Origin: Alphaproteobacteria bacterium
GTDB lineage: Bacteria > Pseudomonadota > Alphaproteobacteria > SMXS01
DNA length: 64,000 nucleotides
Reading direction: 5' to 3'
NCBI GenBank assembly: GCA_028284945.1
Contig: JANQQJ010000024.1
Span: 124,001 to 188,000 of the forward strand
Shown: one piece after another, positions 1 through 64,000 of the stretch
Position numbering within the stretch: the stretch's first letter is position 1
Layout of the letters: each line of letters opens with the position of its first letter
The notes under the pieces: generated by a model
The model's database searches: none
Told to the model about the DNA's origin: nothing
The model's input: the letters and a program-made list of their open reading frames with translations, nothing else
Made by a program: the position numbers and the translations under genes

Positions 1-205
1 GCCGGGCCAGACTCAATCCGTCTTCACCGGGCAACCCAACATCAAGCAACACAATGTCAACGTCATGCTCGTCCAGCACCTGGCGCATGGCATCACCATC
101 CGGTGCCTCCAGCACGGTCAGACCCTGCGACGACAAATAGTCACGGATCATCGAGCGAACCTCAGGTTCGTCATCCACCGTCAATATGACGTATCCGTCG
201 CTCAC
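1..205 (-). CDS. Response regulator receiver domain protein (3' part outside window)
   Basis: The first 68 codons of a CheY-like receiver domain are visible, running off the left edge. The acidic pair D11-D12 follows a hydrophobic strand, and LLDVGLP places the phospho-acceptor at D55. I start it at the GTG at 205-203, because the fold's first strand (YVILTVDDE) begins three residues later; a GGA about nine bases upstream is only a weak ribosome site. It lies about 510 bases downstream of, and on the same strand as, the hybrid histidine kinase at 716-3517, so it may receive phosphate from it. The output domain is not in the window, so the target (DNA binding or other) cannot be given. Confidence 0.85.
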   Translation of the reverse strand, partial: MSDGYVILTVDDEPEVRSMIRDYLSSQGLTVLEAPDGDAMRQVLDEHDVDIVLLDVGLPGEDGLSLAR

Positions 206-369
206 GTGTTCTGATCCACACTTGCCTTAATTGCGCCCACCTGCCGTCATTCTGAGAAATAGCAGAAACAAAAGAAACCAAATTCCCGTTCCGCTGAAAT
301 CGTTCTGATACCGCAACAGCGTAGATTTCACAGTGTTGAAGCCCACAACCTTCCCCAAGGAGACAGACC
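206..369. other. Intergenic region between response regulator and small basic ORF
   Basis: About 160 bases with no coding frame that looks real. It must hold the start signals of the leftward response regulator and of the small rightward frame at 370. I could not pick a convincing -35/-10 pair. The last bases before 370 (AAGGAGACAGACC) form a good ribosome site for that small frame. Confidence 0.4.
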
Positions 370-534
370 ATGATTATTACCAGCCACGATACAAAAGACA
401 GGCACCATCCCCACGGCAGAGCCCGCCCGATCGACTCAACCGCCTGGCAGCGGCGCTCCAAACGCGTTCGCCGCTCCGGCCATGCCAACCGGATGCGGAT
501 CCGCGGTTTCGGTTCAGCCCGTGTCCGTCACTGA
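370..534 (+). CDS. Possible small, very basic protein (54 aa)
   Basis: A short open frame of 54 codons opens with ATG at 370 and has an AAGGAG ribosome site seven bases upstream, the best such site in this intergenic region. The product is strongly basic (about 15 Arg, several His and Lys), with no predicted membrane segment and no family I recognise. It lies antisense to its neighbours, between a response regulator and a hybrid kinase. A basic, low-complexity composition is also what chance frames in GC-rich DNA look like, so the ribosome site is the main support. It could be a small nucleic-acid-binding protein or nothing at all. Confidence 0.35.
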   Translation: MIITSHDTKDRHHPHGRARPIDSTAWQRRSKRVRRSGHANRMRIRGFGSARVRH

Positions 535-715
535 GGCGTGGCACCGATTCCGACCGACACAGTCTCGGCAGGCGCGAACCATCCATCAAAGGAGAGCGGC
601 AAGGACCGTGGCCCAGACCCCGGCGCCTGGCCTCTCCCATCCCGGTGACCCTTTGGCACGCTGCGCCCGCACGCTTTATGGCGCCAAGCCCTTGCCGCGC
701 TAAATCTCTGCTGGG
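535..715. other. Intergenic region downstream of the hybrid kinase
   Basis: 180 bases after the small basic frame and after the kinase stop. A GTG at 608 preceded by AAGGA opens 31 codons to a TAA at 703, but the spacing is too short to be convincing. I see no clear rho-independent terminator. Confidence 0.3.
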
Positions 716-3517
716 TTAAGCGTCTGCCCTGGCGGCAAGCTGTTTGCTGGCAGCGCGGCACAGGTCTCTGGGCACCACCGGTTTCTCAAGCACGGTAACG
801 TCGTAGTTTTGAATGAAACTCTGGTTTTCAGCGCTCAGCGTATCGCCGGTGATGAAGATGATCCGCTCGGCCCATGACGGACGGATGGAGACCAACTCCA
901 GATAAAGCTGCTGGCCGCTGAGCCCCGGCATGGTGAGATCGGAAATCAACAGGTGATAGTCAGCTTTGCGCAGTTGAAGCAAAGCGTCCGCGCCATCGGC
1001 CGCCACATCGACCGTATGCCCGATTTGCCGGAGCGCATCGGCATGAAGCGCGCGGATTTCAGCCTCATCATCCACCACCAGGATACGCGCCGGCGAAGCC
1101 TCCGCCATGCCAAACGGGTCGGCCCGCATATCAGTCCGTGGCCGGATGCTGACCGGCAACGCCAGGGTGAAACAGGCACCGCCGCCCGGTGCGTCGGTAA
1201 CATCCAACGACCCGCGATGTGCCTCAACAATGCCCGCACTGACCGACAGGCCCAGGCCAGTGCCCGCCCCCACCGCTTTTGAGGTAAAGAACGGCTCAAA
1301 TATCCTGGATTTCAGGTCATTGGGCACGCCAGGGCCCGTATCGCAGACGTGCAACAGCACCTTGCCATTGGCGTTATCAAGGTCTGTGCGAATGGTCAGC
1401 GTGCGGTCACCCAGCGTATCACTCATCGCCTGTTGTGCGTTCATCACCAGGTTCATCAGCACCTGCGTCATCTGGTCGGGATCGGCAAGAGTCTCCGGCA
1501 AGTCCGGGGACAAGTGAAACTCGGTCGCAATGCCATGCGCCTTGAGCTGATGATCGAACAAATCGACGACAGCAGCCGTCAGGTCATTCAGACTGACCCA
1601 GTCATATTGCGGCGGGCGTTCCCGCGCAATCGACAGGAAGGTCCGCACGATACGCGCACATCTCTGCGCGGCCTGATCGATTTTCTCTGCCAGGGACCGG
1701 GTCTCGGGGTCCTTTGATCCGTCCATCAGCATCGCGGACCGGCCCACCACGATCGACAACGGATTGTTCAATTCATGCGCGACGCCGGCAAGCAACGACC
1801 CAAGCGCACTCATCTTTTCGTTCTGATGTAGTGCGTCGCGCTGCTGGCTCAGTTCCTGTTCGATTGCCTTGGCTTCCGTCAGGTCGCGCACGACCGCCGT
1901 ATAATAGCGCTGACCCTCGACCATGGTGGGAGTTACCGCGACCTCAATCGGGAATTCCTCGCCTGACTTGCGCGGCGCGGTCCGTTCAACCCGACGGTTG
2001 ACCAGTTCCCATTCGCCGGTTTCTTCGAAACGCTGCGCCTGCTGTTGCTCAAATCGGTCACGGTCAGCCGGGGCGACCAACAGATCAAGCACCTGCCGGC
2101 CGACGACTTCGTCCTTGCGATAGCCGAACATTTCTTCCGCCGCTGCATTGAATTCGACAATAGCCCCGTTGCCGTCGGTCGTGAGAACGCCGTCCATCGC
2201 CGTATCGATAATTGCCCGCCGCAACGCTTCATCCGCGCGCCGACGGGCACGAATGCTGACTGTCAGCCCAATCGCTAGGGTCAAGCTGGTCAGCGCGAAG
2301 CCCAGATAAAGGATGTTGCCAATGAACGGTGAATATCCCGGACCCAGTATCCCAGCGACCATGAAAACCGTCCCCGCGATCATCACGGGCGTCCATCCGA
2401 TAAGATAGGCTGTTGCGCCAGGAATACGCCGGTAAACCGCATAGAGCGTGGTTCCGATCATCACGGCCAGAAACCCGACCTGAAGCGCGAACAGGATGTA
2501 AACCGTGGTTAGCGGCGCCAGAAACAAAGGGATCACAAGCAGGAACCGGACCCCCTGACAGACCCGCAGCACCACATCCATCCGCGGCATGGTCTGACGC
2601 GACGCGATAAAGCGCCGCAGAACCTCGATTCCGAAAACCCAGATACCAATCGCGATTAGCGCTTCAACAATGAGCGGTACGGTTCCCGGCCAGGGCCCAA
2701 GCGACAGGCGCAGGAAACCAGAGTTACTGGCCATAAATCCCGCGTAGCTGATGATAAGGGCGGTCAGATAGTGGTGGTCCTTGCCGGGTAAAACCGGACC
2801 CATCACCGCCAGATAGGCGCAAACCCCGACCAGCAGGCCGAACACAATGCCGAACAGCAACCATTCAACCTGTTCGGCATGCGCCCAGGCGTCGGCCGTC
2901 ACAATGACCGGGGTGGCGATGGTGAGCGGTACACTCTCCGACCGCATATAGATATCGACGGTCTCATCCCGGCGGAGGTTCAGTGGGAAAACCGGTGTCC
3001 GCGTACCGGCCATACCGGTCCATTCAGGGACGGTAAAGCCAGCCCGGTAGGTGGTCACCGCGCCGTCTTCACGAATGATGTAAACCTCCTCCTGGTTGGT
3101 CCGCGCCGAAAGCATCGCCAGCAACCAGGCCGCATCGCCGGAGGATTGGTTCGTCACGCGGATACGCGTCCACAGCGCACCTGATTTGAAGCCGAGGGCT
3201 GGAAAATCCGTCGCCGATAGCTGGAACACCCCGTCCAACTGACCAGATCGGACATCCTCGAGGGTCAGTGTTCCGTCTGAATCAGCGAGAAACTCGATAT
3301 GGCCACCGAGATAGATCTTGTCTGTTTCATCTTGCAAGACCACCGCGTTGGCAGGTGCGTCAGTCGCCTGAGCGGCCGAGTAACCACACACAAGGGTCGG
3401 CCAGAAGACCGCCCAAAGCCCCAGTACTGCCAGCCTCGTGATCTGCACGCATCTGCCTTTTCGCGCGTTCCAAACGACGCTGAAGACTAACGCGTGTTTG
3501 TATCCGGGGTGTTTCAC
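716..3517 (-). CDS. Hybrid sensor histidine kinase (7TMR-DISM, PAS, HisKA, HATPase, REC)
   Basis: A 933-residue membrane sensor. Order seen: hydrophobic signal segment (about 24-50), periplasmic 7TMR-DISM extracellular domain of type 2 (about 60-200), seven membrane helices (about 215-425), a PAS domain (about 432-550), a phosphoacceptor domain with GVAHELNNPL (His581), an ATPase domain with N-box MNLVMNAQQA and GTGLGLS, and a C-terminal receiver with D816-D817 and phospho-acceptor Asp860 (LLISDLTMP). The 7TMR-DISM class is known to sense small ligands such as carbohydrates. The start used is the GTG at 3517. An in-frame GTG at codon 24, directly before the signal segment and after AAAGGCAG, is a credible alternative. 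The built-in receiver plus the separate regulator at 1-205 fits a phosphorelay. Confidence 0.93.
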   Translation of the reverse strand: MKHPGYKHALVFSVVWNARKGRCVQITRLAVLGLWAVFWPTLVCGYSAAQATDAPANAVVLQDETDKIYLGGHIEFLADSDGTLTLEDVRSGQLDGVFQLSATDFPALGFKSGALWTRIRVTNQSSGDAAWLLAMLSARTNQEEVYIIREDGAVTTYRAGFTVPEWTGMAGTRTPVFPLNLRRDETVDIYMRSESVPLTIATPVIVTADAWAHAEQVEWLLFGIVFGLLVGVCAYLAVMGPVLPGKDHHYLTALIISYAGFMASNSGFLRLSLGPWPGTVPLIVEALIAIGIWVFGIEVLRRFIASRQTMPRMDVVLRVCQGVRFLLVIPLFLAPLTTVYILFALQVGFLAVMIGTTLYAVYRRIPGATAYLIGWTPVMIAGTVFMVAGILGPGYSPFIGNILYLGFALTSLTLAIGLTVSIRARRRADEALRRAIIDTAMDGVLTTDGNGAIVEFNAAAEEMFGYRKDEVVGRQVLDLLVAPADRDRFEQQQAQRFEETGEWELVNRRVERTAPRKSGEEFPIEVAVTPTMVEGQRYYTAVVRDLTEAKAIEQELSQQRDALHQNEKMSALGSLLAGVAHELNNPLSIVVGRSAMLMDGSKDPETRSLAEKIDQAAQRCARIVRTFLSIARERPPQYDWVSLNDLTAAVVDLFDHQLKAHGIATEFHLSPDLPETLADPDQMTQVLMNLVMNAQQAMSDTLGDRTLTIRTDLDNANGKVLLHVCDTGPGVPNDLKSRIFEPFFTSKAVGAGTGLGLSVSAGIVEAHRGSLDVTDAPGGGACFTLALPVSIRPRTDMRADPFGMAEASPARILVVDDEAEIRALHADALRQIGHTVDVAADGADALLQLRKADYHLLISDLTMPGLSGQQLYLELVSIRPSWAERIIFITGDTLSAENQSFIQNYDVTVLEKPVVPRDLCRAASKQLAARADA

Positions 3518-3590
3518 GAGGCCCGTTTCAATGTTTCAATTGTTTCAGGCTGCGCGGCTTAATCCGCGTATTTTCCAGGTTCTCGCTGAC

Positions 3591-5381
3591 TCAATAGAGT
3601 CCCTCTAGCGTATCCTGATACTCAGCCTTAATCACATGGCGGCGGATGCTCATCTTCGGCGTCATCTGTTCGTTTTCGATGGTGAACGGTTCGGCAGCGA
3701 CCGCAAACCGGCGGACCTTTTCGATATTGGATAGCCGTTTGTTCACCCGGCCAACAGCCTGATCGAGCGCATCATGTAAATCGGCGTCGTCGGCCAGTTC
3801 CGCGACACCACCTTCTTTACCGTGTTCCTTGGCCCATTCGGCCAGCCAATCTGCATCCGGCACCAACAGCGCCACCATATGCGGCCGGCGGTCGCCATAG
3901 ATCATAGCCTGAGCGATTTCCGGCTCAAGGGTCAAAAGGCCCTCCACCCGCGCAGGCGAGACATTGTCACCTTTGTCGTTAACCAGAATATCCTTCTTCC
4001 GGTCGGTGATCTGCAGGTGACCGTCTTCGTCGATCACACCGATATCGCCGGTATGCAGCCAGCCGTCCTGAAGCGCGGCAGCGGTCGATTCCGGGTCATC
4101 CCAATACCCCTTCATCACCAGTTCGCCGCGCAGCAATATCTCTCCGTCATCGGCGATCTTAACCTCTGTATCGCGAATGGGCGGCCCGACCGTATGCATT
4201 TTGACCAGGCTGGGCCGGTTCACGTTAGAGACCGGGCCCGACTCGGTCTGGCCATAGCCCTGCAGCAGCCGCAGTCCCAGCGCATGGAAGAACATGCCCA
4301 CATCCGGGTTGAGCGGCGCACCGCCCGAGACCAGGGCCTTGATCCGCCCGCCGAAGCGCTGCTGGACTTTCTTACGGACCAGGCGATCGAGGATCTTGTC
4401 CATGATCTTTTCAAACAGGCCAAGAGACGAGGGGTCGTTGAAGCGCTTTTCCCCGAGTTCCAACGCTCGCTGGAACAGCTTGGCGCGCAGGCCGCCCTGA
4501 TCCTCAATCGACCGCGTGACGCGCATCCGCAGCATCTCAAACAGCCGCGGCACGACGGTCATAATCGTCGGCTTGGCCTCCTCCATATTGACGGCAAGCC
4601 GATCCAGGCCTTCGGCGTAATAGATCTGGGCACCCAGAGAAATCGGGAAAAACATCCCCGCCGTATGTTCGTAAGCATGCGACAGGGGTAGGAAGGACAG
4701 AAACACTTCGTCGTCTATGCCCAGCTCTTCGATGACCTCGGTCGCGCCGGTGCTGTTGTGAAGGATCGCCCCGTGGCTGATCATCACCCCCTTGGGCGCA
4801 CCGCCGGTGCCCGACGTATAGATCAAGCAGGCAACATCATCCCGGCCAACACCTTCCATGGCTTCCAGCACATCGCCGATCTTGCCCTGGCTGGCCAGCA
4901 TGACGTCATCCCATAGATGGATATCGACATTGAGGCTCTGGTCCCGCTTCGGCGCCTCCATGGCGATGACGAAATCCAGATGGTCGGATTCGTGCGCCGC
5001 CGGCAGCAGATTTTGCGCCAGTCTGGCGGTCGAAACAATGGCCCCTTTGGCGCCACTGTCGTCGAGAATATGTTCGTGATCGCGCGGCGTGTTGGTGATG
5101 TAAGTCGGCACGGTAATGCCGCCCACGGCCATGACCGCCAGATCCGAAATCAGCCACTCAGGACGGCTTTCGCTGACCAGTGCCACCCGGTCGCCCGGTG
5201 CAATCCCCAAAGATTTCAGCCCGCCGGCCAGCCTAGCCACCTGTTCGCTGATTTCCCGCCAGCTTTGCGATTGATAGGGTGCGCCGCGCTTTGGCTTGGC
5301 CCAGACAAACGGCCTGTCGCCCAGGCGGTCCGCCTGATCGTAAAACATGCTGACCAGATTTCTGGCTGTCTCTGCGCTCAT
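3591..5381 (-). CDS. Long-chain acyl-CoA synthetase (AMP-forming)
   Basis: 596 residues of the ANL superfamily, closest to the long-chain FAA1/FadD15 branch. It would activate free fatty acids to acyl-CoA with ATP on the inner membrane face. Seen: P-loop-like YTSGTGGAPKG (188-198), YGQTE (376-380), and WLHTGDIG with the ribose-binding Asp447, followed by the hinge ITDRKKDI. The C-terminal TPKMSIRR holds the adenylation lysine. Length is normal for the family. The start ATG is preceded by AAGGGGCGGGGAACGG. It is monocistronic as far as I can see. It probably feeds the acyl-CoA dehydrogenase and crotonases encoded nearby, but substrate chain length cannot be read from sequence. Confidence 0.92.
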   Translation of the reverse strand: MSAETARNLVSMFYDQADRLGDRPFVWAKPKRGAPYQSQSWREISEQVARLAGGLKSLGIAPGDRVALVSESRPEWLISDLAVMAVGGITVPTYITNTPRDHEHILDDSGAKGAIVSTARLAQNLLPAAHESDHLDFVIAMEAPKRDQSLNVDIHLWDDVMLASQGKIGDVLEAMEGVGRDDVACLIYTSGTGGAPKGVMISHGAILHNSTGATEVIEELGIDDEVFLSFLPLSHAYEHTAGMFFPISLGAQIYYAEGLDRLAVNMEEAKPTIMTVVPRLFEMLRMRVTRSIEDQGGLRAKLFQRALELGEKRFNDPSSLGLFEKIMDKILDRLVRKKVQQRFGGRIKALVSGGAPLNPDVGMFFHALGLRLLQGYGQTESGPVSNVNRPSLVKMHTVGPPIRDTEVKIADDGEILLRGELVMKGYWDDPESTAAALQDGWLHTGDIGVIDEDGHLQITDRKKDILVNDKGDNVSPARVEGLLTLEPEIAQAMIYGDRRPHMVALLVPDADWLAEWAKEHGKEGGVAELADDADLHDALDQAVGRVNKRLSNIEKVRRFAVAAEPFTIENEQMTPKMSIRRHVIKAEYQDTLEGLY

Positions 5382-5448
5382 CCGTTCCCCGCCCCTTAAG
5401 TCCCTGATGACGTTACGTCACCCGGGATGGAGCGGCAAGAAAGATGGA

Positions 5449-5898
5449 CTAGTCGGAATTGCTCCAGGTCAGCACGCCAAGTCTGGGATACTCCTCAAAC
5501 CCGGATTGCAGAGGAACCGGATCATCTTCAGCGTAGACCTGAACAAACACCCATGCTTCGCAGCTTTCTTTAAGCCGGCTTCTGTCGACCTTGATCCACT
5601 TATCTTGGTGGTATTTTTGAAGTGCAGAGTCGATAAAGTCTGCGTCCTCATCATCAAGGCCATCATTGGCGCCCCATCCATTATGCTTAGGACCTTCGAA
5701 ATAGGCACGAAGTTCATTCTCTGGACTCATGAGCTCTTTGTTTTTCAGCGCTACATCGTTCGCCAAAGGCAAATACACACCATCGAACTCAAGTTGACGA
5801 CACAAGTAGCCGCCAACTTGGTTGCAGTATGAAATTCCGGAATCACAGCTAATGATTACGCCGGTACCAACTGCACCATATAGAGTAACAACGGGCAT
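5449..5898 (-). CDS. DUF6210-like protein of low GC
   Basis: 149 residues that I match, from memory of the family's N-terminal pattern (VGTGVIISC..GISYCNQVGGY), to DUF6210, whose function is unknown. The protein is acidic, soluble and lacks a signal peptide. The gene starts ATG after AGGGGG and begins ten bases after the speE stop, so it would be co-transcribed with speH-speE. Its base composition differs from its neighbours: 207 G+C in the 420 bases 5461-5880 (49%), against about two thirds in adjoining speE sequence. Recent acquisition is the simplest explanation. Small acidic proteins of this sort sometimes act as immunity factors, but nothing here shows that. Confidence 0.6.
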   Translation of the reverse strand: MPVVTLYGAVGTGVIISCDSGISYCNQVGGYLCRQLEFDGVYLPLANDVALKNKELMSPENELRAYFEGPKHNGWGANDGLDDEDADFIDSALQKYHQDKWIKVDRSRLKESCEAWVFVQVYAEDDPVPLQSGFEEYPRLGVLTWSNSD

Positions 5899-5908
5899 TA
5901 TCTGCCCC

Positions 5909-6760
5909 CTAGGGAATCACCAATCTTTCAATATAAGGAGGCAAGGCAAACGCGGCCTTGTGGACCGCCGGTGTATAGTAACGTGTCTCGGCACCCCAGG
6001 CGTCAAAACGGTCTTGCAGCGTTTCATCAGTTACCTGCCGCAATGCGGGATTATCCGTGCCCCAGCCGAAGGCCATGGGCCCGCCGACATAGGTTGGCAC
6101 TGTGGCAAGGTAGCAGGTCGCGTCGGCAAACAACTGGCGGAAAGCGCGCATGGTGCCGCGCAATTCGTCGGGTTGCAGGAAGGGAACGCCATTCTGGGTG
6201 ACGAGCACCCCGCCCTGGTCCAGCCGAGCCTTGGCATTGGCATAAAACCCTTGGGTAAACAACGCCTCACCCGGGCCGATGGGGTCAGTTGAATCGCAGA
6301 TGATCAGGTCGAAGCTGTCGGCGCTTTCAGCGACGAACACCGCGCCGTCGCCGATATGCAGATTGAGCCTCGGATCCTCGAACGCGTCCTTGCAGATGGC
6401 AGACAGATGCTGTTTGGAGAATTCGATCACCGAGGCGTCGATTTCGACCATCGTCACATGCTCGATGCCGGGATGCTTCAACAGCTCTTCCAGCATGCCG
6501 CCATCACCGCCGCCAATGATCAGCGCGCGCTTGACCGCGCCATGGGCCATCACCGGCACGTGGGTTAGCATTTCATGATAAATGAACTCGTCTGCTTCAG
6601 TGGTTTGGATGACACCATCAAGCGTGAGCACCTTGCCGAAGGTCGGGTTGTCGAACAAAACCAACCGTTGATGGTCGGTCTTGCTGTCGAACAGGACTTT
6701 GGAGCGCCTCAACCCCACGTGCAGGTCATCGTGAAGCGTCTCCCACGCCCAGTCGGTCAA
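5909..6760 (-). CDS. speE: Spermidine synthase (polyamine aminopropyltransferase)
   Basis: 283 residues. The enzyme moves an aminopropyl group from decarboxylated S-adenosylmethionine to putrescine. The dcSAM-binding loop GGGDGGMLEELLKH, the catalytic region ICDSTDPIGPGEALF and LDGVIQTTEADEF are all present, and length is typical. The start is a TTG at 6760 that overlaps the speH stop (TTGA), with GGAGAGG as ribosome site inside the end of speH. Translational coupling to speH therefore fixes the start. Product and donor genes lie in one operon, as expected for a complete two-step spermidine module from putrescine. Confidence 0.95.
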   Translation of the reverse strand: MTDWAWETLHDDLHVGLRRSKVLFDSKTDHQRLVLFDNPTFGKVLTLDGVIQTTEADEFIYHEMLTHVPVMAHGAVKRALIIGGGDGGMLEELLKHPGIEHVTMVEIDASVIEFSKQHLSAICKDAFEDPRLNLHIGDGAVFVAESADSFDLIICDSTDPIGPGEALFTQGFYANAKARLDQGGVLVTQNGVPFLQPDELRGTMRAFRQLFADATCYLATVPTYVGGPMAFGWGTDNPALRQVTDETLQDRFDAWGAETRYYTPAVHKAAFALPPYIERLVIP

Positions 6761-7194
6761 ACCGCCTCTCCGCGGAGGATTTTCTTAACCTCGACCGTCG
6801 ACGCACTGAAGGCATCCCGGATAATGTCGATGGCCTTGTGGGGGTCGGTCTCACCGCACATAAAGACGTCGAGCGCGGCATAGTCGTGCTCGGGCCATGT
6901 GTGAATGCTGATATGCGATTCGGCCAGCACAGCCACGCCCGATACCCCGAAATTCGGGGTGAAGTGGTGCAGATGAATATGCAGCAGGGTCGCCCCACAT
7001 GCCTCTACACACCGGCGCAACGTGGCATCGATATGGTCGACATCGTTGAGCCGGCGGCCCCCCTTCACATCAAGGATCAAATGCACCCCGGCGCAGCGGA
7101 CCCCACCATGTTGAACATAGTGGTCATTGCCGGGCCCTTCGTCAGAGACGAACTGCGCAATCGACGTTTGTTCTTCCAGCGAAAGGTCTGTCAC
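6757..7194 (-). CDS. speH: S-adenosylmethionine decarboxylase proenzyme, class 1b
   Basis: 145 residues, a small pyruvoyl-dependent decarboxylase that makes the aminopropyl donor for SpeE. The processing site LAESHISIHTWPE is intact: self-cleavage would occur between Glu92 and Ser93, turning Ser93 into the pyruvoyl group. His98 and the downstream Cys in DVFMCGE are the usual catalytic partners. The GTG start at 7194 follows GGACCGAGCCC. The protein carries about 20 more N-terminal residues than the shortest family members. First gene of the speH-speE operon, with DUF6210 after them. Confidence 0.95.
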   Translation of the reverse strand: MTDLSLEEQTSIAQFVSDEGPGNDHYVQHGGVRCAGVHLILDVKGGRRLNDVDHIDATLRRCVEACGATLLHIHLHHFTPNFGVSGVAVLAESHISIHTWPEHDYAALDVFMCGETDPHKAIDIIRDAFSASTVEVKKILRGEAV

Positions 7195-7293
7195 GGGCTC
7201 GGTCCGCTCACATCAAAATAGCTATCGACGGCGACGATTTATGCGTGTGCTACCCGCAAATCAAGCGCAAAAATCGCTCCGGTGGCCGTAGCC

Positions 7294-7668
7294 TCAAGCA
7301 GCCAGCCGGAAGGTGCAGGATTCGGCGCAACTCGGGCGGCTGACGCGCACCCAGCTGATGCCGGGAAAGGCCGGTTGCAGTGCCGTTGAAATCCAGATCG
7401 CAATGTTTTCCAGCGACGGATTCGACAGGCCGTCGACCTCGTTGAGCAGATGGTGATCAAGCTGGTCCTTGATCCCATCCAACGCCGTTTCAACCTGGCC
7501 GAAATCAGCAATCCACCCGGTCGCCGGATCGGGGAGGCCGGTGATCGCCACCTCTACTTGATAAGAGTGGCCATGCAGGCGCTTATAGCCATGCCCTTCG
7601 GGCATATGCTCGAAATGGTGCGCGGCCTCGAAGGTGAAGGCTTTGACGATTTCCATCGATCCGGTCAT
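7294..7668 (-). CDS. 6-pyruvoyl/6-carboxy-tetrahydropterin synthase homologue (QueD-like), catalytic Cys replaced
   Basis: About 124 residues of the tunnelling-fold PTPS/QueD family. Zinc-type histidines are present (FEAAHHFEHMPEGH and LHGHSYQ), as are LDHHLLNEV and the substrate Glu in NPSLENIAIW. QueD proteins read C-x3-HGH at the zinc/catalytic loop. Here the same place reads Y-x3-HGH (YKRLHGH), so the catalytic cysteine is a tyrosine. I recall such variants in other alphaproteobacteria, and their reaction is not established. An upstream extension to 7746 is open but has no ribosome site and would run into the promoter of the divergent SDR gene. Met codons at 7668 and 7656 are both possible; I chose the first. 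The gene is not near other queuosine genes. Confidence 0.8.
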   Translation of the reverse strand: MTGSMEIVKAFTFEAAHHFEHMPEGHGYKRLHGHSYQVEVAITGLPDPATGWIADFGQVETALDGIKDQLDHHLLNEVDGLSNPSLENIAIWISTALQPAFPGISWVRVSRPSCAESCTFRLAA

Positions 7669-7769
7669 GGCGCGGCTGTTTAGGGGGTCGCGGCGCCGAT
7701 GGCAAGTGGCCAGATGCCAGCCATCGCCTATAGTTGTTTCCGACAACCAATCATCAACGGGGAACGATC

Positions 7770-8513
7770 ATGCTATTGGAAGGAAAATCCGCCATTGTGA
7801 CCGGTGCAGGCTCTGGGATCGGGGCTGCAAGCGCACAACTCTTTGCCGACCACGGCGCCACGGTGCTGGCGGTCGATGTGCCGGGCAAGGACCTCGCGAA
7901 TACGCACAAGGGCCATGACGCTATTACCGCGCTGGAACAGGACATCACCGAAACCGATGCACCCAAGAAGATCGTTCAGGCCGCACTGGATACAGCCGGC
8001 AAGCTGGACATCGTTTTCAACAATGCCGGTGTCGGCGGCGGGGGCCTGAACGCCTATGACATGCCTGACGACCTGTGGGACCGGACCATGGCGGTGAATG
8101 TCACCGCGCAGTTCCGGCTGATTCGCGAGGCGATCCCGCATCTGCGCGAGGCAGGCTCGGGCCGGATTATCAACACAGCGTCCGTGATGGCCGAGGGCAC
8201 GGATTATGGCCTGGCCGCCTACTGCGCGTCGAAAGCCGGGGTCGCCGGGCTCACCCGCAATATCGCGCTGGAAGAAGGCCGATACGGCATCACCGCCAAC
8301 TATATCGAGCCCGGGGCAATCTATACCGGGATGACGGAAAAGAACTTCGTCAATGACGACATCGCCGACATCTGGGCCCGCAAGTCAGCGCTGAAACGGC
8401 TCGGCAAACCGATCGATATCGCCAAGGGTGCATTGTTTCTGGCATCGGATTTGGGCGCCTTTGTCTCCGGCCACGGGCTGCGGGTCGACGGTGGCCTGAT
8501 GCTAAGGGTCTGA
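7770..8513 (+). CDS. SDR-family NAD(P)-dependent oxidoreductase
   Basis: 247 residues of the classical short-chain dehydrogenase family. Cofactor motif TGAGSGIG (11-18), NNAG, the catalytic serine in NTASVM and the YxxxK motif in YCASKAG are all present. The ATG at 7770 follows GGGGAACGATC; the frame is open further upstream but without a ribosome site. The substrate is not predictable beyond a hydroxyl or keto group, probably in acyl-CoA or alicyclic breakdown, because the next gene (crotonase) follows after only two bases. First gene of the rightward stretch 7770-9286. Confidence 0.88.
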   Translation: MLLEGKSAIVTGAGSGIGAASAQLFADHGATVLAVDVPGKDLANTHKGHDAITALEQDITETDAPKKIVQAALDTAGKLDIVFNNAGVGGGGLNAYDMPDDLWDRTMAVNVTAQFRLIREAIPHLREAGSGRIINTASVMAEGTDYGLAAYCASKAGVAGLTRNIALEEGRYGITANYIEPGAIYTGMTEKNFVNDDIADIWARKSALKRLGKPIDIAKGALFLASDLGAFVSGHGLRVDGGLMLRV

Positions 8514-8515
8514 CC

Positions 8516-9286
8516 GTGGCCAACGTCCTCTATGAAATTCGGGACCGGACAACAGTCGTCACAATCAACCGGCCGGACCGGCGCAATGCCGTAGACGTCG
8601 ATACAAAGGCTGAGCTGTACGATGCATTCCTGAAATTCGATCAGGATGATGATCTGGACGTTGCCATCCTGACGGGTGCAGGTGGTCATTTTTGTGCCGG
8701 TGCCGACCTGAGGGCCATGACCGAGGGGAAGCGAAAGTCCTACGACGAGACCGACCCGATGGGCCCAATGGGACCCAGCCGCATGCGGCTGTCCAAACCG
8801 GTGATCGCGGCCATCGAAGGCTATGCAGTGGCCGGCGGCGCAGAGCTTGCCTTGTGGTGTGACCTTCGAGTGATGGCGGAGGGGTCAATCTTCGGGATTT
8901 TCTGCCGCCGGTTTGGCGTGCCGCTCATTGACCTGGGCACCGTGCGGCTACCTAGGCTGATCGGCCACAGCCGCGCGATGGACCTGATCCTGACCGGACG
9001 GCCGGTCGAGGCAGAAGAGGCACTGCAATTCGGCATCGCCAACCGACTCGCGCCCAACGGTGAGGCGCTTGCCGTCGCGCTTGATCTTGCCAAACAGCTT
9101 TCTGCCTTTCCCCAAACCTGTATGCGCAACGACCGGCTATCGGCGCTCGATCAGTGGGGACTCAGCGAGCAGGACGCCATGGTGACCGAGTTCCGCAGAG
9201 GCATGGAGACCGTCCAGTCGGGTGAGACATTTGATGGCGCAGCACGGTTTACCGGCGGGGAAGGACGCGGCGGCACATTCTCTTAG
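8516..9286 (+). CDS. Enoyl-CoA hydratase/isomerase family protein (crotonase)
   Basis: 256 residues, crotonase fold. The oxyanion-hole segments GGHFCAGADLRAM and AVAGGAELALWCD are seen. It starts at GTG 8516, two bases after the SDR stop, so the pair is translationally coupled. In the second catalytic region (about 128-140, FCRRFGVPLID) the position where hydratases usually carry the second glutamate is not obviously acidic. It may therefore be an isomerase, a hydrolase or a specialised crotonase rather than a standard hydratase. Acts on a CoA thioester together with the preceding SDR. Confidence 0.88.
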   Translation: MANVLYEIRDRTTVVTINRPDRRNAVDVDTKAELYDAFLKFDQDDDLDVAILTGAGGHFCAGADLRAMTEGKRKSYDETDPMGPMGPSRMRLSKPVIAAIEGYAVAGGAELALWCDLRVMAEGSIFGIFCRRFGVPLIDLGTVRLPRLIGHSRAMDLILTGRPVEAEEALQFGIANRLAPNGEALAVALDLAKQLSAFPQTCMRNDRLSALDQWGLSEQDAMVTEFRRGMETVQSGETFDGAARFTGGEGRGGTFS

Positions 9287-9336
9287 GCGCGATCAGTGCG
9301 CCTTGACCAAAGGGCAGGCGGCGCGCTCATGCGCGC
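9286..9336 (+). terminator. Two short hairpins after the crotonase gene
   Basis: Directly at the stop codon GGCGC-7-GCGCC can form a small stem (9286-9302). A second stem GCGCGC-tcat-GCGCGC lies at 9321-9336. Neither is followed by a run of T, so rho-independent termination is possible but unproven. They separate the SDR-crotonase pair from the TetR promoter. Confidence 0.35.
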
Positions 9337-9343
9337 ACTCAAT

Positions 9344-9379
9344 TTGACAATAATTACTATTTGTATAGTATATACAAAT
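9344..9379 (+). promoter_or_regulatory. Promoter and perfect palindromic operator of the TetR-P450 operon
   Basis: TTGACA at 9344-9349 is a consensus -35. Sixteen bases later TAGTAT (9366-9371) is the likely -10. Overlaying the -10 is a perfect inverted repeat, ATTTGTATA-GTA-TATACAAAT (9359-9379), nine-base arms with a three-base centre. It sits in an AT-rich island in otherwise GC-rich DNA. Its place 25 bases upstream of the TetR start is the classical layout for autorepression by that regulator. Confidence 0.8.
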
Positions 9380-9404
9380 CAGGATATTTGTTAAATAAGG
9401 ATCA

Positions 9405-10013
9405 ATGTCGACACAGCTCGCAGCCACCGGCCCACGCCCCCGCGTATCGGATGAAGAAATCCTGCGCGCGACGCGGCGGTGCATCGACCGGTCTGGCCAT
9501 GACAAGTTCACGATGGCGGAGGTCGCGGCGGAAGCCGGCCTAACGCGGGTTCAGATCTACAACCGTTTCGGCTCACGCAACGACCTTTTGTTGGCGCTGC
9601 TTGTTGCGCATGCCCAAGCGTTCAATGTGCACCAGGCAAACGTGCTTGGCGATGCGCCTTCAGTGGCTCAAGCGATCGTTGACGGGATGTTGGCCGCGAT
9701 CAAAGCGGCCCAGTCAGACCGATACTTCGGCCTGCTTGTGCTGCCGGCCACCGGCGAAGGGGGTGCAGAGGGCGCGCCCGAAGCGGCCCTTGCGCTTAGC
9801 CGTGACCTTTGGGTGCCTGTCATCGAGCGCGGGTTAGCGTCCGGCGAGCTGGCGTCCGACCTCTCGCCCGCAGACATCGCCCGCTGGATAGGCCTGACCG
9901 AACTCAATCTGTTCAGCGCAACACGGACCTTCGGCCTGTCGCTGGCCGAGTGCGAGCAATACGTCCGGGCGTTCGTTGTTGCGCCCCTCTCGGCAAAGGA
10001 GCCACGGCCATGA
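9405..10013 (+). CDS. TetR/AcrR-family transcriptional regulator
   Basis: 202 residues. The N-terminal helix-turn-helix is seen at about 36-58 (FTMAEVAAEAGLTRVQIYNRF), followed by a divergent ligand-binding domain. The ATG at 9405 has AAGGA seven bases upstream. The palindrome at 9359-9379 is the probable operator. The stop overlaps the start of the following P450 gene (ATGA), so regulator and P450 form one transcript, and the P450 substrate or product is a plausible inducer. The same protein could also control the neighbouring SDR-crotonase or ligase operons, but I see no second copy of the operator there. Confidence 0.9.
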   Translation: MSTQLAATGPRPRVSDEEILRATRRCIDRSGHDKFTMAEVAAEAGLTRVQIYNRFGSRNDLLLALLVAHAQAFNVHQANVLGDAPSVAQAIVDGMLAAIKAAQSDRYFGLLVLPATGEGGAEGAPEAALALSRDLWVPVIERGLASGELASDLSPADIARWIGLTELNLFSATRTFGLSLAECEQYVRAFVVAPLSAKEPRP

Positions 10014-11218
10014 ACGTTGAAGCACCACTTGCATTCAACCCTATGGACCCTGATCTCGCCGCGAACCCCTACCCGGCATACAAAGAACTGCGCGAGGCGG
10101 ACCCGGTTCACCAGTCGCCACTAGGTTTCTGGGTGCTGACCCGCTATGCAGAAGTGGCCGTAGTGCTGGGCGATGCTGAAACCTATCAGCACTGTTATGC
10201 GCAAACGCAGCAGGCGCGGCTGGGCGATGCGGTCGCCGAAGAGCCCTATTTCTCGCGCTTCCAACGTATGATCTTTGTGATGGACCAGCCCCGCCACCCA
10301 GCGTTGCGCAAATATGTTCAGGGATCGCTCGTGCAACGCCTGCCAAGCACAAGGCGAAAGCTTCAGTCCATCGCCGAAGCGCTGCTAGACAAATACGCCG
10401 CGGAGCGGCGCATGGAGCTTATCGGCGATTTTGCGCTTCAGCTGCCCAAGTCAGCCATTGGCGATTTGCTCGGCGTGCCAGAAGAAGACCATGACAGCAT
10501 TGCCGAGTCGGCCGCAAAGCTCAGCCCCACCTTCGAATTCCTGCCGATGGGCGCTGAGACATTGGCAAGTGTGAACGAGTCCATATTGGTGCTCGAGGAC
10601 TATTTTCGCGACCTGTTGGCCCATAAGCGAAAGCACCCTGGCGAAGACCATTTGACCGACCTGCTGGCCGCCATCGATGCGCCCGACGGCATGACCGAGG
10701 ACGAAGCGATCTCTAACGCCATCCTGATGTATATAGCCGGGCACGACACCACGACCGGCGCCATCGGGATCGTGATGCTGTCGCTGCACCGCAATCCGGA
10801 TCAGTGGAAGCTGCTGACGGATGACCCCTCCCTCGCCCGATCTGCCGTTGACGAACTGCTACGCTATGACACGCCGGGCCAGGCCACCGCGCGGGTTGCC
10901 ATGCGCGATGTCGAGCTGGGTGGCAAGCAGGTCCCACAGGGCTCCATGATTCTGTTCTATATCGGCGCGGCCAACCACGACCCAGCAGTCTTCGAGAACC
11001 CGGATCAGCTAAACATTCTGGTCGGGAAACGCCGCCCGATTACCTTTGGCGGCGGGCCACACATCTGCGTCGGGCAATCGATCGCCAAGACCGAGATTCA
11101 GATCGCACTGGAAAACCTCGCGACGGGCTGCCCCGGCATGCAGCTCGAGACCCTCAATCCCGAGTTCCGGCCGACCAACCTGATGCGCTGTATCAAGTCG
11201 CTGAATGTGACGTGGTAG
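10010..11218 (+). CDS. Cytochrome P450
   Basis: 402 residues, a soluble bacterial class I P450. I-helix AGHDTTTG (243-250) with the acid-threonine pair, ExxR at E282-R285, and heme loop FGGGPHICVG with the proximal ligand Cys353. The ATG at 10010 overlaps the regulator stop and follows AAAGGAG. It needs an electron partner; none is adjacent, but a [2Fe-2S] ferredoxin (49987-50313) and a ferredoxin reductase (25451-26755) are in the window. The CYP family is not clear to me. A terpenoid, steroid or fatty-acid substrate is plausible given the nearby CoA ligase, dehydrogenase and epoxide hydrolase. Confidence 0.93.
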   Translation: MNVEAPLAFNPMDPDLAANPYPAYKELREADPVHQSPLGFWVLTRYAEVAVVLGDAETYQHCYAQTQQARLGDAVAEEPYFSRFQRMIFVMDQPRHPALRKYVQGSLVQRLPSTRRKLQSIAEALLDKYAAERRMELIGDFALQLPKSAIGDLLGVPEEDHDSIAESAAKLSPTFEFLPMGAETLASVNESILVLEDYFRDLLAHKRKHPGEDHLTDLLAAIDAPDGMTEDEAISNAILMYIAGHDTTTGAIGIVMLSLHRNPDQWKLLTDDPSLARSAVDELLRYDTPGQATARVAMRDVELGGKQVPQGSMILFYIGAANHDPAVFENPDQLNILVGKRRPITFGGGPHICVGQSIAKTEIQIALENLATGCPGMQLETLNPEFRPTNLMRCIKSLNVTW

Positions 11219-11227
11219 AGAAGGCCG

Positions 11228-13084
11228 CTAGTCGACCTCGATGACCCCGTCGGCCAGCGGTTCGGCGTAGAGCGCCTTTACGAGATCGGCGCGGTTCTCC
11301 AGCGTGGCACGCTGATTGACATAGCCCTTTTCGGTGATCTCGTGGCCTTCCATGGAAGGCGGCTCGGCCATCAACATCAGCCGGTGGATGCGCGTTGACG
11401 ACCCCGGCCATTCCTTGTTGTGGGCCTCCAGGCCCGCCTTGATGTGCGCCAGCACCTTTTCGTCGCTGAGCAGGTCTTCGATACCCAGATCGGCGCCGGC
11501 GATCTTCTTGCAGGCCTCCACATTGGGCCAGGCAAGCACCGCGACATAATCCTTGTCGTGGCCGCAGACGACGCAGTCCGCGATGGCGGGTGCGCAGGCA
11601 TTGTTAACCTGGACCCTGAGCGTCCCGACCGACACGAAGGTTCCGGACAGCAGCTTGAAGTCCTCCACCACCCGGCCATCGAAGATCAGCCCCTTGGTGA
11701 TGTCATCCTCATCGACGAGCTGAAGCGCATCACCGATCTTGTAGAAGCCTTCTTCGTCGAAGGCGTCGGCGGTCTTTTCCGGCATGCGGTAATAGCCGGT
11801 GAAGACGTTGTCGCCCTTGATCCGCACTTCGTATTTCGACCCGTTAGGCACCAGCTTGAAGGTGGTCCCGGGCAGCGGCAGGCCGACATTGCCGGTGCCC
11901 TCGATCGGCCAATGCAGGCTGGAGGCGACAGGCGCGGTTTCCGTCGAGCCGTAGCCGGTGCGGAACAGAATCCGGTGGCCGGTTTCCTTGACGGCCAGGT
12001 CCTGATAGCGCTGCCACACCTCATGCGGCATGCTCGCCCCGCCATAAGCCAGGCCTTTGAGCCGGCTGAAGAAGTTGCGGCGCAATTCCTCGTCTTCTTC
12101 GAGCGCATGGACGACCAGCGCATGGCCAGCAGCCACGTTCAGATATTCGGTTGGCGCGATGTCGCGCAGGTTGGCGATGGTGGTCTCGATCTGGCCTGGC
12201 AGCGGGCGGCCGTCATCGATGTAATACGACCCGCCCTGGCTCAGCACGCCGTGGAAATTCGAGTTGCCGCCATAGCAATGGTTCCATGGCAACCAATCGA
12301 GAATGACCGGCGGGTTTTCCGGATCGGGCGGAAACAAAATGTGCCCGGCCTTCATATTGGCGCACATCATCTTCTGGGTCTGCGGCACGGCCTTTGGCAT
12401 GCCGGTCGAGCCGGAGGTGAACAGATATTTGCCGACGGTTTCCGGCACCGTCGCGTTGAATGCCTCCATCACCGCATCGGTCGGTTCCGTGCCCATCAGA
12501 TCAGCAAAAGGCGTGCTCGCGATGGTGTTGGGCGGTAACTGATCGACCACGACCTCAACCCCGTCAAGATTGAGGCCTTCCAAGGCCTCGGCATAGGGCA
12601 TGCCTTGTTCCGCAAAAATCAGCTTCGGCTCAACCAGATCAAACACATGATGCAGCTTGGCGTGCGCACCGGGCATCAGCGAATAAGCGATTGCAACAGG
12701 CGCAGCAGGCACGCCGACCTGCATCGCGGCCATCACCAAAAGGGCGTGATTGATCGAATTCGCCGACAGGATCATCACCGGCGACGATTGATCGAGACCT
12801 CGGTCGAGCAGCGCCTGCGACAAGACGTTCACCTTTTTCAGCCCCTCGCCATAGGTCAACTCCGCCCAGGCGCCGGACGCATCCCGCTGGGCCATCCAGA
12901 CCCGGTCCGGCTCCCGCCCGGCCCACTGATGAAGATAGCTGACGATGTTGCACTCATACTCGCCCAGCGGATAGCCCGCCTCGACAATGATTTCGCCATT
13001 GTCACGCCGGGTCATGCTGGCGCGCGCTTCGGCATGATTGACCGGCAGAAAGGGTGCGCCGGCGGTTTCGATTACCTGATCCAT
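11228..13084 (-). CDS. Feruloyl-CoA-synthase-like acyl-CoA ligase
   Basis: 618 residues of the ANL family. The overall pattern (RTFLA-like block at 60-70, ILSANSINHALL, the SLMPGAHAKLHHV block) resembles feruloyl-CoA synthases. ATP-binding FTSGSTGMPKA (222-232), YGSTETAP and the GDALQLVDEDD region are present; the C-terminal lysine lies in EKGYVNQRA. It forms the CoA thioester of a carboxylic acid substrate. The start follows AAGGGGAAG and is two bases after the stop of the crotonase gene upstream. A synthase plus crotonase is how ferulate is turned into vanillin, but the acyl-CoA dehydrogenase in the same operon points to beta-oxidation, so the true substrate is open. Confidence 0.88.
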   Translation of the reverse strand: MDQVIETAGAPFLPVNHAEARASMTRRDNGEIIVEAGYPLGEYECNIVSYLHQWAGREPDRVWMAQRDASGAWAELTYGEGLKKVNVLSQALLDRGLDQSSPVMILSANSINHALLVMAAMQVGVPAAPVAIAYSLMPGAHAKLHHVFDLVEPKLIFAEQGMPYAEALEGLNLDGVEVVVDQLPPNTIASTPFADLMGTEPTDAVMEAFNATVPETVGKYLFTSGSTGMPKAVPQTQKMMCANMKAGHILFPPDPENPPVILDWLPWNHCYGGNSNFHGVLSQGGSYYIDDGRPLPGQIETTIANLRDIAPTEYLNVAAGHALVVHALEEDEELRRNFFSRLKGLAYGGASMPHEVWQRYQDLAVKETGHRILFRTGYGSTETAPVASSLHWPIEGTGNVGLPLPGTTFKLVPNGSKYEVRIKGDNVFTGYYRMPEKTADAFDEEGFYKIGDALQLVDEDDITKGLIFDGRVVEDFKLLSGTFVSVGTLRVQVNNACAPAIADCVVCGHDKDYVAVLAWPNVEACKKIAGADLGIEDLLSDEKVLAHIKAGLEAHNKEWPGSSTRIHRLMLMAEPPSMEGHEITEKGYVNQRATLENRADLVKALYAEPLADGVIEVD

Positions 13085-13086
13085 AT

Positions 13087-13893
13087 TTACTTCCCCTTGA
13101 AGGTCGGATCGCGTTTTTCCAGGAAGCTCGCGACGCCTTCTTTATGATCTTCCGTCTGGAAAAGTAGGCCGAGTGTGTGCGCAATCCAGCTGCCGATTTC
13201 CCGGTGCTCCCCATAGGTGGATTTGCGCAGGCCTTCTTTCAGGTGTTGAACCGCGAGCGGCGGGTTGTTCGCGATCTTGCCCGCCAGCGCCCAGGCTTCG
13301 TCCATTAGGCTCTCATGTGGCACGGTCTTGAGCACCAGGCCGATCTTTTCGGCCTGTGCTGCATCGATGACATCGCCGGTGAACAGCAGTTCGGCCGCCT
13401 TCTGTGCCCCAACCGCCAGCGGCAGCCGGGTGAGGCCGCCCAAATCGGTGATCAGCCCGCGCTTGACGAAGAGTTCGCCGAACTTGGCCTTATCCGAGGC
13501 GATTCGGAGGTCGGCCATCAGCGACAGGTCCATGCCCCAGCCCACTGCCGCGCCATTGACCGCAGCAATGACCGGTTTGCCGCACTCCAGAATGGCGCTG
13601 GCCGCAGGCGTGGGCACCGGCTTCACCTGGGTCAGCCGACTGACGCTGCCTTCACGCTCATCGCCCGCCATGATGGCGCGGACATCGTCGCCAGAGCAGA
13701 ACCCCGGATCGGCGCCGGTGATGATAACGCAGCGGACATCGGCATCGTCATGGGCGATGCGGAACGAACTTTCGAGCTCGTCATAGGCCCGGTGATTGAG
13801 CGCGTTATAGATTTCCGGCCGGTTGAGCGTGACGGTGGCCACATGATCCGCCACGTCATAGAGCGTGTGCACGAAGTCCGATGGTGCGAGCAT
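13087..13893 (-). CDS. Enoyl-CoA hydratase/isomerase family protein
   Basis: 268 residues with the crotonase oxyanion motifs ADPGFCSGDDVRAIM and AVNGAAVGWGMDLSLM, and FVKRGLITDLGGLTRLP where the active-site acid usually sits (Asp in TDLGG). Second gene of the leftward operon: acyl-CoA dehydrogenase, this gene, then the CoA ligase two bases downstream. It would hydrate the enoyl-CoA made by the dehydrogenase. It is not a close relative of the crotonase at 8516-9286. A repeat element fills the gap to the gene upstream. Confidence 0.9.
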   Translation of the reverse strand: MLAPSDFVHTLYDVADHVATVTLNRPEIYNALNHRAYDELESSFRIAHDDADVRCVIITGADPGFCSGDDVRAIMAGDEREGSVSRLTQVKPVPTPAASAILECGKPVIAAVNGAAVGWGMDLSLMADLRIASDKAKFGELFVKRGLITDLGGLTRLPLAVGAQKAAELLFTGDVIDAAQAEKIGLVLKTVPHESLMDEAWALAGKIANNPPLAVQHLKEGLRKSTYGEHREIGSWIAHTLGLLFQTEDHKEGVASFLEKRDPTFKGK

Positions 13894-13917
13894 CGCTGCC
13901 TCCCCAATATCCGTTCA

Positions 13918-14030
13918 TACTTCGAGACGCGCTTCGCGCTCCTCAGCACGAACGGTTAGTGCAAAAGCCGTTCGCCCTGAGGAGCCCGCCCAATACGCCC
14001 TATAGGGCAGATGGCGGGCGTCTCGAAGGG
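13918..14030. repeat. Dispersed palindromic intergenic repeat, copy 1
   Basis: Two half-elements face each other: CTTCGAGACGC..GCTCCTCAGCACGAACGG (13920-13955), then CCGTTCGCCCTGAGGAGC..GCGTCTCGAAGG (13968-14029). The arms are reverse complements, so the region can fold into a long hairpin. The same halves recur at 25268-25412 and 50336-50457. Here it lies inside an operon, between the acyl-CoA dehydrogenase and crotonase genes, where it could act on mRNA stability. Confidence 0.85.
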
Positions 14031-14058
14031 TCCCTGCCGAACGGCTTTGCTATGAGAC

Positions 14059-15333
14059 CTACTCCGCCGCCTTGGCAAAGGCGCGCTTGCGCGGGCCCTG
14101 GAAGCCGAACAGGTGGCCAGCCACCTTGCGGATCTGGATTTCCTCCGAGCCTTCGGTGATCCGGTAGCGGCGGTGATGACGGTAGATGTGCTCGAACGGC
14201 TTGTGCCTTGAATAGCCCATGCCGCCATGGGTCTGGATCGCGGTGTCAGCCGCGTTACAGGCCAGCCGGTTGCCCCGGTAGTTGCACATGGAGACCGCGT
14301 CAGAGACTTCCATGTGATTCTGCTTGTCGAGCTCCCAGGCGGTTTTGCGGACCAGCCACCGGACCATCTCTGCTTCGGTGTGCAGTTCAGCCAGGGGCCA
14401 CTGGATCGCCTGCTTGGTTGCGATGGGTTCGCCGAACACGCGCCGGTTCCGGGCATATTCGACGCTTTCATTGATGCAGTACTGGCCAACGCCGACGCCG
14501 GAGGCCGCCTGGCGGATTCGGTTTTCGTGGAGGAAGGTCTGTGCCACGGCTAGGCCCTGGCCTTCTTCACCAAAGATCGATGAGTGCGGCACACGGACGT
14601 CCCGCAATGTCACATGGGCGTGGTCGGTCGGCATGTTGAAGGTCCACATGAACTTCTCGACCTTGAAGCCTGGCGAATCGGTCGGCACAAAGAAGCAGGT
14701 GATGCCGTTGGCATCGCCGTCGCTGCCAGACGTACGCGCATAGATCATGTCGTGGGTCGCGGCATGCAGGCCGGTGTTCCACATCTTTTCGCCATTGATG
14801 ACCCACTCGTCGCCCTGGCGCACAGCAGTGGTTTCCATCCATGTAGCGTCTGAGCCGTGATCCGGTTCGGTCAGGCCGAAGGCGACACGCGCCTTGCCCT
14901 GGATCGACGGCTCGAGGAACTGTTCTTTGTGTTCGTCGCTGGCAAAGCGCATCAGCATATGGACGAAGGGGAAGTTGCCGACAATCGACGACTCGTTCTG
15001 AAGATCGTTGTGCAGGCCCAGGCCCTTGGCGGCGAGATGTTCGCGGATAATGGCCATGCCCAGATTGGTGCCGTCGTCGCCGCCCACTTCCTTGGGCAGC
15101 GCATAGCGGAGATGGCCAGCGGCATCGGCCCGGCGGCGCATCTCGCGCAACAGCTCTTCCCACTCTTCATTGGGCTGGCCGTCATTGTCCCAATCGGTGC
15201 GCGAATGCTCACGGCGATGGTCGAAGAAGCGTTCGTTATCGTCCTGCGCTTGAAGCGGCTTGATTTCCTTTTCGATAAACGCGTCGAGCGCGTCGAGCTT
15301 GGCCTGAATTTCGGCCGGAATGGTAAAATCCAT
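14059..15333 (-). CDS. Acyl-CoA dehydrogenase
   Basis: 424 residues, FAD-dependent, of the ACAD10/11-like branch. FAD and substrate motifs are visible (VAFGLTEPDHGSDATWMETTA, split by eye; RRVFGEPIATKQAIQWPLAE; IQTHGGMGYSRHKP). It oxidises an acyl-CoA to the enoyl-CoA and passes electrons to ETF. The start follows AGGGGAGACTAGAT. First gene of the leftward operon with a crotonase and a CoA ligase, driven by the promoter at 15390-15418. The substrate cannot be told from sequence. Confidence 0.93.
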   Translation of the reverse strand: MDFTIPAEIQAKLDALDAFIEKEIKPLQAQDDNERFFDHRREHSRTDWDNDGQPNEEWEELLREMRRRADAAGHLRYALPKEVGGDDGTNLGMAIIREHLAAKGLGLHNDLQNESSIVGNFPFVHMLMRFASDEHKEQFLEPSIQGKARVAFGLTEPDHGSDATWMETTAVRQGDEWVINGEKMWNTGLHAATHDMIYARTSGSDGDANGITCFFVPTDSPGFKVEKFMWTFNMPTDHAHVTLRDVRVPHSSIFGEEGQGLAVAQTFLHENRIRQAASGVGVGQYCINESVEYARNRRVFGEPIATKQAIQWPLAELHTEAEMVRWLVRKTAWELDKQNHMEVSDAVSMCNYRGNRLACNAADTAIQTHGGMGYSRHKPFEHIYRHHRRYRITEGSEEIQIRKVAGHLFGFQGPRKRAFAKAAE

Positions 15334-15389
15334 ATCTAGTCTCCCCTGATCCTGCAGTGACGGGCCCCTGACGCCCGGTATTGGTGCGC

Positions 15390-15418
15390 ACTATAAGCGG
15401 TCCCTTGAATGCTGTTAA
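15390..15418 (-). promoter_or_regulatory. Sigma-70-type promoter of the acyl-CoA dehydrogenase operon
   Basis: On the minus strand TTAACA (15418-15413), a 17-base spacer and TATAGT (15395-15390) form a near-consensus promoter, 57 bases before the dehydrogenase start. No operator palindrome was found around it. Confidence 0.6.
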
Positions 15419-15487
15419 CGGCAAAAGGCTAGTAGATGACGCATCTAAGTTTCGATGAGCGAGATCAATAGTCGGTTGCAAGCTTCG

Positions 15488-16666
15488 CTAACGCAGACCC
15501 CGGAACGTGGCACGCACATCGTCGATCACGGCCTGTGGGTTTTCCATCGGCACGAAGTGGCCCCCGCCCTTGTGCTCTTTGGAGTAAACCATATTGAACT
15601 GCTTCTCGGCTTCCTTGCCGAGACCGCGGCCGACATCGAATTCCAGATAGGTGGCGCCGGTAGGCGCCTTGACCAACGGCTCATTGTCATTGGCCCGGGA
15701 CCAGGGCCGTTTGCCCGCCTCGGCATAAAGCCGCATGGACGTGCCAATGGTCTTGGTGAACCAATAGATCATGGTGGTGGTCAGCAGAAAATCTTTCGAG
15801 AACACCGATTCCACATCGCCTTGGCAATGACTCCAGTTGTAACGGCGACGTACCAGCCAGGCGAGCAGGCCAACGGGCGAATCCTGCAACGCATAGGCCA
15901 GGGTCTGCGCATCCAGCATATGGACGGCCACATGGGCGGCGATGCGGTGCTGGACATCGACGATCCGCGCCCGGACATCATCGGGCGTGCCCTCCGGCAC
16001 CATGCGGCCCGCCGTCACGTCCCACGGCCGTTCATTGTTCCAGTGCGACAAGGTCGGCGTGCTGGTGAGGTGCAGCCCGATCAGGCTGTCCCAATATTTG
16101 TGACCGATCTGGGTGGTGGCAAAAGCGCCCCAGTCCCCGCCCTGCACCGCATAACGCTCAAAACCCAAGACGTCGGTCATCAGCTTATGCAGAATATCCG
16201 CCGCGACCCAGGAATTGACCCCGGGCGTGGTGAGCGGCGACGAAAACCCGAAGCCGGGCATGGAAACAATGTAAAGGTCGAACGCATCCGCCGGGTCGCC
16301 GCCATGTGCCGCAGGATCGGCCAGGGCGTCCATCACCTTATGATAGTCCCAGAACGTCCATGGCCAGCCATGGATCATCATCATCGGGATCGGGTTCGGC
16401 CCCTTACCAGGCACATGCATGTAGTGGACCGGCATGCCGTCGATCTGAACCCGGTAGTGATTGTTGGCGTTGATCTCGGCCTGCTGTGCCGGCCAGTCGA
16501 AGCCGTTCAGCCAATAATCGACAAGGCCGTGCAGATAGTCCCCATTGACGCCATAGCCCCAATCGTCATTGCCGAAGTCCTGCGCCCAGTTGGTGGACGT
16601 CAAGCGTTCCCGCAAATCATCGATCCCGGCCTGCGGAAACGACACGTCAAACTGTTCCGGCTGCAT
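15488..16666 (-). CDS. Epoxide hydrolase (alpha/beta hydrolase with epoxide-hydrolase N domain)
   Basis: 392 residues with the EHN N-terminal domain (about 1-110) and an alpha/beta-hydrolase core. Oxyanion-hole HGWP (99-102), nucleophile Asp178 in GGDWGA, and the base His370 in GGGHFVPME fit the juvenile-hormone/microsomal epoxide hydrolase group. It opens epoxides to diols. The start at 16666 has AGGGGAGA eight bases upstream; a longer frame to 16708 lacks a ribosome site. Same strand as, and just upstream of, the acyl-CoA dehydrogenase operon. A P450 nearby could supply the epoxide. Confidence 0.9.
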   Translation of the reverse strand: MQPEQFDVSFPQAGIDDLRERLTSTNWAQDFGNDDWGYGVNGDYLHGLVDYWLNGFDWPAQQAEINANNHYRVQIDGMPVHYMHVPGKGPNPIPMMMIHGWPWTFWDYHKVMDALADPAAHGGDPADAFDLYIVSMPGFGFSSPLTTPGVNSWVAADILHKLMTDVLGFERYAVQGGDWGAFATTQIGHKYWDSLIGLHLTSTPTLSHWNNERPWDVTAGRMVPEGTPDDVRARIVDVQHRIAAHVAVHMLDAQTLAYALQDSPVGLLAWLVRRRYNWSHCQGDVESVFSKDFLLTTTMIYWFTKTIGTSMRLYAEAGKRPWSRANDNEPLVKAPTGATYLEFDVGRGLGKEAEKQFNMVYSKEHKGGGHFVPMENPQAVIDDVRATFRGLR

Positions 16667-16723
16667 CCCCTGTCTCCCCTTTGAGCGATCACGCCCATGA
16701 GGATGCATGGAATGGCCAGCGCA

Positions 16724-16751
16724 GGCCAGTCCTGGTTGGCCAGTCCTGGTT
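16724..16751. repeat. Two tandem copies of a 14-base unit
   Basis: GGCCAGTCCTGGTT occurs twice in direct succession in the gap between the TPR gene and the epoxide hydrolase. It is a small slippage-type duplication with no assigned role. Confidence 0.7.
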
Positions 16752-16795
16752 GGAAAGAGGTTCTTGGAGCTAAGCTGACGGCCGTCGCGTTACCG

Positions 16796-17296
16796 TCACG
16801 ACGCGCTTGGCTTCGCCTGGTCCGTCGCCTGCTGGGTCTCTTGCAGCTTACGCTGCGCCAGCAAAAGATTGCCCATGATCAAATCATCAAACGGCTTGCC
16901 GCGCAGCGCTTTCTTATAAGTCGCCACCGCGGTCTGATAATCGCCGAGCATGAATTGGACCGTCGCGACATTGTTGAGCGCTTCGGGCATGCGGCTGTTG
17001 ATTTTCAGGGCCTTCTCGCAGTGTTCCATGGCCTGTTGATAGCGGCCGGTCTGCACGTCCGCGGAGCACAGATTGGTGTAGGCAGCGGCGATATCGGAAA
17101 TCGTCAGATCATCATCCAGCGCTTTACGGGTCAGCTTCACGCCTTCCTCGAACTTGCCGGCATCGATCAACGCCGCGCCATTGCGAATATCCTGGGAACT
17201 GTTGAGCCAGATCTTCTGACCCTGTGTGGGACGGTCGGTCGCCGCCGCGGGCAGCGCGATCAAGGCCGTCAGAATAAGTGCTGTGAGTGTTTTCAT
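16796..17296 (-). CDS. Exported TPR-repeat protein
   Basis: 166 residues. A signal peptide (about 1-19, LTALILTALIALPAAA) is followed by two to three tetratricopeptide repeats (about 55-150; AAYTNLCSADVQTGRYQQAM and ALNNVATVQFMLGDYQTAV). It probably serves as a periplasmic protein-binding scaffold. No ribosome site precedes the ATG. A TATACT -10 box ends six bases before it, which predicts a leaderless transcript. The partner is unknown. The neighbouring genes, divergent transporters, give no functional hint. Confidence 0.8.
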   Translation of the reverse strand: MKTLTALILTALIALPAAATDRPTQGQKIWLNSSQDIRNGAALIDAGKFEEGVKLTRKALDDDLTISDIAAAYTNLCSADVQTGRYQQAMEHCEKALKINSRMPEALNNVATVQFMLGDYQTAVATYKKALRGKPFDDLIMGNLLLAQRKLQETQQATDQAKPSAS

Positions 17297-17325
17297 TTAC
17301 ACAGTATAGCAAGAATGCATATGCA
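17297..17325 (-). promoter_or_regulatory. Promoter of the TPR gene, probably leaderless; TGCATATGCA palindrome
   Basis: TATACT at 17308-17303 would place transcription start on or next to the A of the ATG at 17296. A perfect palindrome TGCATATGCA lies at 17316-17325, between the -10 and a poor -35. This is also the divergent region facing the DMT transporter gene. Confidence 0.5.
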
Positions 17326-17412
17326 GCAAAAGTGATACCGAAGCCGCCTTGTCCGATGGTGCAAAGCCAGCATGCTTGGCAGGGAGTCGGTGAGGCTCTA
17401 GCCTTGCCGCCC

Positions 17413-18303
17413 ATGCCAACCCGCCTGAATTCCAGTACCGCCCAAGGCATCTTCATGATGGTCTGCGCCAGCGCGACGATCGCTGTGCTGTGGGCGGTGC
17501 TGCGGATCGCATCGGAGACGATGCACCCGTTCTACATTCTGTTCTGGCGGTCGGTGTTCGGCGTGCTGATCCTGTTGCCGGTCTTTGTGCGGGCCGGACC
17601 AGCCTCGCTCAAAACCGACCGGCTGCCGGTCCACGCGCTGCGCAGTATCTGCGGCGTGGTCGCCATGGGCGGTATCTTTTATTCGGTGGCCAACATCCCG
17701 CTCGGCCAGGCGATGGCGATCAACTATTCCGGGCCGCTGTTCGCCACGCTGGGCGCCGTCCTAATTTTCAGAGAAGCACTGCCCAAGCAGCGCATTATCG
17801 CGCTGGCCATTGGCTTTGCCGGCATGCTGATCGTCGTGCGGCCCGGGGTCGACCATGTCAGCCTTGGCGTGCTGGCGGCGCTGATCGGCGTCCTTGGCAT
17901 GGCAGGCTCGCTGCTGAGCATCAAATCGCTCGCAGCGACAGAAGCCAACACGACCATCATCGCCTATGGCAATACGCTGGCGCTGCCTGTTTCATTCGGG
18001 CTGGCCCTTACCGTATGGCAGGGCATGAGCTGGCTGGAATTCGGTCTTCTGGTGGCCATCGGGGCGCTGTCGACCGTCGCGCAACTGTTTCTCAACCGGG
18101 CCCTGAAACTCGCCGATGCCGGGGCCGTATTACCGGTCGACTTCCTTCGGCTGGTCTTCGTTACGACGCTGGGTGCGGTGCTATTCGGCGAACAGACCCC
18201 CCTGCTGACCTGGCTGGGGGCGGGGATCATCCTGTGTTCGACGGTCTATATCGCCCGGCAGGAAACCAGGGCCCCTGTTGTTGCACGGGAGTCGGGCACG
18301 TGA
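17413..18303 (+). CDS. DMT-superfamily (EamA) transporter 1
   Basis: 296 residues, about ten membrane helices in two EamA repeats. The internal duplication is seen as FRSVFGVL..PVFVRAG in the first half and ALIGVLGMAGSLL onwards in the second. Members export or import small metabolites such as amino acids or nucleosides, and the substrate is not readable. The start chosen is ATG 17413; an upstream open extension would run into the TPR promoter. The stop overlaps the start of a second, related transporter. Confidence 0.85.
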   Translation: MPTRLNSSTAQGIFMMVCASATIAVLWAVLRIASETMHPFYILFWRSVFGVLILLPVFVRAGPASLKTDRLPVHALRSICGVVAMGGIFYSVANIPLGQAMAINYSGPLFATLGAVLIFREALPKQRIIALAIGFAGMLIVVRPGVDHVSLGVLAALIGVLGMAGSLLSIKSLAATEANTTIIAYGNTLALPVSFGLALTVWQGMSWLEFGLLVAIGALSTVAQLFLNRALKLADAGAVLPVDFLRLVFVTTLGAVLFGEQTPLLTWLGAGIILCSTVYIARQETRAPVVARESGT

Positions 18304-19205
18304 GCGCCCCCGATGTAACAGAAAGCGTGCCCAGCCCAGGCCGCTCAAACAATTTGCGCGGCGCGGTTTGGATCCTTCTCGTCGCTGCGATCAGCACCGG
18401 TATGATCTATTGCGTGCGCGGCGCGGCACAAACCCTGCCGACCACGGAAATCGCCTTTCTGCGCGGGGTTTTCGGGGTTGTCATTATCCTGCCATTTATT
18501 GCCCGGGTCGGTCTTGCCGGATTCAAAAGCAAACAGATTCACCTGCAATTGGCGCGGGGCGTGAACGCAAGCATCATCCTGTCGCTGGGCTTCTACACCA
18601 TAGCCCACCTGCCGCTGGCACAGCTGACCTCGATTTCGTTCTCAAGACCACTATTCGTCTTGATCCTGGCTGCGCTGTTCCTAGGCGAACGGCTGCAATG
18701 GTTCCGGTCCATTGCCACCATAATCGGGTTTGTCGGCATCTTGATCATCGTGCGGCCGGGCACGGATATGGACCCGGTTGCGCTGCTAGCCATGCTAACC
18801 GCGGCGCTGATCGCGCTTAACATCGTCTTCGTTAAGAAGCTAACCAGAACAGACCGTACCGAGACAATGATCTTCTATTCCACCCTGTTGCAGGCCATTG
18901 TGTTAGCGATCCCTGCCTCGTTGGTCTGGGTAACGCCGAGCTGGGAGGCGATGGCCTATCTGCTGGGTGTCGCCGTCAGCGGGATGGGGATGCAGTTCTG
19001 TTCCGTGCGGGCATACCGGATCGCCGAAGCCTCAGGCGTGGCTCCATTTGACTATTCGCGGCTGCTGTTCAGCGCAGCCCTTGGATACTTTGTCTATTCA
19101 GAAGTGCCGGACACATGGACATGGGTCGGTGCGGCAATCGTCATCGCCTCAACCCTCTATGTCGTCCGCCGGGAAGCGAAAATCGCCCGCGACGACCCGG
19201 TCTAA
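18300..19205 (+). CDS. DMT-superfamily (EamA) transporter 2
   Basis: 301 residues, again ten predicted helices with two EamA repeats. The GTG start at 18300 overlaps the previous stop (GTGA), so the two are translationally coupled. The two proteins share patterns (TEIAFLRGVFGVV..PFIARVG here, FRSVFGVL..PVFVRAG in copy 1; IGFVGILIIVRPGTD against IGFAGMLIVVRPGVD), consistent with tandem duplication. A heterodimeric two-subunit transporter is possible, as in the paired small multidrug-resistance proteins, but these are full length and may act separately. Confidence 0.88.
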   Translation: MSAPDVTESVPSPGRSNNLRGAVWILLVAAISTGMIYCVRGAAQTLPTTEIAFLRGVFGVVIILPFIARVGLAGFKSKQIHLQLARGVNASIILSLGFYTIAHLPLAQLTSISFSRPLFVLILAALFLGERLQWFRSIATIIGFVGILIIVRPGTDMDPVALLAMLTAALIALNIVFVKKLTRTDRTETMIFYSTLLQAIVLAIPASLVWVTPSWEAMAYLLGVAVSGMGMQFCSVRAYRIAEASGVAPFDYSRLLFSAALGYFVYSEVPDTWTWVGAAIVIASTLYVVRREAKIARDDPV

Positions 19206-19299
19206 CGCGCTTGTTCGGCGGGCCGGGTCGACAGGGTCACGCCCCTATGCTAAACGCCCGGCGTCTATTGCAAAACATCACCCAATACGAGGAAACACC

Positions 19300-20064
19300 A
19301 TGGACGTGAACGGGCTGGCCGCCATTGTTACAGGCGGCGCATCGGGACTTGGCCGGGCGACGGCAAAGGCTCTTAGTGATGCCGGTGCCAAAGTCACCAT
19401 TTTCGACCTCAATGAAGAGGCGGGCGAGGCTGCCGCGGCAGAAATCGGCGGAACCTTTGCCAAAGTCGATGTGGCTGACGAAGCCAGCACCATTGCGGGG
19501 CTCGACAAGGGCAAGGAAGCACACGGCGATGATGCCCGCATCCTGGTGAACTGCGCCGGTGTCGGTTGGGCCGGCAAGACCGTCTCTCACGGCGAGCCGC
19601 TGGCGCTCGAACAATACAAGAAAGTTGTCGAGATCAATCTGGTCGGCACGTTCAACTGTATCCGCCTTGCCGCGGCGCGAATGACGCAAATGGATATTCT
19701 GCCCGATGGCGAGCGCGGCGTGATTATCAACACAGCCTCGGTCGCAGCCTATGAGGGCCAGATCGGTCAGGTGGCCTATGCTTCATCCAAAGGCGGCGTT
19801 GTTTCCATGACCCTTACTGTGGCGCGTGATCTTGCCCGTGATGGCGTGCGTTGCTGCACCATCGCGCCGGGCCTGTTCCTGACGCCGATGCTGGAAGGCC
19901 TGCCGGAGAATGTTCAGATTTCCCTGGGTGCAGCCGTACCGTTCCCATCGCGCCTGGGTGACCCCAGCGAATATGCACAGGCCGCCATGTTTATCTGCAA
20001 CACGCCGATGATTAATGGCGAGACCATCCGCCTTGACGGCGCGCTGCGCATGGCGCCACGCTGA
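19300..20064 (+). CDS. SDR-family 3-hydroxyacyl-CoA dehydrogenase-like protein
   Basis: 254 residues. It resembles type-2 3-hydroxyacyl-CoA dehydrogenases (HSD17B10 group): cofactor loop TGGASGLG (11-18), NCAGVGWAGKT, EINLVGTFNCIRLAA, catalytic Ser in INTASVAAYEGQIGQ, YxxxK in YASSKGG, and a C-terminal NGETIRLDGALRM. It would oxidise 3-hydroxyacyl-CoA, or a hydroxysteroid-like alcohol, with NAD. The ATG follows ACGAGGAAACACC. It stands alone between the transporter pair and the DUF350 gene. Confidence 0.9.
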   Translation: MDVNGLAAIVTGGASGLGRATAKALSDAGAKVTIFDLNEEAGEAAAAEIGGTFAKVDVADEASTIAGLDKGKEAHGDDARILVNCAGVGWAGKTVSHGEPLALEQYKKVVEINLVGTFNCIRLAAARMTQMDILPDGERGVIINTASVAAYEGQIGQVAYASSKGGVVSMTLTVARDLARDGVRCCTIAPGLFLTPMLEGLPENVQISLGAAVPFPSRLGDPSEYAQAAMFICNTPMINGETIRLDGALRMAPR

Positions 20065-20119
20065 CCGGAGAAACTTGGCCGGTTTCCTCGCCCTGGTCCG
20101 CCAGTGAGGGAAAAGACAT

Positions 20120-20533
20120 ATGGACCCGATAATCCAGTCATTCTTGAGCGGCTTTCCGCTGTTGATGGCGCACAGCGCCACGACATTCCTGATTTTGATT
20201 ATTGGCGTCCGCGTCTACATGCTGGTCACGCCACATGATGAATTGGCGCTCATTCGCGCAGGCAATACGGCGGCGGGCCTAAGCCTGGGCGGCGCGATCA
20301 TCGGCATCGCCATCCCGCTGGCCTTCGTGCTGGCCTTTTCCGTATCCGTTCTCGATATCGTCTTATGGGGCGTCGTGACGCTGGTCCTGCAACTGGTAGC
20401 GTTTTTCGTCGTCGACCGGATGCTCAAAAACATGTCGGGCCGGATTGAAGACGGCGACATGGCATCAGCAGTCTTGCTGGTATCGGTCAAGCTGACGACC
20501 GCGGCCATTAATGCCGCGGCAGTTTCCGGCTGA
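20120..20533 (+). CDS. DUF350 membrane protein
   Basis: 137 residues with four predicted membrane helices (about 15-35, 48-72, 75-100, 112-135). The sequence pattern GNTAAGLSLGGAIIGIAIPLA is typical of DUF350 (E. coli YjfL group), whose function is unknown; members sit in stress-linked membrane operons. Its stop overlaps the start of a serine-protease gene by one base (TGATG), so the two are translationally coupled. Confidence 0.88.
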   Translation: MDPIIQSFLSGFPLLMAHSATTFLILIIGVRVYMLVTPHDELALIRAGNTAAGLSLGGAIIGIAIPLAFVLAFSVSVLDIVLWGVVTLVLQLVAFFVVDRMLKNMSGRIEDGDMASAVLLVSVKLTTAAINAAAVSG

Positions 20534-21378
20534 TGAAGTGGGGTGAGCTTCCACTCTATTTGCTTGTTATCGCGGTCATCTATTGGTCGGTCAGACCAGA
20601 TGATAACGTAGACGTCCGAACACCAAGGCAGGTGCCGCAGCCGCCTATCCAGGCAGAAGATGTGCCCACTTTGCCCGCCCCGCGCAGCCCCGGCCTGGGC
20701 GACCCCCGTTATGTGGTTGAAGACCCGGGCGCGAAACAGAACTCCGTCGGCACGGCCTTTGCCATTGATGATGACGGGTTATGGATAACGGCCCGGCATG
20801 TGGTGGGCGGCTGCCGCGCCTTGGGGTTCGCACGGCCCGGCATCCGCGGCACGAACGAGGCCGGCCCGGCCTGGATCCATCCGCATAGCGATATGGCGGT
20901 CGTCGAAGGACCCAGCGCACGGGCCGGTTTTGAACTCGCGCCGCGCCCTGCTGGCCAGGGCGCCAATGCCTTTCACATCGGGTTTCCGAGGGGCCGGCCC
21001 GGCGACGTCTGGTCTAAAGTGATCGGCTCTGCACGCATGATCACGCGGGGCCGTTATCGATCCAACGAGCCCGCGGTCGCCTATGCTGAAGTAAAACGCT
21101 ATCCCGATTTTACCGGTGGGCTGGGCGGCATATCCGGCGGGCCGATTTTCAACGGTACCGGGCAGGTGATCGGCGTGACGGTCGCTGAAAATCCCCGCCG
21201 CGGCCGAATTATCGGCACCGCCCCGCGCACCTTTGCCACCATGTTCCAGATCGCAGACCGGCAACCGGATGCCGGCAAGGTCACCAAGCCCTACATTACC
21301 CCCGACAATCTGCAAGCAAATGGCGACAGAATGCGCCGCCGGTTCGTGGTGGCCAGGCTGCACTGTTATGTTGGTTAA
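20533..21378 (+). CDS. Trypsin-like serine protease, membrane anchored
   Basis: 281 residues. A single N-terminal membrane segment (about 7-20) anchors a periplasmic chymotrypsin-fold domain. The catalytic triad is complete: His89 in ITARHVVGG, Asp120 in HSDMAVVE and Ser201 in GGISGGPIF. No PDZ domain follows, unlike DegP/DegS. It is translationally coupled to the DUF350 gene, which suggests the protease works on or with that membrane protein. Substrate unknown. Confidence 0.85.
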   Translation: MKWGELPLYLLVIAVIYWSVRPDDNVDVRTPRQVPQPPIQAEDVPTLPAPRSPGLGDPRYVVEDPGAKQNSVGTAFAIDDDGLWITARHVVGGCRALGFARPGIRGTNEAGPAWIHPHSDMAVVEGPSARAGFELAPRPAGQGANAFHIGFPRGRPGDVWSKVIGSARMITRGRYRSNEPAVAYAEVKRYPDFTGGLGGISGGPIFNGTGQVIGVTVAENPRRGRIIGTAPRTFATMFQIADRQPDAGKVTKPYITPDNLQANGDRMRRRFVVARLHCYVG

Positions 21379-21401
21379 GCCACCCGACGTCGTTCAGCAA
21401 T

Positions 21402-21689
21402 CTACCCCGCAGCAGCATCCATGAAGGACGCCAGATCGATGTCCTTTTGCGTCAAGCCACCGGCATCGTGGGTCGAGAGCGTTACCTCCACCCGGTTATA
21501 GACGTTAAACCATTCCGGATGGTGATCGGCCTTTTCCGCCACCAGCGCGACACGGCTCATAAAACCGAACGCTTCGTTGAAGTCGGCGAACTGAAAGGTC
21601 TTGCTGATCGCGTCCCGGCCATCCACTTCGGCCCAACCTTTCAAACCGCCCAAGGCTTGCTGCCGTGCGTCGCCTGTCAGTTTTTCCAT
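21402..21689 (-). CDS. phhB: 4a-hydroxytetrahydrobiopterin dehydratase (PCD)
   Basis: 95 residues. The active-site signature HHPEW with the flanking histidines identifies pterin-4a-carbinolamine dehydratase, which recycles the pterin cofactor after aromatic amino acid hydroxylation. The ATG at 21689 has AAGGAG seven bases upstream; an in-frame Met ten codons further up lacks this. No phenylalanine hydroxylase gene is in the window, so a different pterin partner, or a role as a moonlighting regulator, remains possible. Confidence 0.92.
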
Positions 21690-21757
21690 GATCTGCTCCT
21701 TCGCGTGATAGGATTTCATTATTCTCTTAACGCAAAATAAGGGTCATTTGGACCACC

Positions 21758-22129
21758 ATGCCCATCCAGGCCATCGACCACGTGCAGATCGCGATGCCAG
21801 CCGGCGGAGAGGAGAAGGCGCGCGCCTTTTATGGCGGGCTGCTCGGCCTCACCGAGGTTGAAAAGCCTGCCAATCTGAAACCCAATGGCGGTGTGTGGTT
21901 TCGCCAAGACGGCCTTCATCTGGATCTGGGAGTCGATCCGGACTTTCGCCCGGCCAAAAAGGCCCATGTCGGGCTGCTGGTGACGGGCCTGAATGACCTC
22001 GAAGCCGCGTTGCGCGATGCGGGCCACGAGGTCGTTCCGGGCGCCCCGATCCCGGACTGCCGGCGGATCTTTATCTTCGACCCCTTCGGCAACCGGCTGG
22101 AGCTGCTGGAACGCCCATCGCCGGCGTAA
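21758..22129 (+). CDS. VOC-superfamily (glyoxalase/bleomycin-resistance fold) protein
   Basis: 123 residues with a single vicinal-oxygen-chelate module: IDHVQIAMPAGGEEKARAFY at the start, WFRQDGLHLDLGVD in the middle and IFIFDPFGNRLELLE at the end. His and Glu positions suit metal binding. Such proteins are lactoylglutathione-lyase-like, dioxygenases or resistance proteins; the reaction cannot be assigned. The gene diverges from the PCD gene. Confidence 0.85.
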   Translation: MPIQAIDHVQIAMPAGGEEKARAFYGGLLGLTEVEKPANLKPNGGVWFRQDGLHLDLGVDPDFRPAKKAHVGLLVTGLNDLEAALRDAGHEVVPGAPIPDCRRIFIFDPFGNRLELLERPSPA

Positions 22130-22340
22130 CCAATCCTGGGAAACAAGCGTCGCAGATACAGTCAATATTCGCCCTTGCGGAACCATAGTTGAGCCCCCAA
22201 TTCCAAACACCGTCAGGCATGACTGTTAAACATGACGGTTCGGCTTGCCGCGTCTGACAACTGGTAGTATGTAACCTTTATGACAGCGCGGTTTAGCCGC
22301 GTTTCGGGCCCACAAATCCCACGACGGGAAAAGGGAGACT
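22130..22340 (+). promoter_or_regulatory. Leader region upstream of korA
   Basis: 210 non-coding bases. CCGTCA (22210-22215) and TGACGG (22233-22238) form inverted half-sites 17 bases apart, a possible operator. TTGCCG (22245-22250) and TATGTA (22268-22273) are a weak -35/-10 pair with 17-base spacing. CGCGG-ttta-g-CCGCG (22287-22301) can form a hairpin in the leader. The korA ribosome site AAAAGGGAG closes the region. Confidence 0.4.
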
Positions 22341-24215
22341 ATGGCCACTCAACTCGCCCAAGAGGATGAGTCGGGCTCGGGGAAAAGTTCCTCGCAGATC
22401 GACTCTGTCGTCATTCGTTTTGCCGGCGATTCCGGCGACGGTATGCAATTAACCGGAACCCAGTTCACCAATTCCACGGCCCTGATGGGAACCGACCTGG
22501 CGACGTTCCCGGATTTCCCAGCGGAAATCCGCGCGCCTGCCGGCACCACGTTCGGCGTGTCGGCCTATCAGATTAATTTCGGCCCCCGCGAAATCATGAC
22601 CGCGGGCGATGCGCCGGATGTGCTGGTCGCCATGAACCCGGCGGCGCTGAAGGTCAATCTGGAAGAACTGAAACCCGGCGGCACCCTGGTCGTGGACGAA
22701 GGCGCGTTTACTGAACGTAATCTTGCCAAAGCCGGGTACGACCACAACCCGCTGATCGATGGCACGATTTCTCCCTACAACGTCATCAAGCTCGATATCA
22801 CCAAGATGACGCTGGAAGCGGTCAAGCAGTTCGGCCTGTCCAACAAAGAAGCGCTCCGGTCCAAGAACATGTGGACGCTGGGCCTGGTGCTGTGGATGTA
22901 TGGCCGCCAGCGCGCCCCCGTGGTGGAATGGCTGGAAGGCAAATTTGCCAAGCGCCCGGATATCGCGGATTCCAATATCGCCGCGCTTAATGCCGGTCAC
23001 GCCTTTGGCGAAACGCTCGAGCTTGCAGGCGATTTGAGCCACTTGGATGTTGCCAGTGCCCGGGTTGAACCCGGCGTCTATCGGACGATCACCGGTGCGG
23101 AAGCGCTCGCTCTGGGTCTGGTGGCAGGCAGCAAGCTGGCTGAAATCGATATCATGTTCGGGTCTTACCCGATCACCCCGGCCTCGACCCTGCTGCATCA
23201 GCTGGCGCGCCTGAAAGAACATGGTGTGGTCACATTCCAGGCCGAAGACGAAATTGCCGCGATCTGTGCCGCCATCGGCGCCAGTTTCGCCGGTAAGCTC
23301 GGCATTACATCAAGCTCGGGGCCTGGTCTGGCGCTCAAATCGGAAGCCATGGGCCTGGCGCTGACGACTGAATTGCCACTGGTGATCGTCAATTCCCAGC
23401 GCGGTGGCCCGTCGACAGGCCTGCCGACAAAGACTGAACAGTCGGATCTGTATCAGGCCGTCTATGGCCGTAATGGCGACGCGCCGATGCCGGTTATTGC
23501 GTCCTATGCGCCAGGTGACTGTTTCGATACCGCGATCGAAGCGGTGCGGCTGGCGGTCAAATATATGACCCCGGTCATCCTGCTGACCGACGGATATCTG
23601 GCCAACGCCGCCGAGCCTTGGCCGATCCCGGATTTCGATTCACTGAAACATTTCCCCGTCGAGTTCGAGACCAACCCAGACGGGTTCCATCCCTATAAGC
23701 GGGACGAAAAGACGCTGGCCCGGAACTGGGCGATTCCCGGCACCCCGGGCCTCGAGCACCGGATTGGCGGGCTGGAAAAAGACTATGACAGCGGCAACAT
23801 CTCCTATGCGTCGGACAATCATCAGAAGATGACCGACACGCGTTGGAACAAGGTGCTGAACATTGCCGACGACATTCCGGACCAGGAAATCGCGGTCGGT
23901 GATGCTGGCGGTAAGCTTGCGGTTGTCGGCTGGGGATCGACCTTTGGACCGATCCACCGTGCGGTAAAATCCTGCCGCGAGACCGGCCTGGACGTTTCGC
24001 ATATTCACGTGAAGCACATATGGCCTTTGCCGAAAAATCTGGGTGATCTATTGCAGACCTATGATCAGGTGCTGATACCGGAAATGAATATGGGCCAGTT
24101 CGCGACGCTGCTGCGCGACCAGTATCTGATCGAATCTGTTCGCTTCAACCAGGTCAACGGCCAACCCTTCAAGGTCAGCGCGCTGGTCGACAAGATCACC
24201 GAGCTGGCGGGTTAG
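22341..24215 (+). CDS. korA: 2-oxoacid:ferredoxin oxidoreductase, fused gamma-alpha subunit (KorA type)
   Basis: 624 residues. The gamma domain comes first (about 20-200, FAGDSGDGMQLTGTQF), followed by the pyrimidine-binding alpha domain (FGSYPITPASTLLHQLARL, AAIGASFAGKLGITSSSGPG). This fused order and length are those of 2-oxoglutarate:ferredoxin oxidoreductase, which makes succinyl-CoA, CO2 and reduced ferredoxin. The partner korB follows after ten bases. In aerobes KorAB can replace or complement the 2-oxoglutarate dehydrogenase complex. The substrate assignment (2-oxoglutarate rather than another 2-oxoacid) is from family resemblance. Confidence 0.93.
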   Translation: MATQLAQEDESGSGKSSSQIDSVVIRFAGDSGDGMQLTGTQFTNSTALMGTDLATFPDFPAEIRAPAGTTFGVSAYQINFGPREIMTAGDAPDVLVAMNPAALKVNLEELKPGGTLVVDEGAFTERNLAKAGYDHNPLIDGTISPYNVIKLDITKMTLEAVKQFGLSNKEALRSKNMWTLGLVLWMYGRQRAPVVEWLEGKFAKRPDIADSNIAALNAGHAFGETLELAGDLSHLDVASARVEPGVYRTITGAEALALGLVAGSKLAEIDIMFGSYPITPASTLLHQLARLKEHGVVTFQAEDEIAAICAAIGASFAGKLGITSSSGPGLALKSEAMGLALTTELPLVIVNSQRGGPSTGLPTKTEQSDLYQAVYGRNGDAPMPVIASYAPGDCFDTAIEAVRLAVKYMTPVILLTDGYLANAAEPWPIPDFDSLKHFPVEFETNPDGFHPYKRDEKTLARNWAIPGTPGLEHRIGGLEKDYDSGNISYASDNHQKMTDTRWNKVLNIADDIPDQEIAVGDAGGKLAVVGWGSTFGPIHRAVKSCRETGLDVSHIHVKHIWPLPKNLGDLLQTYDQVLIPEMNMGQFATLLRDQYLIESVRFNQVNGQPFKVSALVDKITELAG

Positions 24216-24225
24216 GAGATTAACG

Positions 24226-25248
24226 ATGAACGAATTGGCACCCAAAAAACTGACCGCCAAAGATTTCGCGACCGACCAGGAAGTACGCTGGTGCCCCGGT
24301 TGCGGCGACTACGCGATTCTGAAATCTGTTCAAAAGACGCTTGCCGACCTTGAGGCAGACCCGGCCAACACGGTGTTTGTGTCCGGCATCGGCTGCTCGT
24401 CGCGCTTTCCCTATTACATGGCGACCTACGGATTTCACACGATCCATGGCCGGGCGCCTGCGATTGCGACCGGCGTAAAGCTCGCCAACCCGGACCTCGA
24501 CGTCTGGCTGGTCACCGGTGACGGCGATGGATTGTCGATCGGCGGCAACCATATGCTGCATATTCTGCGCCGCAACGTGGACCTGCAGATTCTGTTGTTC
24601 AACAACGAGATCTACGGCCTGACCAAGGGCCAGTATTCACCGACATCGCGGCCGGGAACCAATTCACCGTCAAGCCCTGGCGGATCGGTTGAGCCGAATA
24701 TGAACCCCTGTGCCTTCGCCGTCGGCGCCAGCGCCCGCTTCATCGCGCGGACGATCGACACCGATCAGAAGCATATGCCGACGATCCTGAAGCGCGCCCG
24801 CGAACACCGGGGCGCGTCATTCGTCGAGATCTATCAGAACTGTATTGTCTTTAACGACAATGTGTTCGGCGACTTCACCAACAAGCAGGTCGCTGCTGAC
24901 CGGCAGATCCATGCCGAACATGGCGAGCCACTGATCTTCGGCAAGGAAAAGGATAAGGGTCTGCGCTTCAGTCCGGGCGACCACAAGATCGAGGTCGTGA
25001 CGATCGGCGAAAACGGTGTGACCGCTGACGATATTCTGGTCCATGATGAAACCGACATCACCATCGCCAATATGCTGATCCACCTGGATGGGCACGATAT
25101 GCCGGTGGTGCTTGGCGTGCTCTATTGCGAGCCGGGCCAGACCTATAACGACTCGGTCGGCGAGCGGGTGGCCAAGGCCAAAGAGGCCAAGCCCAATGCG
25201 GACATGAAGGAACTATTGTTCGCCGGCAGCACCTGGACGGTCGATTAA
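24226..25248 (+). CDS. korB: 2-oxoacid:ferredoxin oxidoreductase beta subunit (KorB type)
   Basis: 340 residues, the thiamine-diphosphate subunit. GDGDG (98-102) with the downstream Asn pair FNNEIYG forms the Mg-ThDP site. Cys23, Cys26, Cys57 and Cys206 are in the places expected for the single [4Fe-4S] cluster (WCPGCGDY, GIGCSS, YQNCIVF). A ribosome site TTAGGAG precedes the ATG. Together with korA it forms a complete two-subunit enzyme. Reduced ferredoxin from it could be handed to the ferredoxin-NADP reductase encoded just beyond, on the other strand. Confidence 0.94.
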   Translation: MNELAPKKLTAKDFATDQEVRWCPGCGDYAILKSVQKTLADLEADPANTVFVSGIGCSSRFPYYMATYGFHTIHGRAPAIATGVKLANPDLDVWLVTGDGDGLSIGGNHMLHILRRNVDLQILLFNNEIYGLTKGQYSPTSRPGTNSPSSPGGSVEPNMNPCAFAVGASARFIARTIDTDQKHMPTILKRAREHRGASFVEIYQNCIVFNDNVFGDFTNKQVAADRQIHAEHGEPLIFGKEKDKGLRFSPGDHKIEVVTIGENGVTADDILVHDETDITIANMLIHLDGHDMPVVLGVLYCEPGQTYNDSVGERVAKAKEAKPNADMKELLFAGSTWTVD

Positions 25249-25267
25249 AAGACCACTCGAAACAAAG

Positions 25268-25412
25268 CCGTTCATGCTGAGGAGCCTTGCGCAACGCGGA
25301 AGGCGTCTCGAATTACGGGCGACACCCCGTTCCCCCCTTCGACGCCGCCTTGCGGCGTCGCTCAGGACATGCTTAGAGACGCTTGCTGTCGCACGCTCCT
25401 CAGGGCGAACGG
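25268..25412. repeat. Dispersed palindromic intergenic repeat, copy 2, with strong hairpin
   Basis: CCGTTCATGCTGAGGAGC..GCGTCTCGAA (25268-25312) and AGAGACGC..GCTCCTCAGGGCGAACGGG (25374-25412) are the same facing half-elements as copies 1 and 3. Between them lies a perfect hairpin, GACGCCGC-ctt-GCGGCGTC (25341-25359). The element fills the space between the convergent korB and ferredoxin-reductase genes and may end transcription from both sides. Confidence 0.85.
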
Positions 25413-25450
25413 GATTGTGACGACACCAGTTCAAATCGAGCGGAAAAACC

Positions 25451-26755
25451 TCAGCCAAGCCTGTCCAGCATCTCGTCGATTGAGGTGAACTTGCGCCGCG
25501 GTGCGCCGTGGCTGGCGGCTTCTTCTTCAGCGGCCTCAAGGCGTTTCCAGTCGTCGAACGTCACCACCCGCACCCCGCGCTCGTTCAGCAGGGCGTCAAG
25601 TGCGTCCGGCCCCGTCTTGGCCGGATCCGGCGTCAATTCCATGACCATATTGGCGACCGCGACCCCATCGGGGTGATTGGTGCCGATGGTTCCGGTCGGT
25701 CCGCGGCGGGCCCAGCCGGACGCAAAAAGCCCGTCGTCGATCTTGCCATCGGCATTAACGAACCGGTTGCGCTTTTCATCAAAGGGCGCCCCTTCCAGAA
25801 CCGTCGATTCCGTACCGATGCAGCTCACCACCACATTGCAGGGCAGATCGAACGTCTCGCCCGTGCCGACGCACGAGCCGTCATCAAGAAGTTCGGTCCG
25901 TTCCATGCGAATGCCGGTCACCCGGCCATCGTCACCCAGAATCTCCAAGGGCATGGCATAGAAGGCGATGTGGATTTTGACCGGCTTCTCGTCGCCTGTA
26001 TTGACCGCATAACCGCGTAGCAACGCGATATTTTTTTCCTGATTGCCACGGCCCTTGCTGGTCAGGTCAATGTCTTCCGGTGGCAAAACAGCCGGATCGA
26101 CCAGCGGAATGGCGCGTTCAAGGTGGCCGAATTCCTGAACTTCCTTGTGGGTAAAGGCGGCCTGAAGCGGGCCGCGGCGTGCATAGATATAAATGTCCTT
26201 GATCGGCGTAACATCGATCTCGTCAACCGCATAATGCGCCATATCGGTGACCCGCACTTCGTCCCCGGTCTTGGCCACCATGCGCGCCACATCAAGCGCA
26301 ACATTACCTGCACCGATCACGACCAATGTGCCGCTTTCCAGGCTGGGTGCCAGTTCCCGCTGGTCCGGATGCGCGTTGTACCAGCCGACAAACTCTGCCG
26401 ATCCAAAAACGCCCTCCAGCTCTTCACCAGGAATACCGAGGCGCCGGTCGATCGGCGCGCCTGTTGCGATGACGACCGCGTCATACATCGACCGAAGTTC
26501 AGCCAGCGTCAGGTCGCGGTCGACTTCGACATTGCCAAGAAACCGGACCCTCGGGTCCTGCGCCGTCTTCTCGAAACGGGCGGACACTTTTTTCATGCTC
26601 TGATGGTCAGGCGCAACGCCCGCCCGGATCAGCCCATAAGGCGTTGGCAGGCGGTCGATCACATCGACACGGCAATCCTCGATTTCCTTGGTCAAGGCAG
26701 TAGCAGCGTAAAAGCCGCCGGGTCCGGACCCAATGATCGCAACGGTCACGGTCAT
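25451..26755 (-). CDS. FAD-dependent ferredoxin-NADP+ reductase (adrenodoxin-reductase type)
   Basis: 434 residues, matching the FprA/adrenodoxin-reductase family. FAD loop IIGSGPGGFYAA (7-18), the RLPTPYGLIRAGVAPDH block, the NADP loop VVIGAGNVALDVARM, and the GWARRGPTGTIGTN block near the C-terminus are all seen. It transfers electrons between NADPH and [2Fe-2S] or other ferredoxins. Its closeness to korAB suggests it either drains reduced ferredoxin into NADPH or, in reverse, reduces the ferredoxin that serves the P450s. No other reductase is in the window. Confidence 0.93.
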   Translation of the reverse strand: MTVTVAIIGSGPGGFYAATALTKEIEDCRVDVIDRLPTPYGLIRAGVAPDHQSMKKVSARFEKTAQDPRVRFLGNVEVDRDLTLAELRSMYDAVVIATGAPIDRRLGIPGEELEGVFGSAEFVGWYNAHPDQRELAPSLESGTLVVIGAGNVALDVARMVAKTGDEVRVTDMAHYAVDEIDVTPIKDIYIYARRGPLQAAFTHKEVQEFGHLERAIPLVDPAVLPPEDIDLTSKGRGNQEKNIALLRGYAVNTGDEKPVKIHIAFYAMPLEILGDDGRVTGIRMERTELLDDGSCVGTGETFDLPCNVVVSCIGTESTVLEGAPFDEKRNRFVNADGKIDDGLFASGWARRGPTGTIGTNHPDGVAVANMVMELTPDPAKTGPDALDALLNERGVRVVTFDDWKRLEAAEEEAASHGAPRRKFTSIDEMLDRLG

Positions 26756-26901
26756 ATTTTTGCCTGCCGGACTTGGATTGATTTCACGATGCTTCCCCCG
26801 CTTTCCGGCACTGCAAGTACTGCCGAAGGATTATTGTTACACGACCGTTTAATAGCCAAGAAGCGCGCTTAGAGCAACGTTGGGCGATAGGATAAGGTGA
26901 A

Positions 26902-27555
26902 GTGTTCTTTTCAAGGGAGCAGGGCATCGTAGCGATGCGAGGATCGACGCCTGAATCCATGTCGCCACAGGCGCAGCGGTCAGCGCTTGAGGTGCTGTCG
27001 GACGAGGCCCTGATGGCGCGGATCGCCGACGGCGACGAGCATGCTTATCAGGCGCTGGTCGACCGTCATCTGGGGCAAAGCCTGGGCATGGCAGCCAAGG
27101 TTCTTGGCAACCGGGCCGAAGGCGAAGAAATCGCGCAGGAGGCGTTTCTGCGGCTGTGGCGCCATGCGCCCAACTGGTCGCCGAAAGGGGCCAAGTTCAC
27201 GACCTGGTTCTACCGTGTGGTCATGAACCTGTGCATCGACAGGCAGCGGACCCGGCGCGCCACAATGGTCCCGCTGGATGCTGCGGGCGACCCGGCGGAT
27301 GACCGCCAAGGCGCCGACGACCAGGTGCAACAGGCGCAGATCGGCGGCCAGGTGGCAGGTGCTGTCGCAGACCTGCCGGAGCGCCAGCGAATAGCCATCA
27401 CGCTCTGCTACTTGCACGGCATGAGTAACAAGGAAGCAGCGGACGTGCTGGACATAAATATCAAAGCGCTGGAAAGCCTGCTGACACGGGGGCGCCGGGC
27501 CTTGAAGGACCGGTTGTCGCATATGAAGGACGAGCTTATGGGGTTCGAACAATGA
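26902..27555 (+). CDS. RNA polymerase sigma factor, ECF subfamily
   Basis: About 217 residues. Region 2 (ALMARIADGDEHAYQALVDR.. to RRVVMNLCIDRQRTRR-like block) and region 4 (ADLPERQRIAITLCYLHGMS, EAADVLDINIKALESLL) are present; region 3 is absent, as in ECF factors. The GTG at 26902 follows GATAAGGTGAA; ATG codons at 26935 and 26959 are possible later starts. Its stop overlaps the start of a one-helix membrane protein (ATGA) and that overlaps a periplasmic metal-sensor gene, giving a sigma / anti-sigma / sensor operon of the CnrH-CnrY-CnrX kind. Confidence 0.9.
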   Translation: MFFSREQGIVAMRGSTPESMSPQAQRSALEVLSDEALMARIADGDEHAYQALVDRHLGQSLGMAAKVLGNRAEGEEIAQEAFLRLWRHAPNWSPKGAKFTTWFYRVVMNLCIDRQRTRRATMVPLDAAGDPADDRQGADDQVQQAQIGGQVAGAVADLPERQRIAITLCYLHGMSNKEAADVLDINIKALESLLTRGRRALKDRLSHMKDELMGFEQ

Positions 27556-27998
27556 CTTTGGAAGACCTACGCAACCTGGTTGATGCCTATGGCAGCGACC
27601 CTGGACGGTGGCCTGATGACAGGCGTGATGCCGCGGAGGCACTGGTTGAGCGCTCTGCCGACGCGCGCGACATCGTTGAAGACGCGCGAATGGTCGATGA
27701 TCTGCTGGCAGCGATGCCTGAAGTGGCGGTTCGTCCGGCGCTCCGGTCTCAGATCGGTGACCTTCCTCGGCAACACAAACAGGAACGCAAGAAACGCCGC
27801 GCGTCTGGCTGGTCGTTTGGTGTGGGCCATCTGATCCCACAGCTGGCAGGCGCGGCAGCGGCCCTGGCACTTGGATTTTATTTGGGCACCTTGAATGTCG
27901 TGCCTGTGGACAGTCCGTTCCAGGTTGCCAATACCGAAGTCGTCGATCTGGTGGACTATGTTTATGGCGAGGATCTGCCGGAAGGAATCGAACTATGA
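27552..27998 (+). CDS. Putative membrane anti-sigma factor (CnrY-like)
   Basis: 148 residues. A soluble N-terminal part rich in short helices (about 1-90) is followed by one membrane helix (about 95-113, PQLAGAAAALALGFYLG) and a short periplasmic tail. This topology, and overlap with the ECF gene before it and the sensor after it, make it the likely anti-sigma factor. I see no zinc-binding HxxxCxxC motif, so it is not a ZAS-type anti-sigma. Assigned by position and topology, not by sequence similarity. Confidence 0.7.
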   Translation: MTLEDLRNLVDAYGSDPGRWPDDRRDAAEALVERSADARDIVEDARMVDDLLAAMPEVAVRPALRSQIGDLPRQHKQERKKRRASGWSFGVGHLIPQLAGAAAALALGFYLGTLNVVPVDSPFQVANTEVVDLVDYVYGEDLPEGIEL

Positions 27999-28546
27999 CC
28001 CGCACCGAGAAGCGCTTGACCATCGGGCTGGTGATCTCCGTCGGCCTTAATCTTCTGATCGTTGGTTTCATCGCAGCCATGGCTGCCGGTTTCCATCATG
28101 GCCGGGGGCCTGAATTTGCTGTCGACCGAATCGCCGAACACCTTGAGCCTGAAGCACGCGACGCTCTCAGAGCCAGTGTGGCAGCCAACAAAGATGAACT
28201 TCGGCAGAATTTCCGGGCCATCCGCGACGCCCATCGCCAGGCCGCTGATACGCTGCGCGCAGAAACCCTGGATCAGGCCGCGCTGGAACAGGCGTTTGCA
28301 GATGCCAGAGTGGCACAGACGAATATGTTCGCCACCATGCACAGAATCATGGCCGAGACCGCAGCGGAAATGACCTATGAAGAACGGCAGGAGCTAGCCA
28401 AAATGGGGCACCGTTTCATCCGTCGCATGATGGGCGGCCGTGGCCACCGGGGCGGACATTTTGGCCGCGGGCCGCATGGGCCGGGCCACGACGGCATAGG
28501 CCGCTTTGGCCCGCCGCCTGCCGAACAAGCGCCCGAGGCCCCCTGA
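27995..28546 (+). CDS. Periplasmic heavy-metal sensor-like protein, His/Gly-rich tail
   Basis: 183 residues. An N-terminal membrane anchor (about 10-32) is followed by a helical periplasmic domain of the CnrX/ZraP-like metal-resistance group (PEARDALRASVAANKDELRQ..LRAETLDQAALEQAFADAR). The tail (about 145-183) is rich in Gly, His and Arg, with about nine histidines, and ends in a proline-rich stretch, so metal binding is likely. It is the third gene of the operon with overlapping starts and stops, and its stop abuts the convergent TrpF-like gene with no spacer. It probably signals metal or envelope stress to the anti-sigma factor. Confidence 0.8.
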   Translation: MTRTEKRLTIGLVISVGLNLLIVGFIAAMAAGFHHGRGPEFAVDRIAEHLEPEARDALRASVAANKDELRQNFRAIRDAHRQAADTLRAETLDQAALEQAFADARVAQTNMFATMHRIMAETAAEMTYEERQELAKMGHRFIRRMMGGRGHRGGHFGRGPHGPGHDGIGRFGPPPAEQAPEAP

Positions 28547-29197
28547 TCAGCCGCGCGCGTTTTGGACAAACCGCCGGACGGCATCCATGTCCTTGTTGTG
28601 AGACCCGGGAATGTCTGTCCGGGTCTTCGAATCGACCCCTGCGGGTGCAACCTTTCGGATCGCGGCAGCCACGTTGTCCGGGCCCAGTCCACCTGCCAGG
28701 ATGCACGGGATCGAGACCGTCTCGACAATCCGCCGGCTGACCGACCAGTCATGGGTACGGCCCAGCGCACCGACCTGCGCGTCACCGGGCTCGTGACTGT
28801 CCAGCAACAGAAAATCGGCGAGACCGTCATAGAATCGGGCCAGGTCAACACTCTCAAGCCCCGTAACCGGGATACTGCGCATCAGCGTCAAGTCGGGATA
28901 GGCCCGTTTGATTTGTTTCACCTGATCGACTGAAAGCTGTTCGGGCGCCGCGCCCAGATGGAGGATATCCGGGCCGATCTCAGCCGCGTCACCAATCACG
29001 CCCAGATCGCCGGACAGCGTTAGGGCACTGCCCGACACGCCATCGGGAAAAGCATCCAGTACCAGAGTGGCGGCGGCCGGGGACAGCTCACGCGGAAAGG
29101 CCCCGGGGCCAACAAGCACGCCGACATGGTCAACACCAGCCGCGGCGCAGGCCCGCGCTTCCTCCACCGTCGATACTTCATAGATCTGGACAATCAT
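28547..29197 (-). CDS. Phosphoribosylanthranilate-isomerase-like TIM-barrel protein lacking the TrpF cysteine
   Basis: 216 residues with TrpF-type order: DHVGVLVGPG near the start, LLLDSHEPGDAQVGALGRTH with the conserved Asp, ILAGGLGPDNVAAAI, and a phosphate-site segment GVDSKTRTD. In TrpF the first strand reads KICGIT with the catalytic cysteine; here it reads QIYEVS. The phosphate segment also differs from the usual DVSSGVE. The general-acid Asp remains. It is likely an isomerase on a related sugar phosphate or a protein of changed function, not a working TrpF. ATG at 29197 is chosen because it directly precedes the first strand; the frame is open upstream. Confidence 0.78.
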   Translation of the reverse strand: MIVQIYEVSTVEEARACAAAGVDHVGVLVGPGAFPRELSPAAATLVLDAFPDGVSGSALTLSGDLGVIGDAAEIGPDILHLGAAPEQLSVDQVKQIKRAYPDLTLMRSIPVTGLESVDLARFYDGLADFLLLDSHEPGDAQVGALGRTHDWSVSRRIVETVSIPCILAGGLGPDNVAAAIRKVAPAGVDSKTRTDIPGSHNKDMDAVRRFVQNARG

Positions 29198-29320
29198 CGT
29201 ACCTGGCGTGCCACAATTTTTCGCGCTGCTCAATGTGTCACAATCCCGCCATGGTCCGGGGCTAGGACTCTGCTGACACCTCACTATGTGTTAGGGGAGA
29301 TACCCGCAAAGGAGGGAGCC

Positions 29321-31084
29321 ATGAAACTATTGATGAAGGTCCTGATCGGACTGGTCGTCATCGTCGTGCTGGTGGTGGGCGCGGCCTATTTCATCCTGAC
29401 CGGCTATGACCGCGATGAACTGAAGCAAATTGCCCAGGAACAGGCCGAGGCCGCGACAGGCAGAAAGCTGACAGTTTCCGGCCCTCTGGACTTCAAGATT
29501 TCACTGACGCCGGCGATCATTGTCGAGGACGTCAGCTTCGCCAATGCGAGTTGGGGCAGCCAGCCGGAAATGGCGTCCATGAAGCGTTTTGAACTGGAAG
29601 TCGGCGTGATTCCCTTGCTCAGCGGATCGCTGCAGATCAGCCGGCTGGTCCTGATTGAACCGGACATTTACCTCGAGACAGACCGCAACGGCCGCGGCAA
29701 CTGGGAACTTGACCTGCCGGAGTCGGAACCGGCCCAGGATACTGGTGGCGCGATGGCGCTGCAGGTCGACGAGATCGTCATCAAAGATGCCAAGGTCACC
29801 TATAAGGATGGAGTTACCGGCGAAATCAGTAACATTGTGCTTGATAGCCTGACGGGTAGCGCGCCGAGCGCGCAGCGCCTTAACGTCGACACATCCGGCA
29901 GCGCTGATGGCACCCCGTTTTCGCTCGAGGCCGAGCTTACCCAATCCGGCAGCGATTACAGTATCGATGATGCGTCGATGACTTATGGCGGTACGGATCT
30001 GATCGGCAGCGGCAGCCTTGCCCTGGGTGGCGCGCGGCCAAAAATTACCGCCAACTTTACATCCAAAGTTGTCGACCTGACCGGTTTTGCCGGCAGTGAA
30101 GCAGAAGCAACGGCCGAAGCAGCCCCGACCGGACAATATGTGTTCACCGAAGACCCACTACCCATCGGGGCCCTGCGGTCCGTCGACGCAGATATCAATG
30201 TGTCGGCCAACACCATCAAGGTGACAGAAAAGGCCGAGGTAACGGACGCGCTGATCGCGCTCACGCTCAACAACGGTGATCTAAACCTGTCCAAACTCAG
30301 CGGAGCATCGATGCAGGGGACGGTCGACATGACTGCACGCATCAACGGTGCTGCTTCGCCGGCCCGGCTGGAAACGGATTTGAAGGTACGCGGCCTGAAC
30401 TATGGCGATGTGCTGAAAACCATGGACATATCCGAGAGCGTCGACGGGGTGATCGATTTCACCGTTAATCTGCGCGGCACCGGCAACTCCATGCGGCAGA
30501 TCGCGACGGGCCTCAACGGCTATACCGAATTGGTCGCGACAGACGGGGTCATCACCAATCAGCTGTTGGCCGTGGTCAGCACCGGTCTCGATAGCGTGGT
30601 TGGGCCGCTGTTTGGCGGCAAGAACAAAACCAATCTGAACTGTGCGATCAGCCGGTATGACATCTCGGGTGGCGTCGCCAATACCCGCGCCATGGTGGTC
30701 GACAGCGACACCTTTACTCTGAAGGGCTCCGGGTCCGCCGATCTGCGTACGGAAAAGCTGAAACTCAAGTTCGATACAAAGACGCGCGAAGCCGCCCTGG
30801 TAAGCCTGGCGGTGCCGTTCCGTGTGGAAGGGACGCTCGCATCGCCCAATGCCTATCCCGATCCGTTGGGGTCGGTTCAGGGCGTGGCCAGCGCCGTTGA
30901 TTCCGTGAGTGGGCTGTTCGGCGGCAATAAGGACGGCGGCGACGGTAAAAAGAAAGGAGGCCTGGGCGGCTTCGGCAAGCTGCTCGACAAGGTGACGGGC
31001 AACGACCAGAAAAATGAGGCCGCATCAGCACCAAGCGAACCGGAAGACGCCTGTGCGGCAGCACTGGCCGCAATCGGCCGCTAA
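29321..31084 (+). CDS. AsmA-family protein
   Basis: 587 residues. One N-terminal membrane helix (about 5-27) anchors a long periplasmic beta-rich protein of the AsmA/TamB bridge type: the first domain (YDRDELKQIAQEQAEAATG.. KLTVSGPLDFKIS) and the AsmA C-terminal domain (LNGYTELVATDGVITNQLL.. FGGKNKTNLNC). The tail from about 525 is low in complexity (Gly/Lys/Asp). The family takes part in lipid or lipoprotein transport and outer-membrane homeostasis. A strong ribosome site AAAGGAGGGAGCC fixes the start. It overlaps the convergent SRAP stop by three bases. Confidence 0.92.
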   Translation: MKLLMKVLIGLVVIVVLVVGAAYFILTGYDRDELKQIAQEQAEAATGRKLTVSGPLDFKISLTPAIIVEDVSFANASWGSQPEMASMKRFELEVGVIPLLSGSLQISRLVLIEPDIYLETDRNGRGNWELDLPESEPAQDTGGAMALQVDEIVIKDAKVTYKDGVTGEISNIVLDSLTGSAPSAQRLNVDTSGSADGTPFSLEAELTQSGSDYSIDDASMTYGGTDLIGSGSLALGGARPKITANFTSKVVDLTGFAGSEAEATAEAAPTGQYVFTEDPLPIGALRSVDADINVSANTIKVTEKAEVTDALIALTLNNGDLNLSKLSGASMQGTVDMTARINGAASPARLETDLKVRGLNYGDVLKTMDISESVDGVIDFTVNLRGTGNSMRQIATGLNGYTELVATDGVITNQLLAVVSTGLDSVVGPLFGGKNKTNLNCAISRYDISGGVANTRAMVVDSDTFTLKGSGSADLRTEKLKLKFDTKTREAALVSLAVPFRVEGTLASPNAYPDPLGSVQGVASAVDSVSGLFGGNKDGGDGKKKGGLGGFGKLLDKVTGNDQKNEAASAPSEPEDACAAALAAIGR

Positions 31085-31761
31085 AGCAGGGAGAGCTGAT
31101 CGGGGCCGGACGAAGGTTCGATACATTCGGGCCCTTCATTGCGAACGTTATTGACGATTGTGCTGACCGGAAAACAGGTCAGCTTGTCATCCGGGAAGGG
31201 CAGCATAAGTTGCTCGAGGTCCTCGCGCGGTGTCGTCACATCCAGCCAGACATCAACCTGTTCCGGCTCCAGAATGACGGGGCTACGGTCATGGCCGATC
31301 GCATCCATATGATCATTAGCCCGGGTAGTCACGATCGTGAATGTCGCAAGACCGAGGGTCTTGTTGACTTCCCACAACCCAGCCAGCGCCATCGGTTCAC
31401 CATCGGCGCGCAGGAAACGATAAGGCTGCCGCGGATTGGTGCCCTTTTCCCACTCATAGAATCCGTCTGCCGGGACAATGCAGCGGCGCTTGAAAAAAGC
31501 ATCGCGGAATGACGGCTTTTCCGCCGCGGTTTCGGACCGCGCGTTGATCGTCATGGCGCCGATCTTGGCGTCGTCGGCCCAGGCCGGGATCAGGCCCCAG
31601 CGCATCTGAAGCGCCTCGCGGTCATCGTCAATGCGCCGAATGATCCACACGTCTTGGGTCGGCGCGACGTTGTAGCGCGGTGGCAGATTCTTCCAGAGAT
31701 CGAGATCGAACAATCGCCGCATCGCCTCTGGCGGCAGAATCTGTGACAAGCGCGCACACAT
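31081..31761 (-). CDS. SRAP/HMCES-family abasic-site peptidase (YedK-like)
   Basis: 226 residues. The SOS-response-associated peptidase domain forms a covalent cross-link with abasic sites in single-stranded DNA through Cys2. The start is therefore set to the ATG at 31761, which gives Met-Cys-Ala-Arg; a longer upstream frame would bury this cysteine. Other landmarks are RYNVAPTQ, RWGLIPAWADD, INARSET and GFYEWEK. AAGCGAAG precedes the start. It fits functionally with the ligase-associated repair genes located a few kilobases on, but is not in the same transcript. Confidence 0.93.
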   Translation of the reverse strand: MCARLSQILPPEAMRRLFDLDLWKNLPPRYNVAPTQDVWIIRRIDDDREALQMRWGLIPAWADDAKIGAMTINARSETAAEKPSFRDAFFKRRCIVPADGFYEWEKGTNPRQPYRFLRADGEPMALAGLWEVNKTLGLATFTIVTTRANDHMDAIGHDRSPVILEPEQVDVWLDVTTPREDLEQLMLPFPDDKLTCFPVSTIVNNVRNEGPECIEPSSGPDQLSLL

Positions 31762-31853
31762 ATCTTCGCTTACCCAACACCGCGTCGATCGGCAACCCAT
31801 GTGATTGGAATACGGCCCGAACGGCTGTATCCTTCGCCGCGGGAAGCGATCCA

Positions 31854-32336
31854 ATGGGCAGAGAGGCGTCTATCGTGACTGACGAGAAAGAACAAAAAAT
31901 TCCATCCGCTGCACAAGGTTTCGGCTATGTCGGCCTGGTACCGTTGATCGCCGGTGCCATCGCCGTGTGGACCTCTGAAACCGCTGAAGTCGGCGTCGTT
32001 GCCGAAGCCATGTTGTTCTACAGCGCGACCGTGCTGTCGTTTCTGGGCGGCGTGCGCTGGGGAATGGCGCTCAACAATCCGCGCTCGTCGCGGATGGCAT
32101 CATCGCTGACCATCGGCATTTTCCCGCCGTTGGTTGCCTGGGTGATGCTGTTGATCGACCTGCAATGGGGGCTGCTGGGCACTGCCGTCGCCTTCGGCCT
32201 GATGTATGCCTCTGATCTGTTCGCGGCCAAGGAAGGCACCGCCCCGGCCTGGTATCCGAAACTTCGGATGCCGTTGACCCTTGCTGCCGACGCGGCCCTG
32301 TTGTTGATCTTCGCCCGGGTGATGATGCTCGCTTGA
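31854..32336 (+). CDS. DUF3429 membrane protein
   Basis: 160 residues, about five membrane helices. The DUF3429 pattern is clear: FGYVGLVPLIAGAIA, SFLGGVRWGMAL, IGIFPPLVAWVMLL and WYPKLRMPLT. Function unknown; members are widespread in alphaproteobacteria. The ATG at 31854 (GGGAAGCGATCCA upstream) is used; a GTG at 31875 would remove seven residues. The gene faces the SRAP gene divergently and ends ten bases before the convergent pdeM. Confidence 0.9.
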   Translation: MGREASIVTDEKEQKIPSAAQGFGYVGLVPLIAGAIAVWTSETAEVGVVAEAMLFYSATVLSFLGGVRWGMALNNPRSSRMASSLTIGIFPPLVAWVMLLIDLQWGLLGTAVAFGLMYASDLFAAKEGTAPAWYPKLRMPLTLAADAALLLIFARVMMLA

Positions 32337-32346
32337 TAGTCGCGTG

Positions 32347-33021
32347 TTAGGCTTTCAGCCGCTTGCTGGAAATTTTGTAGAGTTGGTTCTGGCCGATCAT
32401 CCAGGCATGAAACGGCTCGCGCAAAAGGAAGGCAAAAGCCGGGTTCAGCACATCAAGGCCGCCGGTATAGGCGCCGAATGACGGCAGAATCAGCCGTGAT
32501 CCGTCACTGACGAAACAGGGACGCCGAAGGCTGCGTCCCCGCACGCGCACCCGTGCGGCGGGGTGCAGATGCCCCGCCACTTCGCCTGGCTGCCAGCCTT
32601 CTTGCGGCAAGTGCCGGAACAGCAGCGTGCCGATTTCGAGCATATCGGTCACCCGCCCGCCCAGATGCCGTGGCGGTTGCGGATCGTGGTTGCCCTCGAT
32701 CCAGACCCAGTCGCGGGCCGCCGTTAGTGCCGCAATCCGCCCAATCTCATGATCCGTCAGGCGCCCCGCAGCCTCCAGGTCATGAAAGCTATCACCCAGA
32801 CAGACAACCACCGCCGGATCATGCGCGGCGATCACGGTCTCCAAACGGGTGAGCGTTTCGCGCGTGTCGTAGGGCGGAATCAGTTGGCCCTTTTGCGCCT
32901 GCGCGGAGCCCTTCTCGAAATGCAGATCGGCAACCACCAGCAGCCGTTCGTCCGGCCACCACATGGCCCCAGAAGGATCGAACGCCACATGCGCGCCGTT
33001 GATGCCAATCGAGACGGTCAT
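32347..33021 (-). CDS. pdeM: Ligase-associated DNA-damage response metallophosphoesterase PdeM
   Basis: 224 residues of the calcineurin-like phosphoesterase fold with all metal motifs: ADLHFEKGS, LGDSFHD, EGNHDPQ and GHLHPAARV. Matches the PdeM nuclease that is part of the four-gene ligase-associated DNA-damage cassette. The ATG at 33021 follows AAGGGTGG. In related genomes pdeM adjoins the lhr helicase. Here the two are separated by LysE-, cysteine-synthase- and TauE-like genes, although both still point leftwards. Confidence 0.9.
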   Translation of the reverse strand: MTVSIGINGAHVAFDPSGAMWWPDERLLVVADLHFEKGSAQAQKGQLIPPYDTRETLTRLETVIAAHDPAVVVCLGDSFHDLEAAGRLTDHEIGRIAALTAARDWVWIEGNHDPQPPRHLGGRVTDMLEIGTLLFRHLPQEGWQPGEVAGHLHPAARVRVRGRSLRRPCFVSDGSRLILPSFGAYTGGLDVLNPAFAFLLREPFHAWMIGQNQLYKISSKRLKA

Positions 33022-33090
33022 ATCAAACCACCCTTGTGTACGCGAGCCCAAGAGCGCAATTTAATCGAGACCCAAGCACGGGAGATTGGA

Positions 33091-33696
33091 ATGGAGAGCT
33101 TGCTGGCTCTAGTCGCCGCGACCCTTGTCCTCGTTGCAATACCAGGGCCAAATGTTGCGCTAATCGTTGCCAATAGCATTCGAGACGGGCGGGGCGCCGG
33201 ATTGAGGACGGTGGCCGGGTCCACGATCGGCGTTGGGGTGCAATTGCTGCTGATTACCATCGGCATTGCCGCCATGATCGAACTGGTTGCCGGCGTCCTG
33301 GTCTGGTTGAAATGGATCGGGGTTGCATACTTGCTGTTTTTGGGCGTTCGGACATGGCAAGAACCAGCCTCAGACCTTACCGATGCCACCGTCAAGCACG
33401 GCCAGGGTTGGCGCGAACTATGGTCCGGCCTGGGCGTTGCGGTCGTAAACCCGAAGACACTTTTGTTTAACGCGGCTTTCCTGCCGCAATTCGTTTCGCC
33501 AGGACCCGACGCTCCGGCCATGATGATGCTGGTCAGCGTGGTGTTTTTGGCAACAGTCTTTATCGGCGACACGATCTGGGCACTGGCCGCAAGCGCTGCG
33601 CGTCCGGTTCTGATCCGGTATGGCCGACTGCGCAATCGGATCACGGGTGGATTCCTGATTGGTGCGGGCATTGGTCTCGCGCTCTCGCGACGGTAA
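33091..33696 (+). CDS. LysE-family amino-acid exporter
   Basis: 201 residues with six predicted membrane helices. The N-terminal signature is AIPGPNVALIVANSIRDGR, with GLGVAVVNPKTLLFNAAFLP in the middle. The family exports amino acids and derivatives (lysine, threonine, homoserine, cysteine). ATG at 33091 follows GGGAGATTGGA; a much longer open frame upstream lies antisense to pdeM and is not credible. It faces a cysteine-synthase-like gene four bases away, and could export the product or an intermediate of that enzyme. Confidence 0.9.
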   Translation: MESLLALVAATLVLVAIPGPNVALIVANSIRDGRGAGLRTVAGSTIGVGVQLLLITIGIAAMIELVAGVLVWLKWIGVAYLLFLGVRTWQEPASDLTDATVKHGQGWRELWSGLGVAVVNPKTLLFNAAFLPQFVSPGPDAPAMMMLVSVVFLATVFIGDTIWALAASAARPVLIRYGRLRNRITGGFLIGAGIGLALSRR

Positions 33697-33700
33697 GCCA

Positions 33701-34633
33701 TCAATATTTGAGCCCGGTGTCGCAGAGGACCGTAACAACGCGGGCATCAGGCCCCAACCGCCTGCTCTCTAGAAGTTTAACCGCCGCGCAGACATTGGCC
33801 GCCGCCGAATAGCCAACATAGAGCCCTTCTTCTACCGCCAGACGCCTGTGCCAGAGGACCGCCTCTTCATCTGTTACGGCAATTGATTCGTCCATCAAAT
33901 CCGGCTGCCAATGCGGCGGTACAGACCCATAGCCCGTGCCCTGAATGACATGCTGCGGTTTGGTAACGGGCTTACCGGCAAGCACAGCAGCACCCGCAGG
34001 CTCGACCGCCGCGCAGAGAATGGAAGGGTGCCGTGATTTCAAATAGCGCGAAACACCAACAAACGTTCCACCCGAGCCGACCGCCACAACAAAGGCATCG
34101 AGGTCACCATCGGCCGCCGCCCATATCTCGGGGCCTGTCCCCTCTTCATGGGCGAGCACGCTACCAGGGTTGTTGAACTGGTCGACATAGTAGGCGCCCT
34201 GTTCGACGGAAATGCGCTTAGCCACATCCACCGCCGCTGCAATGTCCGCGCCCGTGACCTTGCCAGGCTCGCCGTCGACCTGCGGTACGAGGATGACCTC
34301 AACGCCCAGCTCACGCAGGATCTTAACGCGGGCCGGGCTGTTGCCTTCGGACATGGTGAGCGTGAGCGGATGGCCGAGAGCCGCACAGACCACCGCGAGC
34401 CCTGCGCCCATATTGCCGCTGGTCATTTCGACCACCGGCTGGCCGGGCACGAGGTCTCCCCGCGCCAAAGCGCGTTCGATGATCTTGAGCGCTGCGCGGT
34501 CCTTGATGCTTCCGCCAGGATTGAGGAACTCGAGCTTGGCCAGCACCTCCCCAGGTCCGCGATGGACTTTGTGTAACGGCACCAACGGGGTGTCGCCGAT
34601 CGCTGTCAGTACACCGCCTTGCCGGTCACCCAT
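33701..34633 (-). CDS. Cysteine-synthase-family PLP enzyme
   Basis: 310 residues, fold type II PLP enzyme. The lysine that binds PLP is Lys44 in NPGGSIKDRAA; TSGNMGAGLA binds the substrate and VGSGGTFVGVSRYLK the PLP phosphate. It most resembles O-acetylserine sulfhydrylases or cystathionine beta-synthases without the CBS domain. QGTGYGSVPP is the usual CysK-like C-terminal loop. Its ATG (34633) lies inside the end of a short lhr-like remnant, in the sequence CTGAATGG, exactly as the TauE-like gene's start lies inside the real lhr end. Confidence 0.9.
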   Translation of the reverse strand: MGDRQGGVLTAIGDTPLVPLHKVHRGPGEVLAKLEFLNPGGSIKDRAALKIIERALARGDLVPGQPVVEMTSGNMGAGLAVVCAALGHPLTLTMSEGNSPARVKILRELGVEVILVPQVDGEPGKVTGADIAAAVDVAKRISVEQGAYYVDQFNNPGSVLAHEEGTGPEIWAAADGDLDAFVVAVGSGGTFVGVSRYLKSRHPSILCAAVEPAGAAVLAGKPVTKPQHVIQGTGYGSVPPHWQPDLMDESIAVTDEEAVLWHRRLAVEEGLYVGYSAAANVCAAVKLLESRRLGPDARVVTVLCDTGLKY

Positions 34634-34715
34634 TCAGCTCTCCCACGAACTCGTCTGCGACTTTTTCGAGCAGCACCTCATTCACTGAGCTCTCTTCAAA
34701 GTTCCAACTGGCCAT
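34626..34715 (-). pseudogene. Remnant or duplicate of the lhr 3' end (29-codon frame)
   Basis: A 29-codon frame with its own ATG (34715) and stop (34628-34626). Its last 18 residues match the C-terminus of the Lhr helicase at 35432: 13 of 18 identical, and 42 of 52 bases match (34631-34682 against 35437-35488), with six of the ten differences at third codon positions. The region further upstream does not match. In both places the next gene starts inside the shared CTGAATGG. It begins seven bases after the TauE-like stop. It may be a scar of recombination with a relative's lhr gene, or a translation-coupling leader for the cysteine-synthase-like gene. Confidence 0.75.
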
Positions 34716-34722
34716 GACTACC

Positions 34723-35439
34723 CTAAACAAAGACCAGTATCGCGCCCAAGGCGATCAGGACGGCGTAGAGAACGCGGGTGAACAGGCTCACCGGCAGTTT
34801 TTGTCCGAGCCAACGGCCGGCAATCAGCGCCGCAAGCGCAGCGGGTATCGCATACAGATAGAGCACCCCGACTTGAACCGTCCAAAGGCCTGCCAGCCCA
34901 TGTCCCGCAGCGATGAAAAAGGCAGCGGGGAGAAAATAACCCTGCAGCGTGCCACGGAACCGATCGGGTGACCAGCCTCGGAAGGCGCCATAGATGACGA
35001 GAGGGGGCGCGTTCATATTGAAAGCGCCGCCCAGAACGCCGGCAATGAATCCGAACGGGTAAGACCAGGCGTCAGCGTGAAGCCGGGGGGTAGAGACCTT
35101 CAAGAGGCTGTAGACGCCAATCAGGATCAGCAACCCACCCAGCACTTGCCGCCCCGTCCGCTCTGGCAGAACCTCCAACATCAAAATCCCAACAGCGATG
35201 CCAGGCACTGTAGCTACCAATAACCGCAGGGCAGACGGCCACTCGACATGGGCGCGGTCCAGCCAAAGCAGCAGCACGATGTTCGTTCCCATCACGAGTG
35301 CAACGAGCGGCGTCGCGGTCGTCAAACCGACGCCCAGCGCCAACAACGGCATCGCGACAAGCCCAGCGCCAAATCCAAAAGCACCATGAACGGCTGACGC
35401 AAAGGCCAACACCGCGACCGTCACGGCCAAACTATCCAT
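34723..35439 (-). CDS. Sulfite exporter TauE/SafE (TSUP) family protein
   Basis: 238 residues with seven to eight membrane helices in two repeats. The pattern GFGAGLVAMPLLALGVGLTTATPLVAL at the start (given by parts) and GFIAGVLGGAFNMNAPPLVIYG in the second half define the TSUP family, which moves sulfonates, sulfite or other small anions. Its start codon overlaps the end of lhr by eight bases, so translation is coupled to the repair helicase, an odd pairing. Together with the cysteine-synthase-like and LysE-like genes it may form a small sulfur or amino-acid passenger set. Confidence 0.88.
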   Translation of the reverse strand: MDSLAVTVAVLAFASAVHGAFGFGAGLVAMPLLALGVGLTTATPLVALVMGTNIVLLLWLDRAHVEWPSALRLLVATVPGIAVGILMLEVLPERTGRQVLGGLLILIGVYSLLKVSTPRLHADAWSYPFGFIAGVLGGAFNMNAPPLVIYGAFRGWSPDRFRGTLQGYFLPAAFFIAAGHGLAGLWTVQVGVLYLYAIPAALAALIAGRWLGQKLPVSLFTRVLYAVLIALGAILVFV

Positions 35440-37978
35440 TCAGTTCTTCCATGAAGTCGTCGGCGACTTCTTCAAGCAGGGCTTCATTGGCTTCACCGGC
35501 AATGGGCACTTTGCTGATTTCAAGCATGACCGGCACAGCAAGTGGCGAAATTCGTTCCAAGTGTTTCACCATCAGGCTGTCTGGCGCCTGAACACGCTCC
35601 AGCAAGCCGCGCATGCGCGCCAGATCAAGCAGGCCGGAGGACACATCCTCGCGGGTGGCCTGCAACAGAATATGATCGGGTTCGTGGCGCACCAGCACTT
35701 CATAAATCAGGTCAGAGGAAATGTTCATCTGCCGCCCGGTCTTTTCCTTGCCGGGATGCTTGCGGTCAATCAGCCCGGCAATGGTCGCGACATTACGGAA
35801 TGTCCGCTTGAGCAGATTGGATTCGGTCATCCAGTCATCAAGTCCGTCATCGATGCCTTTGTCGCTGAACAGCGCATTCATATCGGCCCGTGACAGGTCA
35901 CCCAGCGCCCAGATCGCCAGCGCATAATCATTGGCCATGAACCCCATGGGTTTGAACCCGGCCTCTTCCAGCCGTTTGGTCAAAAGCATGCCCAGCGTCT
36001 GATGCGCCAGGCGCCCCTCGAATGGATAACAAGTCATGTAGAACTTGCGGGCACGGGGAAAGGTCTCAATCAGCATCTGGTCGGCGCGCGGAATACCGGA
36101 TTTATCGCGCTGCAGCTCAAGCCACCACCGTACCTGCCCGGGAAGTCCGGTCCAGGTCTTGGGATCGGCCAGAATGGCCCGGACCCGTTCGGCCAGAAAG
36201 GTCGAGAGTGGGAACTTGCCCCCCTGATAGGACGGCACCATCGGTTCCTTATCGTTGGTGCGCGAGGCAAAGGCCTCTGCTTCGGCCAGCCCCTCAAACC
36301 GCCAGACCTTGCCCGCGAACAGGAACGTATCGCCGGGGCGAAGCTGTTCGATGAACCACTCTTCTACTTCGCCGATGGACGCCCCGGCACGGCCCACGGG
36401 CCTGCCACCCACTTGCGAGATACCCTGCCGGACCCGTTTCTTGCCTGCCGCGACCGCGCGCAGCTTCAGCATGGGCGCTTCAACGATGGTGCCGGCATTC
36501 AAGCGGTACTGCTGGGCCACCTTTCGCGACGCGACGGTCAGCCGTCCGTCCGCCAGTTTTTCCAGCTTCTTGTATTGATCATAGCGGCGCAGGGCGTAGC
36601 CGCCGGTGGCGACGAAATCGACCACCCGCTCGAACGTCTCGTAATCAAGCTCAGCGAAGGGTGCTGCTGCGGTCACTTCGTCATAGAGGTCAGGCATCAG
36701 AAACGGCTCGCCACACGCCCGGCCCAGCACATGCTGGGCCAGCACATCCAGCCCGCCGGGCCGTGGCAGGTCACCATCATGGATGCCTTCGGCGATGGCG
36801 TTCTTGGCCGACTGGCACTCCAGCACCTCGAACCGGTTGGACGGCACAAAGAGCGCATTGGATGGTTCATCCAGTCTGTGATTGGCGCGGCCAATCCGCT
36901 GCATCATCCGCGACGACCCCTTGGGCGCGCCGAGCTGGATCACCAGATCAATGGCGCCCCAGTCCACCCCCAGTTCGAGCGTCGACGTGCAGACCACGGC
37001 GCGCAGATCACCGCGGGTCATGGCGGCTTCCACCCGGCGGCGTTGTTCCACAGACAGCGACCCGTGATGAAGCGCGATGGGCAGTTGATCTTCATTGAGG
37101 TGCCACAGATTTTGAAACGTCATTTCCGCCTGGGAGCGTGTGTTGACGAAGACCAGCGCGCATTTCACCTGCTTGATCGCCGCCATGATGTCTTCAGCCG
37201 CATAGGCTGAGCTGTGCCCCGACCAGGGCACGCGCGCCTGACTGTCCAATACAGAGACCTGCGGCGGTGCGCCCGCATCGGCCACGATCAGGTCAGCCAA
37301 AACCGGCGTGTCTTTTTCCTGCGGCATCAAATAGCGGCACAACCGGTCCGGATCGGCCACCGTAGCCGACAGGCCGATTCGGCGCATATGGGGCGCGATA
37401 GCCGACAGGCGGCCCAGCGCAAGCGCCAACAGGTCACCCCGTTTGGTGTTTTCCAGCGCGTGAAGCTCATCAATGATGATCGCCTGAACGGTCTTGAACA
37501 GCGCCCGGCCATCCCGGTGCGCCAAGAGCAACGAAACCTGTTCCGGCGTGGTCAGCAGAATTTCCGGTGGGTCGCGGCGCTGGCGGGTCTTTTTCGCCGA
37601 TGGCGTATCGCCGGTCCGCGTCTCGATTCGGATGTCGAGCCCCATTTCAGCCACTGGCGCTTCGAGATTACGCGCAATATCAACAGCGAGCGCTTTAAGC
37701 GGCGAGATATAAAGCGTGTGCAGACCGCGTCGGCGTTTCAGCGGGTGCTGTTCGTGATCACCGATAATCTCAATCAAGCTGGGCAGGAACCCCGCCAAGG
37801 TCTTGCCCGCGCCAGTAGGCGCGACCAAGAGTGCAGACCGTCCTTCGGCTGCTGCGTCAATTAGATCGAGCTGATGACGGCGCGGCGCCCAGCCGCGTGC
37901 CGCGAACCAGTCCGTCACCACCGCCGGAAGGGCGGTGTCGGCTTTCGGCTTGACGGCACGGGTCTCCATAGGGCTCAC
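35432..37978 (-). CDS. lhr: Ligase-associated DNA-damage response DExH helicase (Lhr type)
   Basis: 848 residues, superfamily 2 helicase. Walker A APTGAGKT (53-60), DELH box (170-173), SAT motif (LSATVADPD), and motif VI QRIGRANHR are seen, then the winged-helix and Lhr-core domains. It is the helicase component of the four-gene ligase-associated system with the exonuclease and ligase that diverge from it. Start at GTG 37978, with an ATG three codons later as an alternative. The shared upstream region holds a LexA-type box 11 bases from the start. The 3' end overlaps a TauE-like gene and has a partial duplicate at 34626-34715. Confidence 0.93.
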   Translation of the reverse strand: MSPMETRAVKPKADTALPAVVTDWFAARGWAPRRHQLDLIDAAAEGRSALLVAPTGAGKTLAGFLPSLIEIIGDHEQHPLKRRRGLHTLYISPLKALAVDIARNLEAPVAEMGLDIRIETRTGDTPSAKKTRQRRDPPEILLTTPEQVSLLLAHRDGRALFKTVQAIIIDELHALENTKRGDLLALALGRLSAIAPHMRRIGLSATVADPDRLCRYLMPQEKDTPVLADLIVADAGAPPQVSVLDSQARVPWSGHSSAYAAEDIMAAIKQVKCALVFVNTRSQAEMTFQNLWHLNEDQLPIALHHGSLSVEQRRRVEAAMTRGDLRAVVCTSTLELGVDWGAIDLVIQLGAPKGSSRMMQRIGRANHRLDEPSNALFVPSNRFEVLECQSAKNAIAEGIHDGDLPRPGGLDVLAQHVLGRACGEPFLMPDLYDEVTAAAPFAELDYETFERVVDFVATGGYALRRYDQYKKLEKLADGRLTVASRKVAQQYRLNAGTIVEAPMLKLRAVAAGKKRVRQGISQVGGRPVGRAGASIGEVEEWFIEQLRPGDTFLFAGKVWRFEGLAEAEAFASRTNDKEPMVPSYQGGKFPLSTFLAERVRAILADPKTWTGLPGQVRWWLELQRDKSGIPRADQMLIETFPRARKFYMTCYPFEGRLAHQTLGMLLTKRLEEAGFKPMGFMANDYALAIWALGDLSRADMNALFSDKGIDDGLDDWMTESNLLKRTFRNVATIAGLIDRKHPGKEKTGRQMNISSDLIYEVLVRHEPDHILLQATREDVSSGLLDLARMRGLLERVQAPDSLMVKHLERISPLAVPVMLEISKVPIAGEANEALLEEVADDFMEELNG

Positions 37979-37988
37979 TTTACCGGCG

Positions 37989-38003
37989 GAACAGAATAAG
38001 AAC
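37989..38003. promoter_or_regulatory. LexA (SOS) box in the lhr / exonuclease divergent promoter
   Basis: GAAC-AGAATAA-GAAC on the plus strand reads GTTC-N7-GTTC on the minus strand, the direct-repeat operator known for alphaproteobacterial LexA. It lies 11 bases upstream of the lhr start and 44 bases upstream of the exonuclease start. TAGAAT at 38027-38032 could be the -10 of the rightward promoter, with the box covering its -35 position. This was the only such box I found in an intergenic region of the window. Confidence 0.75.
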
Positions 38004-38046
38004 AGAGGATTCTTGGGCGGCCGGTCTAGAATACTGGCACCCCCGT

Positions 38047-39075
38047 ATGAAACGAGTGATGGTCACGTTTTCAGACATCCTGATGCCGACCAAGGCCGGG
38101 CTCTATTGCCCGCCGGGGGACTTCTATATCGATCCCACGCGCCAGGTGGACAGGGCCGTGGTCACCCATGGCCATGCCGACCATGCGCGTGCCGGTCATG
38201 GTGCGGTACTGGCGACCCGCCAAACGCTCGCAATCATGGGGTCGCGTTATGGCGCCAATTTCACCCCGGCGCAGCAGACTGCCGCGCTGGGTGAACGCCA
38301 CAAGATCGGCGATGCCACAGTCTGGCTCGCCCCCGCCGGTCATGTGCTGGGCAGCGCCCAAGCGGTGATTGAAGCCAAGGGTGTGCGCATCGTCGTCTCC
38401 GGCGACTATAAGCGCCGCCGCGATCCGACCTGCGCCCGGTTTGAGCCCGTACCCTGCGATGTTTTCGTAACCGAAGCGACCTTTGCCCTGCCTGTTTTCC
38501 GCCACCCGGATGACACGGGCGAAGTAGCCAAGGCGCTGCATATGCTGGAGGTGTTTCCAGAGCGTTGCGTGCTGCTGGGGGCCTATTCGCTGGGCAAGGC
38601 ACAGAGGCTGATCGGTCTCGCGCGCGAAGCCGGGCATGACGCACCGATCTATCTGCATGGCGCCGTTGAAAAGCTGTGTACCCTCTATGAAACCCTGGGG
38701 GTACGGCTGGGCGATCTGCGCCCGGTGATGAAAGCCGAGAAGGACGAGATGCGCGGGCACCTGATCGTCGCGCCGCCGCAGTCGCTCAATGACAAATGGT
38801 CCCGGCGCCTGCCGGACCCGGTCGCTGCCTTTGCCAGCGGCTGGATGCGGGTACGGGCGCGGGCCAGGCAACGCGGTGTTGAATTACCGCTGATCATTTC
38901 GGATCACGCGGACTGGGATGAACTGACCACGACAATTGAAGAGCTGCGCCCGGAGGAAGTCTGGGTCACCCATGGGCGCGAAGATGCGCTGGTGCACTGG
39001 GCCGGCACGCAGGGCATCAACGCGCGTCCGCTATCACTGGTCGGTTATGACGAGGAAGGCGGGGACCACGGATGA
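38047..39075 (+). CDS. Ligase-associated DNA-damage response exonuclease (metallo-beta-lactamase fold)
   Basis: 342 residues. The MBL metal motif THGHADHARAG (His41, His43, Asp45, His46) is present, and the C-terminal half carries the ISDHADWDEL histidine typical of beta-CASP-related DNA exonucleases. It belongs to the same cassette as lhr, pdeM and the ligase. It is divergent from lhr, and its stop overlaps the start of the ligase gene (ATGA). The ATG at 38047 or 38059 could serve as start; neither has a strong ribosome site. Confidence 0.92.
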   Translation: MKRVMVTFSDILMPTKAGLYCPPGDFYIDPTRQVDRAVVTHGHADHARAGHGAVLATRQTLAIMGSRYGANFTPAQQTAALGERHKIGDATVWLAPAGHVLGSAQAVIEAKGVRIVVSGDYKRRRDPTCARFEPVPCDVFVTEATFALPVFRHPDDTGEVAKALHMLEVFPERCVLLGAYSLGKAQRLIGLAREAGHDAPIYLHGAVEKLCTLYETLGVRLGDLRPVMKAEKDEMRGHLIVAPPQSLNDKWSRRLPDPVAAFASGWMRVRARARQRGVELPLIISDHADWDELTTTIEELRPEEVWVTHGREDALVHWAGTQGINARPLSLVGYDEEGGDHG

Positions 39076-40652
39076 ACCGTTTTGCGGCCCTTCTCGACCG
39101 ACTCGCCTATGCATCAGGCCGCAACGACAAGCTGGCCCTGATCAAAGATCATTTCGCTACCGTTTCTGATCCGGACCGTGGTTATGCCCTCGCCGCGCTG
39201 ACCGGCGGGCTGGATTTCAAACACGCCAAACCGGCGCTGATCCGGGGCCTTGTCGAGGAGCGGACGGACCCGGTGTTGTTCCGCCTGTCCTATGATTATG
39301 TGGGCGATATGGCAGAGACCATCTCGCTGTTATGGCCGGCCAAGCATGGCGTCAACCGGGTGCCGGAATTGACTGAGATCGTTGAGACCCTGCGTGAAAC
39401 GTCCAAGTCGGACATGCCGGGGCTGATCGCCGGCTGGCTGGACGCACTTGATGAAAATGGCCGCTGGGCGCTGATCAAACTGATTACCGGGGGCCTGCGA
39501 ATTGGGGTCTCATCACGCCTCGCCAAAACCGCGCTGGCGCAATATGGCGATCTCGACCTCAAGGAGGTGGAAGAAATCTGGCACGGGCTGGAGGCGCCCT
39601 ATATCGATCTCTTCGCCTGGGCAGACGGCACGGGACCGCGCCCCGAACCCGATATTGCTGCTCCCTTCCGGCCCGTGATGCTGGCGCATCCGGTTGAAGA
39701 TGCCGATTTTGCCAAGCTGAGCCCGGCCGATTTCCGCGCCGAGTGGAAGTGGGATGGTGTGCGGGTACAAGCGGTTGCCGCAGGCGGAGAACGCCGGCTT
39801 TACAGCCGCACCGGCGAAGACATGACCGGTACCTTTCCCGACCTGATCGAGGCAATGAATTTCGACGCCGCCATCGACGGCGAGTTGCTGGTGGTGCGTG
39901 ACGGACAGGTCGCGCCATTCGGTGACCTGCAAAAACGGCTCAATCGCAAGACAACATCAAAGAAGCTCCTGAACGAGTTTCCCGCCGCAATCCGCGCCTA
40001 TGATCTGTTGTTTGAAAGCGGCGAAGACCTGCGCATCCTGCCTTTCGATGAACGCAGGAAACGGCTGGAGAACTGGGTGGAACGCCTGAACCATCCGCGC
40101 ATCAGCCTGTCGCCCCTAATCGATTTTCAAAGTTTCGACGATTTAGACCGCATCCGGAATGACCCCGCTGCCCAAAGTATTGAAGGGGTGATGCTGAAGC
40201 GGGGCGATAGCGTTTACGAAGCCGGGCGTCCGAAGGGTCCGTGGTTCAAATGGAAGCGGGACCCGTATCTCGTTGATGCGGTGCTGCTTTATGCCCAGCG
40301 CGGCCACGGCAAACGCTCCAGCTTCTATTCCGACTATACGTTCGGCGTGTGGCGCGACGGCGAACTGGTCCCTGTCGGCAAGGCCTATTTCGGATTCACC
40401 GACGCGGAACTGAAACAGATCGACAAGTTCGTCCGCGACAATACCGAAGACAGTTTCGGCCCGGTGCGGCAAGTCACCCACGAGCCCGACCACGGGCTGG
40501 TCTTCGAAGTGGCATTTGAAGGATTAAACCGATCAACCCGGCACAAATCCGGCCTGGCCATGCGCTTCCCGCGGATTCACCGCATCAGATGGGACAAACC
40601 CCCGCACGAAGCCGACAAGATCGAAGCGCTGGAAAGCCTTTTACCCGCCTAA
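39072..40652 (+). CDS. ATP-dependent DNA ligase, cassette type
   Basis: 526 residues. N-terminal DNA-binding domain (about 1-200), nucleotidyltransferase domain with the adenylated lysine Lys226 in EWKWDGVR, then LYSRTGED, DGELLVV, EGVMLKRG and FKWKRDP, and a C-terminal OB fold. It matches the LigC/cisplatin-group ligases of the ligase-associated DNA-damage response. It is translationally coupled to the exonuclease. The main replicative NAD-dependent ligase would be elsewhere in the genome. Confidence 0.93.
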   Translation: MNRFAALLDRLAYASGRNDKLALIKDHFATVSDPDRGYALAALTGGLDFKHAKPALIRGLVEERTDPVLFRLSYDYVGDMAETISLLWPAKHGVNRVPELTEIVETLRETSKSDMPGLIAGWLDALDENGRWALIKLITGGLRIGVSSRLAKTALAQYGDLDLKEVEEIWHGLEAPYIDLFAWADGTGPRPEPDIAAPFRPVMLAHPVEDADFAKLSPADFRAEWKWDGVRVQAVAAGGERRLYSRTGEDMTGTFPDLIEAMNFDAAIDGELLVVRDGQVAPFGDLQKRLNRKTTSKKLLNEFPAAIRAYDLLFESGEDLRILPFDERRKRLENWVERLNHPRISLSPLIDFQSFDDLDRIRNDPAAQSIEGVMLKRGDSVYEAGRPKGPWFKWKRDPYLVDAVLLYAQRGHGKRSSFYSDYTFGVWRDGELVPVGKAYFGFTDAELKQIDKFVRDNTEDSFGPVRQVTHEPDHGLVFEVAFEGLNRSTRHKSGLAMRFPRIHRIRWDKPPHEADKIEALESLLPA

Positions 40653-40975
40653 CATTCACCCTTGCTGCGCACTGAAACACCAGCCGCGGCGGCGCCACAG
40701 GCATTGCCATAGGTCCTGTCGTCACAGCCGCAGACCGGGTCATATTCCATGGTGCAGGCATCCGGCTTACGCGCGCACACGCCCGTCTGGTCCGCCGCGC
40801 CACAGGTGCCGCCGGGGATAGAACAGTAAAAGCCGTCTTCACAGGCCAAGCCCATCAGGCCACCACAGCCCGCTGCATTTTCGATTGGTGGATTGGCAAT
40901 TGGCGGCTGGTCTGCCTCCGGCTGCTGGCAACCGGCCATAGCTGTAATCAGGAAGATGACCGCAAATATCCGCAT
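40649..40975 (-). CDS. Kazal-type protease-inhibitor-like lipoprotein
   Basis: 108 residues. The signal sequence ends in the lipobox ITAMAGC, so the protein is probably lipidated at Cys16. After a proline-rich linker come two cysteine-rich blocks; the second, PVCGCDDRTYGNACGAAAAG to the final Cys, is a Kazal-like motif. It may inhibit serine proteases at the cell surface, for instance those of predators or competitors. ATG at 40975 is five bases after the stop of the DUF748 gene upstream, indicating one transcript. Its end overlaps that of the convergent ligase gene. Confidence 0.85.
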   Translation of the reverse strand: MRIFAVIFLITAMAGCQQPEADQPPIANPPIENAAGCGGLMGLACEDGFYCSIPGGTCGAADQTGVCARKPDACTMEYDPVCGCDDRTYGNACGAAAAGVSVRSKGEC

Positions 40976-40979
40976 AAGG

Positions 40980-43469
40980 CTAGATCGACACCTCTGCCCG
41001 CGGCGCACCGTCTTCCAGGTCGACGCGCGCCCGGCACTCGAAGACTCGTTCCGGATCAGCGCCGAATTCGTCAATCAAGGACTGCCGGGCTGAAATGGTA
41101 CGGGCCTGCGCCAGCGTCACCAAGGCCGCGCGCTCTTCATCTGTCATCGGTTCAGGTGGCGGCGGAACGGCATCTGTAACCGCGGTGCCTGCCGCCTCCA
41201 GCGGTTCTTTAACCACTGGCGCGGCTTCTGCCGCTGCTGCCGCGCGGGCCGCGAGAAAATCCTCATTGGCCGCAACGCCACAGACCGTAATGCTGATCTT
41301 GGGCCGCTTGTCCAACAGATCAGCAACCGTCCTCAACTTGTCGGTCGACCCGGTGACCAGATCATCAGTACCGGGGGCAAAAACCACCGGATCGAATTGC
41401 AGCTTTTTGCCGGACCCGATCTCCGCCAGCAGCATGACCGGGAACACCACCTTCAGCGTGGTTTTAACCGCGTTCCCGATGGCCTTGTTGATCGCCTTGT
41501 TGATGGTCTGTGTCAGGTCAAACTGCGGATCGCCGAGACGCCCGGCAATCGGCACATTGATCTCTATCGTGCCCTGCTTGTCGGACAGCAAATTGACCGC
41601 GGTTTCGATGGGTACATCGGCGGCCTGTTCCAGACTGGACTGCTCGAACTCGTCTAGATCTTCCAACTCGACCTTTTTGATCAGCCAATGGGTCTGCGCG
41701 TCGAGCGCCCCCTGCTGCGACAAGCCGGTGAGTTTGATATCGAGGCGTCCGCTGCGCAGATTGACGCCTAGCGCGGACGCCACATAGGGGGACAGATTGT
41801 GTAGCTCCAGGCCTTCAACGGTGCCGTTAACATTGAAACTCGGTTCAGGCGCGTCGACCGGTGCGATCCAGCCATTGAGTGCAACCTGCGCCTGATCGTT
41901 GATTGCAGCCTCCAATAACAGGGGCGACTGGCGGCTTCCCTGGGCAGTGTCCAGATCCTTAAGTGAAAAACGGTTGATCACGAATATCTGGCGGGCCGGT
42001 GTTGCCAGCGCGCCATCGGCAAAGATCACTGTTGCCGGATCATCAAACGCAATTTCGCCGATCGCGAGCCGCAGCGGCTCTGGTTCGGCCTCCGGATTAC
42101 CGGGCGGCAACCGGTCCAACAGGCCAAGGCCTTCAAACCCGTCACTCCCGCGCCCCAGGTTGACCGCGAGCCCGGAAATCACCGCCGATTCCAGGCTGAT
42201 GCCCCCGTCCGCTGCCATCGCCGGGTTCTTCAGCACGAGCCCTTCAAAAATAGCGAGGGCCGAGTCAGCCTCGTCGAGACCTCTGGCGCCGCGCAGCGAC
42301 ACCTGCGACGCCGATAGCCCCCCGTCAGCAAGATACTGCCACTGCGACACCTCAAGGCGGTCCGCAGCCCCGATGGTGCCACCCCCCGTTAGTCCGGCCT
42401 GAATCGCGGAAAGCGATAAATCGCCCTGGCCGGAAAAAGCACCCTCGGCACTGCCGTCATAGGTGAGCGAAGCCGTCCCTTCGCCGTCCCCCAGCGACGC
42501 GACAAGCTGATCCTGCGCGCCGTCCTGATTGCTGCCGAGCACGATTTGCGCGCCTTGTACGGTCGGCCGGATGTCAGCCTGAAGCGTCAACGCATCCGCC
42601 TGCGTCAGCACAAGGCGCGACAGGTCCACGGACGCAGCCTCTACAGAGACAGCGGTGCCGTCCTGCATGGCCGTTTGCAGCGCGCTGATCGACGCGTTGC
42701 CGCTCGCCTCCAAACGCGTCTGATCGCCAACCGCCGCGGACCCTTCCAGCGCGGCCGTCAACACCCCGGTAACCGTTTGGCCAAGATCGAATCGATCCAA
42801 GGGCAGGTCCGAGACTGCGACATCATACTCCGCGTTGATCTCTTCACCGAACGGACTGATGCGGGCATCGGCTTCCAGGTCCGCGCCTTCGAACCGCGCC
42901 CGCAATCTGATTGTCCCAGGGTTTTCCGGCGTCCAGGTCTTGAAGTTGACGAGATCGAGCTGGTCAAGCTGCAAGGTCCCGGCGACCTGCGGCAGGTTGA
43001 TCTGAACCGTCGAGTCGCGCAGTTCGAGCCGCGATAGGCCCAGCAGCCAGCCACTGCCCTCGCTTTCGCCCTCTTCATTTTGCTCCAGGGCCGGAAGACC
43101 AGACACGGTGATGCGCCCGGAGTCGTCACCACTGATCGTCAGGTTGAGTCCGCGCAAGCTGGCACCGCCAACATCGATCCGCTGTTGCATCAGGGGCGAG
43201 GCCTGCAGAAACAGTTCCAGGCCAGAGAGTGATATGACCTTCTGATCACCGCGCCATATTTCGACCGGCCCGGTTTCAGCGGCCAGGTTGAACAGGTTAA
43301 AACCAACAGACTCGATGCCATCGGCCCGCAAGCCACGCTCTGTCAGTGCCTGGTCTATGGCACCCCGCAGGTACCAGCCCGGCACAAAAGCCAGCGCCAC
43401 AACGATCAAAATGACAGCCGCAAGGCCGCCTGCAAGCCATTTGCGCCTGCGCGATCCCAGTAGAGCCAT
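40980..43469 (-). CDS. DUF748 (AsmA-like) envelope protein
   Basis: 829 residues. One membrane helix near the N-terminus (about 12-32) is followed by a long periplasmic beta-rich region. The DUF748 block is visible at about 560-700 (INVPIAGRLGDPQFDLTQTI, AIGNAVKTTLKVVFPVMLL), then an OmpA-like segment (about 735-760, TDDLVTGSTDKLRTVADLL). DUF748 proteins are AsmA-related and are thought to help move lipids to the outer membrane. A Kazal-type lipoprotein gene follows directly. Confidence 0.88.
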   Translation of the reverse strand: MALLGSRRRKWLAGGLAAVILIVVALAFVPGWYLRGAIDQALTERGLRADGIESVGFNLFNLAAETGPVEIWRGDQKVISLSGLELFLQASPLMQQRIDVGGASLRGLNLTISGDDSGRITVSGLPALEQNEEGESEGSGWLLGLSRLELRDSTVQINLPQVAGTLQLDQLDLVNFKTWTPENPGTIRLRARFEGADLEADARISPFGEEINAEYDVAVSDLPLDRFDLGQTVTGVLTAALEGSAAVGDQTRLEASGNASISALQTAMQDGTAVSVEAASVDLSRLVLTQADALTLQADIRPTVQGAQIVLGSNQDGAQDQLVASLGDGEGTASLTYDGSAEGAFSGQGDLSLSAIQAGLTGGGTIGAADRLEVSQWQYLADGGLSASQVSLRGARGLDEADSALAIFEGLVLKNPAMAADGGISLESAVISGLAVNLGRGSDGFEGLGLLDRLPPGNPEAEPEPLRLAIGEIAFDDPATVIFADGALATPARQIFVINRFSLKDLDTAQGSRQSPLLLEAAINDQAQVALNGWIAPVDAPEPSFNVNGTVEGLELHNLSPYVASALGVNLRSGRLDIKLTGLSQQGALDAQTHWLIKKVELEDLDEFEQSSLEQAADVPIETAVNLLSDKQGTIEINVPIAGRLGDPQFDLTQTINKAINKAIGNAVKTTLKVVFPVMLLAEIGSGKKLQFDPVVFAPGTDDLVTGSTDKLRTVADLLDKRPKISITVCGVAANEDFLAARAAAAAEAAPVVKEPLEAAGTAVTDAVPPPPEPMTDEERAALVTLAQARTISARQSLIDEFGADPERVFECRARVDLEDGAPRAEVSI

Positions 43470-43532
43470 TGTCAGCGCATCCCATGCGCGGTTGCGCTAA
43501 AGTTCGAAATTCGATTCGCCATTTGCAAGAAG

Positions 43533-44951
43533 GTGATCCGCAACGTGGATGCGCGCAACCCCGAGAACGACGATCTGGACGCAAAGAGTGCAATTGCGGG
43601 CCGGATGGACGCGTTGTCGCGGCGCTGGAACCGCCTGACGGGTACCATCCCGCTGCGATTGCTGGGCGACCATGAACGCCGCTTCGCCTATGCGATTCGC
43701 GTGCTGAACGCTGCGGGCCGTGATGTTATTCACGGCAACCTCAACCTCCACGCCATGAGCCTGGTCTACACCACGTTGCTGTCGCTGGTGCCGTTACTGG
43801 CGGTGAGTTTTTCGGTGCTGAAGGGCTTCGGGGTTCACAATCAGATCGAACCGGCTCTGCTGGGGGCGCTAGAGCCGCTAGGCAGCGAAAAAGCAGTTGA
43901 AATCACGGACCAGATCATTGGCTTTGTCGACAACGTCAATGTAGGCGTACTGGGCGGGGTGGGTCTTGCGATCCTGTTCGTTACGATCTTGTCTCTGATG
44001 CGTAAAATCGAAGGCGCGTTCAATAGCTGCTGGCGTGTCGCGCGCGGACGCGGGATCGGCGCCAGTTTCACCACCTATTTGTCGGTCATCCTGATCGGGC
44101 CGGTCCTGGTATTTGCCTCATTGAGCATGACAGCCACACTGGCCAGCAACGACCTTGTAACAGAACTGTCGAAGGTTCCCGCCGTCGACGGCCTGATCGA
44201 TTGGGGCGGACGTCTGATCCCTTATGCGATTCTGCTGGTCGCGTTTACCTTTCTTTATGTCTTCATCCCCAATACGCGGGTGCGGTTATGGCCTGCCTTT
44301 GCCGGCGCGGCGGTTGCGGCCCTGCTTTGGCAGATTGCCAGCTGGGGTTTCGCCGAACTGGTTGCCCAATCCGGTTCCTATGCGATCTATGCCGCGTTCG
44401 CGACCTTGGTGATTTTCATGTTCTGGCTCTATGTCAGCTGGATGATTCTGCTGTTTGGCGCCAGCCTGGGCTTCTATGTGCAAAAGCCGCAATACGCGTC
44501 CGTTTCCCTGGGCGAACTGAAACTCAGCGCCCGGGCGCGCGAGACCATCGCCCTGGCCCTGATGCGTGAGATCGCTGATCAGTTCTACAATGGCAACAAA
44601 GGCTGGACGGTCAGTGCGCTGGCAGAACGGCTGGACGTTCCCGACGCCGCGGTGGACTGGACGGTCAACGCGCTGGTCAATGGCGGGCTTCTGATCGAAA
44701 CACAGCAGACCCCGACCATGCTGGTGCCCGCCCGGGCGCCAGATCAGGTGCCCATTAGCGATGTTATTGAATTGATCCGGACGGCCGATGATACCGGGGC
44801 AACGTCGAACCTGCCGCTCCCGAAGGATTCGCAAGCCGCCCAAATTCTGGCCGAGCTGTCCAAGGCGCGCGAGACAGCGCTTGAGGGACGGACGGTCCGG
44901 TCGCTTGCCGATTCTCAAAACGACGATCAGCTCAAAGATAGGTCTCCCTAA
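43533..44951 (+). CDS. YihY/BrkB-family inner-membrane protein
   Basis: 472 residues with about six membrane helices (about 70-330) and the family pattern AMSLVYTTLLSLVPLLAVSF at the first helix, then LMRKIEGAFNSCWRV and FWLYVSWMILLFGASLG. The C-terminal part (about 345-420) looks like a winged-helix module (WTVSALAERLDVPDAAVDW), as in other BrkB proteins with a cytosolic tail. Function of the family is unsettled. The GTG at 43533 has no good ribosome site; an ATG at 43605 is an alternative that keeps all helices. Confidence 0.88.
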   Translation: MIRNVDARNPENDDLDAKSAIAGRMDALSRRWNRLTGTIPLRLLGDHERRFAYAIRVLNAAGRDVIHGNLNLHAMSLVYTTLLSLVPLLAVSFSVLKGFGVHNQIEPALLGALEPLGSEKAVEITDQIIGFVDNVNVGVLGGVGLAILFVTILSLMRKIEGAFNSCWRVARGRGIGASFTTYLSVILIGPVLVFASLSMTATLASNDLVTELSKVPAVDGLIDWGGRLIPYAILLVAFTFLYVFIPNTRVRLWPAFAGAAVAALLWQIASWGFAELVAQSGSYAIYAAFATLVIFMFWLYVSWMILLFGASLGFYVQKPQYASVSLGELKLSARARETIALALMREIADQFYNGNKGWTVSALAERLDVPDAAVDWTVNALVNGGLLIETQQTPTMLVPARAPDQVPISDVIELIRTADDTGATSNLPLPKDSQAAQILAELSKARETALEGRTVRSLADSQNDDQLKDRSP

Positions 44952-44957
44952 CCCACG

Positions 44958-46034
44958 TCAGCGACCAACAGTGGTGGGTGCAAGTGCCTTAATCCGCACG
45001 ACATAAAACGGCGGCTCAGACTCATTGATCCCACCATTCATCATCGGTGACGTATCGAGCCGGTTAACCGTGGCGTAGACATAGCCACCTGGCCCCACGC
45101 TCAAACCGTCGGTCCAGTCGAGCTTGTCCGCATCAGACGCCAGCAGCTCATAGCTGCCATCCGCCCGCGTTACGCCTAAACCCTGAGCCCCGACATCGGT
45201 GATGTAAACATTGCCCGCATCATCGACCGTGATGCCGCCGCTGACAGGCTTGTCCCCATAGCGCTCGATGCGCGCGGCCAGCCCCTCATCGCTCAACGAC
45301 CGGTCGAGCACCTCGGTCACCTTGACCCGGTAGATGGCCGTGCCGCTCATCGAGCCGAAATAGAGCCATTCTTCATCAGGGCTGATGCTGATGGGGTTGA
45401 TCCCAACCCGTGGTTCAACGATGGAACCGTCGGGCATCTCGAACTGAAGCCGCCGGCCCGCGATCACCGAGGGAACATCTTCCGGCTGCAAGGCGTTCTG
45501 ACCCCGGAGGCGCCTGAATTGCTCGCCAGACTGAAGGTCGACCACGACCAGAGTCGATTGGCCGCCAATGTTGGGATCGGCAATGAAGATCGCCTGATGT
45601 TTCGACGCCACCGCAAGATCATTGTGGAATGTGGCGGAGTCGGTGGCCTGATCATCCATCATGATCGTTCGCACGGCCTTGCCGGTGGCGAGATCAACTT
45701 CTACCAGCTTCGGTGTTGCATCCGGGTCTGTGCGGGCATTGTCTAGCAGCCACAGATTTCCTGTTACCGCATCGACCCGCAGACCCAATACCGAGACAAG
45801 GTCCAGATCGTCAGCGAATGGCACTGACGTCCCATCAACAATCTCGACAATATTCGTGCTTGGGCCATAAGCCTGATGCAGGCTAACGAAAATTCGGCCG
45901 GCCGCTGAAACCGCGATATTGCCCGGTGCCTCGTCCATGACAGCGGCCACCTCAATGGCAGCCTCGGCAAACACGTCGCTTGATGCAAATGAGATGACGA
46001 AAGCGGCCAATAGGGCCGGGAGGGAATGACGCAT
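44958..46034 (-). CDS. Major royal jelly protein / yellow-related secreted protein
   Basis: 358 residues with a signal peptide (about 1-22). The remainder is a six-bladed beta-propeller of the MRJP family (LGLRVDAVTGNLWLLDNAR, ISPDEEWLYFGSMSGTAIYR, VSGGITVDDAGNVYITD). Bacterial members are of unknown role and distantly related to lactonases and dopachrome-converting enzymes. The ATG at 46034 follows GTGGATTTCCAT; a GTG four codons earlier is possible. It lies on the same strand directly after the putative glycosyltransferase gene. Confidence 0.85.
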   Translation of the reverse strand: MRHSLPALLAAFVISFASSDVFAEAAIEVAAVMDEAPGNIAVSAAGRIFVSLHQAYGPSTNIVEIVDGTSVPFADDLDLVSVLGLRVDAVTGNLWLLDNARTDPDATPKLVEVDLATGKAVRTIMMDDQATDSATFHNDLAVASKHQAIFIADPNIGGQSTLVVVDLQSGEQFRRLRGQNALQPEDVPSVIAGRRLQFEMPDGSIVEPRVGINPISISPDEEWLYFGSMSGTAIYRVKVTEVLDRSLSDEGLAARIERYGDKPVSGGITVDDAGNVYITDVGAQGLGVTRADGSYELLASDADKLDWTDGLSVGPGGYVYATVNRLDTSPMMNGGINESEPPFYVVRIKALAPTTVGR

Positions 46035-46048
46035 ATGGAAATCCACAA

Positions 46049-47008
46049 TCAGGTCGAGGGCATGAGACGCCGGATCTCGGTCTCACTCAGCCTTTGATAG
46101 AGGCCACCATCGTAGCGATAGGTGCCGAAGAAGTGCAGGAACGCGGCGTCCGTAGGATCGATATTAGGCTGATAACACGAATATTTGGGTTGCGGCAAAA
46201 CCACGGCATCGGGGGCATTGGCAATTAGATAGTTTGAGGCCACTTGCTCTGATCCCCAGTCGTGCCAGCGTGGACCCAGCGCAGCCTCAACCTCTTGCGA
46301 AAAATCTTCGGCCTGGTTGCGCGTCACCGACCCTTTAGCAAAGCCCGCAAAGCCAGCTGATCCGCGGACATATCGGCGCTCATCCGCGTTAGGAAGTTGT
46401 TCAAACAACGCCTCCGCCTGAACCTGAAGCGTGTCGATGCCCTGATCTTCAATCCACTCCCGGACCAGGGGTGAAATAGACGACAAGGATGCAATCTCGG
46501 ACCCCCTGGGGGTCCCCAATGTAAATGACTGGTTCGCCGAATAGAGCTGAGCGATCTCGTCAACGGCGCCAAGGGTGACCGTATCTGCGTCGACCTGCAC
46601 AACGTAATTGCCGGAAAGCCGGTCAACTATTGCCAGCAGCCGCTCCCAGCAGCCCCCGCGAGGGCAAGCCCCAACGGGAATATCTGCAGCCATCGCATAC
46701 TCGACACCACCCAAGTGATGATCCAGCACGCTACGGTCTTCGCCGGTCAGAGTTCCATCGTCGACGATGACGACCCGCCCCTCGCCAATTCGGCTGTAGA
46801 GCGATTTGATCGCCACCAGATAGGGAATGATATCCCGGTGGCACATCATGCTGAGAAAGCGCAGCGGCGCGTCCTTAATATCAAGCGGCGGTGTATTGAG
46901 AATGCCGGCACAGGCCCTGTCATAGGCCTTGCGGTCCCGGTCAGGTCCAAGAAAACGCCGCTTTAGCGCACCAATCATCGAAAATTTCCCAGCCACCCAG
47001 AGGGACAT
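46049..47008 (-). CDS. Putative GT-A-fold glycosyltransferase
   Basis: 319 residues. No family is certain. A strand-DAD motif (VVQVDADTV, Asp140-Ala-Asp142) preceded by CPRGGCWERLLAIVDRL fits a nucleotide-sugar-binding GT-A fold, and HDWGSEQVASNY with a distal HFFGTYR resembles acceptor and metal-binding histidines. No signal peptide or membrane helix. The ATG at 47008 has CAGGA six bases upstream. Fifteen bases separate it from the royal-jelly-like gene, so both are probably one transcript. A non-glycosyltransferase role cannot be excluded. Confidence 0.6.
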   Translation of the reverse strand: MSLWVAGKFSMIGALKRRFLGPDRDRKAYDRACAGILNTPPLDIKDAPLRFLSMMCHRDIIPYLVAIKSLYSRIGEGRVVIVDDGTLTGEDRSVLDHHLGGVEYAMAADIPVGACPRGGCWERLLAIVDRLSGNYVVQVDADTVTLGAVDEIAQLYSANQSFTLGTPRGSEIASLSSISPLVREWIEDQGIDTLQVQAEALFEQLPNADERRYVRGSAGFAGFAKGSVTRNQAEDFSQEVEAALGPRWHDWGSEQVASNYLIANAPDAVVLPQPKYSCYQPNIDPTDAAFLHFFGTYRYDGGLYQRLSETEIRRLMPST

Positions 47009-47152
47009 GCTTGTCCTGGCGCCGACTATAGGAGTCGTTGGCGGCACCGTCCAATGCCAGTCCGCCCAACACCACTCCGGTTGACAAGTTTCTGCCCGAC
47101 CAGCCTAATGCGCGGACGATCAGCAAGAAGCTGACGCCGACAGGAGACTCCC

Positions 47153-48199
47153 ATGAAGAATCAAGCCATCACCATTTTTGGCGCACCGCTGGAAGAGATC
47201 GATACAGAGGTCCCGACACCACAGGGCACCGAAGTCCTCCTGAAAGTCACGCACTGCGGTGTCTGTCACTCGGATGTACATATACACGATGGCTATTTCG
47301 ATATGGGTGGGGGCAATAAGCTGGAAATGGGGCGTCTGCCGCTGCCCTTTACCATGGGCCATGAAATTCAGGGCAAGGTCGCGGCTGTCGGGCCAGACGT
47401 AACCACCGTTAAGGAAGGAGACAGCCGGGTGGCGTTCCCGTGGATCGGCTGCGGCGACTGTCCGGTCTGTGCCCGTGGCGACGAAATCTATTGCAATGCG
47501 CCGCGCCAGTTGGGCTGCAACGTCAATGGCGGTTATGCCGAATATGTCCTGGTGCCGCATGAACGCTATTTGCTGGACTATACCGGGATTCCGGAGGGCT
47601 TGGCTGCCACCTATATGTGTTCGGGCCTGACAGCATTTGGCGCGCTCAAAAAACTGGGCCGTGTGACAAAGGACGACCCGATTCTGATCGTCGGGTTGGG
47701 CGGCGTCGGCATGATGGGCGTTCAGTTCGCCAAGGCCATGTTCGGACAGGCCCCCTTGGTTGCCGATATCAGCCAGGACAAACTCGACGAAGCGCTAAAG
47801 AACGGGGCCGCTGAGGCCTTTGATGCCAGCGACCCTAAAGTGGCCAAGGCCATCAAAGCGGCCACCGGCGGCGGCGTTCAAGGCGCGGTCGACTTCGTTG
47901 GTGCCGAAAGTTCATTTGCATTGGCGAACGGCACCCTGCGCAAGGGCGGCACCGCCGTCGTTGTCGGCCTGTTTGGTGGCGCGTTTTCCATGCCAATCCC
48001 GATGCTGCCCTTTACCGCGACATCCATCCGGGGGTCTTTTGTCGGCACGCTGGAAGAAGCCAAGGAAATGCTGGAACTGGTCAAAGGCGGTGCGGTTGAA
48101 CCCATTCCGGTCACGGAGCGGCCATTGGCACAGGCCAACCAGACGCTTGATGACCTGCGCAGCGGCAATATTGTAGGGCGCGTGGTTCTGAGGCCATAG
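47153..48199 (+). CDS. Zinc-dependent alcohol dehydrogenase (MDR family)
   Basis: 348 residues. Catalytic zinc ligands Cys38 (CGVCHSDVH) and His70 (MGHE), structural zinc cysteines 100, 103, 106 and 114 (CGDCPVCARGDEIYC), and the Rossmann loop GLGGVGMMG are seen. It oxidises primary or secondary alcohols with NAD(P). AGGAGACTCCC precedes the ATG. It is followed after eleven bases by a MAPEG gene and then by the CYP153-like P450, so an alcohol made by that enzyme is a plausible substrate. Confidence 0.93.
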   Translation: MKNQAITIFGAPLEEIDTEVPTPQGTEVLLKVTHCGVCHSDVHIHDGYFDMGGGNKLEMGRLPLPFTMGHEIQGKVAAVGPDVTTVKEGDSRVAFPWIGCGDCPVCARGDEIYCNAPRQLGCNVNGGYAEYVLVPHERYLLDYTGIPEGLAATYMCSGLTAFGALKKLGRVTKDDPILIVGLGGVGMMGVQFAKAMFGQAPLVADISQDKLDEALKNGAAEAFDASDPKVAKAIKAATGGGVQGAVDFVGAESSFALANGTLRKGGTAVVVGLFGGAFSMPIPMLPFTATSIRGSFVGTLEEAKEMLELVKGGAVEPIPVTERPLAQANQTLDDLRSGNIVGRVVLRP

Positions 48200-48210
48200 G
48201 GAGCACCCTC

Positions 48211-48621
48211 TTGACACCATCTCTAATCGCGCTGGCGCTTTATGGTCTGTGGACCATTTTTCTAACGCTGCATATCGCCGCCCTGCGGACCGTCATCACA
48301 ACAAAGGGTCAAAAAGCAGCCAACGCGTTCGCGCCCGGCGCGGAGGATCTGGGCGGCTATTCCCAACGCCTGGCCCGGGCACACGCCAATTGCTATGAAA
48401 ACCTGCCGGTCTTTGGCGCCATTATCGGCGCGGCCATCCTGAGCGGCCAGGGCGCCATCTCTGACCAATGGGCAATGTGGATCCTCTATGCCCGCGTCGC
48501 CCAATCGCTCGTGCACCTGGCGACCACCAGCGTACCCGGCGTGATGATCCGGTTCGCGCTTTATCTGGTGCAGGCTGTACTGCTGATTATAATCACGCTG
48601 CAGCTGCTTGGCGTTTTCTAG
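48211..48621 (+). CDS. MAPEG-family membrane protein
   Basis: 136 residues, four predicted membrane helices. The family motif is present as RLARAHANCYENLPVFGAI (about 51-69). MAPEG proteins act on glutathione conjugates or lipid hydroperoxides, though most bacterial ones are uncharacterised. The start is a TTG at 48211 with AGGGAG eight bases upstream and no ATG that would keep the first helix. It follows the alcohol dehydrogenase closely and is probably co-transcribed. Confidence 0.85.
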   Translation: MTPSLIALALYGLWTIFLTLHIAALRTVITTKGQKAANAFAPGAEDLGGYSQRLARAHANCYENLPVFGAIIGAAILSGQGAISDQWAMWILYARVAQSLVHLATTSVPGVMIRFALYLVQAVLLIIITLQLLGVF

Positions 48622-48665
48622 CATCGACTCTCAGCGGCGAAGCTGGCATATTTTCGAAAGTAATT

Positions 48666-48690
48666 TACCACCTGGAAACATAGGTGGATA
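48666..48690 (+). promoter_or_regulatory. Inverted repeat upstream of the CYP153-like gene
   Basis: CCACCT-8-AGGTGG (48668-48687) is a perfect six-base inverted repeat with near-symmetric flanks (TTTA before, ATAA after). It lies 29 bases upstream of the P450 start and is a candidate operator for an inducible alkane or fatty-acid response. No convincing -35/-10 pair is visible around it. Confidence 0.45.
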
Positions 48691-48715
48691 ATCCGCCTTT
48701 TTGGGAGAGCCTGCC

Positions 48716-49978
48716 ATGTCGACAGCCGCAGCAGAAGTCAACGACGTCAACTCGATCCCGCTGGATGAGATGAATGTCAGCAACCCGGCGCTTTTCCAGC
48801 AGAATGTTATCGAGCCCTATTTCGACCGGCTGCGCGCGGAAGACCCGGTACATTACTGCCCCGACAGCGCCTATGGCCCGTACTGGTCCGTGACCAGATA
48901 CAAGGACATTATGGAGGTGGACATCAATCACAAGGTGTTCTCTTCCAAGTCCAGCCTGGGCGGCATTACCATTGCCGATCCAAAGGACCGCGGTCCCGGC
49001 AACGACTTCGAACTCCCAATGTTCATCGCCATGGACCCGCCCAAGCATGACGAGCAACGCAAGGTGGTCAGCCCCATTGTCGGCCCGGGCAACCTGGCCA
49101 AGATGGAAGACACGATCCGCGAGCGGGCCGGAGAAATCCTGGACTCGTTGCCAGTGGGTGAAGATATCGACTGGGTCGATCTGGTCTCTATCGAACTCAC
49201 CACCATGACGCTGGCCACCCTGTTCGATTTCCCCTGGGAAGACAGGCGCAAACTGACCCGGTGGTCGGACGTTGCCACGGCGACGCCAGAATCCGGCATT
49301 GTCGAAAGCTGGGACCAGCGCCGCGAAGAACTGTTCGAATGCGCCAATTATTTCAAAACCCTGTGGGATGAGCGGATCAATGCCGAACCCAAAAACGATC
49401 TGATCTCGATGATGGCGCATTCCCCGGCAACGCGGGACATGCCCTATATGGAATTCCTAGGGAATCTCGTTTTGTTGATCGTTGGCGGCAACGACACGAC
49501 ACGCAATTCGATCAGCGGTGCGGTACTGGCGCTGAATGAAAATCCGGACGAATACCAGAAACTGATCGACGATCCATCATTGATGCCTAGCATGATTTCC
49601 GAAGTGATCCGCTGGCAGACGCCGCTGGCGCATATGCGCCGCACGGCGGTTGCGGACTATGAGCTGGGTGGCAAACAGATCAAATCCGGCGACAAGGTCA
49701 TTATGTGGTACCTGTCCGGCAACCGCGACGATACCGAGATCGACCGGCCCTACGATTTCATCATCGACCGGGAAAACCCGCGCAAGCACTTGGCCTTTGG
49801 CTTCGGGATTCACCGCTGCGTTGGCAACCGGCTGGCCGAACAGCAGCTGCGGATAATCTGGGAAGAGATCATGAAGCGGTTTAGCCGCGTCGAGGTGGTG
49901 GGCGAGCCCGAGCGGGTCTTCTCCAACTTTGTGCGCGGCTACAAGACCCTTCCTGTGCGCCTGCACCCCAAGACCTAG
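48716..49978 (+). CDS. CYP153-like cytochrome P450 (alkane/fatty-acid omega-hydroxylase)
   Basis: 420 residues. The I-helix GGNDTTRNS (257-265) with Arg after the Thr pair, the K-helix EVIRWQTPLAHMRRTA (E296, R299), KSGDKVIMWYLSGNRD and the heme loop FGFGIHRCVGNRLAE (Cys368) are the distinctive CYP153 pattern, a family of soluble terminal alkane hydroxylases. The ATG at 48716 follows GGGAGAGCC. A [2Fe-2S] ferredoxin gene follows after eight bases. No AlkB-type membrane hydroxylase is in the window. Substrate could be medium-chain alkanes, alcohols or terpenes such as limonene. Confidence 0.9.
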   Translation: MSTAAAEVNDVNSIPLDEMNVSNPALFQQNVIEPYFDRLRAEDPVHYCPDSAYGPYWSVTRYKDIMEVDINHKVFSSKSSLGGITIADPKDRGPGNDFELPMFIAMDPPKHDEQRKVVSPIVGPGNLAKMEDTIRERAGEILDSLPVGEDIDWVDLVSIELTTMTLATLFDFPWEDRRKLTRWSDVATATPESGIVESWDQRREELFECANYFKTLWDERINAEPKNDLISMMAHSPATRDMPYMEFLGNLVLLIVGGNDTTRNSISGAVLALNENPDEYQKLIDDPSLMPSMISEVIRWQTPLAHMRRTAVADYELGGKQIKSGDKVIMWYLSGNRDDTEIDRPYDFIIDRENPRKHLAFGFGIHRCVGNRLAEQQLRIIWEEIMKRFSRVEVVGEPERVFSNFVRGYKTLPVRLHPKT

Positions 49979-49986
49979 AGCGCAGT

Positions 49987-50313
49987 ATGCCGGAAGTCAT
50001 ATTCAAGCAGCCGGACGGCACAACCAACGTTGTCGAGGCAGATCTAGGATCGAATTTGCGCGAGGCCGCAGTGCAGAACGATGTGCCGGGAATCGATGGC
50101 GATTGCGGTGGGGCGTGTGCGTGTGCCACCTGCCACGTCTATGTGACGCCGGAATGGATCGGCAAAACGGGGACTGTCGAACCCGACAGCATGGAAGAAA
50201 GCCTGCTGCAATTCGCTGACGACTGCCGCGACAACAGCCGGTTGGGCTGTCAGGTTGAAGTCACTGAGGCACTGGACGGCATAGTGGTCGAAGTGCCTCT
50301 CGGCCAGCATTAG
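49987..50313 (+). CDS. [2Fe-2S] ferredoxin (adrenodoxin/putidaredoxin type)
   Basis: 108 residues. Cys40, Cys46, Cys49 and Cys88 form the C-x5-C-x2-C...C cluster pattern; an extra Cys44 lies between. SRLGCQVEV is the usual C-terminal ligand segment. Its place eight bases after the CYP153-like gene identifies it as that enzyme's electron donor. The reductase for it is not adjacent; the FprA-like reductase at 25451-26755 is the only candidate in the window. Confidence 0.95.
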   Translation: MPEVIFKQPDGTTNVVEADLGSNLREAAVQNDVPGIDGDCGGACACATCHVYVTPEWIGKTGTVEPDSMEESLLQFADDCRDNSRLGCQVEVTEALDGIVVEVPLGQH

Positions 50314-50335
50314 AGCGTCTTCAGAAACCACCCAG

Positions 50336-50457
50336 CCCGTTCGCCCTGAGGAGCTTGGCTCTGGCCAAGCGTCTCGAAGGGTGAACAGCCACCCGCACTT
50401 CGAGACGGGCCTCCCATGCCCTATCGGGCCTTGGGGCCCTCCTCAGCACGAACGGCC
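50336..50457. repeat. Dispersed palindromic intergenic repeat, copy 3
   Basis: CCCGTTCGCCCTGAGGAGC..GCGTCTCGAAGGG (50336-50381) faces ACTTCGAGAC..CCTCCTCAGCACGAACGGCC (50398-50456). It lies between the convergent ferredoxin and phytanoyl-CoA dioxygenase genes. The two halves can pair to a long hairpin, as in copies 1 and 2. Confidence 0.85.
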
Positions 50458-50474
50458 ATTTGGGCCAGCGAAAA

Positions 50475-51356
50475 TCAGTAAAGCCGCTTATGATCCGGCA
50501 GGGGCCGCAGCCGCGGATACATCGAACTGCGGAGCGGCTCCCCGGGCTCAAGTTGCAGGGAGAGCCCCGGAATACGCGGTGCAATAGGACGGGACGGGGG
50601 CCGGGCCGCATAACAAAGATCATCGCCGTAACAGCGAACGGTGATCGCCCGGCGTTGACTGCCGGGTGCGGTCTGCCCGCCACCATGCAGCACCGACGGA
50701 TGCGCCATGATCACATCGCCCGGTTCAATGTCCCACGAAACGATGTTCCATTTTGATCGGTCCGCCTCGATATCCGGCAAAGGCGGCAGGTCGTCATCGT
50801 AATAGGGCAACGTCGGATCCGTCGAAACCTCCGCCGGGTTGAAGCCGTCATACATCACGCCATGATGGGTGCCGGCGACATATTCCAGGCATTCTTCTTT
50901 CGGCAACGGGTCGAGCGAAATCCACATGGACGCGATCTGTTTGCCGGCAATGGGCCAATAGGATGTGTCCTGATGCCACGGCGTTCGCCCACAGCCGCCG
51001 CGCGCCTTGATGAAAAACTCATCTGCATAGTACCAGACGTTTTCCGACCCGATCAGCGCGCCGATCATGTCGGCAATAGGCGAATCATAGACCAGTCGCT
51101 GGATTTCCGGCGTGACGTCAAAATTACGGATAGTTTCGAGAAACTCGTCTTCCCGGTCGGCATAAAATTTGTGTTTGGTCTGGCCCCCATCGCTCATCAC
51201 CCGGGCAAGACCTAACTCGATCAATTGCAGCCAGTCAGGATGAAGCGCCTGTTTTAGGAAGACGACCCCGTCACGTTCAAACTGCGCCTTTAAGTCGGGC
51301 GTGATCCGGCTGCGCCAGTCATAGGGATTATCGACTTGGTCCGCGACCGCTGACAT
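50475..51356 (-). CDS. Phytanoyl-CoA dioxygenase family protein A
   Basis: 293 residues, Fe(II)/2-oxoglutarate-dependent oxygenase. Iron ligands His128, Asp130 (PWHQD) and His224 (VLHGGG); the 2-oxoglutarate arginine lies in RRAITVR. The family hydroxylates branched acyl-CoAs or various small lipids. The start used is ATG 51356, with AGGAGAG eight bases upstream; an ATG two codons earlier is too close to it. It is a tandem paralogue of the gene at 51368-52255, about two thirds identical by eye, and follows it with eleven bases between. Confidence 0.9.
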   Translation of the reverse strand: MSAVADQVDNPYDWRSRITPDLKAQFERDGVVFLKQALHPDWLQLIELGLARVMSDGGQTKHKFYADREDEFLETIRNFDVTPEIQRLVYDSPIADMIGALIGSENVWYYADEFFIKARGGCGRTPWHQDTSYWPIAGKQIASMWISLDPLPKEECLEYVAGTHHGVMYDGFNPAEVSTDPTLPYYDDDLPPLPDIEADRSKWNIVSWDIEPGDVIMAHPSVLHGGGQTAPGSQRRAITVRCYGDDLCYAARPPSRPIAPRIPGLSLQLEPGEPLRSSMYPRLRPLPDHKRLY

Positions 51357-51367
51357 GACCATCTCTC

Positions 51368-52255
51368 CTAGGATACTTGCCGGTGTTCGGGCAGGGGCCG
51401 CAGGCGCGGATACCAGGGGCTGCGCAACGGATCGCCGGGTTTCAGCATTTGCGAGACACCCGGCGTGTAGGGCGAGGTCGGCCGCGATGCGGGCCGCGCG
51501 CCATAGGTAATATCGTCGCCATAGAGCCGGATGGTAATGGCCCGGCGCTTGCCATTCGCGCCCGTTGGGCCGCCGCCATGCAGCACCGCCGGATGCAGGA
51601 AGATCACGTCTCCCGGCTCAATATCCCATGAAACGATGTTCCACTTGTCCCGCTCTGCTTCGATGTCCGGTAGCGGTGGCAAGTCTTCCCCGTAATAGGG
51701 TTTGGTTGGGTCTTCCGAAACGAACTGCGGATCGAACCCGTCATACCGGGTGGTCCGGTGGGTGCCCGGGATCATTTCCAGGCACTCTTCTTTGCGGAGC
51801 GGGTCAAGCGAAACCCAGATGGATGCGACCTGCGACCCTTCCATAGGGAAATAGGGCATGTCCTGATGCCACGGCGTGCGGCCGCATCCTGCGCCATCCT
51901 TGATGAAAAACTCGTCGGAATAGTACCAGATATTCTCTGACCCAATGAGTTGACCGATCATATCGGCAATAGGCGATTCATAGACCAGCCGCTGGATCTC
52001 CGGCGTGACTTCCATATTGCGGACGGTTTCCAGGAACTCGTCATCCTGTTCGGCATAGAACTTGAACTTAGCCTGTGCGGCGTTGCCCATCACCCGGGCC
52101 AACCCCATCTCGATCTGGGCCAGCCATTCCGGATGGAGCAACTGCTTCATGAAGACGCAGCCGTCTTGAGCGTATTGTTCTTGAATGTCCGGCGTGATCC
52201 GCTCCTGCCAGTCATACGGATCGGTCTGTGCCGATGCTTCTGCCTCCTGCGGCAT
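51368..52255 (-). CDS. Phytanoyl-CoA dioxygenase family protein B
   Basis: 295 residues with the same fold as its downstream neighbour. Iron ligands His130, Asp132 and His226 are conserved, and the segment PPLPDIEA is shared almost unchanged. Differences cluster in the loop after HQD (MPYFPMEGSQ against TSYWPIAGKQ) and in the loop around residue 165, both near the likely substrate site, so the two copies may take different substrates. GGGGAGA precedes the ATG at 52255; a longer upstream frame has no ribosome site. Confidence 0.9.
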   Translation of the reverse strand: MPQEAEASAQTDPYDWQERITPDIQEQYAQDGCVFMKQLLHPEWLAQIEMGLARVMGNAAQAKFKFYAEQDDEFLETVRNMEVTPEIQRLVYESPIADMIGQLIGSENIWYYSDEFFIKDGAGCGRTPWHQDMPYFPMEGSQVASIWVSLDPLRKEECLEMIPGTHRTTRYDGFDPQFVSEDPTKPYYGEDLPPLPDIEAERDKWNIVSWDIEPGDVIFLHPAVLHGGGPTGANGKRRAITIRLYGDDITYGARPASRPTSPYTPGVSQMLKPGDPLRSPWYPRLRPLPEHRQVS

Positions 52256-52347
52256 CAATCGTCTCCCCAATATCCCGCTGACTCTATGTGAGCCGCTGGT
52301 CCGGTCAAGCCTCAAGCACCAGCCCGACTGGCCAAATCCAATCAACG

Positions 52348-52447
52348 CGTCATTGCGACCCCGGCCGCCAAGCCGGGGGAAGCAATCCAGCTTGTCGCCC
52401 GCAGCAACGCCCTGGATTGCTTCGTCGCTCCACTCCTCGCAATGACG
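52348..52447. repeat. ATTGCGA/TCGCAAT palindromic repeat with inner GAAGCAATCCAG arms
   Basis: The 100-base element begins CGTCATTGCGA and ends TCGCAATGACG, a perfect 11-base inverted repeat. Nested inside are GAAGCAATCCAG (52379-52390) and CTGGATTGCTTC (52412-52423), a perfect 12-base pair of arms. It stands between the SirB1 gene and the start of dioxygenase B. Elements with these ends are common in alphaproteobacterial and other genomes. Confidence 0.9.
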
Positions 52448-52475
52448 ATTGAGAAGTCGTCAGCGCCCCAACCGT

Positions 52476-53291
52476 CTAATTGAGGTCACGCCGCAGCGAC
52501 CGCAGCAATCGTTCAGCCTGCCCATGCAGCGAGCCATCTGCATCCAGCTCCATACACCGCGTGACCGCTTCGCGTGCACCCATCAACTGCCCAAGCTTGA
52601 TCCGGATCGCAGCGCTTTCAAGCCACAGGCCTGCTTCTTTGGGTGCGATCAACAGCATGCGGTCCATGATCTCCAGGCCGCGGTCGGCATCTTCGGCCTG
52701 GAGCGCCCGTCCGCGGATATTATTAAGCAGACGTAACAAAATATCCCGGTCGGCCATCGGTGCTGTGTGATGCGGTTCCAGCGCCGCGTCCGGACCGACA
52801 TAAGTCTTTATCAATTGCTGCAGCGTGCCCGCCTCGACCGGGACCCCGCCATGGAACGGATCAACGACCTCCCAGTCCGCCTCACCCTCGACCCGAATGA
52901 CAAAGTGACCGGGCACATTAAGCCCCCAGGCGCGCCATCCGGCCCGGCGCGCGGCCTCAATATAGAGAATCGCCAATGCGACCGGCAGGCCGCAGCCACG
53001 GTCAATAACCGCCATCAGATCCGCATTGACCATATCGTCATAGGTTTCACTGTCGCCGCGATAGCCGTGATCGACATGCAGAACAGTGGCCAGCGCATCG
53101 GCCCGCGCACGGGCGCTTTCTGCGCCTGTTTCGGCCAGAAGGATGCCCAGAGTCGCCAAGTGTTGATCATAGCGGGCCAGGTCCACGCCCGGATTATCCA
53201 GCAACGCCAGCAACAACCCTGCCTCACCCAACGGCCAGGCCGGACCATCAATGGCCGCAATGGCCGCTAGGCGCTCCGTCGCATCCATCAT
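52476..53291 (-). CDS. SirB1-family transglutaminase-like/TPR protein
   Basis: 271 residues. The transglutaminase-like core (about 30-160) shows GCGLPVALAILYIEAARRAG and LNVPGHFVIRVEG, where Cys99 and the His of PGHF are the candidate catalytic residues. TPR-like helices follow (about 200-265). Bacterial SirB1 proteins are of unknown function. The start overlaps the stop of the glycosyltransferase gene (ATGA), so it is in an operon with it. Confidence 0.85.
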   Translation of the reverse strand: MMDATERLAAIAAIDGPAWPLGEAGLLLALLDNPGVDLARYDQHLATLGILLAETGAESARARADALATVLHVDHGYRGDSETYDDMVNADLMAVIDRGCGLPVALAILYIEAARRAGWRAWGLNVPGHFVIRVEGEADWEVVDPFHGGVPVEAGTLQQLIKTYVGPDAALEPHHTAPMADRDILLRLLNNIRGRALQAEDADRGLEIMDRMLLIAPKEAGLWLESAAIRIKLGQLMGAREAVTRCMELDADGSLHGQAERLLRSLRRDLN

Positions 53292-54433
53292 GGCTGCCGC
53301 CCTTTCCCTGCGGAAATGGCGAGCCTGGCGACGCGGGCGGCATTTTCAGACCAAAGGTATTTTCTGCTTTCGAGCGTCTGCCGCGCTGAGCGGCCCATAT
53401 CGCGCCGCAGGTCAGCTGATGCGCAGGCCGCCTGGATCGCTTGCTGGAACCCCTGATCACTGTCGGGGTCGAACAACAGCGCATCTTTCTGATCGGTTAG
53501 GACCTCCAACACATTGGCGCTGGCGGGCGCAACAATACAGCGGGACAGCGCCATATATTCAAACAGCTTGAGCGGCGAAGCATAGGCGACCACAGCAGGC
53601 TGCAACGCGACATCGAACGACGCCACATAGTCCGGTACATCCGCGCGGCCAACGACCCCGGTGAAGTAGACCCGTTCTGAAACGCTCAGTTGGGCCGCGC
53701 GTTTTTCAAGGTCGGGCCGCGCTGGCCCGTCCCCGACAATGACCAAAACGGCATCCGCAGGTGCATCGGCTGAAAGCCACTCTATCACCCGGTCCAGTCC
53801 ATGCCAGTCACGAACGAAGCCGGTAAACCCCAGTACCAGCTTTCCATCCCAGGGGAACTGCCGCCCGGACGGCTGATAGTCCAAAAACCCGTCGCCAACG
53901 CCGTTGTGAATCACCGTAATCTGCTCGCTGTGTACGCCGGCGTCGGCCACGCGGCTGGCGAGAACCTGGGTGACCGGCAACGCATGATCCGCACCACGCC
54001 AAACCGCGCGTTCCGACCAATGCGCCAGACCCCGCAGGGACAGGCCATCAAAGCAGGCCCGTTCATCCGCCAGCGGCGCGTTGATCTCAAGCAGCATCGG
54101 AATACCGGTCAGCTTTTTCAGCCAAAGACCTGCCAGAAAAAACAGATTGTATCGCTCATAAAGAACATCTGGCTTTGTCCGGCGCCAGGCCCGCCAGAGT
54201 CGAAAAAACGCCGGAACGGAATATCCCAGCTCGATCACCTCATAGATTGCGCGGGGCAAGAGGCGCTTGAGACCACCGCTCTCGCCGGTCTCGACGGCCA
54301 CATCCTTTCGGCGTTCACCGGGGCCGACGAAAATGAGCTCATGCCCCGCTGCCTCTAATTCCCGAGTGAGTTCAAGTATGTGAACCAGCTGACCATCGGC
54401 CGCCGCGGTGCGATGGTGATAAAGAATCTTCAA
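53288..54433 (-). CDS. Glycosyltransferase family 4
   Basis: 381 residues, GT-B fold. The N-terminal part has HILELTRELEAAGHELIFVG and the C-terminal part the GT4 signature VAYASPLKLFEYMALSRCIVAP with its donor-binding glutamate. It adds a sugar from an NDP-sugar to an acceptor in cell-envelope polysaccharide or lipid synthesis; the sugar is not readable. The start is a TTG at 54433 (Met-Lys-Ile-Leu) with a poor ribosome site. It overlaps the SirB1 gene start and lies downstream of a P450 gene. Confidence 0.9.
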   Translation of the reverse strand: MKILYHHRTAAADGQLVHILELTRELEAAGHELIFVGPGERRKDVAVETGESGGLKRLLPRAIYEVIELGYSVPAFFRLWRAWRRTKPDVLYERYNLFFLAGLWLKKLTGIPMLLEINAPLADERACFDGLSLRGLAHWSERAVWRGADHALPVTQVLASRVADAGVHSEQITVIHNGVGDGFLDYQPSGRQFPWDGKLVLGFTGFVRDWHGLDRVIEWLSADAPADAVLVIVGDGPARPDLEKRAAQLSVSERVYFTGVVGRADVPDYVASFDVALQPAVVAYASPLKLFEYMALSRCIVAPASANVLEVLTDQKDALLFDPDSDQGFQQAIQAACASADLRRDMGRSARQTLESRKYLWSENAARVARLAISAGKGRQP

Positions 54434-54468
54434 GGAACGGTCGCTTGCCCCAACGCTTCCAGAGACGC

Positions 54469-55734
54469 CTACTCGGCTGCCTGCGCCTGTTCGGCCTTAT
54501 CGAATTTGAGCGGGAGCGTTTTTAGGCCCCGAAGCAGGAAGTTTGGGTGGTGTTCCAACGGCGCCGACGGATCCGTCAACCGGATATTGTCCAGCCGGCT
54601 AAGCAATGTCTTGAAGCCCAGAAAGAGCTCCTCCCGCGCCAACTGTGCACCTACACAAAAGTGCACACCAACACCATATCCGATTTGTGCGCCCGCATTC
54701 TTGCGGCACACATCCAGCTTCTCGGGCGCGTCAAACACATTCTCATCGCGGTTCGCAGCCCCCCAGCGCAGATTGACCATCGATCCTTCTGGAATCGCGT
54801 AGCCCCCAAGTTCCGTATCGCAGGTCGTCACGCGGAACAGTCCCTGGACCGGGGCTTCGAGCCGCAAAATCTCTTCACAAAATGTCCGCATCATCTTGTC
54901 ATCGCCCTGTTTCAGCAACGCCAACTGATCCGGGTTTTCCATCAGCAGCACCAGCCCCGCTCCGAAGGCATTCGTCGTGGTTTCGTTACCGGCGACCAGC
55001 AGCTGTTGAATGATCGACAATAGCTCGGGGATATCGAGCGGACGTTCGCCATCAACCTCGGCATGAACCAGGTCGCTGATGATGTCGTCACGCGGATTAT
55101 CACGCACTTCTTCGATTCGCTCGACAAAGTACTTCTGGAACTCGACCACCAGCTTGGCACGCTCCAGCTCGGCCTCGGCACCGATATCGAGCCCGATGGG
55201 GATCGCCGCATCAGACCAGGCCTTGAATTTCGCGGCGTTGGCACGCGGCACACCCAACTGATCGGCGATGATATAGATCGGCAGCATGATGGCGAAGTCC
55301 GCCATGAACTCGACTTCACCGTCGTCGATGAACCCATCGATCAACTCGTCCACAATCTGCTGAATATAGGCCTGCATCTTGCGCACCCGGCCAGCGGTAA
55401 AGGCCCGGTTGACCAGCTGGCGATAGCGCGTGTGTTCCGGTGGGTCCGCAGAAATCAGGGTCGACGCGAAGGGATAGCCTTCCTTTTCGAACAGCTCGAC
55501 CACTTCGGGATAGCCCATAATGCCGCCCGTCGATGACCCGTTCTGGCTCATCGCGCTGGAAAACACCTTGGTATTGCGCACGGCTTCCATGACGAGGTCA
55601 TAGCGGGTGACCACATACATATTGGTTTCCGGCACGTTGTAGACCGGCGCCTCGTCCTGCAGCACCTTATAGGCGCCGAAGGGGCACTCCAGCGTTTCCG
55701 GGGCCATCAAATTGATTTCCGACAGCGATGTCAT
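54469..55734 (-). CDS. Cytochrome P450
   Basis: 421 residues. I-helix AGNETTTNAF (248-257), ExxR at E288-R291 and heme loop IGYGVGVHFCVGAQLAREEL with Cys360. It resembles bacterial P450s of steroid- or terpenoid-acting clades but I cannot assign the CYP family. The ATG at 55734 follows GAAGGATCGCTGAGT; an upstream in-frame start lacks a ribosome site. It is on its own transcript, divergent from gltB, with the GT4 and SirB1 genes possibly downstream in the same unit. Confidence 0.92.
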   Translation of the reverse strand: MTSLSEINLMAPETLECPFGAYKVLQDEAPVYNVPETNMYVVTRYDLVMEAVRNTKVFSSAMSQNGSSTGGIMGYPEVVELFEKEGYPFASTLISADPPEHTRYRQLVNRAFTAGRVRKMQAYIQQIVDELIDGFIDDGEVEFMADFAIMLPIYIIADQLGVPRANAAKFKAWSDAAIPIGLDIGAEAELERAKLVVEFQKYFVERIEEVRDNPRDDIISDLVHAEVDGERPLDIPELLSIIQQLLVAGNETTTNAFGAGLVLLMENPDQLALLKQGDDKMMRTFCEEILRLEAPVQGLFRVTTCDTELGGYAIPEGSMVNLRWGAANRDENVFDAPEKLDVCRKNAGAQIGYGVGVHFCVGAQLAREELFLGFKTLLSRLDNIRLTDPSAPLEHHPNFLLRGLKTLPLKFDKAEQAQAAE

Positions 55735-56030
55735 ACTCAGCGATCCTTCATTTCTGGGTGTTAACGGCACCTGTTGGCTCTGCTATGCAGTTTAACGCCG
55801 ATGCCGCCCGCCAGATAGACAAACAAGTTGCTCGCGCAATTAATTAAAGGTAAGTACTGCTGCTATAAATCAGCCGCATTGGCGTCGGGCAAAGTGCAGG
55901 TTCCGGCACCATCAAGGCAGCAGAACCAACAGCGGCTCCACGCCCGGCAAACCGGACGGCGCGAGTCCTTTGCGAACAAACCAGCGAACTGGTACTCTGC
56001 GCGGCTCAAGAACACGACCGGAGGATGCGC
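55735..56030. other. Divergent region between P450 and gltBD
   Basis: About 300 bases with no coding frame. TATAAA at about 55863 in an AT-rich patch may be a -10 for the rightward unit but has no good -35. GTGCAGGTTCCGGCAC near 55895 is an imperfect palindrome with GTGC ends, opposite in orientation to NtrC sites (GCAC..GTGC), so I do not call it one. A ribosome site (CCGGAGG) ends the region ahead of the leader frame. Confidence 0.4.
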
Positions 56031-56090
56031 GTGACCTACGCCATGGCCACGACGCTACCCTACGGCCTCGACGGAGACAGGAGCGGATGA
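56031..56090 (+). CDS. Candidate 19-codon leader peptide overlapping the gltB start
   Basis: GTG at 56031, six bases after a strong GGAGG, opens a 19-codon frame ([19 protein letters not shown]) that ends in TGA overlapping the gltB ATG (GGATGA). This layout couples gltB translation to the leader, and may act as a regulatory uORF. An ATG two codons earlier in the same frame lies directly on the ribosome site and is less likely. No run of codons for a single amino acid suggests classical attenuation. Confidence 0.5.
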
Positions 56091-59000
56091 CGAAGCCAGA
56101 TTCTGACTTTGCCAGCCCCAGCCTGCCAAGGGCACAGGGCCTGTATGACCCAAGGAACGAGCGCGATGCCTGCGGCATCGGTTTCGTGGCCAATATTAAA
56201 GGTAGGAAAAGCCACAAGATCGTCCAGCAGGGCCTGGAGATTCTCATCAACCTGACCCATCGCGGTGCGGTTGGGGCGGACCCAAAGGCCGGCGATGGCG
56301 CCGGTATCCTGATACAGATGCCCGATGCATTCCTTCGTGAGGTTGCAGGTGTGGACCTCCCGGATGAAGGCGATTACGGCGTCGGCACAGCGTTTCTGCC
56401 CAAGGATGAAGGCCAGCAGGCTGTGATTCAGCGGTTGGTCGAAGGCTTTGCAGCCGATGAGGGCCAAGTCTTCCTGGGCTGGCGCGATGTCCCCGTCGAC
56501 AATTCTGATTTCAGTGAAGGCCTGCGCGAGACCGAGCCCGTTATCCGGCAATTCTTTATCGCGCGCGGCGAAAATTGCGCCGATCAGGACGCCTTCGAAC
56601 GCAAGCTTTATGTGATTCGCAAACTCGCCTCGGCTGCCGTCGCTGATTACAACGAAGACGCCTATGCCTGGTATTACGTGCCGTCACTGTCGTCGCGAGT
56701 GCTGCTCTATAAGGGCATTCTTCTGGCGAACCAGGTCGGCCCCTATTATCTGGACCTGCAGGACGAGCGGATGGTGTCGGCCTTGGCGCTAGTGCATCAG
56801 CGCTTTTCGACCAACACATTCCCCACCTGGAAGCTGGCGCAGCCTTTCCGGTACATCTGTCACAACGGCGAAATCAATACGGTTCGCGGCAACATCAACT
56901 GGATGAATGCGCGCCGGCACGCCATGGAATCCGAGCTGTTCGGCGATGATCTGGCGAAACTCTGGCCGCTGATTCCCGAAGGCCAGTCGGATTCAGCCTG
57001 TTTCGACAATGCCCTCGAACTGTTGCTGCATGGCGGCTATTCGCTCAGCCATGCGATGATGATGCTGATTCCCGAAGCGTGGTCCGACAACCCGCTGATG
57101 GATGACGAACGGCGGGCATTTTATGAATATCACGCCTGCCTGATGGAGCCATGGGACGGCCCGGCCGCTGTCGCCTTCAGCGATGGCCGGCAGATCGGCG
57201 CGACCCTGGACCGCAATGGCCTGCGCCCCGCGCGCTATCTGATTACCGACGACGACATGGTCATTCTGGCCTCGGAATCGGGTGTGCTGGACATCCCCGA
57301 GGACCGGATCGTCAAGAAATGGCGGCTGCAACCTGGCAAGATGCTGCTGATTGATACTGAACAGGGCCGCATTATCGACGATGCGGAGATCAAGGCGGAT
57401 CTCGCCCAGGCCAAGCCGTATCAGTCGCTACTCGACGAAGCTCAAATTCAGCTGGAAGACCTGCCGCAGACGCTGCCGCGCAAGCACAGCGATAAGGAAT
57501 TGCCGCTGCTAAAACGGCAACAGGCCTTTGGCTACACCCAGGAAGACTTGCGGACGCTGCTTACGCCCATGGCGATGACCGGCCAGGAAGGCATCGGTTC
57601 TATGGGCAATGACGCACCGATCCCGGTGCTGTCGAGCAAGCCTAAGCTGCTCTACAACTATTTCAAACAACGGTTCGCCCAGGTCACCAATCCGCCGATC
57701 GACCCGATCCGCGAAGAATTGGTGATGTCGCTGACCTCGTTCATCGGTCCGCGCCCGAACCTGCTGGGACTTGGGGCCGGCGGGCACAAGCGGCTTGAAG
57801 TGCACCAGCCGATCCTGACCAATGGGGACCTGGAGAAAATCCGGGTGATCGGCGACATCGCCGACAACGCCTTCAAGACCGTGACGCTCGATATGACGTT
57901 CCCGGCTGAAGACGGTGCCGATGGGGTTAAAGCCGCGCTGCCGCAGCTCTGCGGCGACGCCGAACGCGCCGTGCTGGAAGGCTATAACATCATCATCCTG
58001 TCGGACCGCCAGGTCGGCGAGGACCGCATCCCGCTGCCAGCCCTGTTGGCGACATCGTCGGTTCACCATCACCTGATCAAAAAGGGTTTGCGGACCGGTG
58101 CCGGCATTGTGGTTGAAACGGGTGAAGCGCGCGAAGTGCACCACTTCTGTGTTCTGGCCGGTTATGGCGCAGAGGCAATCAACCCCTATGTCGCCTTTGA
58201 AACCATCGAAAACATGCTGCCGCAGCTTGATGAAGCGGTTTCCGCTGAAGATGCAGTGAAGCGCTATATCAAGGCCGTCGACAAAGGCATGCTGAAGGTG
58301 ATGTCCAAGATGGGCATTTCGACCTATCAATCCTATTGCGGCGCGCAGATTTTTGACGCGGTCGGCCTGTCGACGCCATTTGTGGATGAATTCTTCTTTG
58401 GCACGGTTTCGACCATCGAAGGCGCCGGGCTGGATGCGATCGCCGAAGAGACCGTCAAGCGGCACGCTCTGGCGTTCTCGGACGCGCCGATCTATCGGCG
58501 CCAGCTGGATGTTGGCGGCGATTACGCCTACCGCATCCGAGGCGAGAACCATATGTGGACGCCGGAGACCGTCAGTTCGCTGCAGCACGCCGTGCGCGGC
58601 AACAGTGAAGACCGGTACCGGGACTTCGCAAAGATGATCAATCAGGAATCCGAGCATCGTCTGACGCCGCGCGGCCTGTTCAAAATCAAAGAGACCAACC
58701 ACCCGGTGCCGCTGGATGAGGTGGAACCGGCGACGGAAATCGTTAAACGTTTCGCAACCGGTGCCATGTCCTTCGGCTCGATCTCACGTGAAGCGCATTC
58801 GACGCTGGCGATCGCGATGAATGAAATCGGCGGCAAGTCGAACACCGGCGAGGGCGGCGAAGAGGTCGACCGGTTCACACCGATGGCGGATGGCCGGTCC
58901 ATGCGCTCGGCGATCAAACAGGTCGCCAGCGGCCGGTTTGGCGTCACCACCGAATATCTAGTGAACGCCGACGATATCCAGATCAAGATGGCACAGGGTG

Positions 59001-60736
59001 CCAAGCCCGGCGAAGGCGGCCAGCTACCCGGTCATAAGGTCGACGAGGTGATCGCCAAAGTGCGCCACTCGACCCCGGGCGTGGGCCTGATCTCACCGCC
59101 GCCGCATCACGATATCTATTCGATCGAAGATCTGGCGCAGCTGATCTATGACCTGAAGAACGTCAATCCAGGCGCACGGGTCAGCGTCAAACTGGTCTCG
59201 GAAATCGGCGTCGGCACGGTTGCCGCAGGCGTTTCGAAAGCCAAAGCCGACCACGTCACCATTTCAGGCTATGACGGGGGCACCGGCGCCAGCCCGCTGA
59301 CATCGATCAAACATGCCGGCAGCCCGTGGGAAATCGGCCTGGCCGAAACCCACCAGACGCTGGTGCTGAACCGACTGCGCGGCCGCATCTCGGTCCAGGT
59401 CGACGGCGGCCTGCGCACGGGTCGCGATGTGGTCGTGGGTGCGCTGCTGGGCGCCGACGAATTCGGCTTCTCAACCGCGCCGCTGATCGCCGCCGGCTGC
59501 ATCATGATGCGCAAGTGCCATCTGAATACCTGCCCGGTCGGGATTGCGACACAAGACCCAGACCTGCGCAAGAAATTCACCGGCCAGCCGGAACACGTGA
59601 TCAACTATTTCTTCTTTGTCGCCGAAGAAGTCCGGGACTACATGGCCGCGCTGGGCTTCAGGACCGTAGACGAGATGATAGGCCGGTCAGACATGCTCGA
59701 TATGCGCCGCGCCGAAGACCACTGGAAGGCCAAGGGCCTGGACTTCAGCCGCATTTTCCACAAGCCGGAGATGGGGCCAGAGGTGGCGACCTATAATTCG
59801 GAACGCCAGGAACACGACATCTTCACGATCATGGACCGGACGCTGATCGAACGCGCCCAACCGGCGCTTGAAGACGGCACAGCTGTTCAAATCGATCTGC
59901 CGGTCAAGAATACGGACCGGACCGTGGGCGCCATGCTGTCCGGTGAAGTTGCCAAACGCTATGGCCATGCCGGGCTCCCCGAAGACACGATCAGCATCAA
60001 GCTGACCGGGACTGCCGGCCAAAGCTTCGGCGCTTTTGTCTCGCGCGGCATATCGCTCGAACTGATTGGTGAAGCCAATGACTATGTCGGCAAGGGCCTT
60101 TCAGGCGGGCGGCTGGTGGTCTATCCGCATCCTAACAGCAAGGTCGTGGCCGAAGACAGCATGATTGTCGGCAACACGGTGCTCTATGGCGCGATTACCG
60201 GTGAGTGTTATTTCCGCGGTGTCGCGGGCGAACGCTTTGCTGTGCGTAACTCCGGGGCAACGGCGGTGGTCGAGGGTGTCGGCGATCATGGCTGCGAGTA
60301 TATGACCGGCGGCGTCGTCGCCGTTATTGGCCAGACCGGTCGGAATTTCGCTGCAGGCATGTCCGGTGGTATTGCCTATGTGCTTGATGAATCGGACGAT
60401 TTCGAAGCCCGGTGCAATATGTCGATGGTCGATCTGGAACCGGTCCCGGCGGAGGACGAACTTCTGGACCGTATCATGCACCAGCATGGCGATATGGAAA
60501 CCCATGGGCTGGTCGAGGTTATGCACGACATGACCCGCTTTGATGCGTCGCGCCTGCGTCTGCTGCTGCAGAACCACCTGCATTACACGGCAAGCGACCG
60601 CGCCCGCGAGATCCTGGAGAACTGGGAGACCTACCTGCCGAAATTCGTCAAGGTCATGCCTGTGGATTATCGCCGCGCCCTGCAGGAAATGCAGCAGCGC
60701 CAGGAACAGGCCGCCGTTGCCGTGGGAGCCGACTGA
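56087..60736 (+). CDS. gltB: Glutamate synthase (NADPH) large subunit
   Basis: 1549 residues. The class II glutaminase domain starts at Cys29 ([10 protein letters not shown]) after a 28-residue propeptide that is cut to free the catalytic cysteine. The central and FMN domains follow, with the [3Fe-4S] cysteines at 1138, 1144 and 1149 (C-x5-C-x4-C), and then the C-terminal GXGXG beta-helix. It converts glutamine and 2-oxoglutarate to two glutamates with electrons from GltD. The start at 56087 has GGAG close upstream; an upstream open frame exists but the propeptide fits only this start. Confidence 0.97.
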
Positions 60737-62157
60737 TGGGCAAGGTTACCGGATTTAAGGAATTTGAGCGGGTCGACCGCCCCTACCGCCCGGCCGAAGA
60801 GCGTGTCGAGCACTATCAAGAGTTTGTCGAACCGCTTGCACCCAAGGAACTGAATCAGCAGGCTGCGCGCTGTATGGACTGCGGCATTCCCTATTGCCAC
60901 ACGGGCTGCCCGGTCAACAACATCATCCCGGACTTCAACGATCTGGTGTACCGCGAAGAATGGTACGATGCCTGGATCACACTGGATTCCACCAACAATT
61001 TCCCGGAATTCACCGGCCGTATTTGCCCCGCCCCGTGCGAGGCCGCCTGCACGCTGAACATTGACGACAACCCGGTCACCATTAAGACCATGGAATGCGC
61101 CATCGTCGACCGCGCCTGGCAGGAAGGCTGGATCGAACCAAAGATCCCCGAAACCCAGACCGGCAAACGCGTAGCCATCGTTGGTTCGGGCCCAGCGGGT
61201 ATGGCCGCGGCCCAGCAGCTGGCGCGCCGTGGCCATGATGTGACCGTCTATGAAAAATTCAAGAAGATCGGCGGGCTGCTGCGGTATGGCATTCCCGACT
61301 TCAAAATGGAAAAGCATCATATCGATCGCCGGCAAAAGCAGATGGAAGCCGAGGGCGTGACTTTTGCCACCGGCATCCATATCGGCGTCGACAAGCCAGT
61401 TCAGTCGCTTGTCGATGGCTTTGACGCGGTTATTCTGGCCGGTGGCGCGGAAGCCCCGCGGGATTTGCCGGTCCCGGGCCGTGACCTGGAAGGCATTGAA
61501 TTTGCAATGGATTTCCTACCACAGCAGAACCGGCGCGTCGGCGGTGAACCTGTCGGCAATGTGAAAGAAATCCTCGCCACCGGTAAACATGTGGTGGTGA
61601 TTGGCGGCGGTGATACCGGTTCCGACTGCATCGGTACCTCGTTCCGGCAAAAGGCGCTTTCGGTCACCCAGATCGAAATCATGCCGCAGCCGCCGGAAAA
61701 AGAAGACAAGGGGCTGACATGGCCCAACTGGCCGATGAAGATGCGCACCTCCTCCAGTCAGGAAGAAGGCGCGGACCGGGATTGGTCGGTGATGACCAAG
61801 AGCTTTGAAGACGACGGCAACGGCAATGTCTCTGCGCTCAACTGTGTCAAGGTCGACGGTGACTTCAACGAAGTGCCCGGCAGCGAGTTTCAGATCAAAG
61901 CCGATCTGGTCCTGCTCGCCATGGGTTTTATCCACCCCGTCCATGAAGGCATGATCGCTGAACTCGACCCGGCACTCGACGGGCGTGGTAATGTCGAAGC
62001 CAATACGGTTGCCTATAAATCCTCGGTCGAGAAGGTCTTTACCGCTGGTGACATGCGGCGGGGCCAGTCACTCGTTGTCTGGGCGATCCGCGAGGGCCGG
62101 CAATGCGCCCGCTCCGTCGATGAATACCTGATGGGATCGACCACGCTGCCTCGGTAA
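60736..62157 (+). CDS. gltD: Glutamate synthase (NADPH) small subunit
   Basis: 473 residues. N-terminal cysteines 46, 49, 54, 58 and 97, 101, 105 bind two [4Fe-4S] clusters ([22 protein letters not shown]). FAD loop [20 protein letters not shown] and NADP loop [12 protein letters not shown] are intact. It passes electrons from NADPH to GltB. ATG overlaps the gltB stop (TGATG), so the two form one transcript and are translated in fixed ratio. Confidence 0.96.
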
Positions 62158-62170
62158 AGCCGCGTCTGTT

Positions 62171-62446
62171 CTGGCTCATTGCCTTGGTGTGACGCGATAA
62201 TTCCCAGTGTCAGATTGGTATTGCTGACCGCCTGAAATCCGCTGTGTTCCATTTCCCGCGCGAACGTTTGCTGATCGGGAAAGTCGTGAACGCCCTTTAA
62301 CAGATACTCATAGGCACCGCGGTCGCCACTGGCAGCGATGCGGCCAATGAGCTGAAAACATCAAACAACCGGTCATACCGGCCTGCAATTCGCGCGAAGA
62401 CATCGTTCTGACTGGCCGTGAATTCAGCCGCGTTGTCCTTGTTCAA
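62171..62446 (-). pseudogene. UbiE/COQ5-like methyltransferase remnant
   Basis: Read on the minus strand, a TTG at 62446 opens a frame with [24 protein letters not shown], which resembles the N-terminus of UbiE/COQ5-type methyltransferases, then stops. In another frame, 62354-62171 encodes a segment like their C-terminus ([40 protein letters not shown]). The whole SAM-binding core, about 130-150 residues, is missing, and the join is out of frame. The usual landmarks of that core, such as the GxGxG loop, are absent. It is a degraded gene of the kind that methylates a quinone or lipid; I cannot say which. Confidence 0.8.
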
Positions 62447-62460
62447 ATGGCTGTTCCCTA

Positions 62461-62506
62461 TTGACAATCACGCAAATATGCCTGATATTTCTGTCATGAC
62501 AGAAAT
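62461..62506 (+). promoter_or_regulatory. Promoter and perfect 20-bp palindrome upstream of DUF4166
   Basis: TTGACA (62461-62466) and GATATT (62484-62489), 17 bases apart, are a near-consensus promoter. Overlapping the -10 and its downstream side is ATTTCTGTCA|TGACAGAAAT (62487-62506), a perfect palindrome with ten-base arms and no spacer. It sits in an AT-rich patch and is the likely operator for the DUF4166 and saccharopine-dehydrogenase-like genes. The regulator is unknown. Confidence 0.75.
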
Positions 62507-62552
62507 TAATGAAATATAAATTTTCTTCCTCCCTGCCCAGCGGGAAAGACCC

Positions 62553-63227
62553 ATGCAACAGAACACCGCACGCCAAACCCGCCAAGTCCAAGCCACAAGT
62601 CCGGCCCATCCCGTCGGCGATGCGCGGTTTTGCCTGTTGCTGGGGCGAGAGAATTGGGACCGGCTTCCAGCGCCAGTACGTGCCCGTTTCTCCAAACGAT
62701 TGAACGATGGCAAGACAGCGCTTTATAGCGGGATGGTTCTGCGGGCATCCATGCATCCCCTGGGCTGGTTGCTGGCACAGGCGGCGCGGCTGGTTGGCGC
62801 GCCCCTGCCGACCCGGCCTGACGTCGATGTCCCGGCGGCGGTTTCCGTCACTGAAGATACCGCCACCGGCGGACAGACCTGGACACGGATCTATGGCCGC
62901 CCAACAGGTTTCCCTCAGGTGATTAACAGCGTTAAACGGTTCACCGGGCCAACCGGTCTGGAGGAACATGTCGGGCGCGGTATCGGCATGGCATTGCAGG
63001 TGAGCAGTGATGATCAGGGAATCACTTTCAAGAGCGATCACTATTTCCTGCAACTGGGCGCGGTTCGGCTTCGCCTGCCACGCTGGCTGAGCCCAGGGAC
63101 CGTGACCGTCAAGCATGTCGAGCAGGGTGACGGTGCGTTCCTGTTTGAGCTGACCCTGGAACACCCGCTGATCGGAACCCTGCTGCAACAAACGGCATTG
63201 TTCCATGACACCACGCTGACAAGCTAG
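62553..63227 (+). CDS. DUF4166 protein
   Basis: 224 residues. The DUF4166 pattern is seen: LLLGRENWDRLPAPVRARF near the start, VSVTEDTATGGQTWTRIYG in the middle and LRLPRWLSPGTVTVKHVEQG towards the end. Function unknown; members often sit beside saccharopine-dehydrogenase-like NAD(P) proteins, as here. ATG at 62553 follows GGGAAAGACCC. It is transcribed from the promoter with the 20-bp palindrome and is followed after nine bases by the partner gene. Confidence 0.85.
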   Translation: MQQNTARQTRQVQATSPAHPVGDARFCLLLGRENWDRLPAPVRARFSKRLNDGKTALYSGMVLRASMHPLGWLLAQAARLVGAPLPTRPDVDVPAAVSVTEDTATGGQTWTRIYGRPTGFPQVINSVKRFTGPTGLEEHVGRGIGMALQVSSDDQGITFKSDHYFLQLGAVRLRLPRWLSPGTVTVKHVEQGDGAFLFELTLEHPLIGTLLQQTALFHDTTLTS

Positions 63228-63236
63228 CAGGACCAG

Positions 63237-64000
63237 ATGCCCGTGCGTGTTCTTTTGGTTGGAGCGGCTGGTGTGTTCGGCCGCAAGCTCGCCGAACAGC
63301 TCGTGTGCGAAAGAGGCGTTTCCCTGGTACTTACTGGGCGGACACGCGCAAAACTCGATGCCTTGGCAGGCGAATTAGGCGGCGGATGCGGCGTGGCGCC
63401 AATGGACAGAAACACCATCTCAGCCAACCACCTCTTGCCACTATCCTGCGATATCGTGATCGATGCGGCGGGACCGTTCCGCCCCGACAGCACAGCATTG
63501 GTAAGTGCCGCGATCGACGCAGGCTGTCACTACATCGACCTCGCCGACGACCGGGAATTTGTCACCACAATAGGGCAATTCGACGCAGCCGCCCGGCAGA
63601 TGGGCGCGGCCGTTCTGGCTGGTGCCAGTTCGACGCCCGCCTTGTCGCACGCCGTTGTGGATGCGCTGATAGATGGATGGTCGCAGGTCGAGACGATCAC
63701 GGTAGCCATCAGCCCCGGCAACCGGGCGCCGCGCGGCCTTTCCGTTGTGCAATCGATCCTGTCCTGGGCTGGACAGCCGGTGAAGGTTTACTCCGGCGGG
63801 CGGTGGACCACTGCACCCGGCTGGGGCCTGACCCACGACATGGATTTTCCGGGCATTGGTTCGCGCCTGGTGTCTCTGTGCAATACACCGGATCTGGACC
63901 TGCTTGTCGAGAGGTACAAGCCGACCCAATCGGCGGTTTTCCTCGCCGGGTTGGAGCTGCGCAGCCTGCACCGCACACTGGAACTTACCAGCCGGCTGGT
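63237..64000 (+). CDS. Saccharopine-dehydrogenase-like NAD(P)-binding protein (3' part outside window)
   Basis: The first 254 codons are visible before the right edge. A Rossmann fold starts immediately: VLLVGAAGVFGRKLAEQLV, then DIVIDAAGPFRPDSTAL and CHYIDLADDREF, the saccharopine-dehydrogenase/SCCPDH-type pattern. It would be an NAD(P)-dependent oxidoreductase of unknown substrate. ATG at 63237 follows AGCAGGACC and lies nine bases after the DUF4166 stop. Pairing of the two families is recurrent and suggests a shared, still unnamed, pathway. Confidence 0.88.
   Translation, partial: MPVRVLLVGAAGVFGRKLAEQLVCERGVSLVLTGRTRAKLDALAGELGGGCGVAPMDRNTISANHLLPLSCDIVIDAAGPFRPDSTALVSAAIDAGCHYIDLADDREFVTTIGQFDAAARQMGAAVLAGASSTPALSHAVVDALIDGWSQVETITVAISPGNRAPRGLSVVQSILSWAGQPVKVYSGGRWTTAPGWGLTHDMDFPGIGSRLVSLCNTPDLDLLVERYKPTQSAVFLAGLELRSLHRTLELTSRL

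Follow-up and report, generated by a model that had tools for sequence, protein, structure and literature searches.

The window, by which we mean the whole 64-kb stretch of DNA analysed, harbours a complete set of ligase-associated repair genes, with all four products scoring above the cut-offs of their families (TIGR04120-04123). The lhr gene (positions 35432..37978, minus strand) encodes a ligase-associated DNA damage response DEXH box helicase of 848 residues, counted from a GTG codon, and its product scored 1070.8 bits against TIGR04121 (cut-off 850). A ligase-associated exonuclease (38047..39075, TIGR04122) and a cisplatin damage response ATP-dependent DNA ligase (39072..40652, TIGR04120) are encoded on the plus strand and provide the repair cluster context. 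The fourth gene, pdeM, encodes a ligase-associated endonuclease (32347..33021, minus strand; TIGR04123, 234.7 bits, cut-off 150) and is parted from lhr by approximately 2.4 kb. Within this interval lie a TauE/SafE-family permease gene (34723..35439, minus strand; PF01925, 94.1 bits), a second, diverged 3′ end of lhr that we refer to as the remnant (34629..34682, minus strand), a gene for a cysteine synthase-like PLP enzyme (cysK-like; 33701..34633, minus strand; PF00291) and, in antisense orientation, a LysE-family exporter gene (33091..33696, plus strand; PF01810). In the source genome, pdeM now has its own upstream region.

The functional 3′ end of lhr itself, NEALLEEVADDFMEELNG (35435..35488, minus strand), includes the start codon of the TauE-like gene, and the remnant reads NEVLLEKVADEFVGELNG. 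When aligned without gaps, the stretches 35437-35488 and 34631-34682, which have the same orientation and are 806 bases apart, are identical at 42 of 52 bases. At the protein level, 13 of 18 residues (72%) are shared. The match spans the last 18 codons and ends sharply upstream, the likeness stopping at N. The remnant is part of a 29-codon open frame, MASWNFEESSVNEVLLEKVADEFVGELNG followed by a stop codon (34626..34715, minus strand), in which it is preceded by 11 unrelated codons, and here MASWNFEESSV is found where lhr has EISKVPIAGEA. The frame begins 7 bases past the stop codon of the TauE-like gene, and its own stop overlaps the start of the cysK-like gene. Each lhr end immediately precedes a downstream gene of its own, and the two genes are unrelated: CTGAATGGATAG in the lhr 3′ end contains the start of the TauE-like gene (35439), and CTGAATGGGTGA in the remnant that of the cysK-like gene (34633). 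The recurrence of the lhr end and the position of both starts had been reported in a first-pass annotation of the window, and our results agree with it on these points. The longest exact run common to the two ends, 8 bases, is located at the start-codon overlap, and the pair was missed by our repeat finder because a 9-base exact seed is required.

The next-best site for the lhr 3′ end in the 64-kb window matched at 29-31 of 52 positions. In 30 simulated sequences of 64 kb each (first-order Markov), the best match was 26-30 of 52, far below the 42 observed, and a chance match was rejected. A DNA search of the source genome with the remnant returned the remnant itself and matches of 19 bases or fewer only. 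A protein search of the same genome gave no further copies of the lhr end, and no third lhr end was found ahead of pdeM.

We compared the region downstream of lhr with that of 85 distinct lhr loci from other genomes, none of them congeneric. The source genus is represented by one genome, its family by ten and the sister genus by seven. pdeM was found downstream of lhr in 79 of the 85 loci; some of them have only approximately 1.5 kb of downstream sequence, so that failure to find pdeM does not in every case mean that the gene is lacking. In all seven genomes of the sister genus, lhr ends with CTGAATGGCTGA (CTTAATGGCTGA in one) and overlaps pdeM, whose predicted start codon falls within that end. 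These sequences support pdeM as the gene that directly followed lhr in the ancestor, with the lhr stop and the pdeM start overlapping. A TauE-like, cysK-like or LysE gene or a second lhr end was present at none of the 85 loci from other genera, nor was any intermediate arrangement found among them. Given the adjacency of pdeM elsewhere and the absence of TauE-like and cysK-like genes, we conclude that roughly 2.4 kb entered between ancestrally overlapping genes, and the comparison supports the view that the genes between lhr and pdeM are an insertion specific to the source genome among the genomes compared. Gaps of approximately 0.5-1.2 kb between lhr and pdeM were observed in distant genomes (L053, L024, L025, L057, L060 and L067), with no second lhr end there.

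The TauE-like and cysK-like genes are rare or divergent within the class. One family of the class contains the nearest relatives of the TauE-like protein, at 38-41% identity. The best relatives of the cysK-like protein were at 50% identity in one of 337 genomes and at approximately 60% on two alphaproteobacterial plasmids. The stretches fetched around the nearest relatives of both contained no lhr, pdeM or partner gene. In a search for donors by DNA similarity among plasmids, the matches were confined to ordinary homologues of lhr and cysK (60-80% identity), with no common context. The cysK-like gene is a third, divergent paralogue in the source genome. Its product falls far short of the scores that NCBIfam requires for CysK, CysM or cystathionine beta-synthase, and may belong, along with the TauE and LysE transporters, to a small group concerned with sulfur or amino acids. 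The LysE-family gene, which runs antisense to the repair operon, has a GC3 of 0.485, whereas the neighbouring genes have 0.68-0.73; it is likely a separate, more recent arrival.

The remnant agrees with the lhr end of its own genome at 43 of 54 bases, with the ends of the sister genus at 34-37 and with all other lhr ends at no more than 31. It is nearest to its own lhr and then to the sister-genus ends, and so appears to derive from the lhr of the source lineage; this supports the identification of the second copy as a genuine lhr 3′ end of the same family. The own lhr end agrees with those of the sister genus at 35-39 of 54 bases. The own end and the remnant, at similar distances from this outgroup, would fit lhr ends of two related lineages evolving in parallel. 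The differences had been described in the first-pass annotation as mostly synonymous or conservative. This description fits the third codon positions, which account for 7 of the 11 differences in the 54 bases, but not the changes on the remnant branch. Among the differences that could be polarised, which are small in number, two fall on the own branch and three on that of the remnant, and the latter (E to K, M to V and E to G) are all replacements, the sites concerned being invariant in the other members of the family that were compared. Small as these numbers are, they suggest that the remnant was a functional lhr end for most of its history and was then released, the three replacements pointing to later relaxation. 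The own lhr is highly diverged from the sister genus over its last 60 codons, which may be ordinary C-terminal drift.

The sequences ahead of the start codons were examined for Shine-Dalgarno-like sites. In the 20 bases upstream of the cysK-like gene, which lie within the remnant (34634..34653, minus strand), GGGAG is present six bases ahead of the ATG, and the duplex with the anti-Shine-Dalgarno sequence was calculated at -7.3 kcal/mol, approximately the best 5% of random 20-mers. Considering the strength of this site, the remnant most likely serves as the predicted start region of the cysK-like gene, with a Shine-Dalgarno-like site and a start codon. The lhr end of the sister genus has GGAG seven bases before the ATG of pdeM (-6.4 kcal/mol). 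The own lhr end has a weak Shine-Dalgarno sequence ahead of the TauE-like gene (-3.3), whose initiation would depend on translational coupling to lhr. The 29-codon frame is preceded by a weak AGGG, and the displaced lhr end is possibly translated as a putative 29-residue coupling peptide.

We consider the arrangement lhr-TauE-remnant-cysK to be a displacement scar, brought about by homology-anchored illegitimate recombination between related strains, and assign a probability of roughly 0.66 to this reading. As read from the sister genus, the ancestral lhr 3′ end doubled as the start region of the following gene, providing both its ribosome-binding site and its start codon. The comparison of loci shows that foreign genes then entered between lhr and pdeM. 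On at least one occasion, a related strain would have contributed DNA in which an lhr end was followed by a different downstream gene. One side of the incoming DNA would have paired by homology with the resident lhr or pdeM, the other side being joined without homology. Instead of being lost, the older lhr end and the gene behind it would have been pushed downstream, so that lhr is now followed by TauE, the old lhr end and cysK. Going by this order, the lhr end with TauE may have been the last to arrive. As each lhr end comes with its own ATG and Shine-Dalgarno-like site, translation of cysK would still start from the displaced end.

This reading develops a proposal of the first-pass annotation, recombination or insertion at the lhr 3′ end between strains, no integrase being seen. 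A source genome-specific insertion and a genuine second lhr end argue for the proposal, as an inference, although no donor was found. Neither a tyrosine nor a serine integrase was present on the 316-kb contig, as the annotation had held for the window, and no tRNA was found in the window. Genomes with a single junction, in which lhr is followed directly by the cysK-like or the TauE-like gene, had also been anticipated, but amounted to 0 of the 85 distinct lhr loci and were absent from the contexts fetched around the nearest TauE and cysK relatives. The suggestion that the repair gene marks a new kind of hotspot for insertions likewise found no support, as other lhr loci, including those with wide lhr-pdeM gaps, have no second lhr end.

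Other explanations for the two lhr ends were weighed. They might be the attachment sites of a decayed integrative element with its site in the lhr 3′ end, which supplied a replacement end with mostly silent changes and later lost all but the TauE-like gene. The geometry resembles that of e14 in icd, with its duplicated gene end of 165 bp containing 12 exchanges (PMC11148124; PMC6379469). However, merely 0.8 kb or so lies between the two copies, the contig is devoid of an integrase, no identical crossover core is visible in a pair whose longest common run is 8 bases, and a second lhr end was found at lhr in none of the 85 other loci, which makes a decayed element unlikely. We consider it quite improbable that the 3′ end of lhr and its downstream gene region were duplicated in place as a tandem repeat, with later divergence of one copy and replacement of the intervening gene. 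Such a duplication would be in accordance with the two copies being mutual closest relatives among all sequences compared, but TauE and cysK are unrelated, so that no duplicated gene remains. In addition, the 19% divergence implies great age, and an end that had never been functional should have decayed beyond the 34-37 of 54 bases still shared with the sister genus.

The remaining alternative, that the 29-codon frame is an independent small gene resembling lhr by chance or convergence, draws on its being open, on the weak AGGG upstream and on the 11 codons that are not lhr-like. Against this, 42 of 52 bases are identical, compared with 26-30 in simulated sequences. A search of 385 genomes of the class with the 29-residue protein detected its own lhr end (E 0.01), the lhr ends of the sister genus and noise only, and the frame had no match in Pfam. 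A conserved small gene was thus rejected, and we regard an independent origin of the frame as extremely improbable. Both a conserved small gene and a chance-level match had been named in the first-pass annotation as findings that would speak against its interpretation; with neither observed, the lhr origin stands.

The proposed displacement scar at lhr is a fresh instance of an already known type of scar. The same geometry and mechanism have been described for sequential displacement arrays in Vibrio type VI secretion (T6SS) effector-immunity loci and for the orphan 3′ ends of Rhs genes (PMC5361080). There too, a new 3′ module is joined to a conserved gene by one-sided homology, and the old 3′ end persists further downstream together with the gene behind it, with no integrase. 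Unlike these arrays, the lhr locus consists of a repair helicase, metabolic and transport cargo and a single displaced end, and has no toxin-immunity logic. Site-specific integration of e14 into icd leaves a comparable duplication, with the 3′ end partly duplicated beyond the insert, mainly silent differences and an intact gene product (PMC11148124, PMC6379469), whereas at lhr there is no integrase or identical core, the copies are 0.8 kb apart and the displaced end lies exactly at a gene start. In homology-facilitated illegitimate recombination (PMC3240628), one homologous anchor and one non-homologous joint likewise add DNA without a mobile element. That process has been defined experimentally with known donors, whereas the one proposed for lhr is deduced from the scar.

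The lhr scar reveals no new mobility system. It provides a small, clean case of gene gain between tightly overlapping repair genes with no visible mobile element, and bears mainly on how inserted genes gain immediate expression, an old gene end apparently being reused as a start region. A more speculative and rather doubtful extension is that gene ends overlapping a start are portable translation-start cassettes: coupling would give immediate expression to any incoming gene placed behind a copy of the lhr end, and selection would preserve the displaced end as a 29-residue coupling peptide for the older cargo. If true, overlapping gene pairs would be favoured places for gaining genes without an integrase.

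A search for similar scars in approximately 1.08 Mb of the genome detected other close direct repeats. The two inspected on contig C35 (C35:188953 and 50.5-52.3 kb of the window) proved to be tandem paralogous genes. The latter region (50475-52345) contains adjacent paralogous genes for proteins of 295 and 325 residues, with a strong direct repeat at a spacing of 893, and judging from their sequences, the products look like phytanoyl-CoA dioxygenase-type enzymes.
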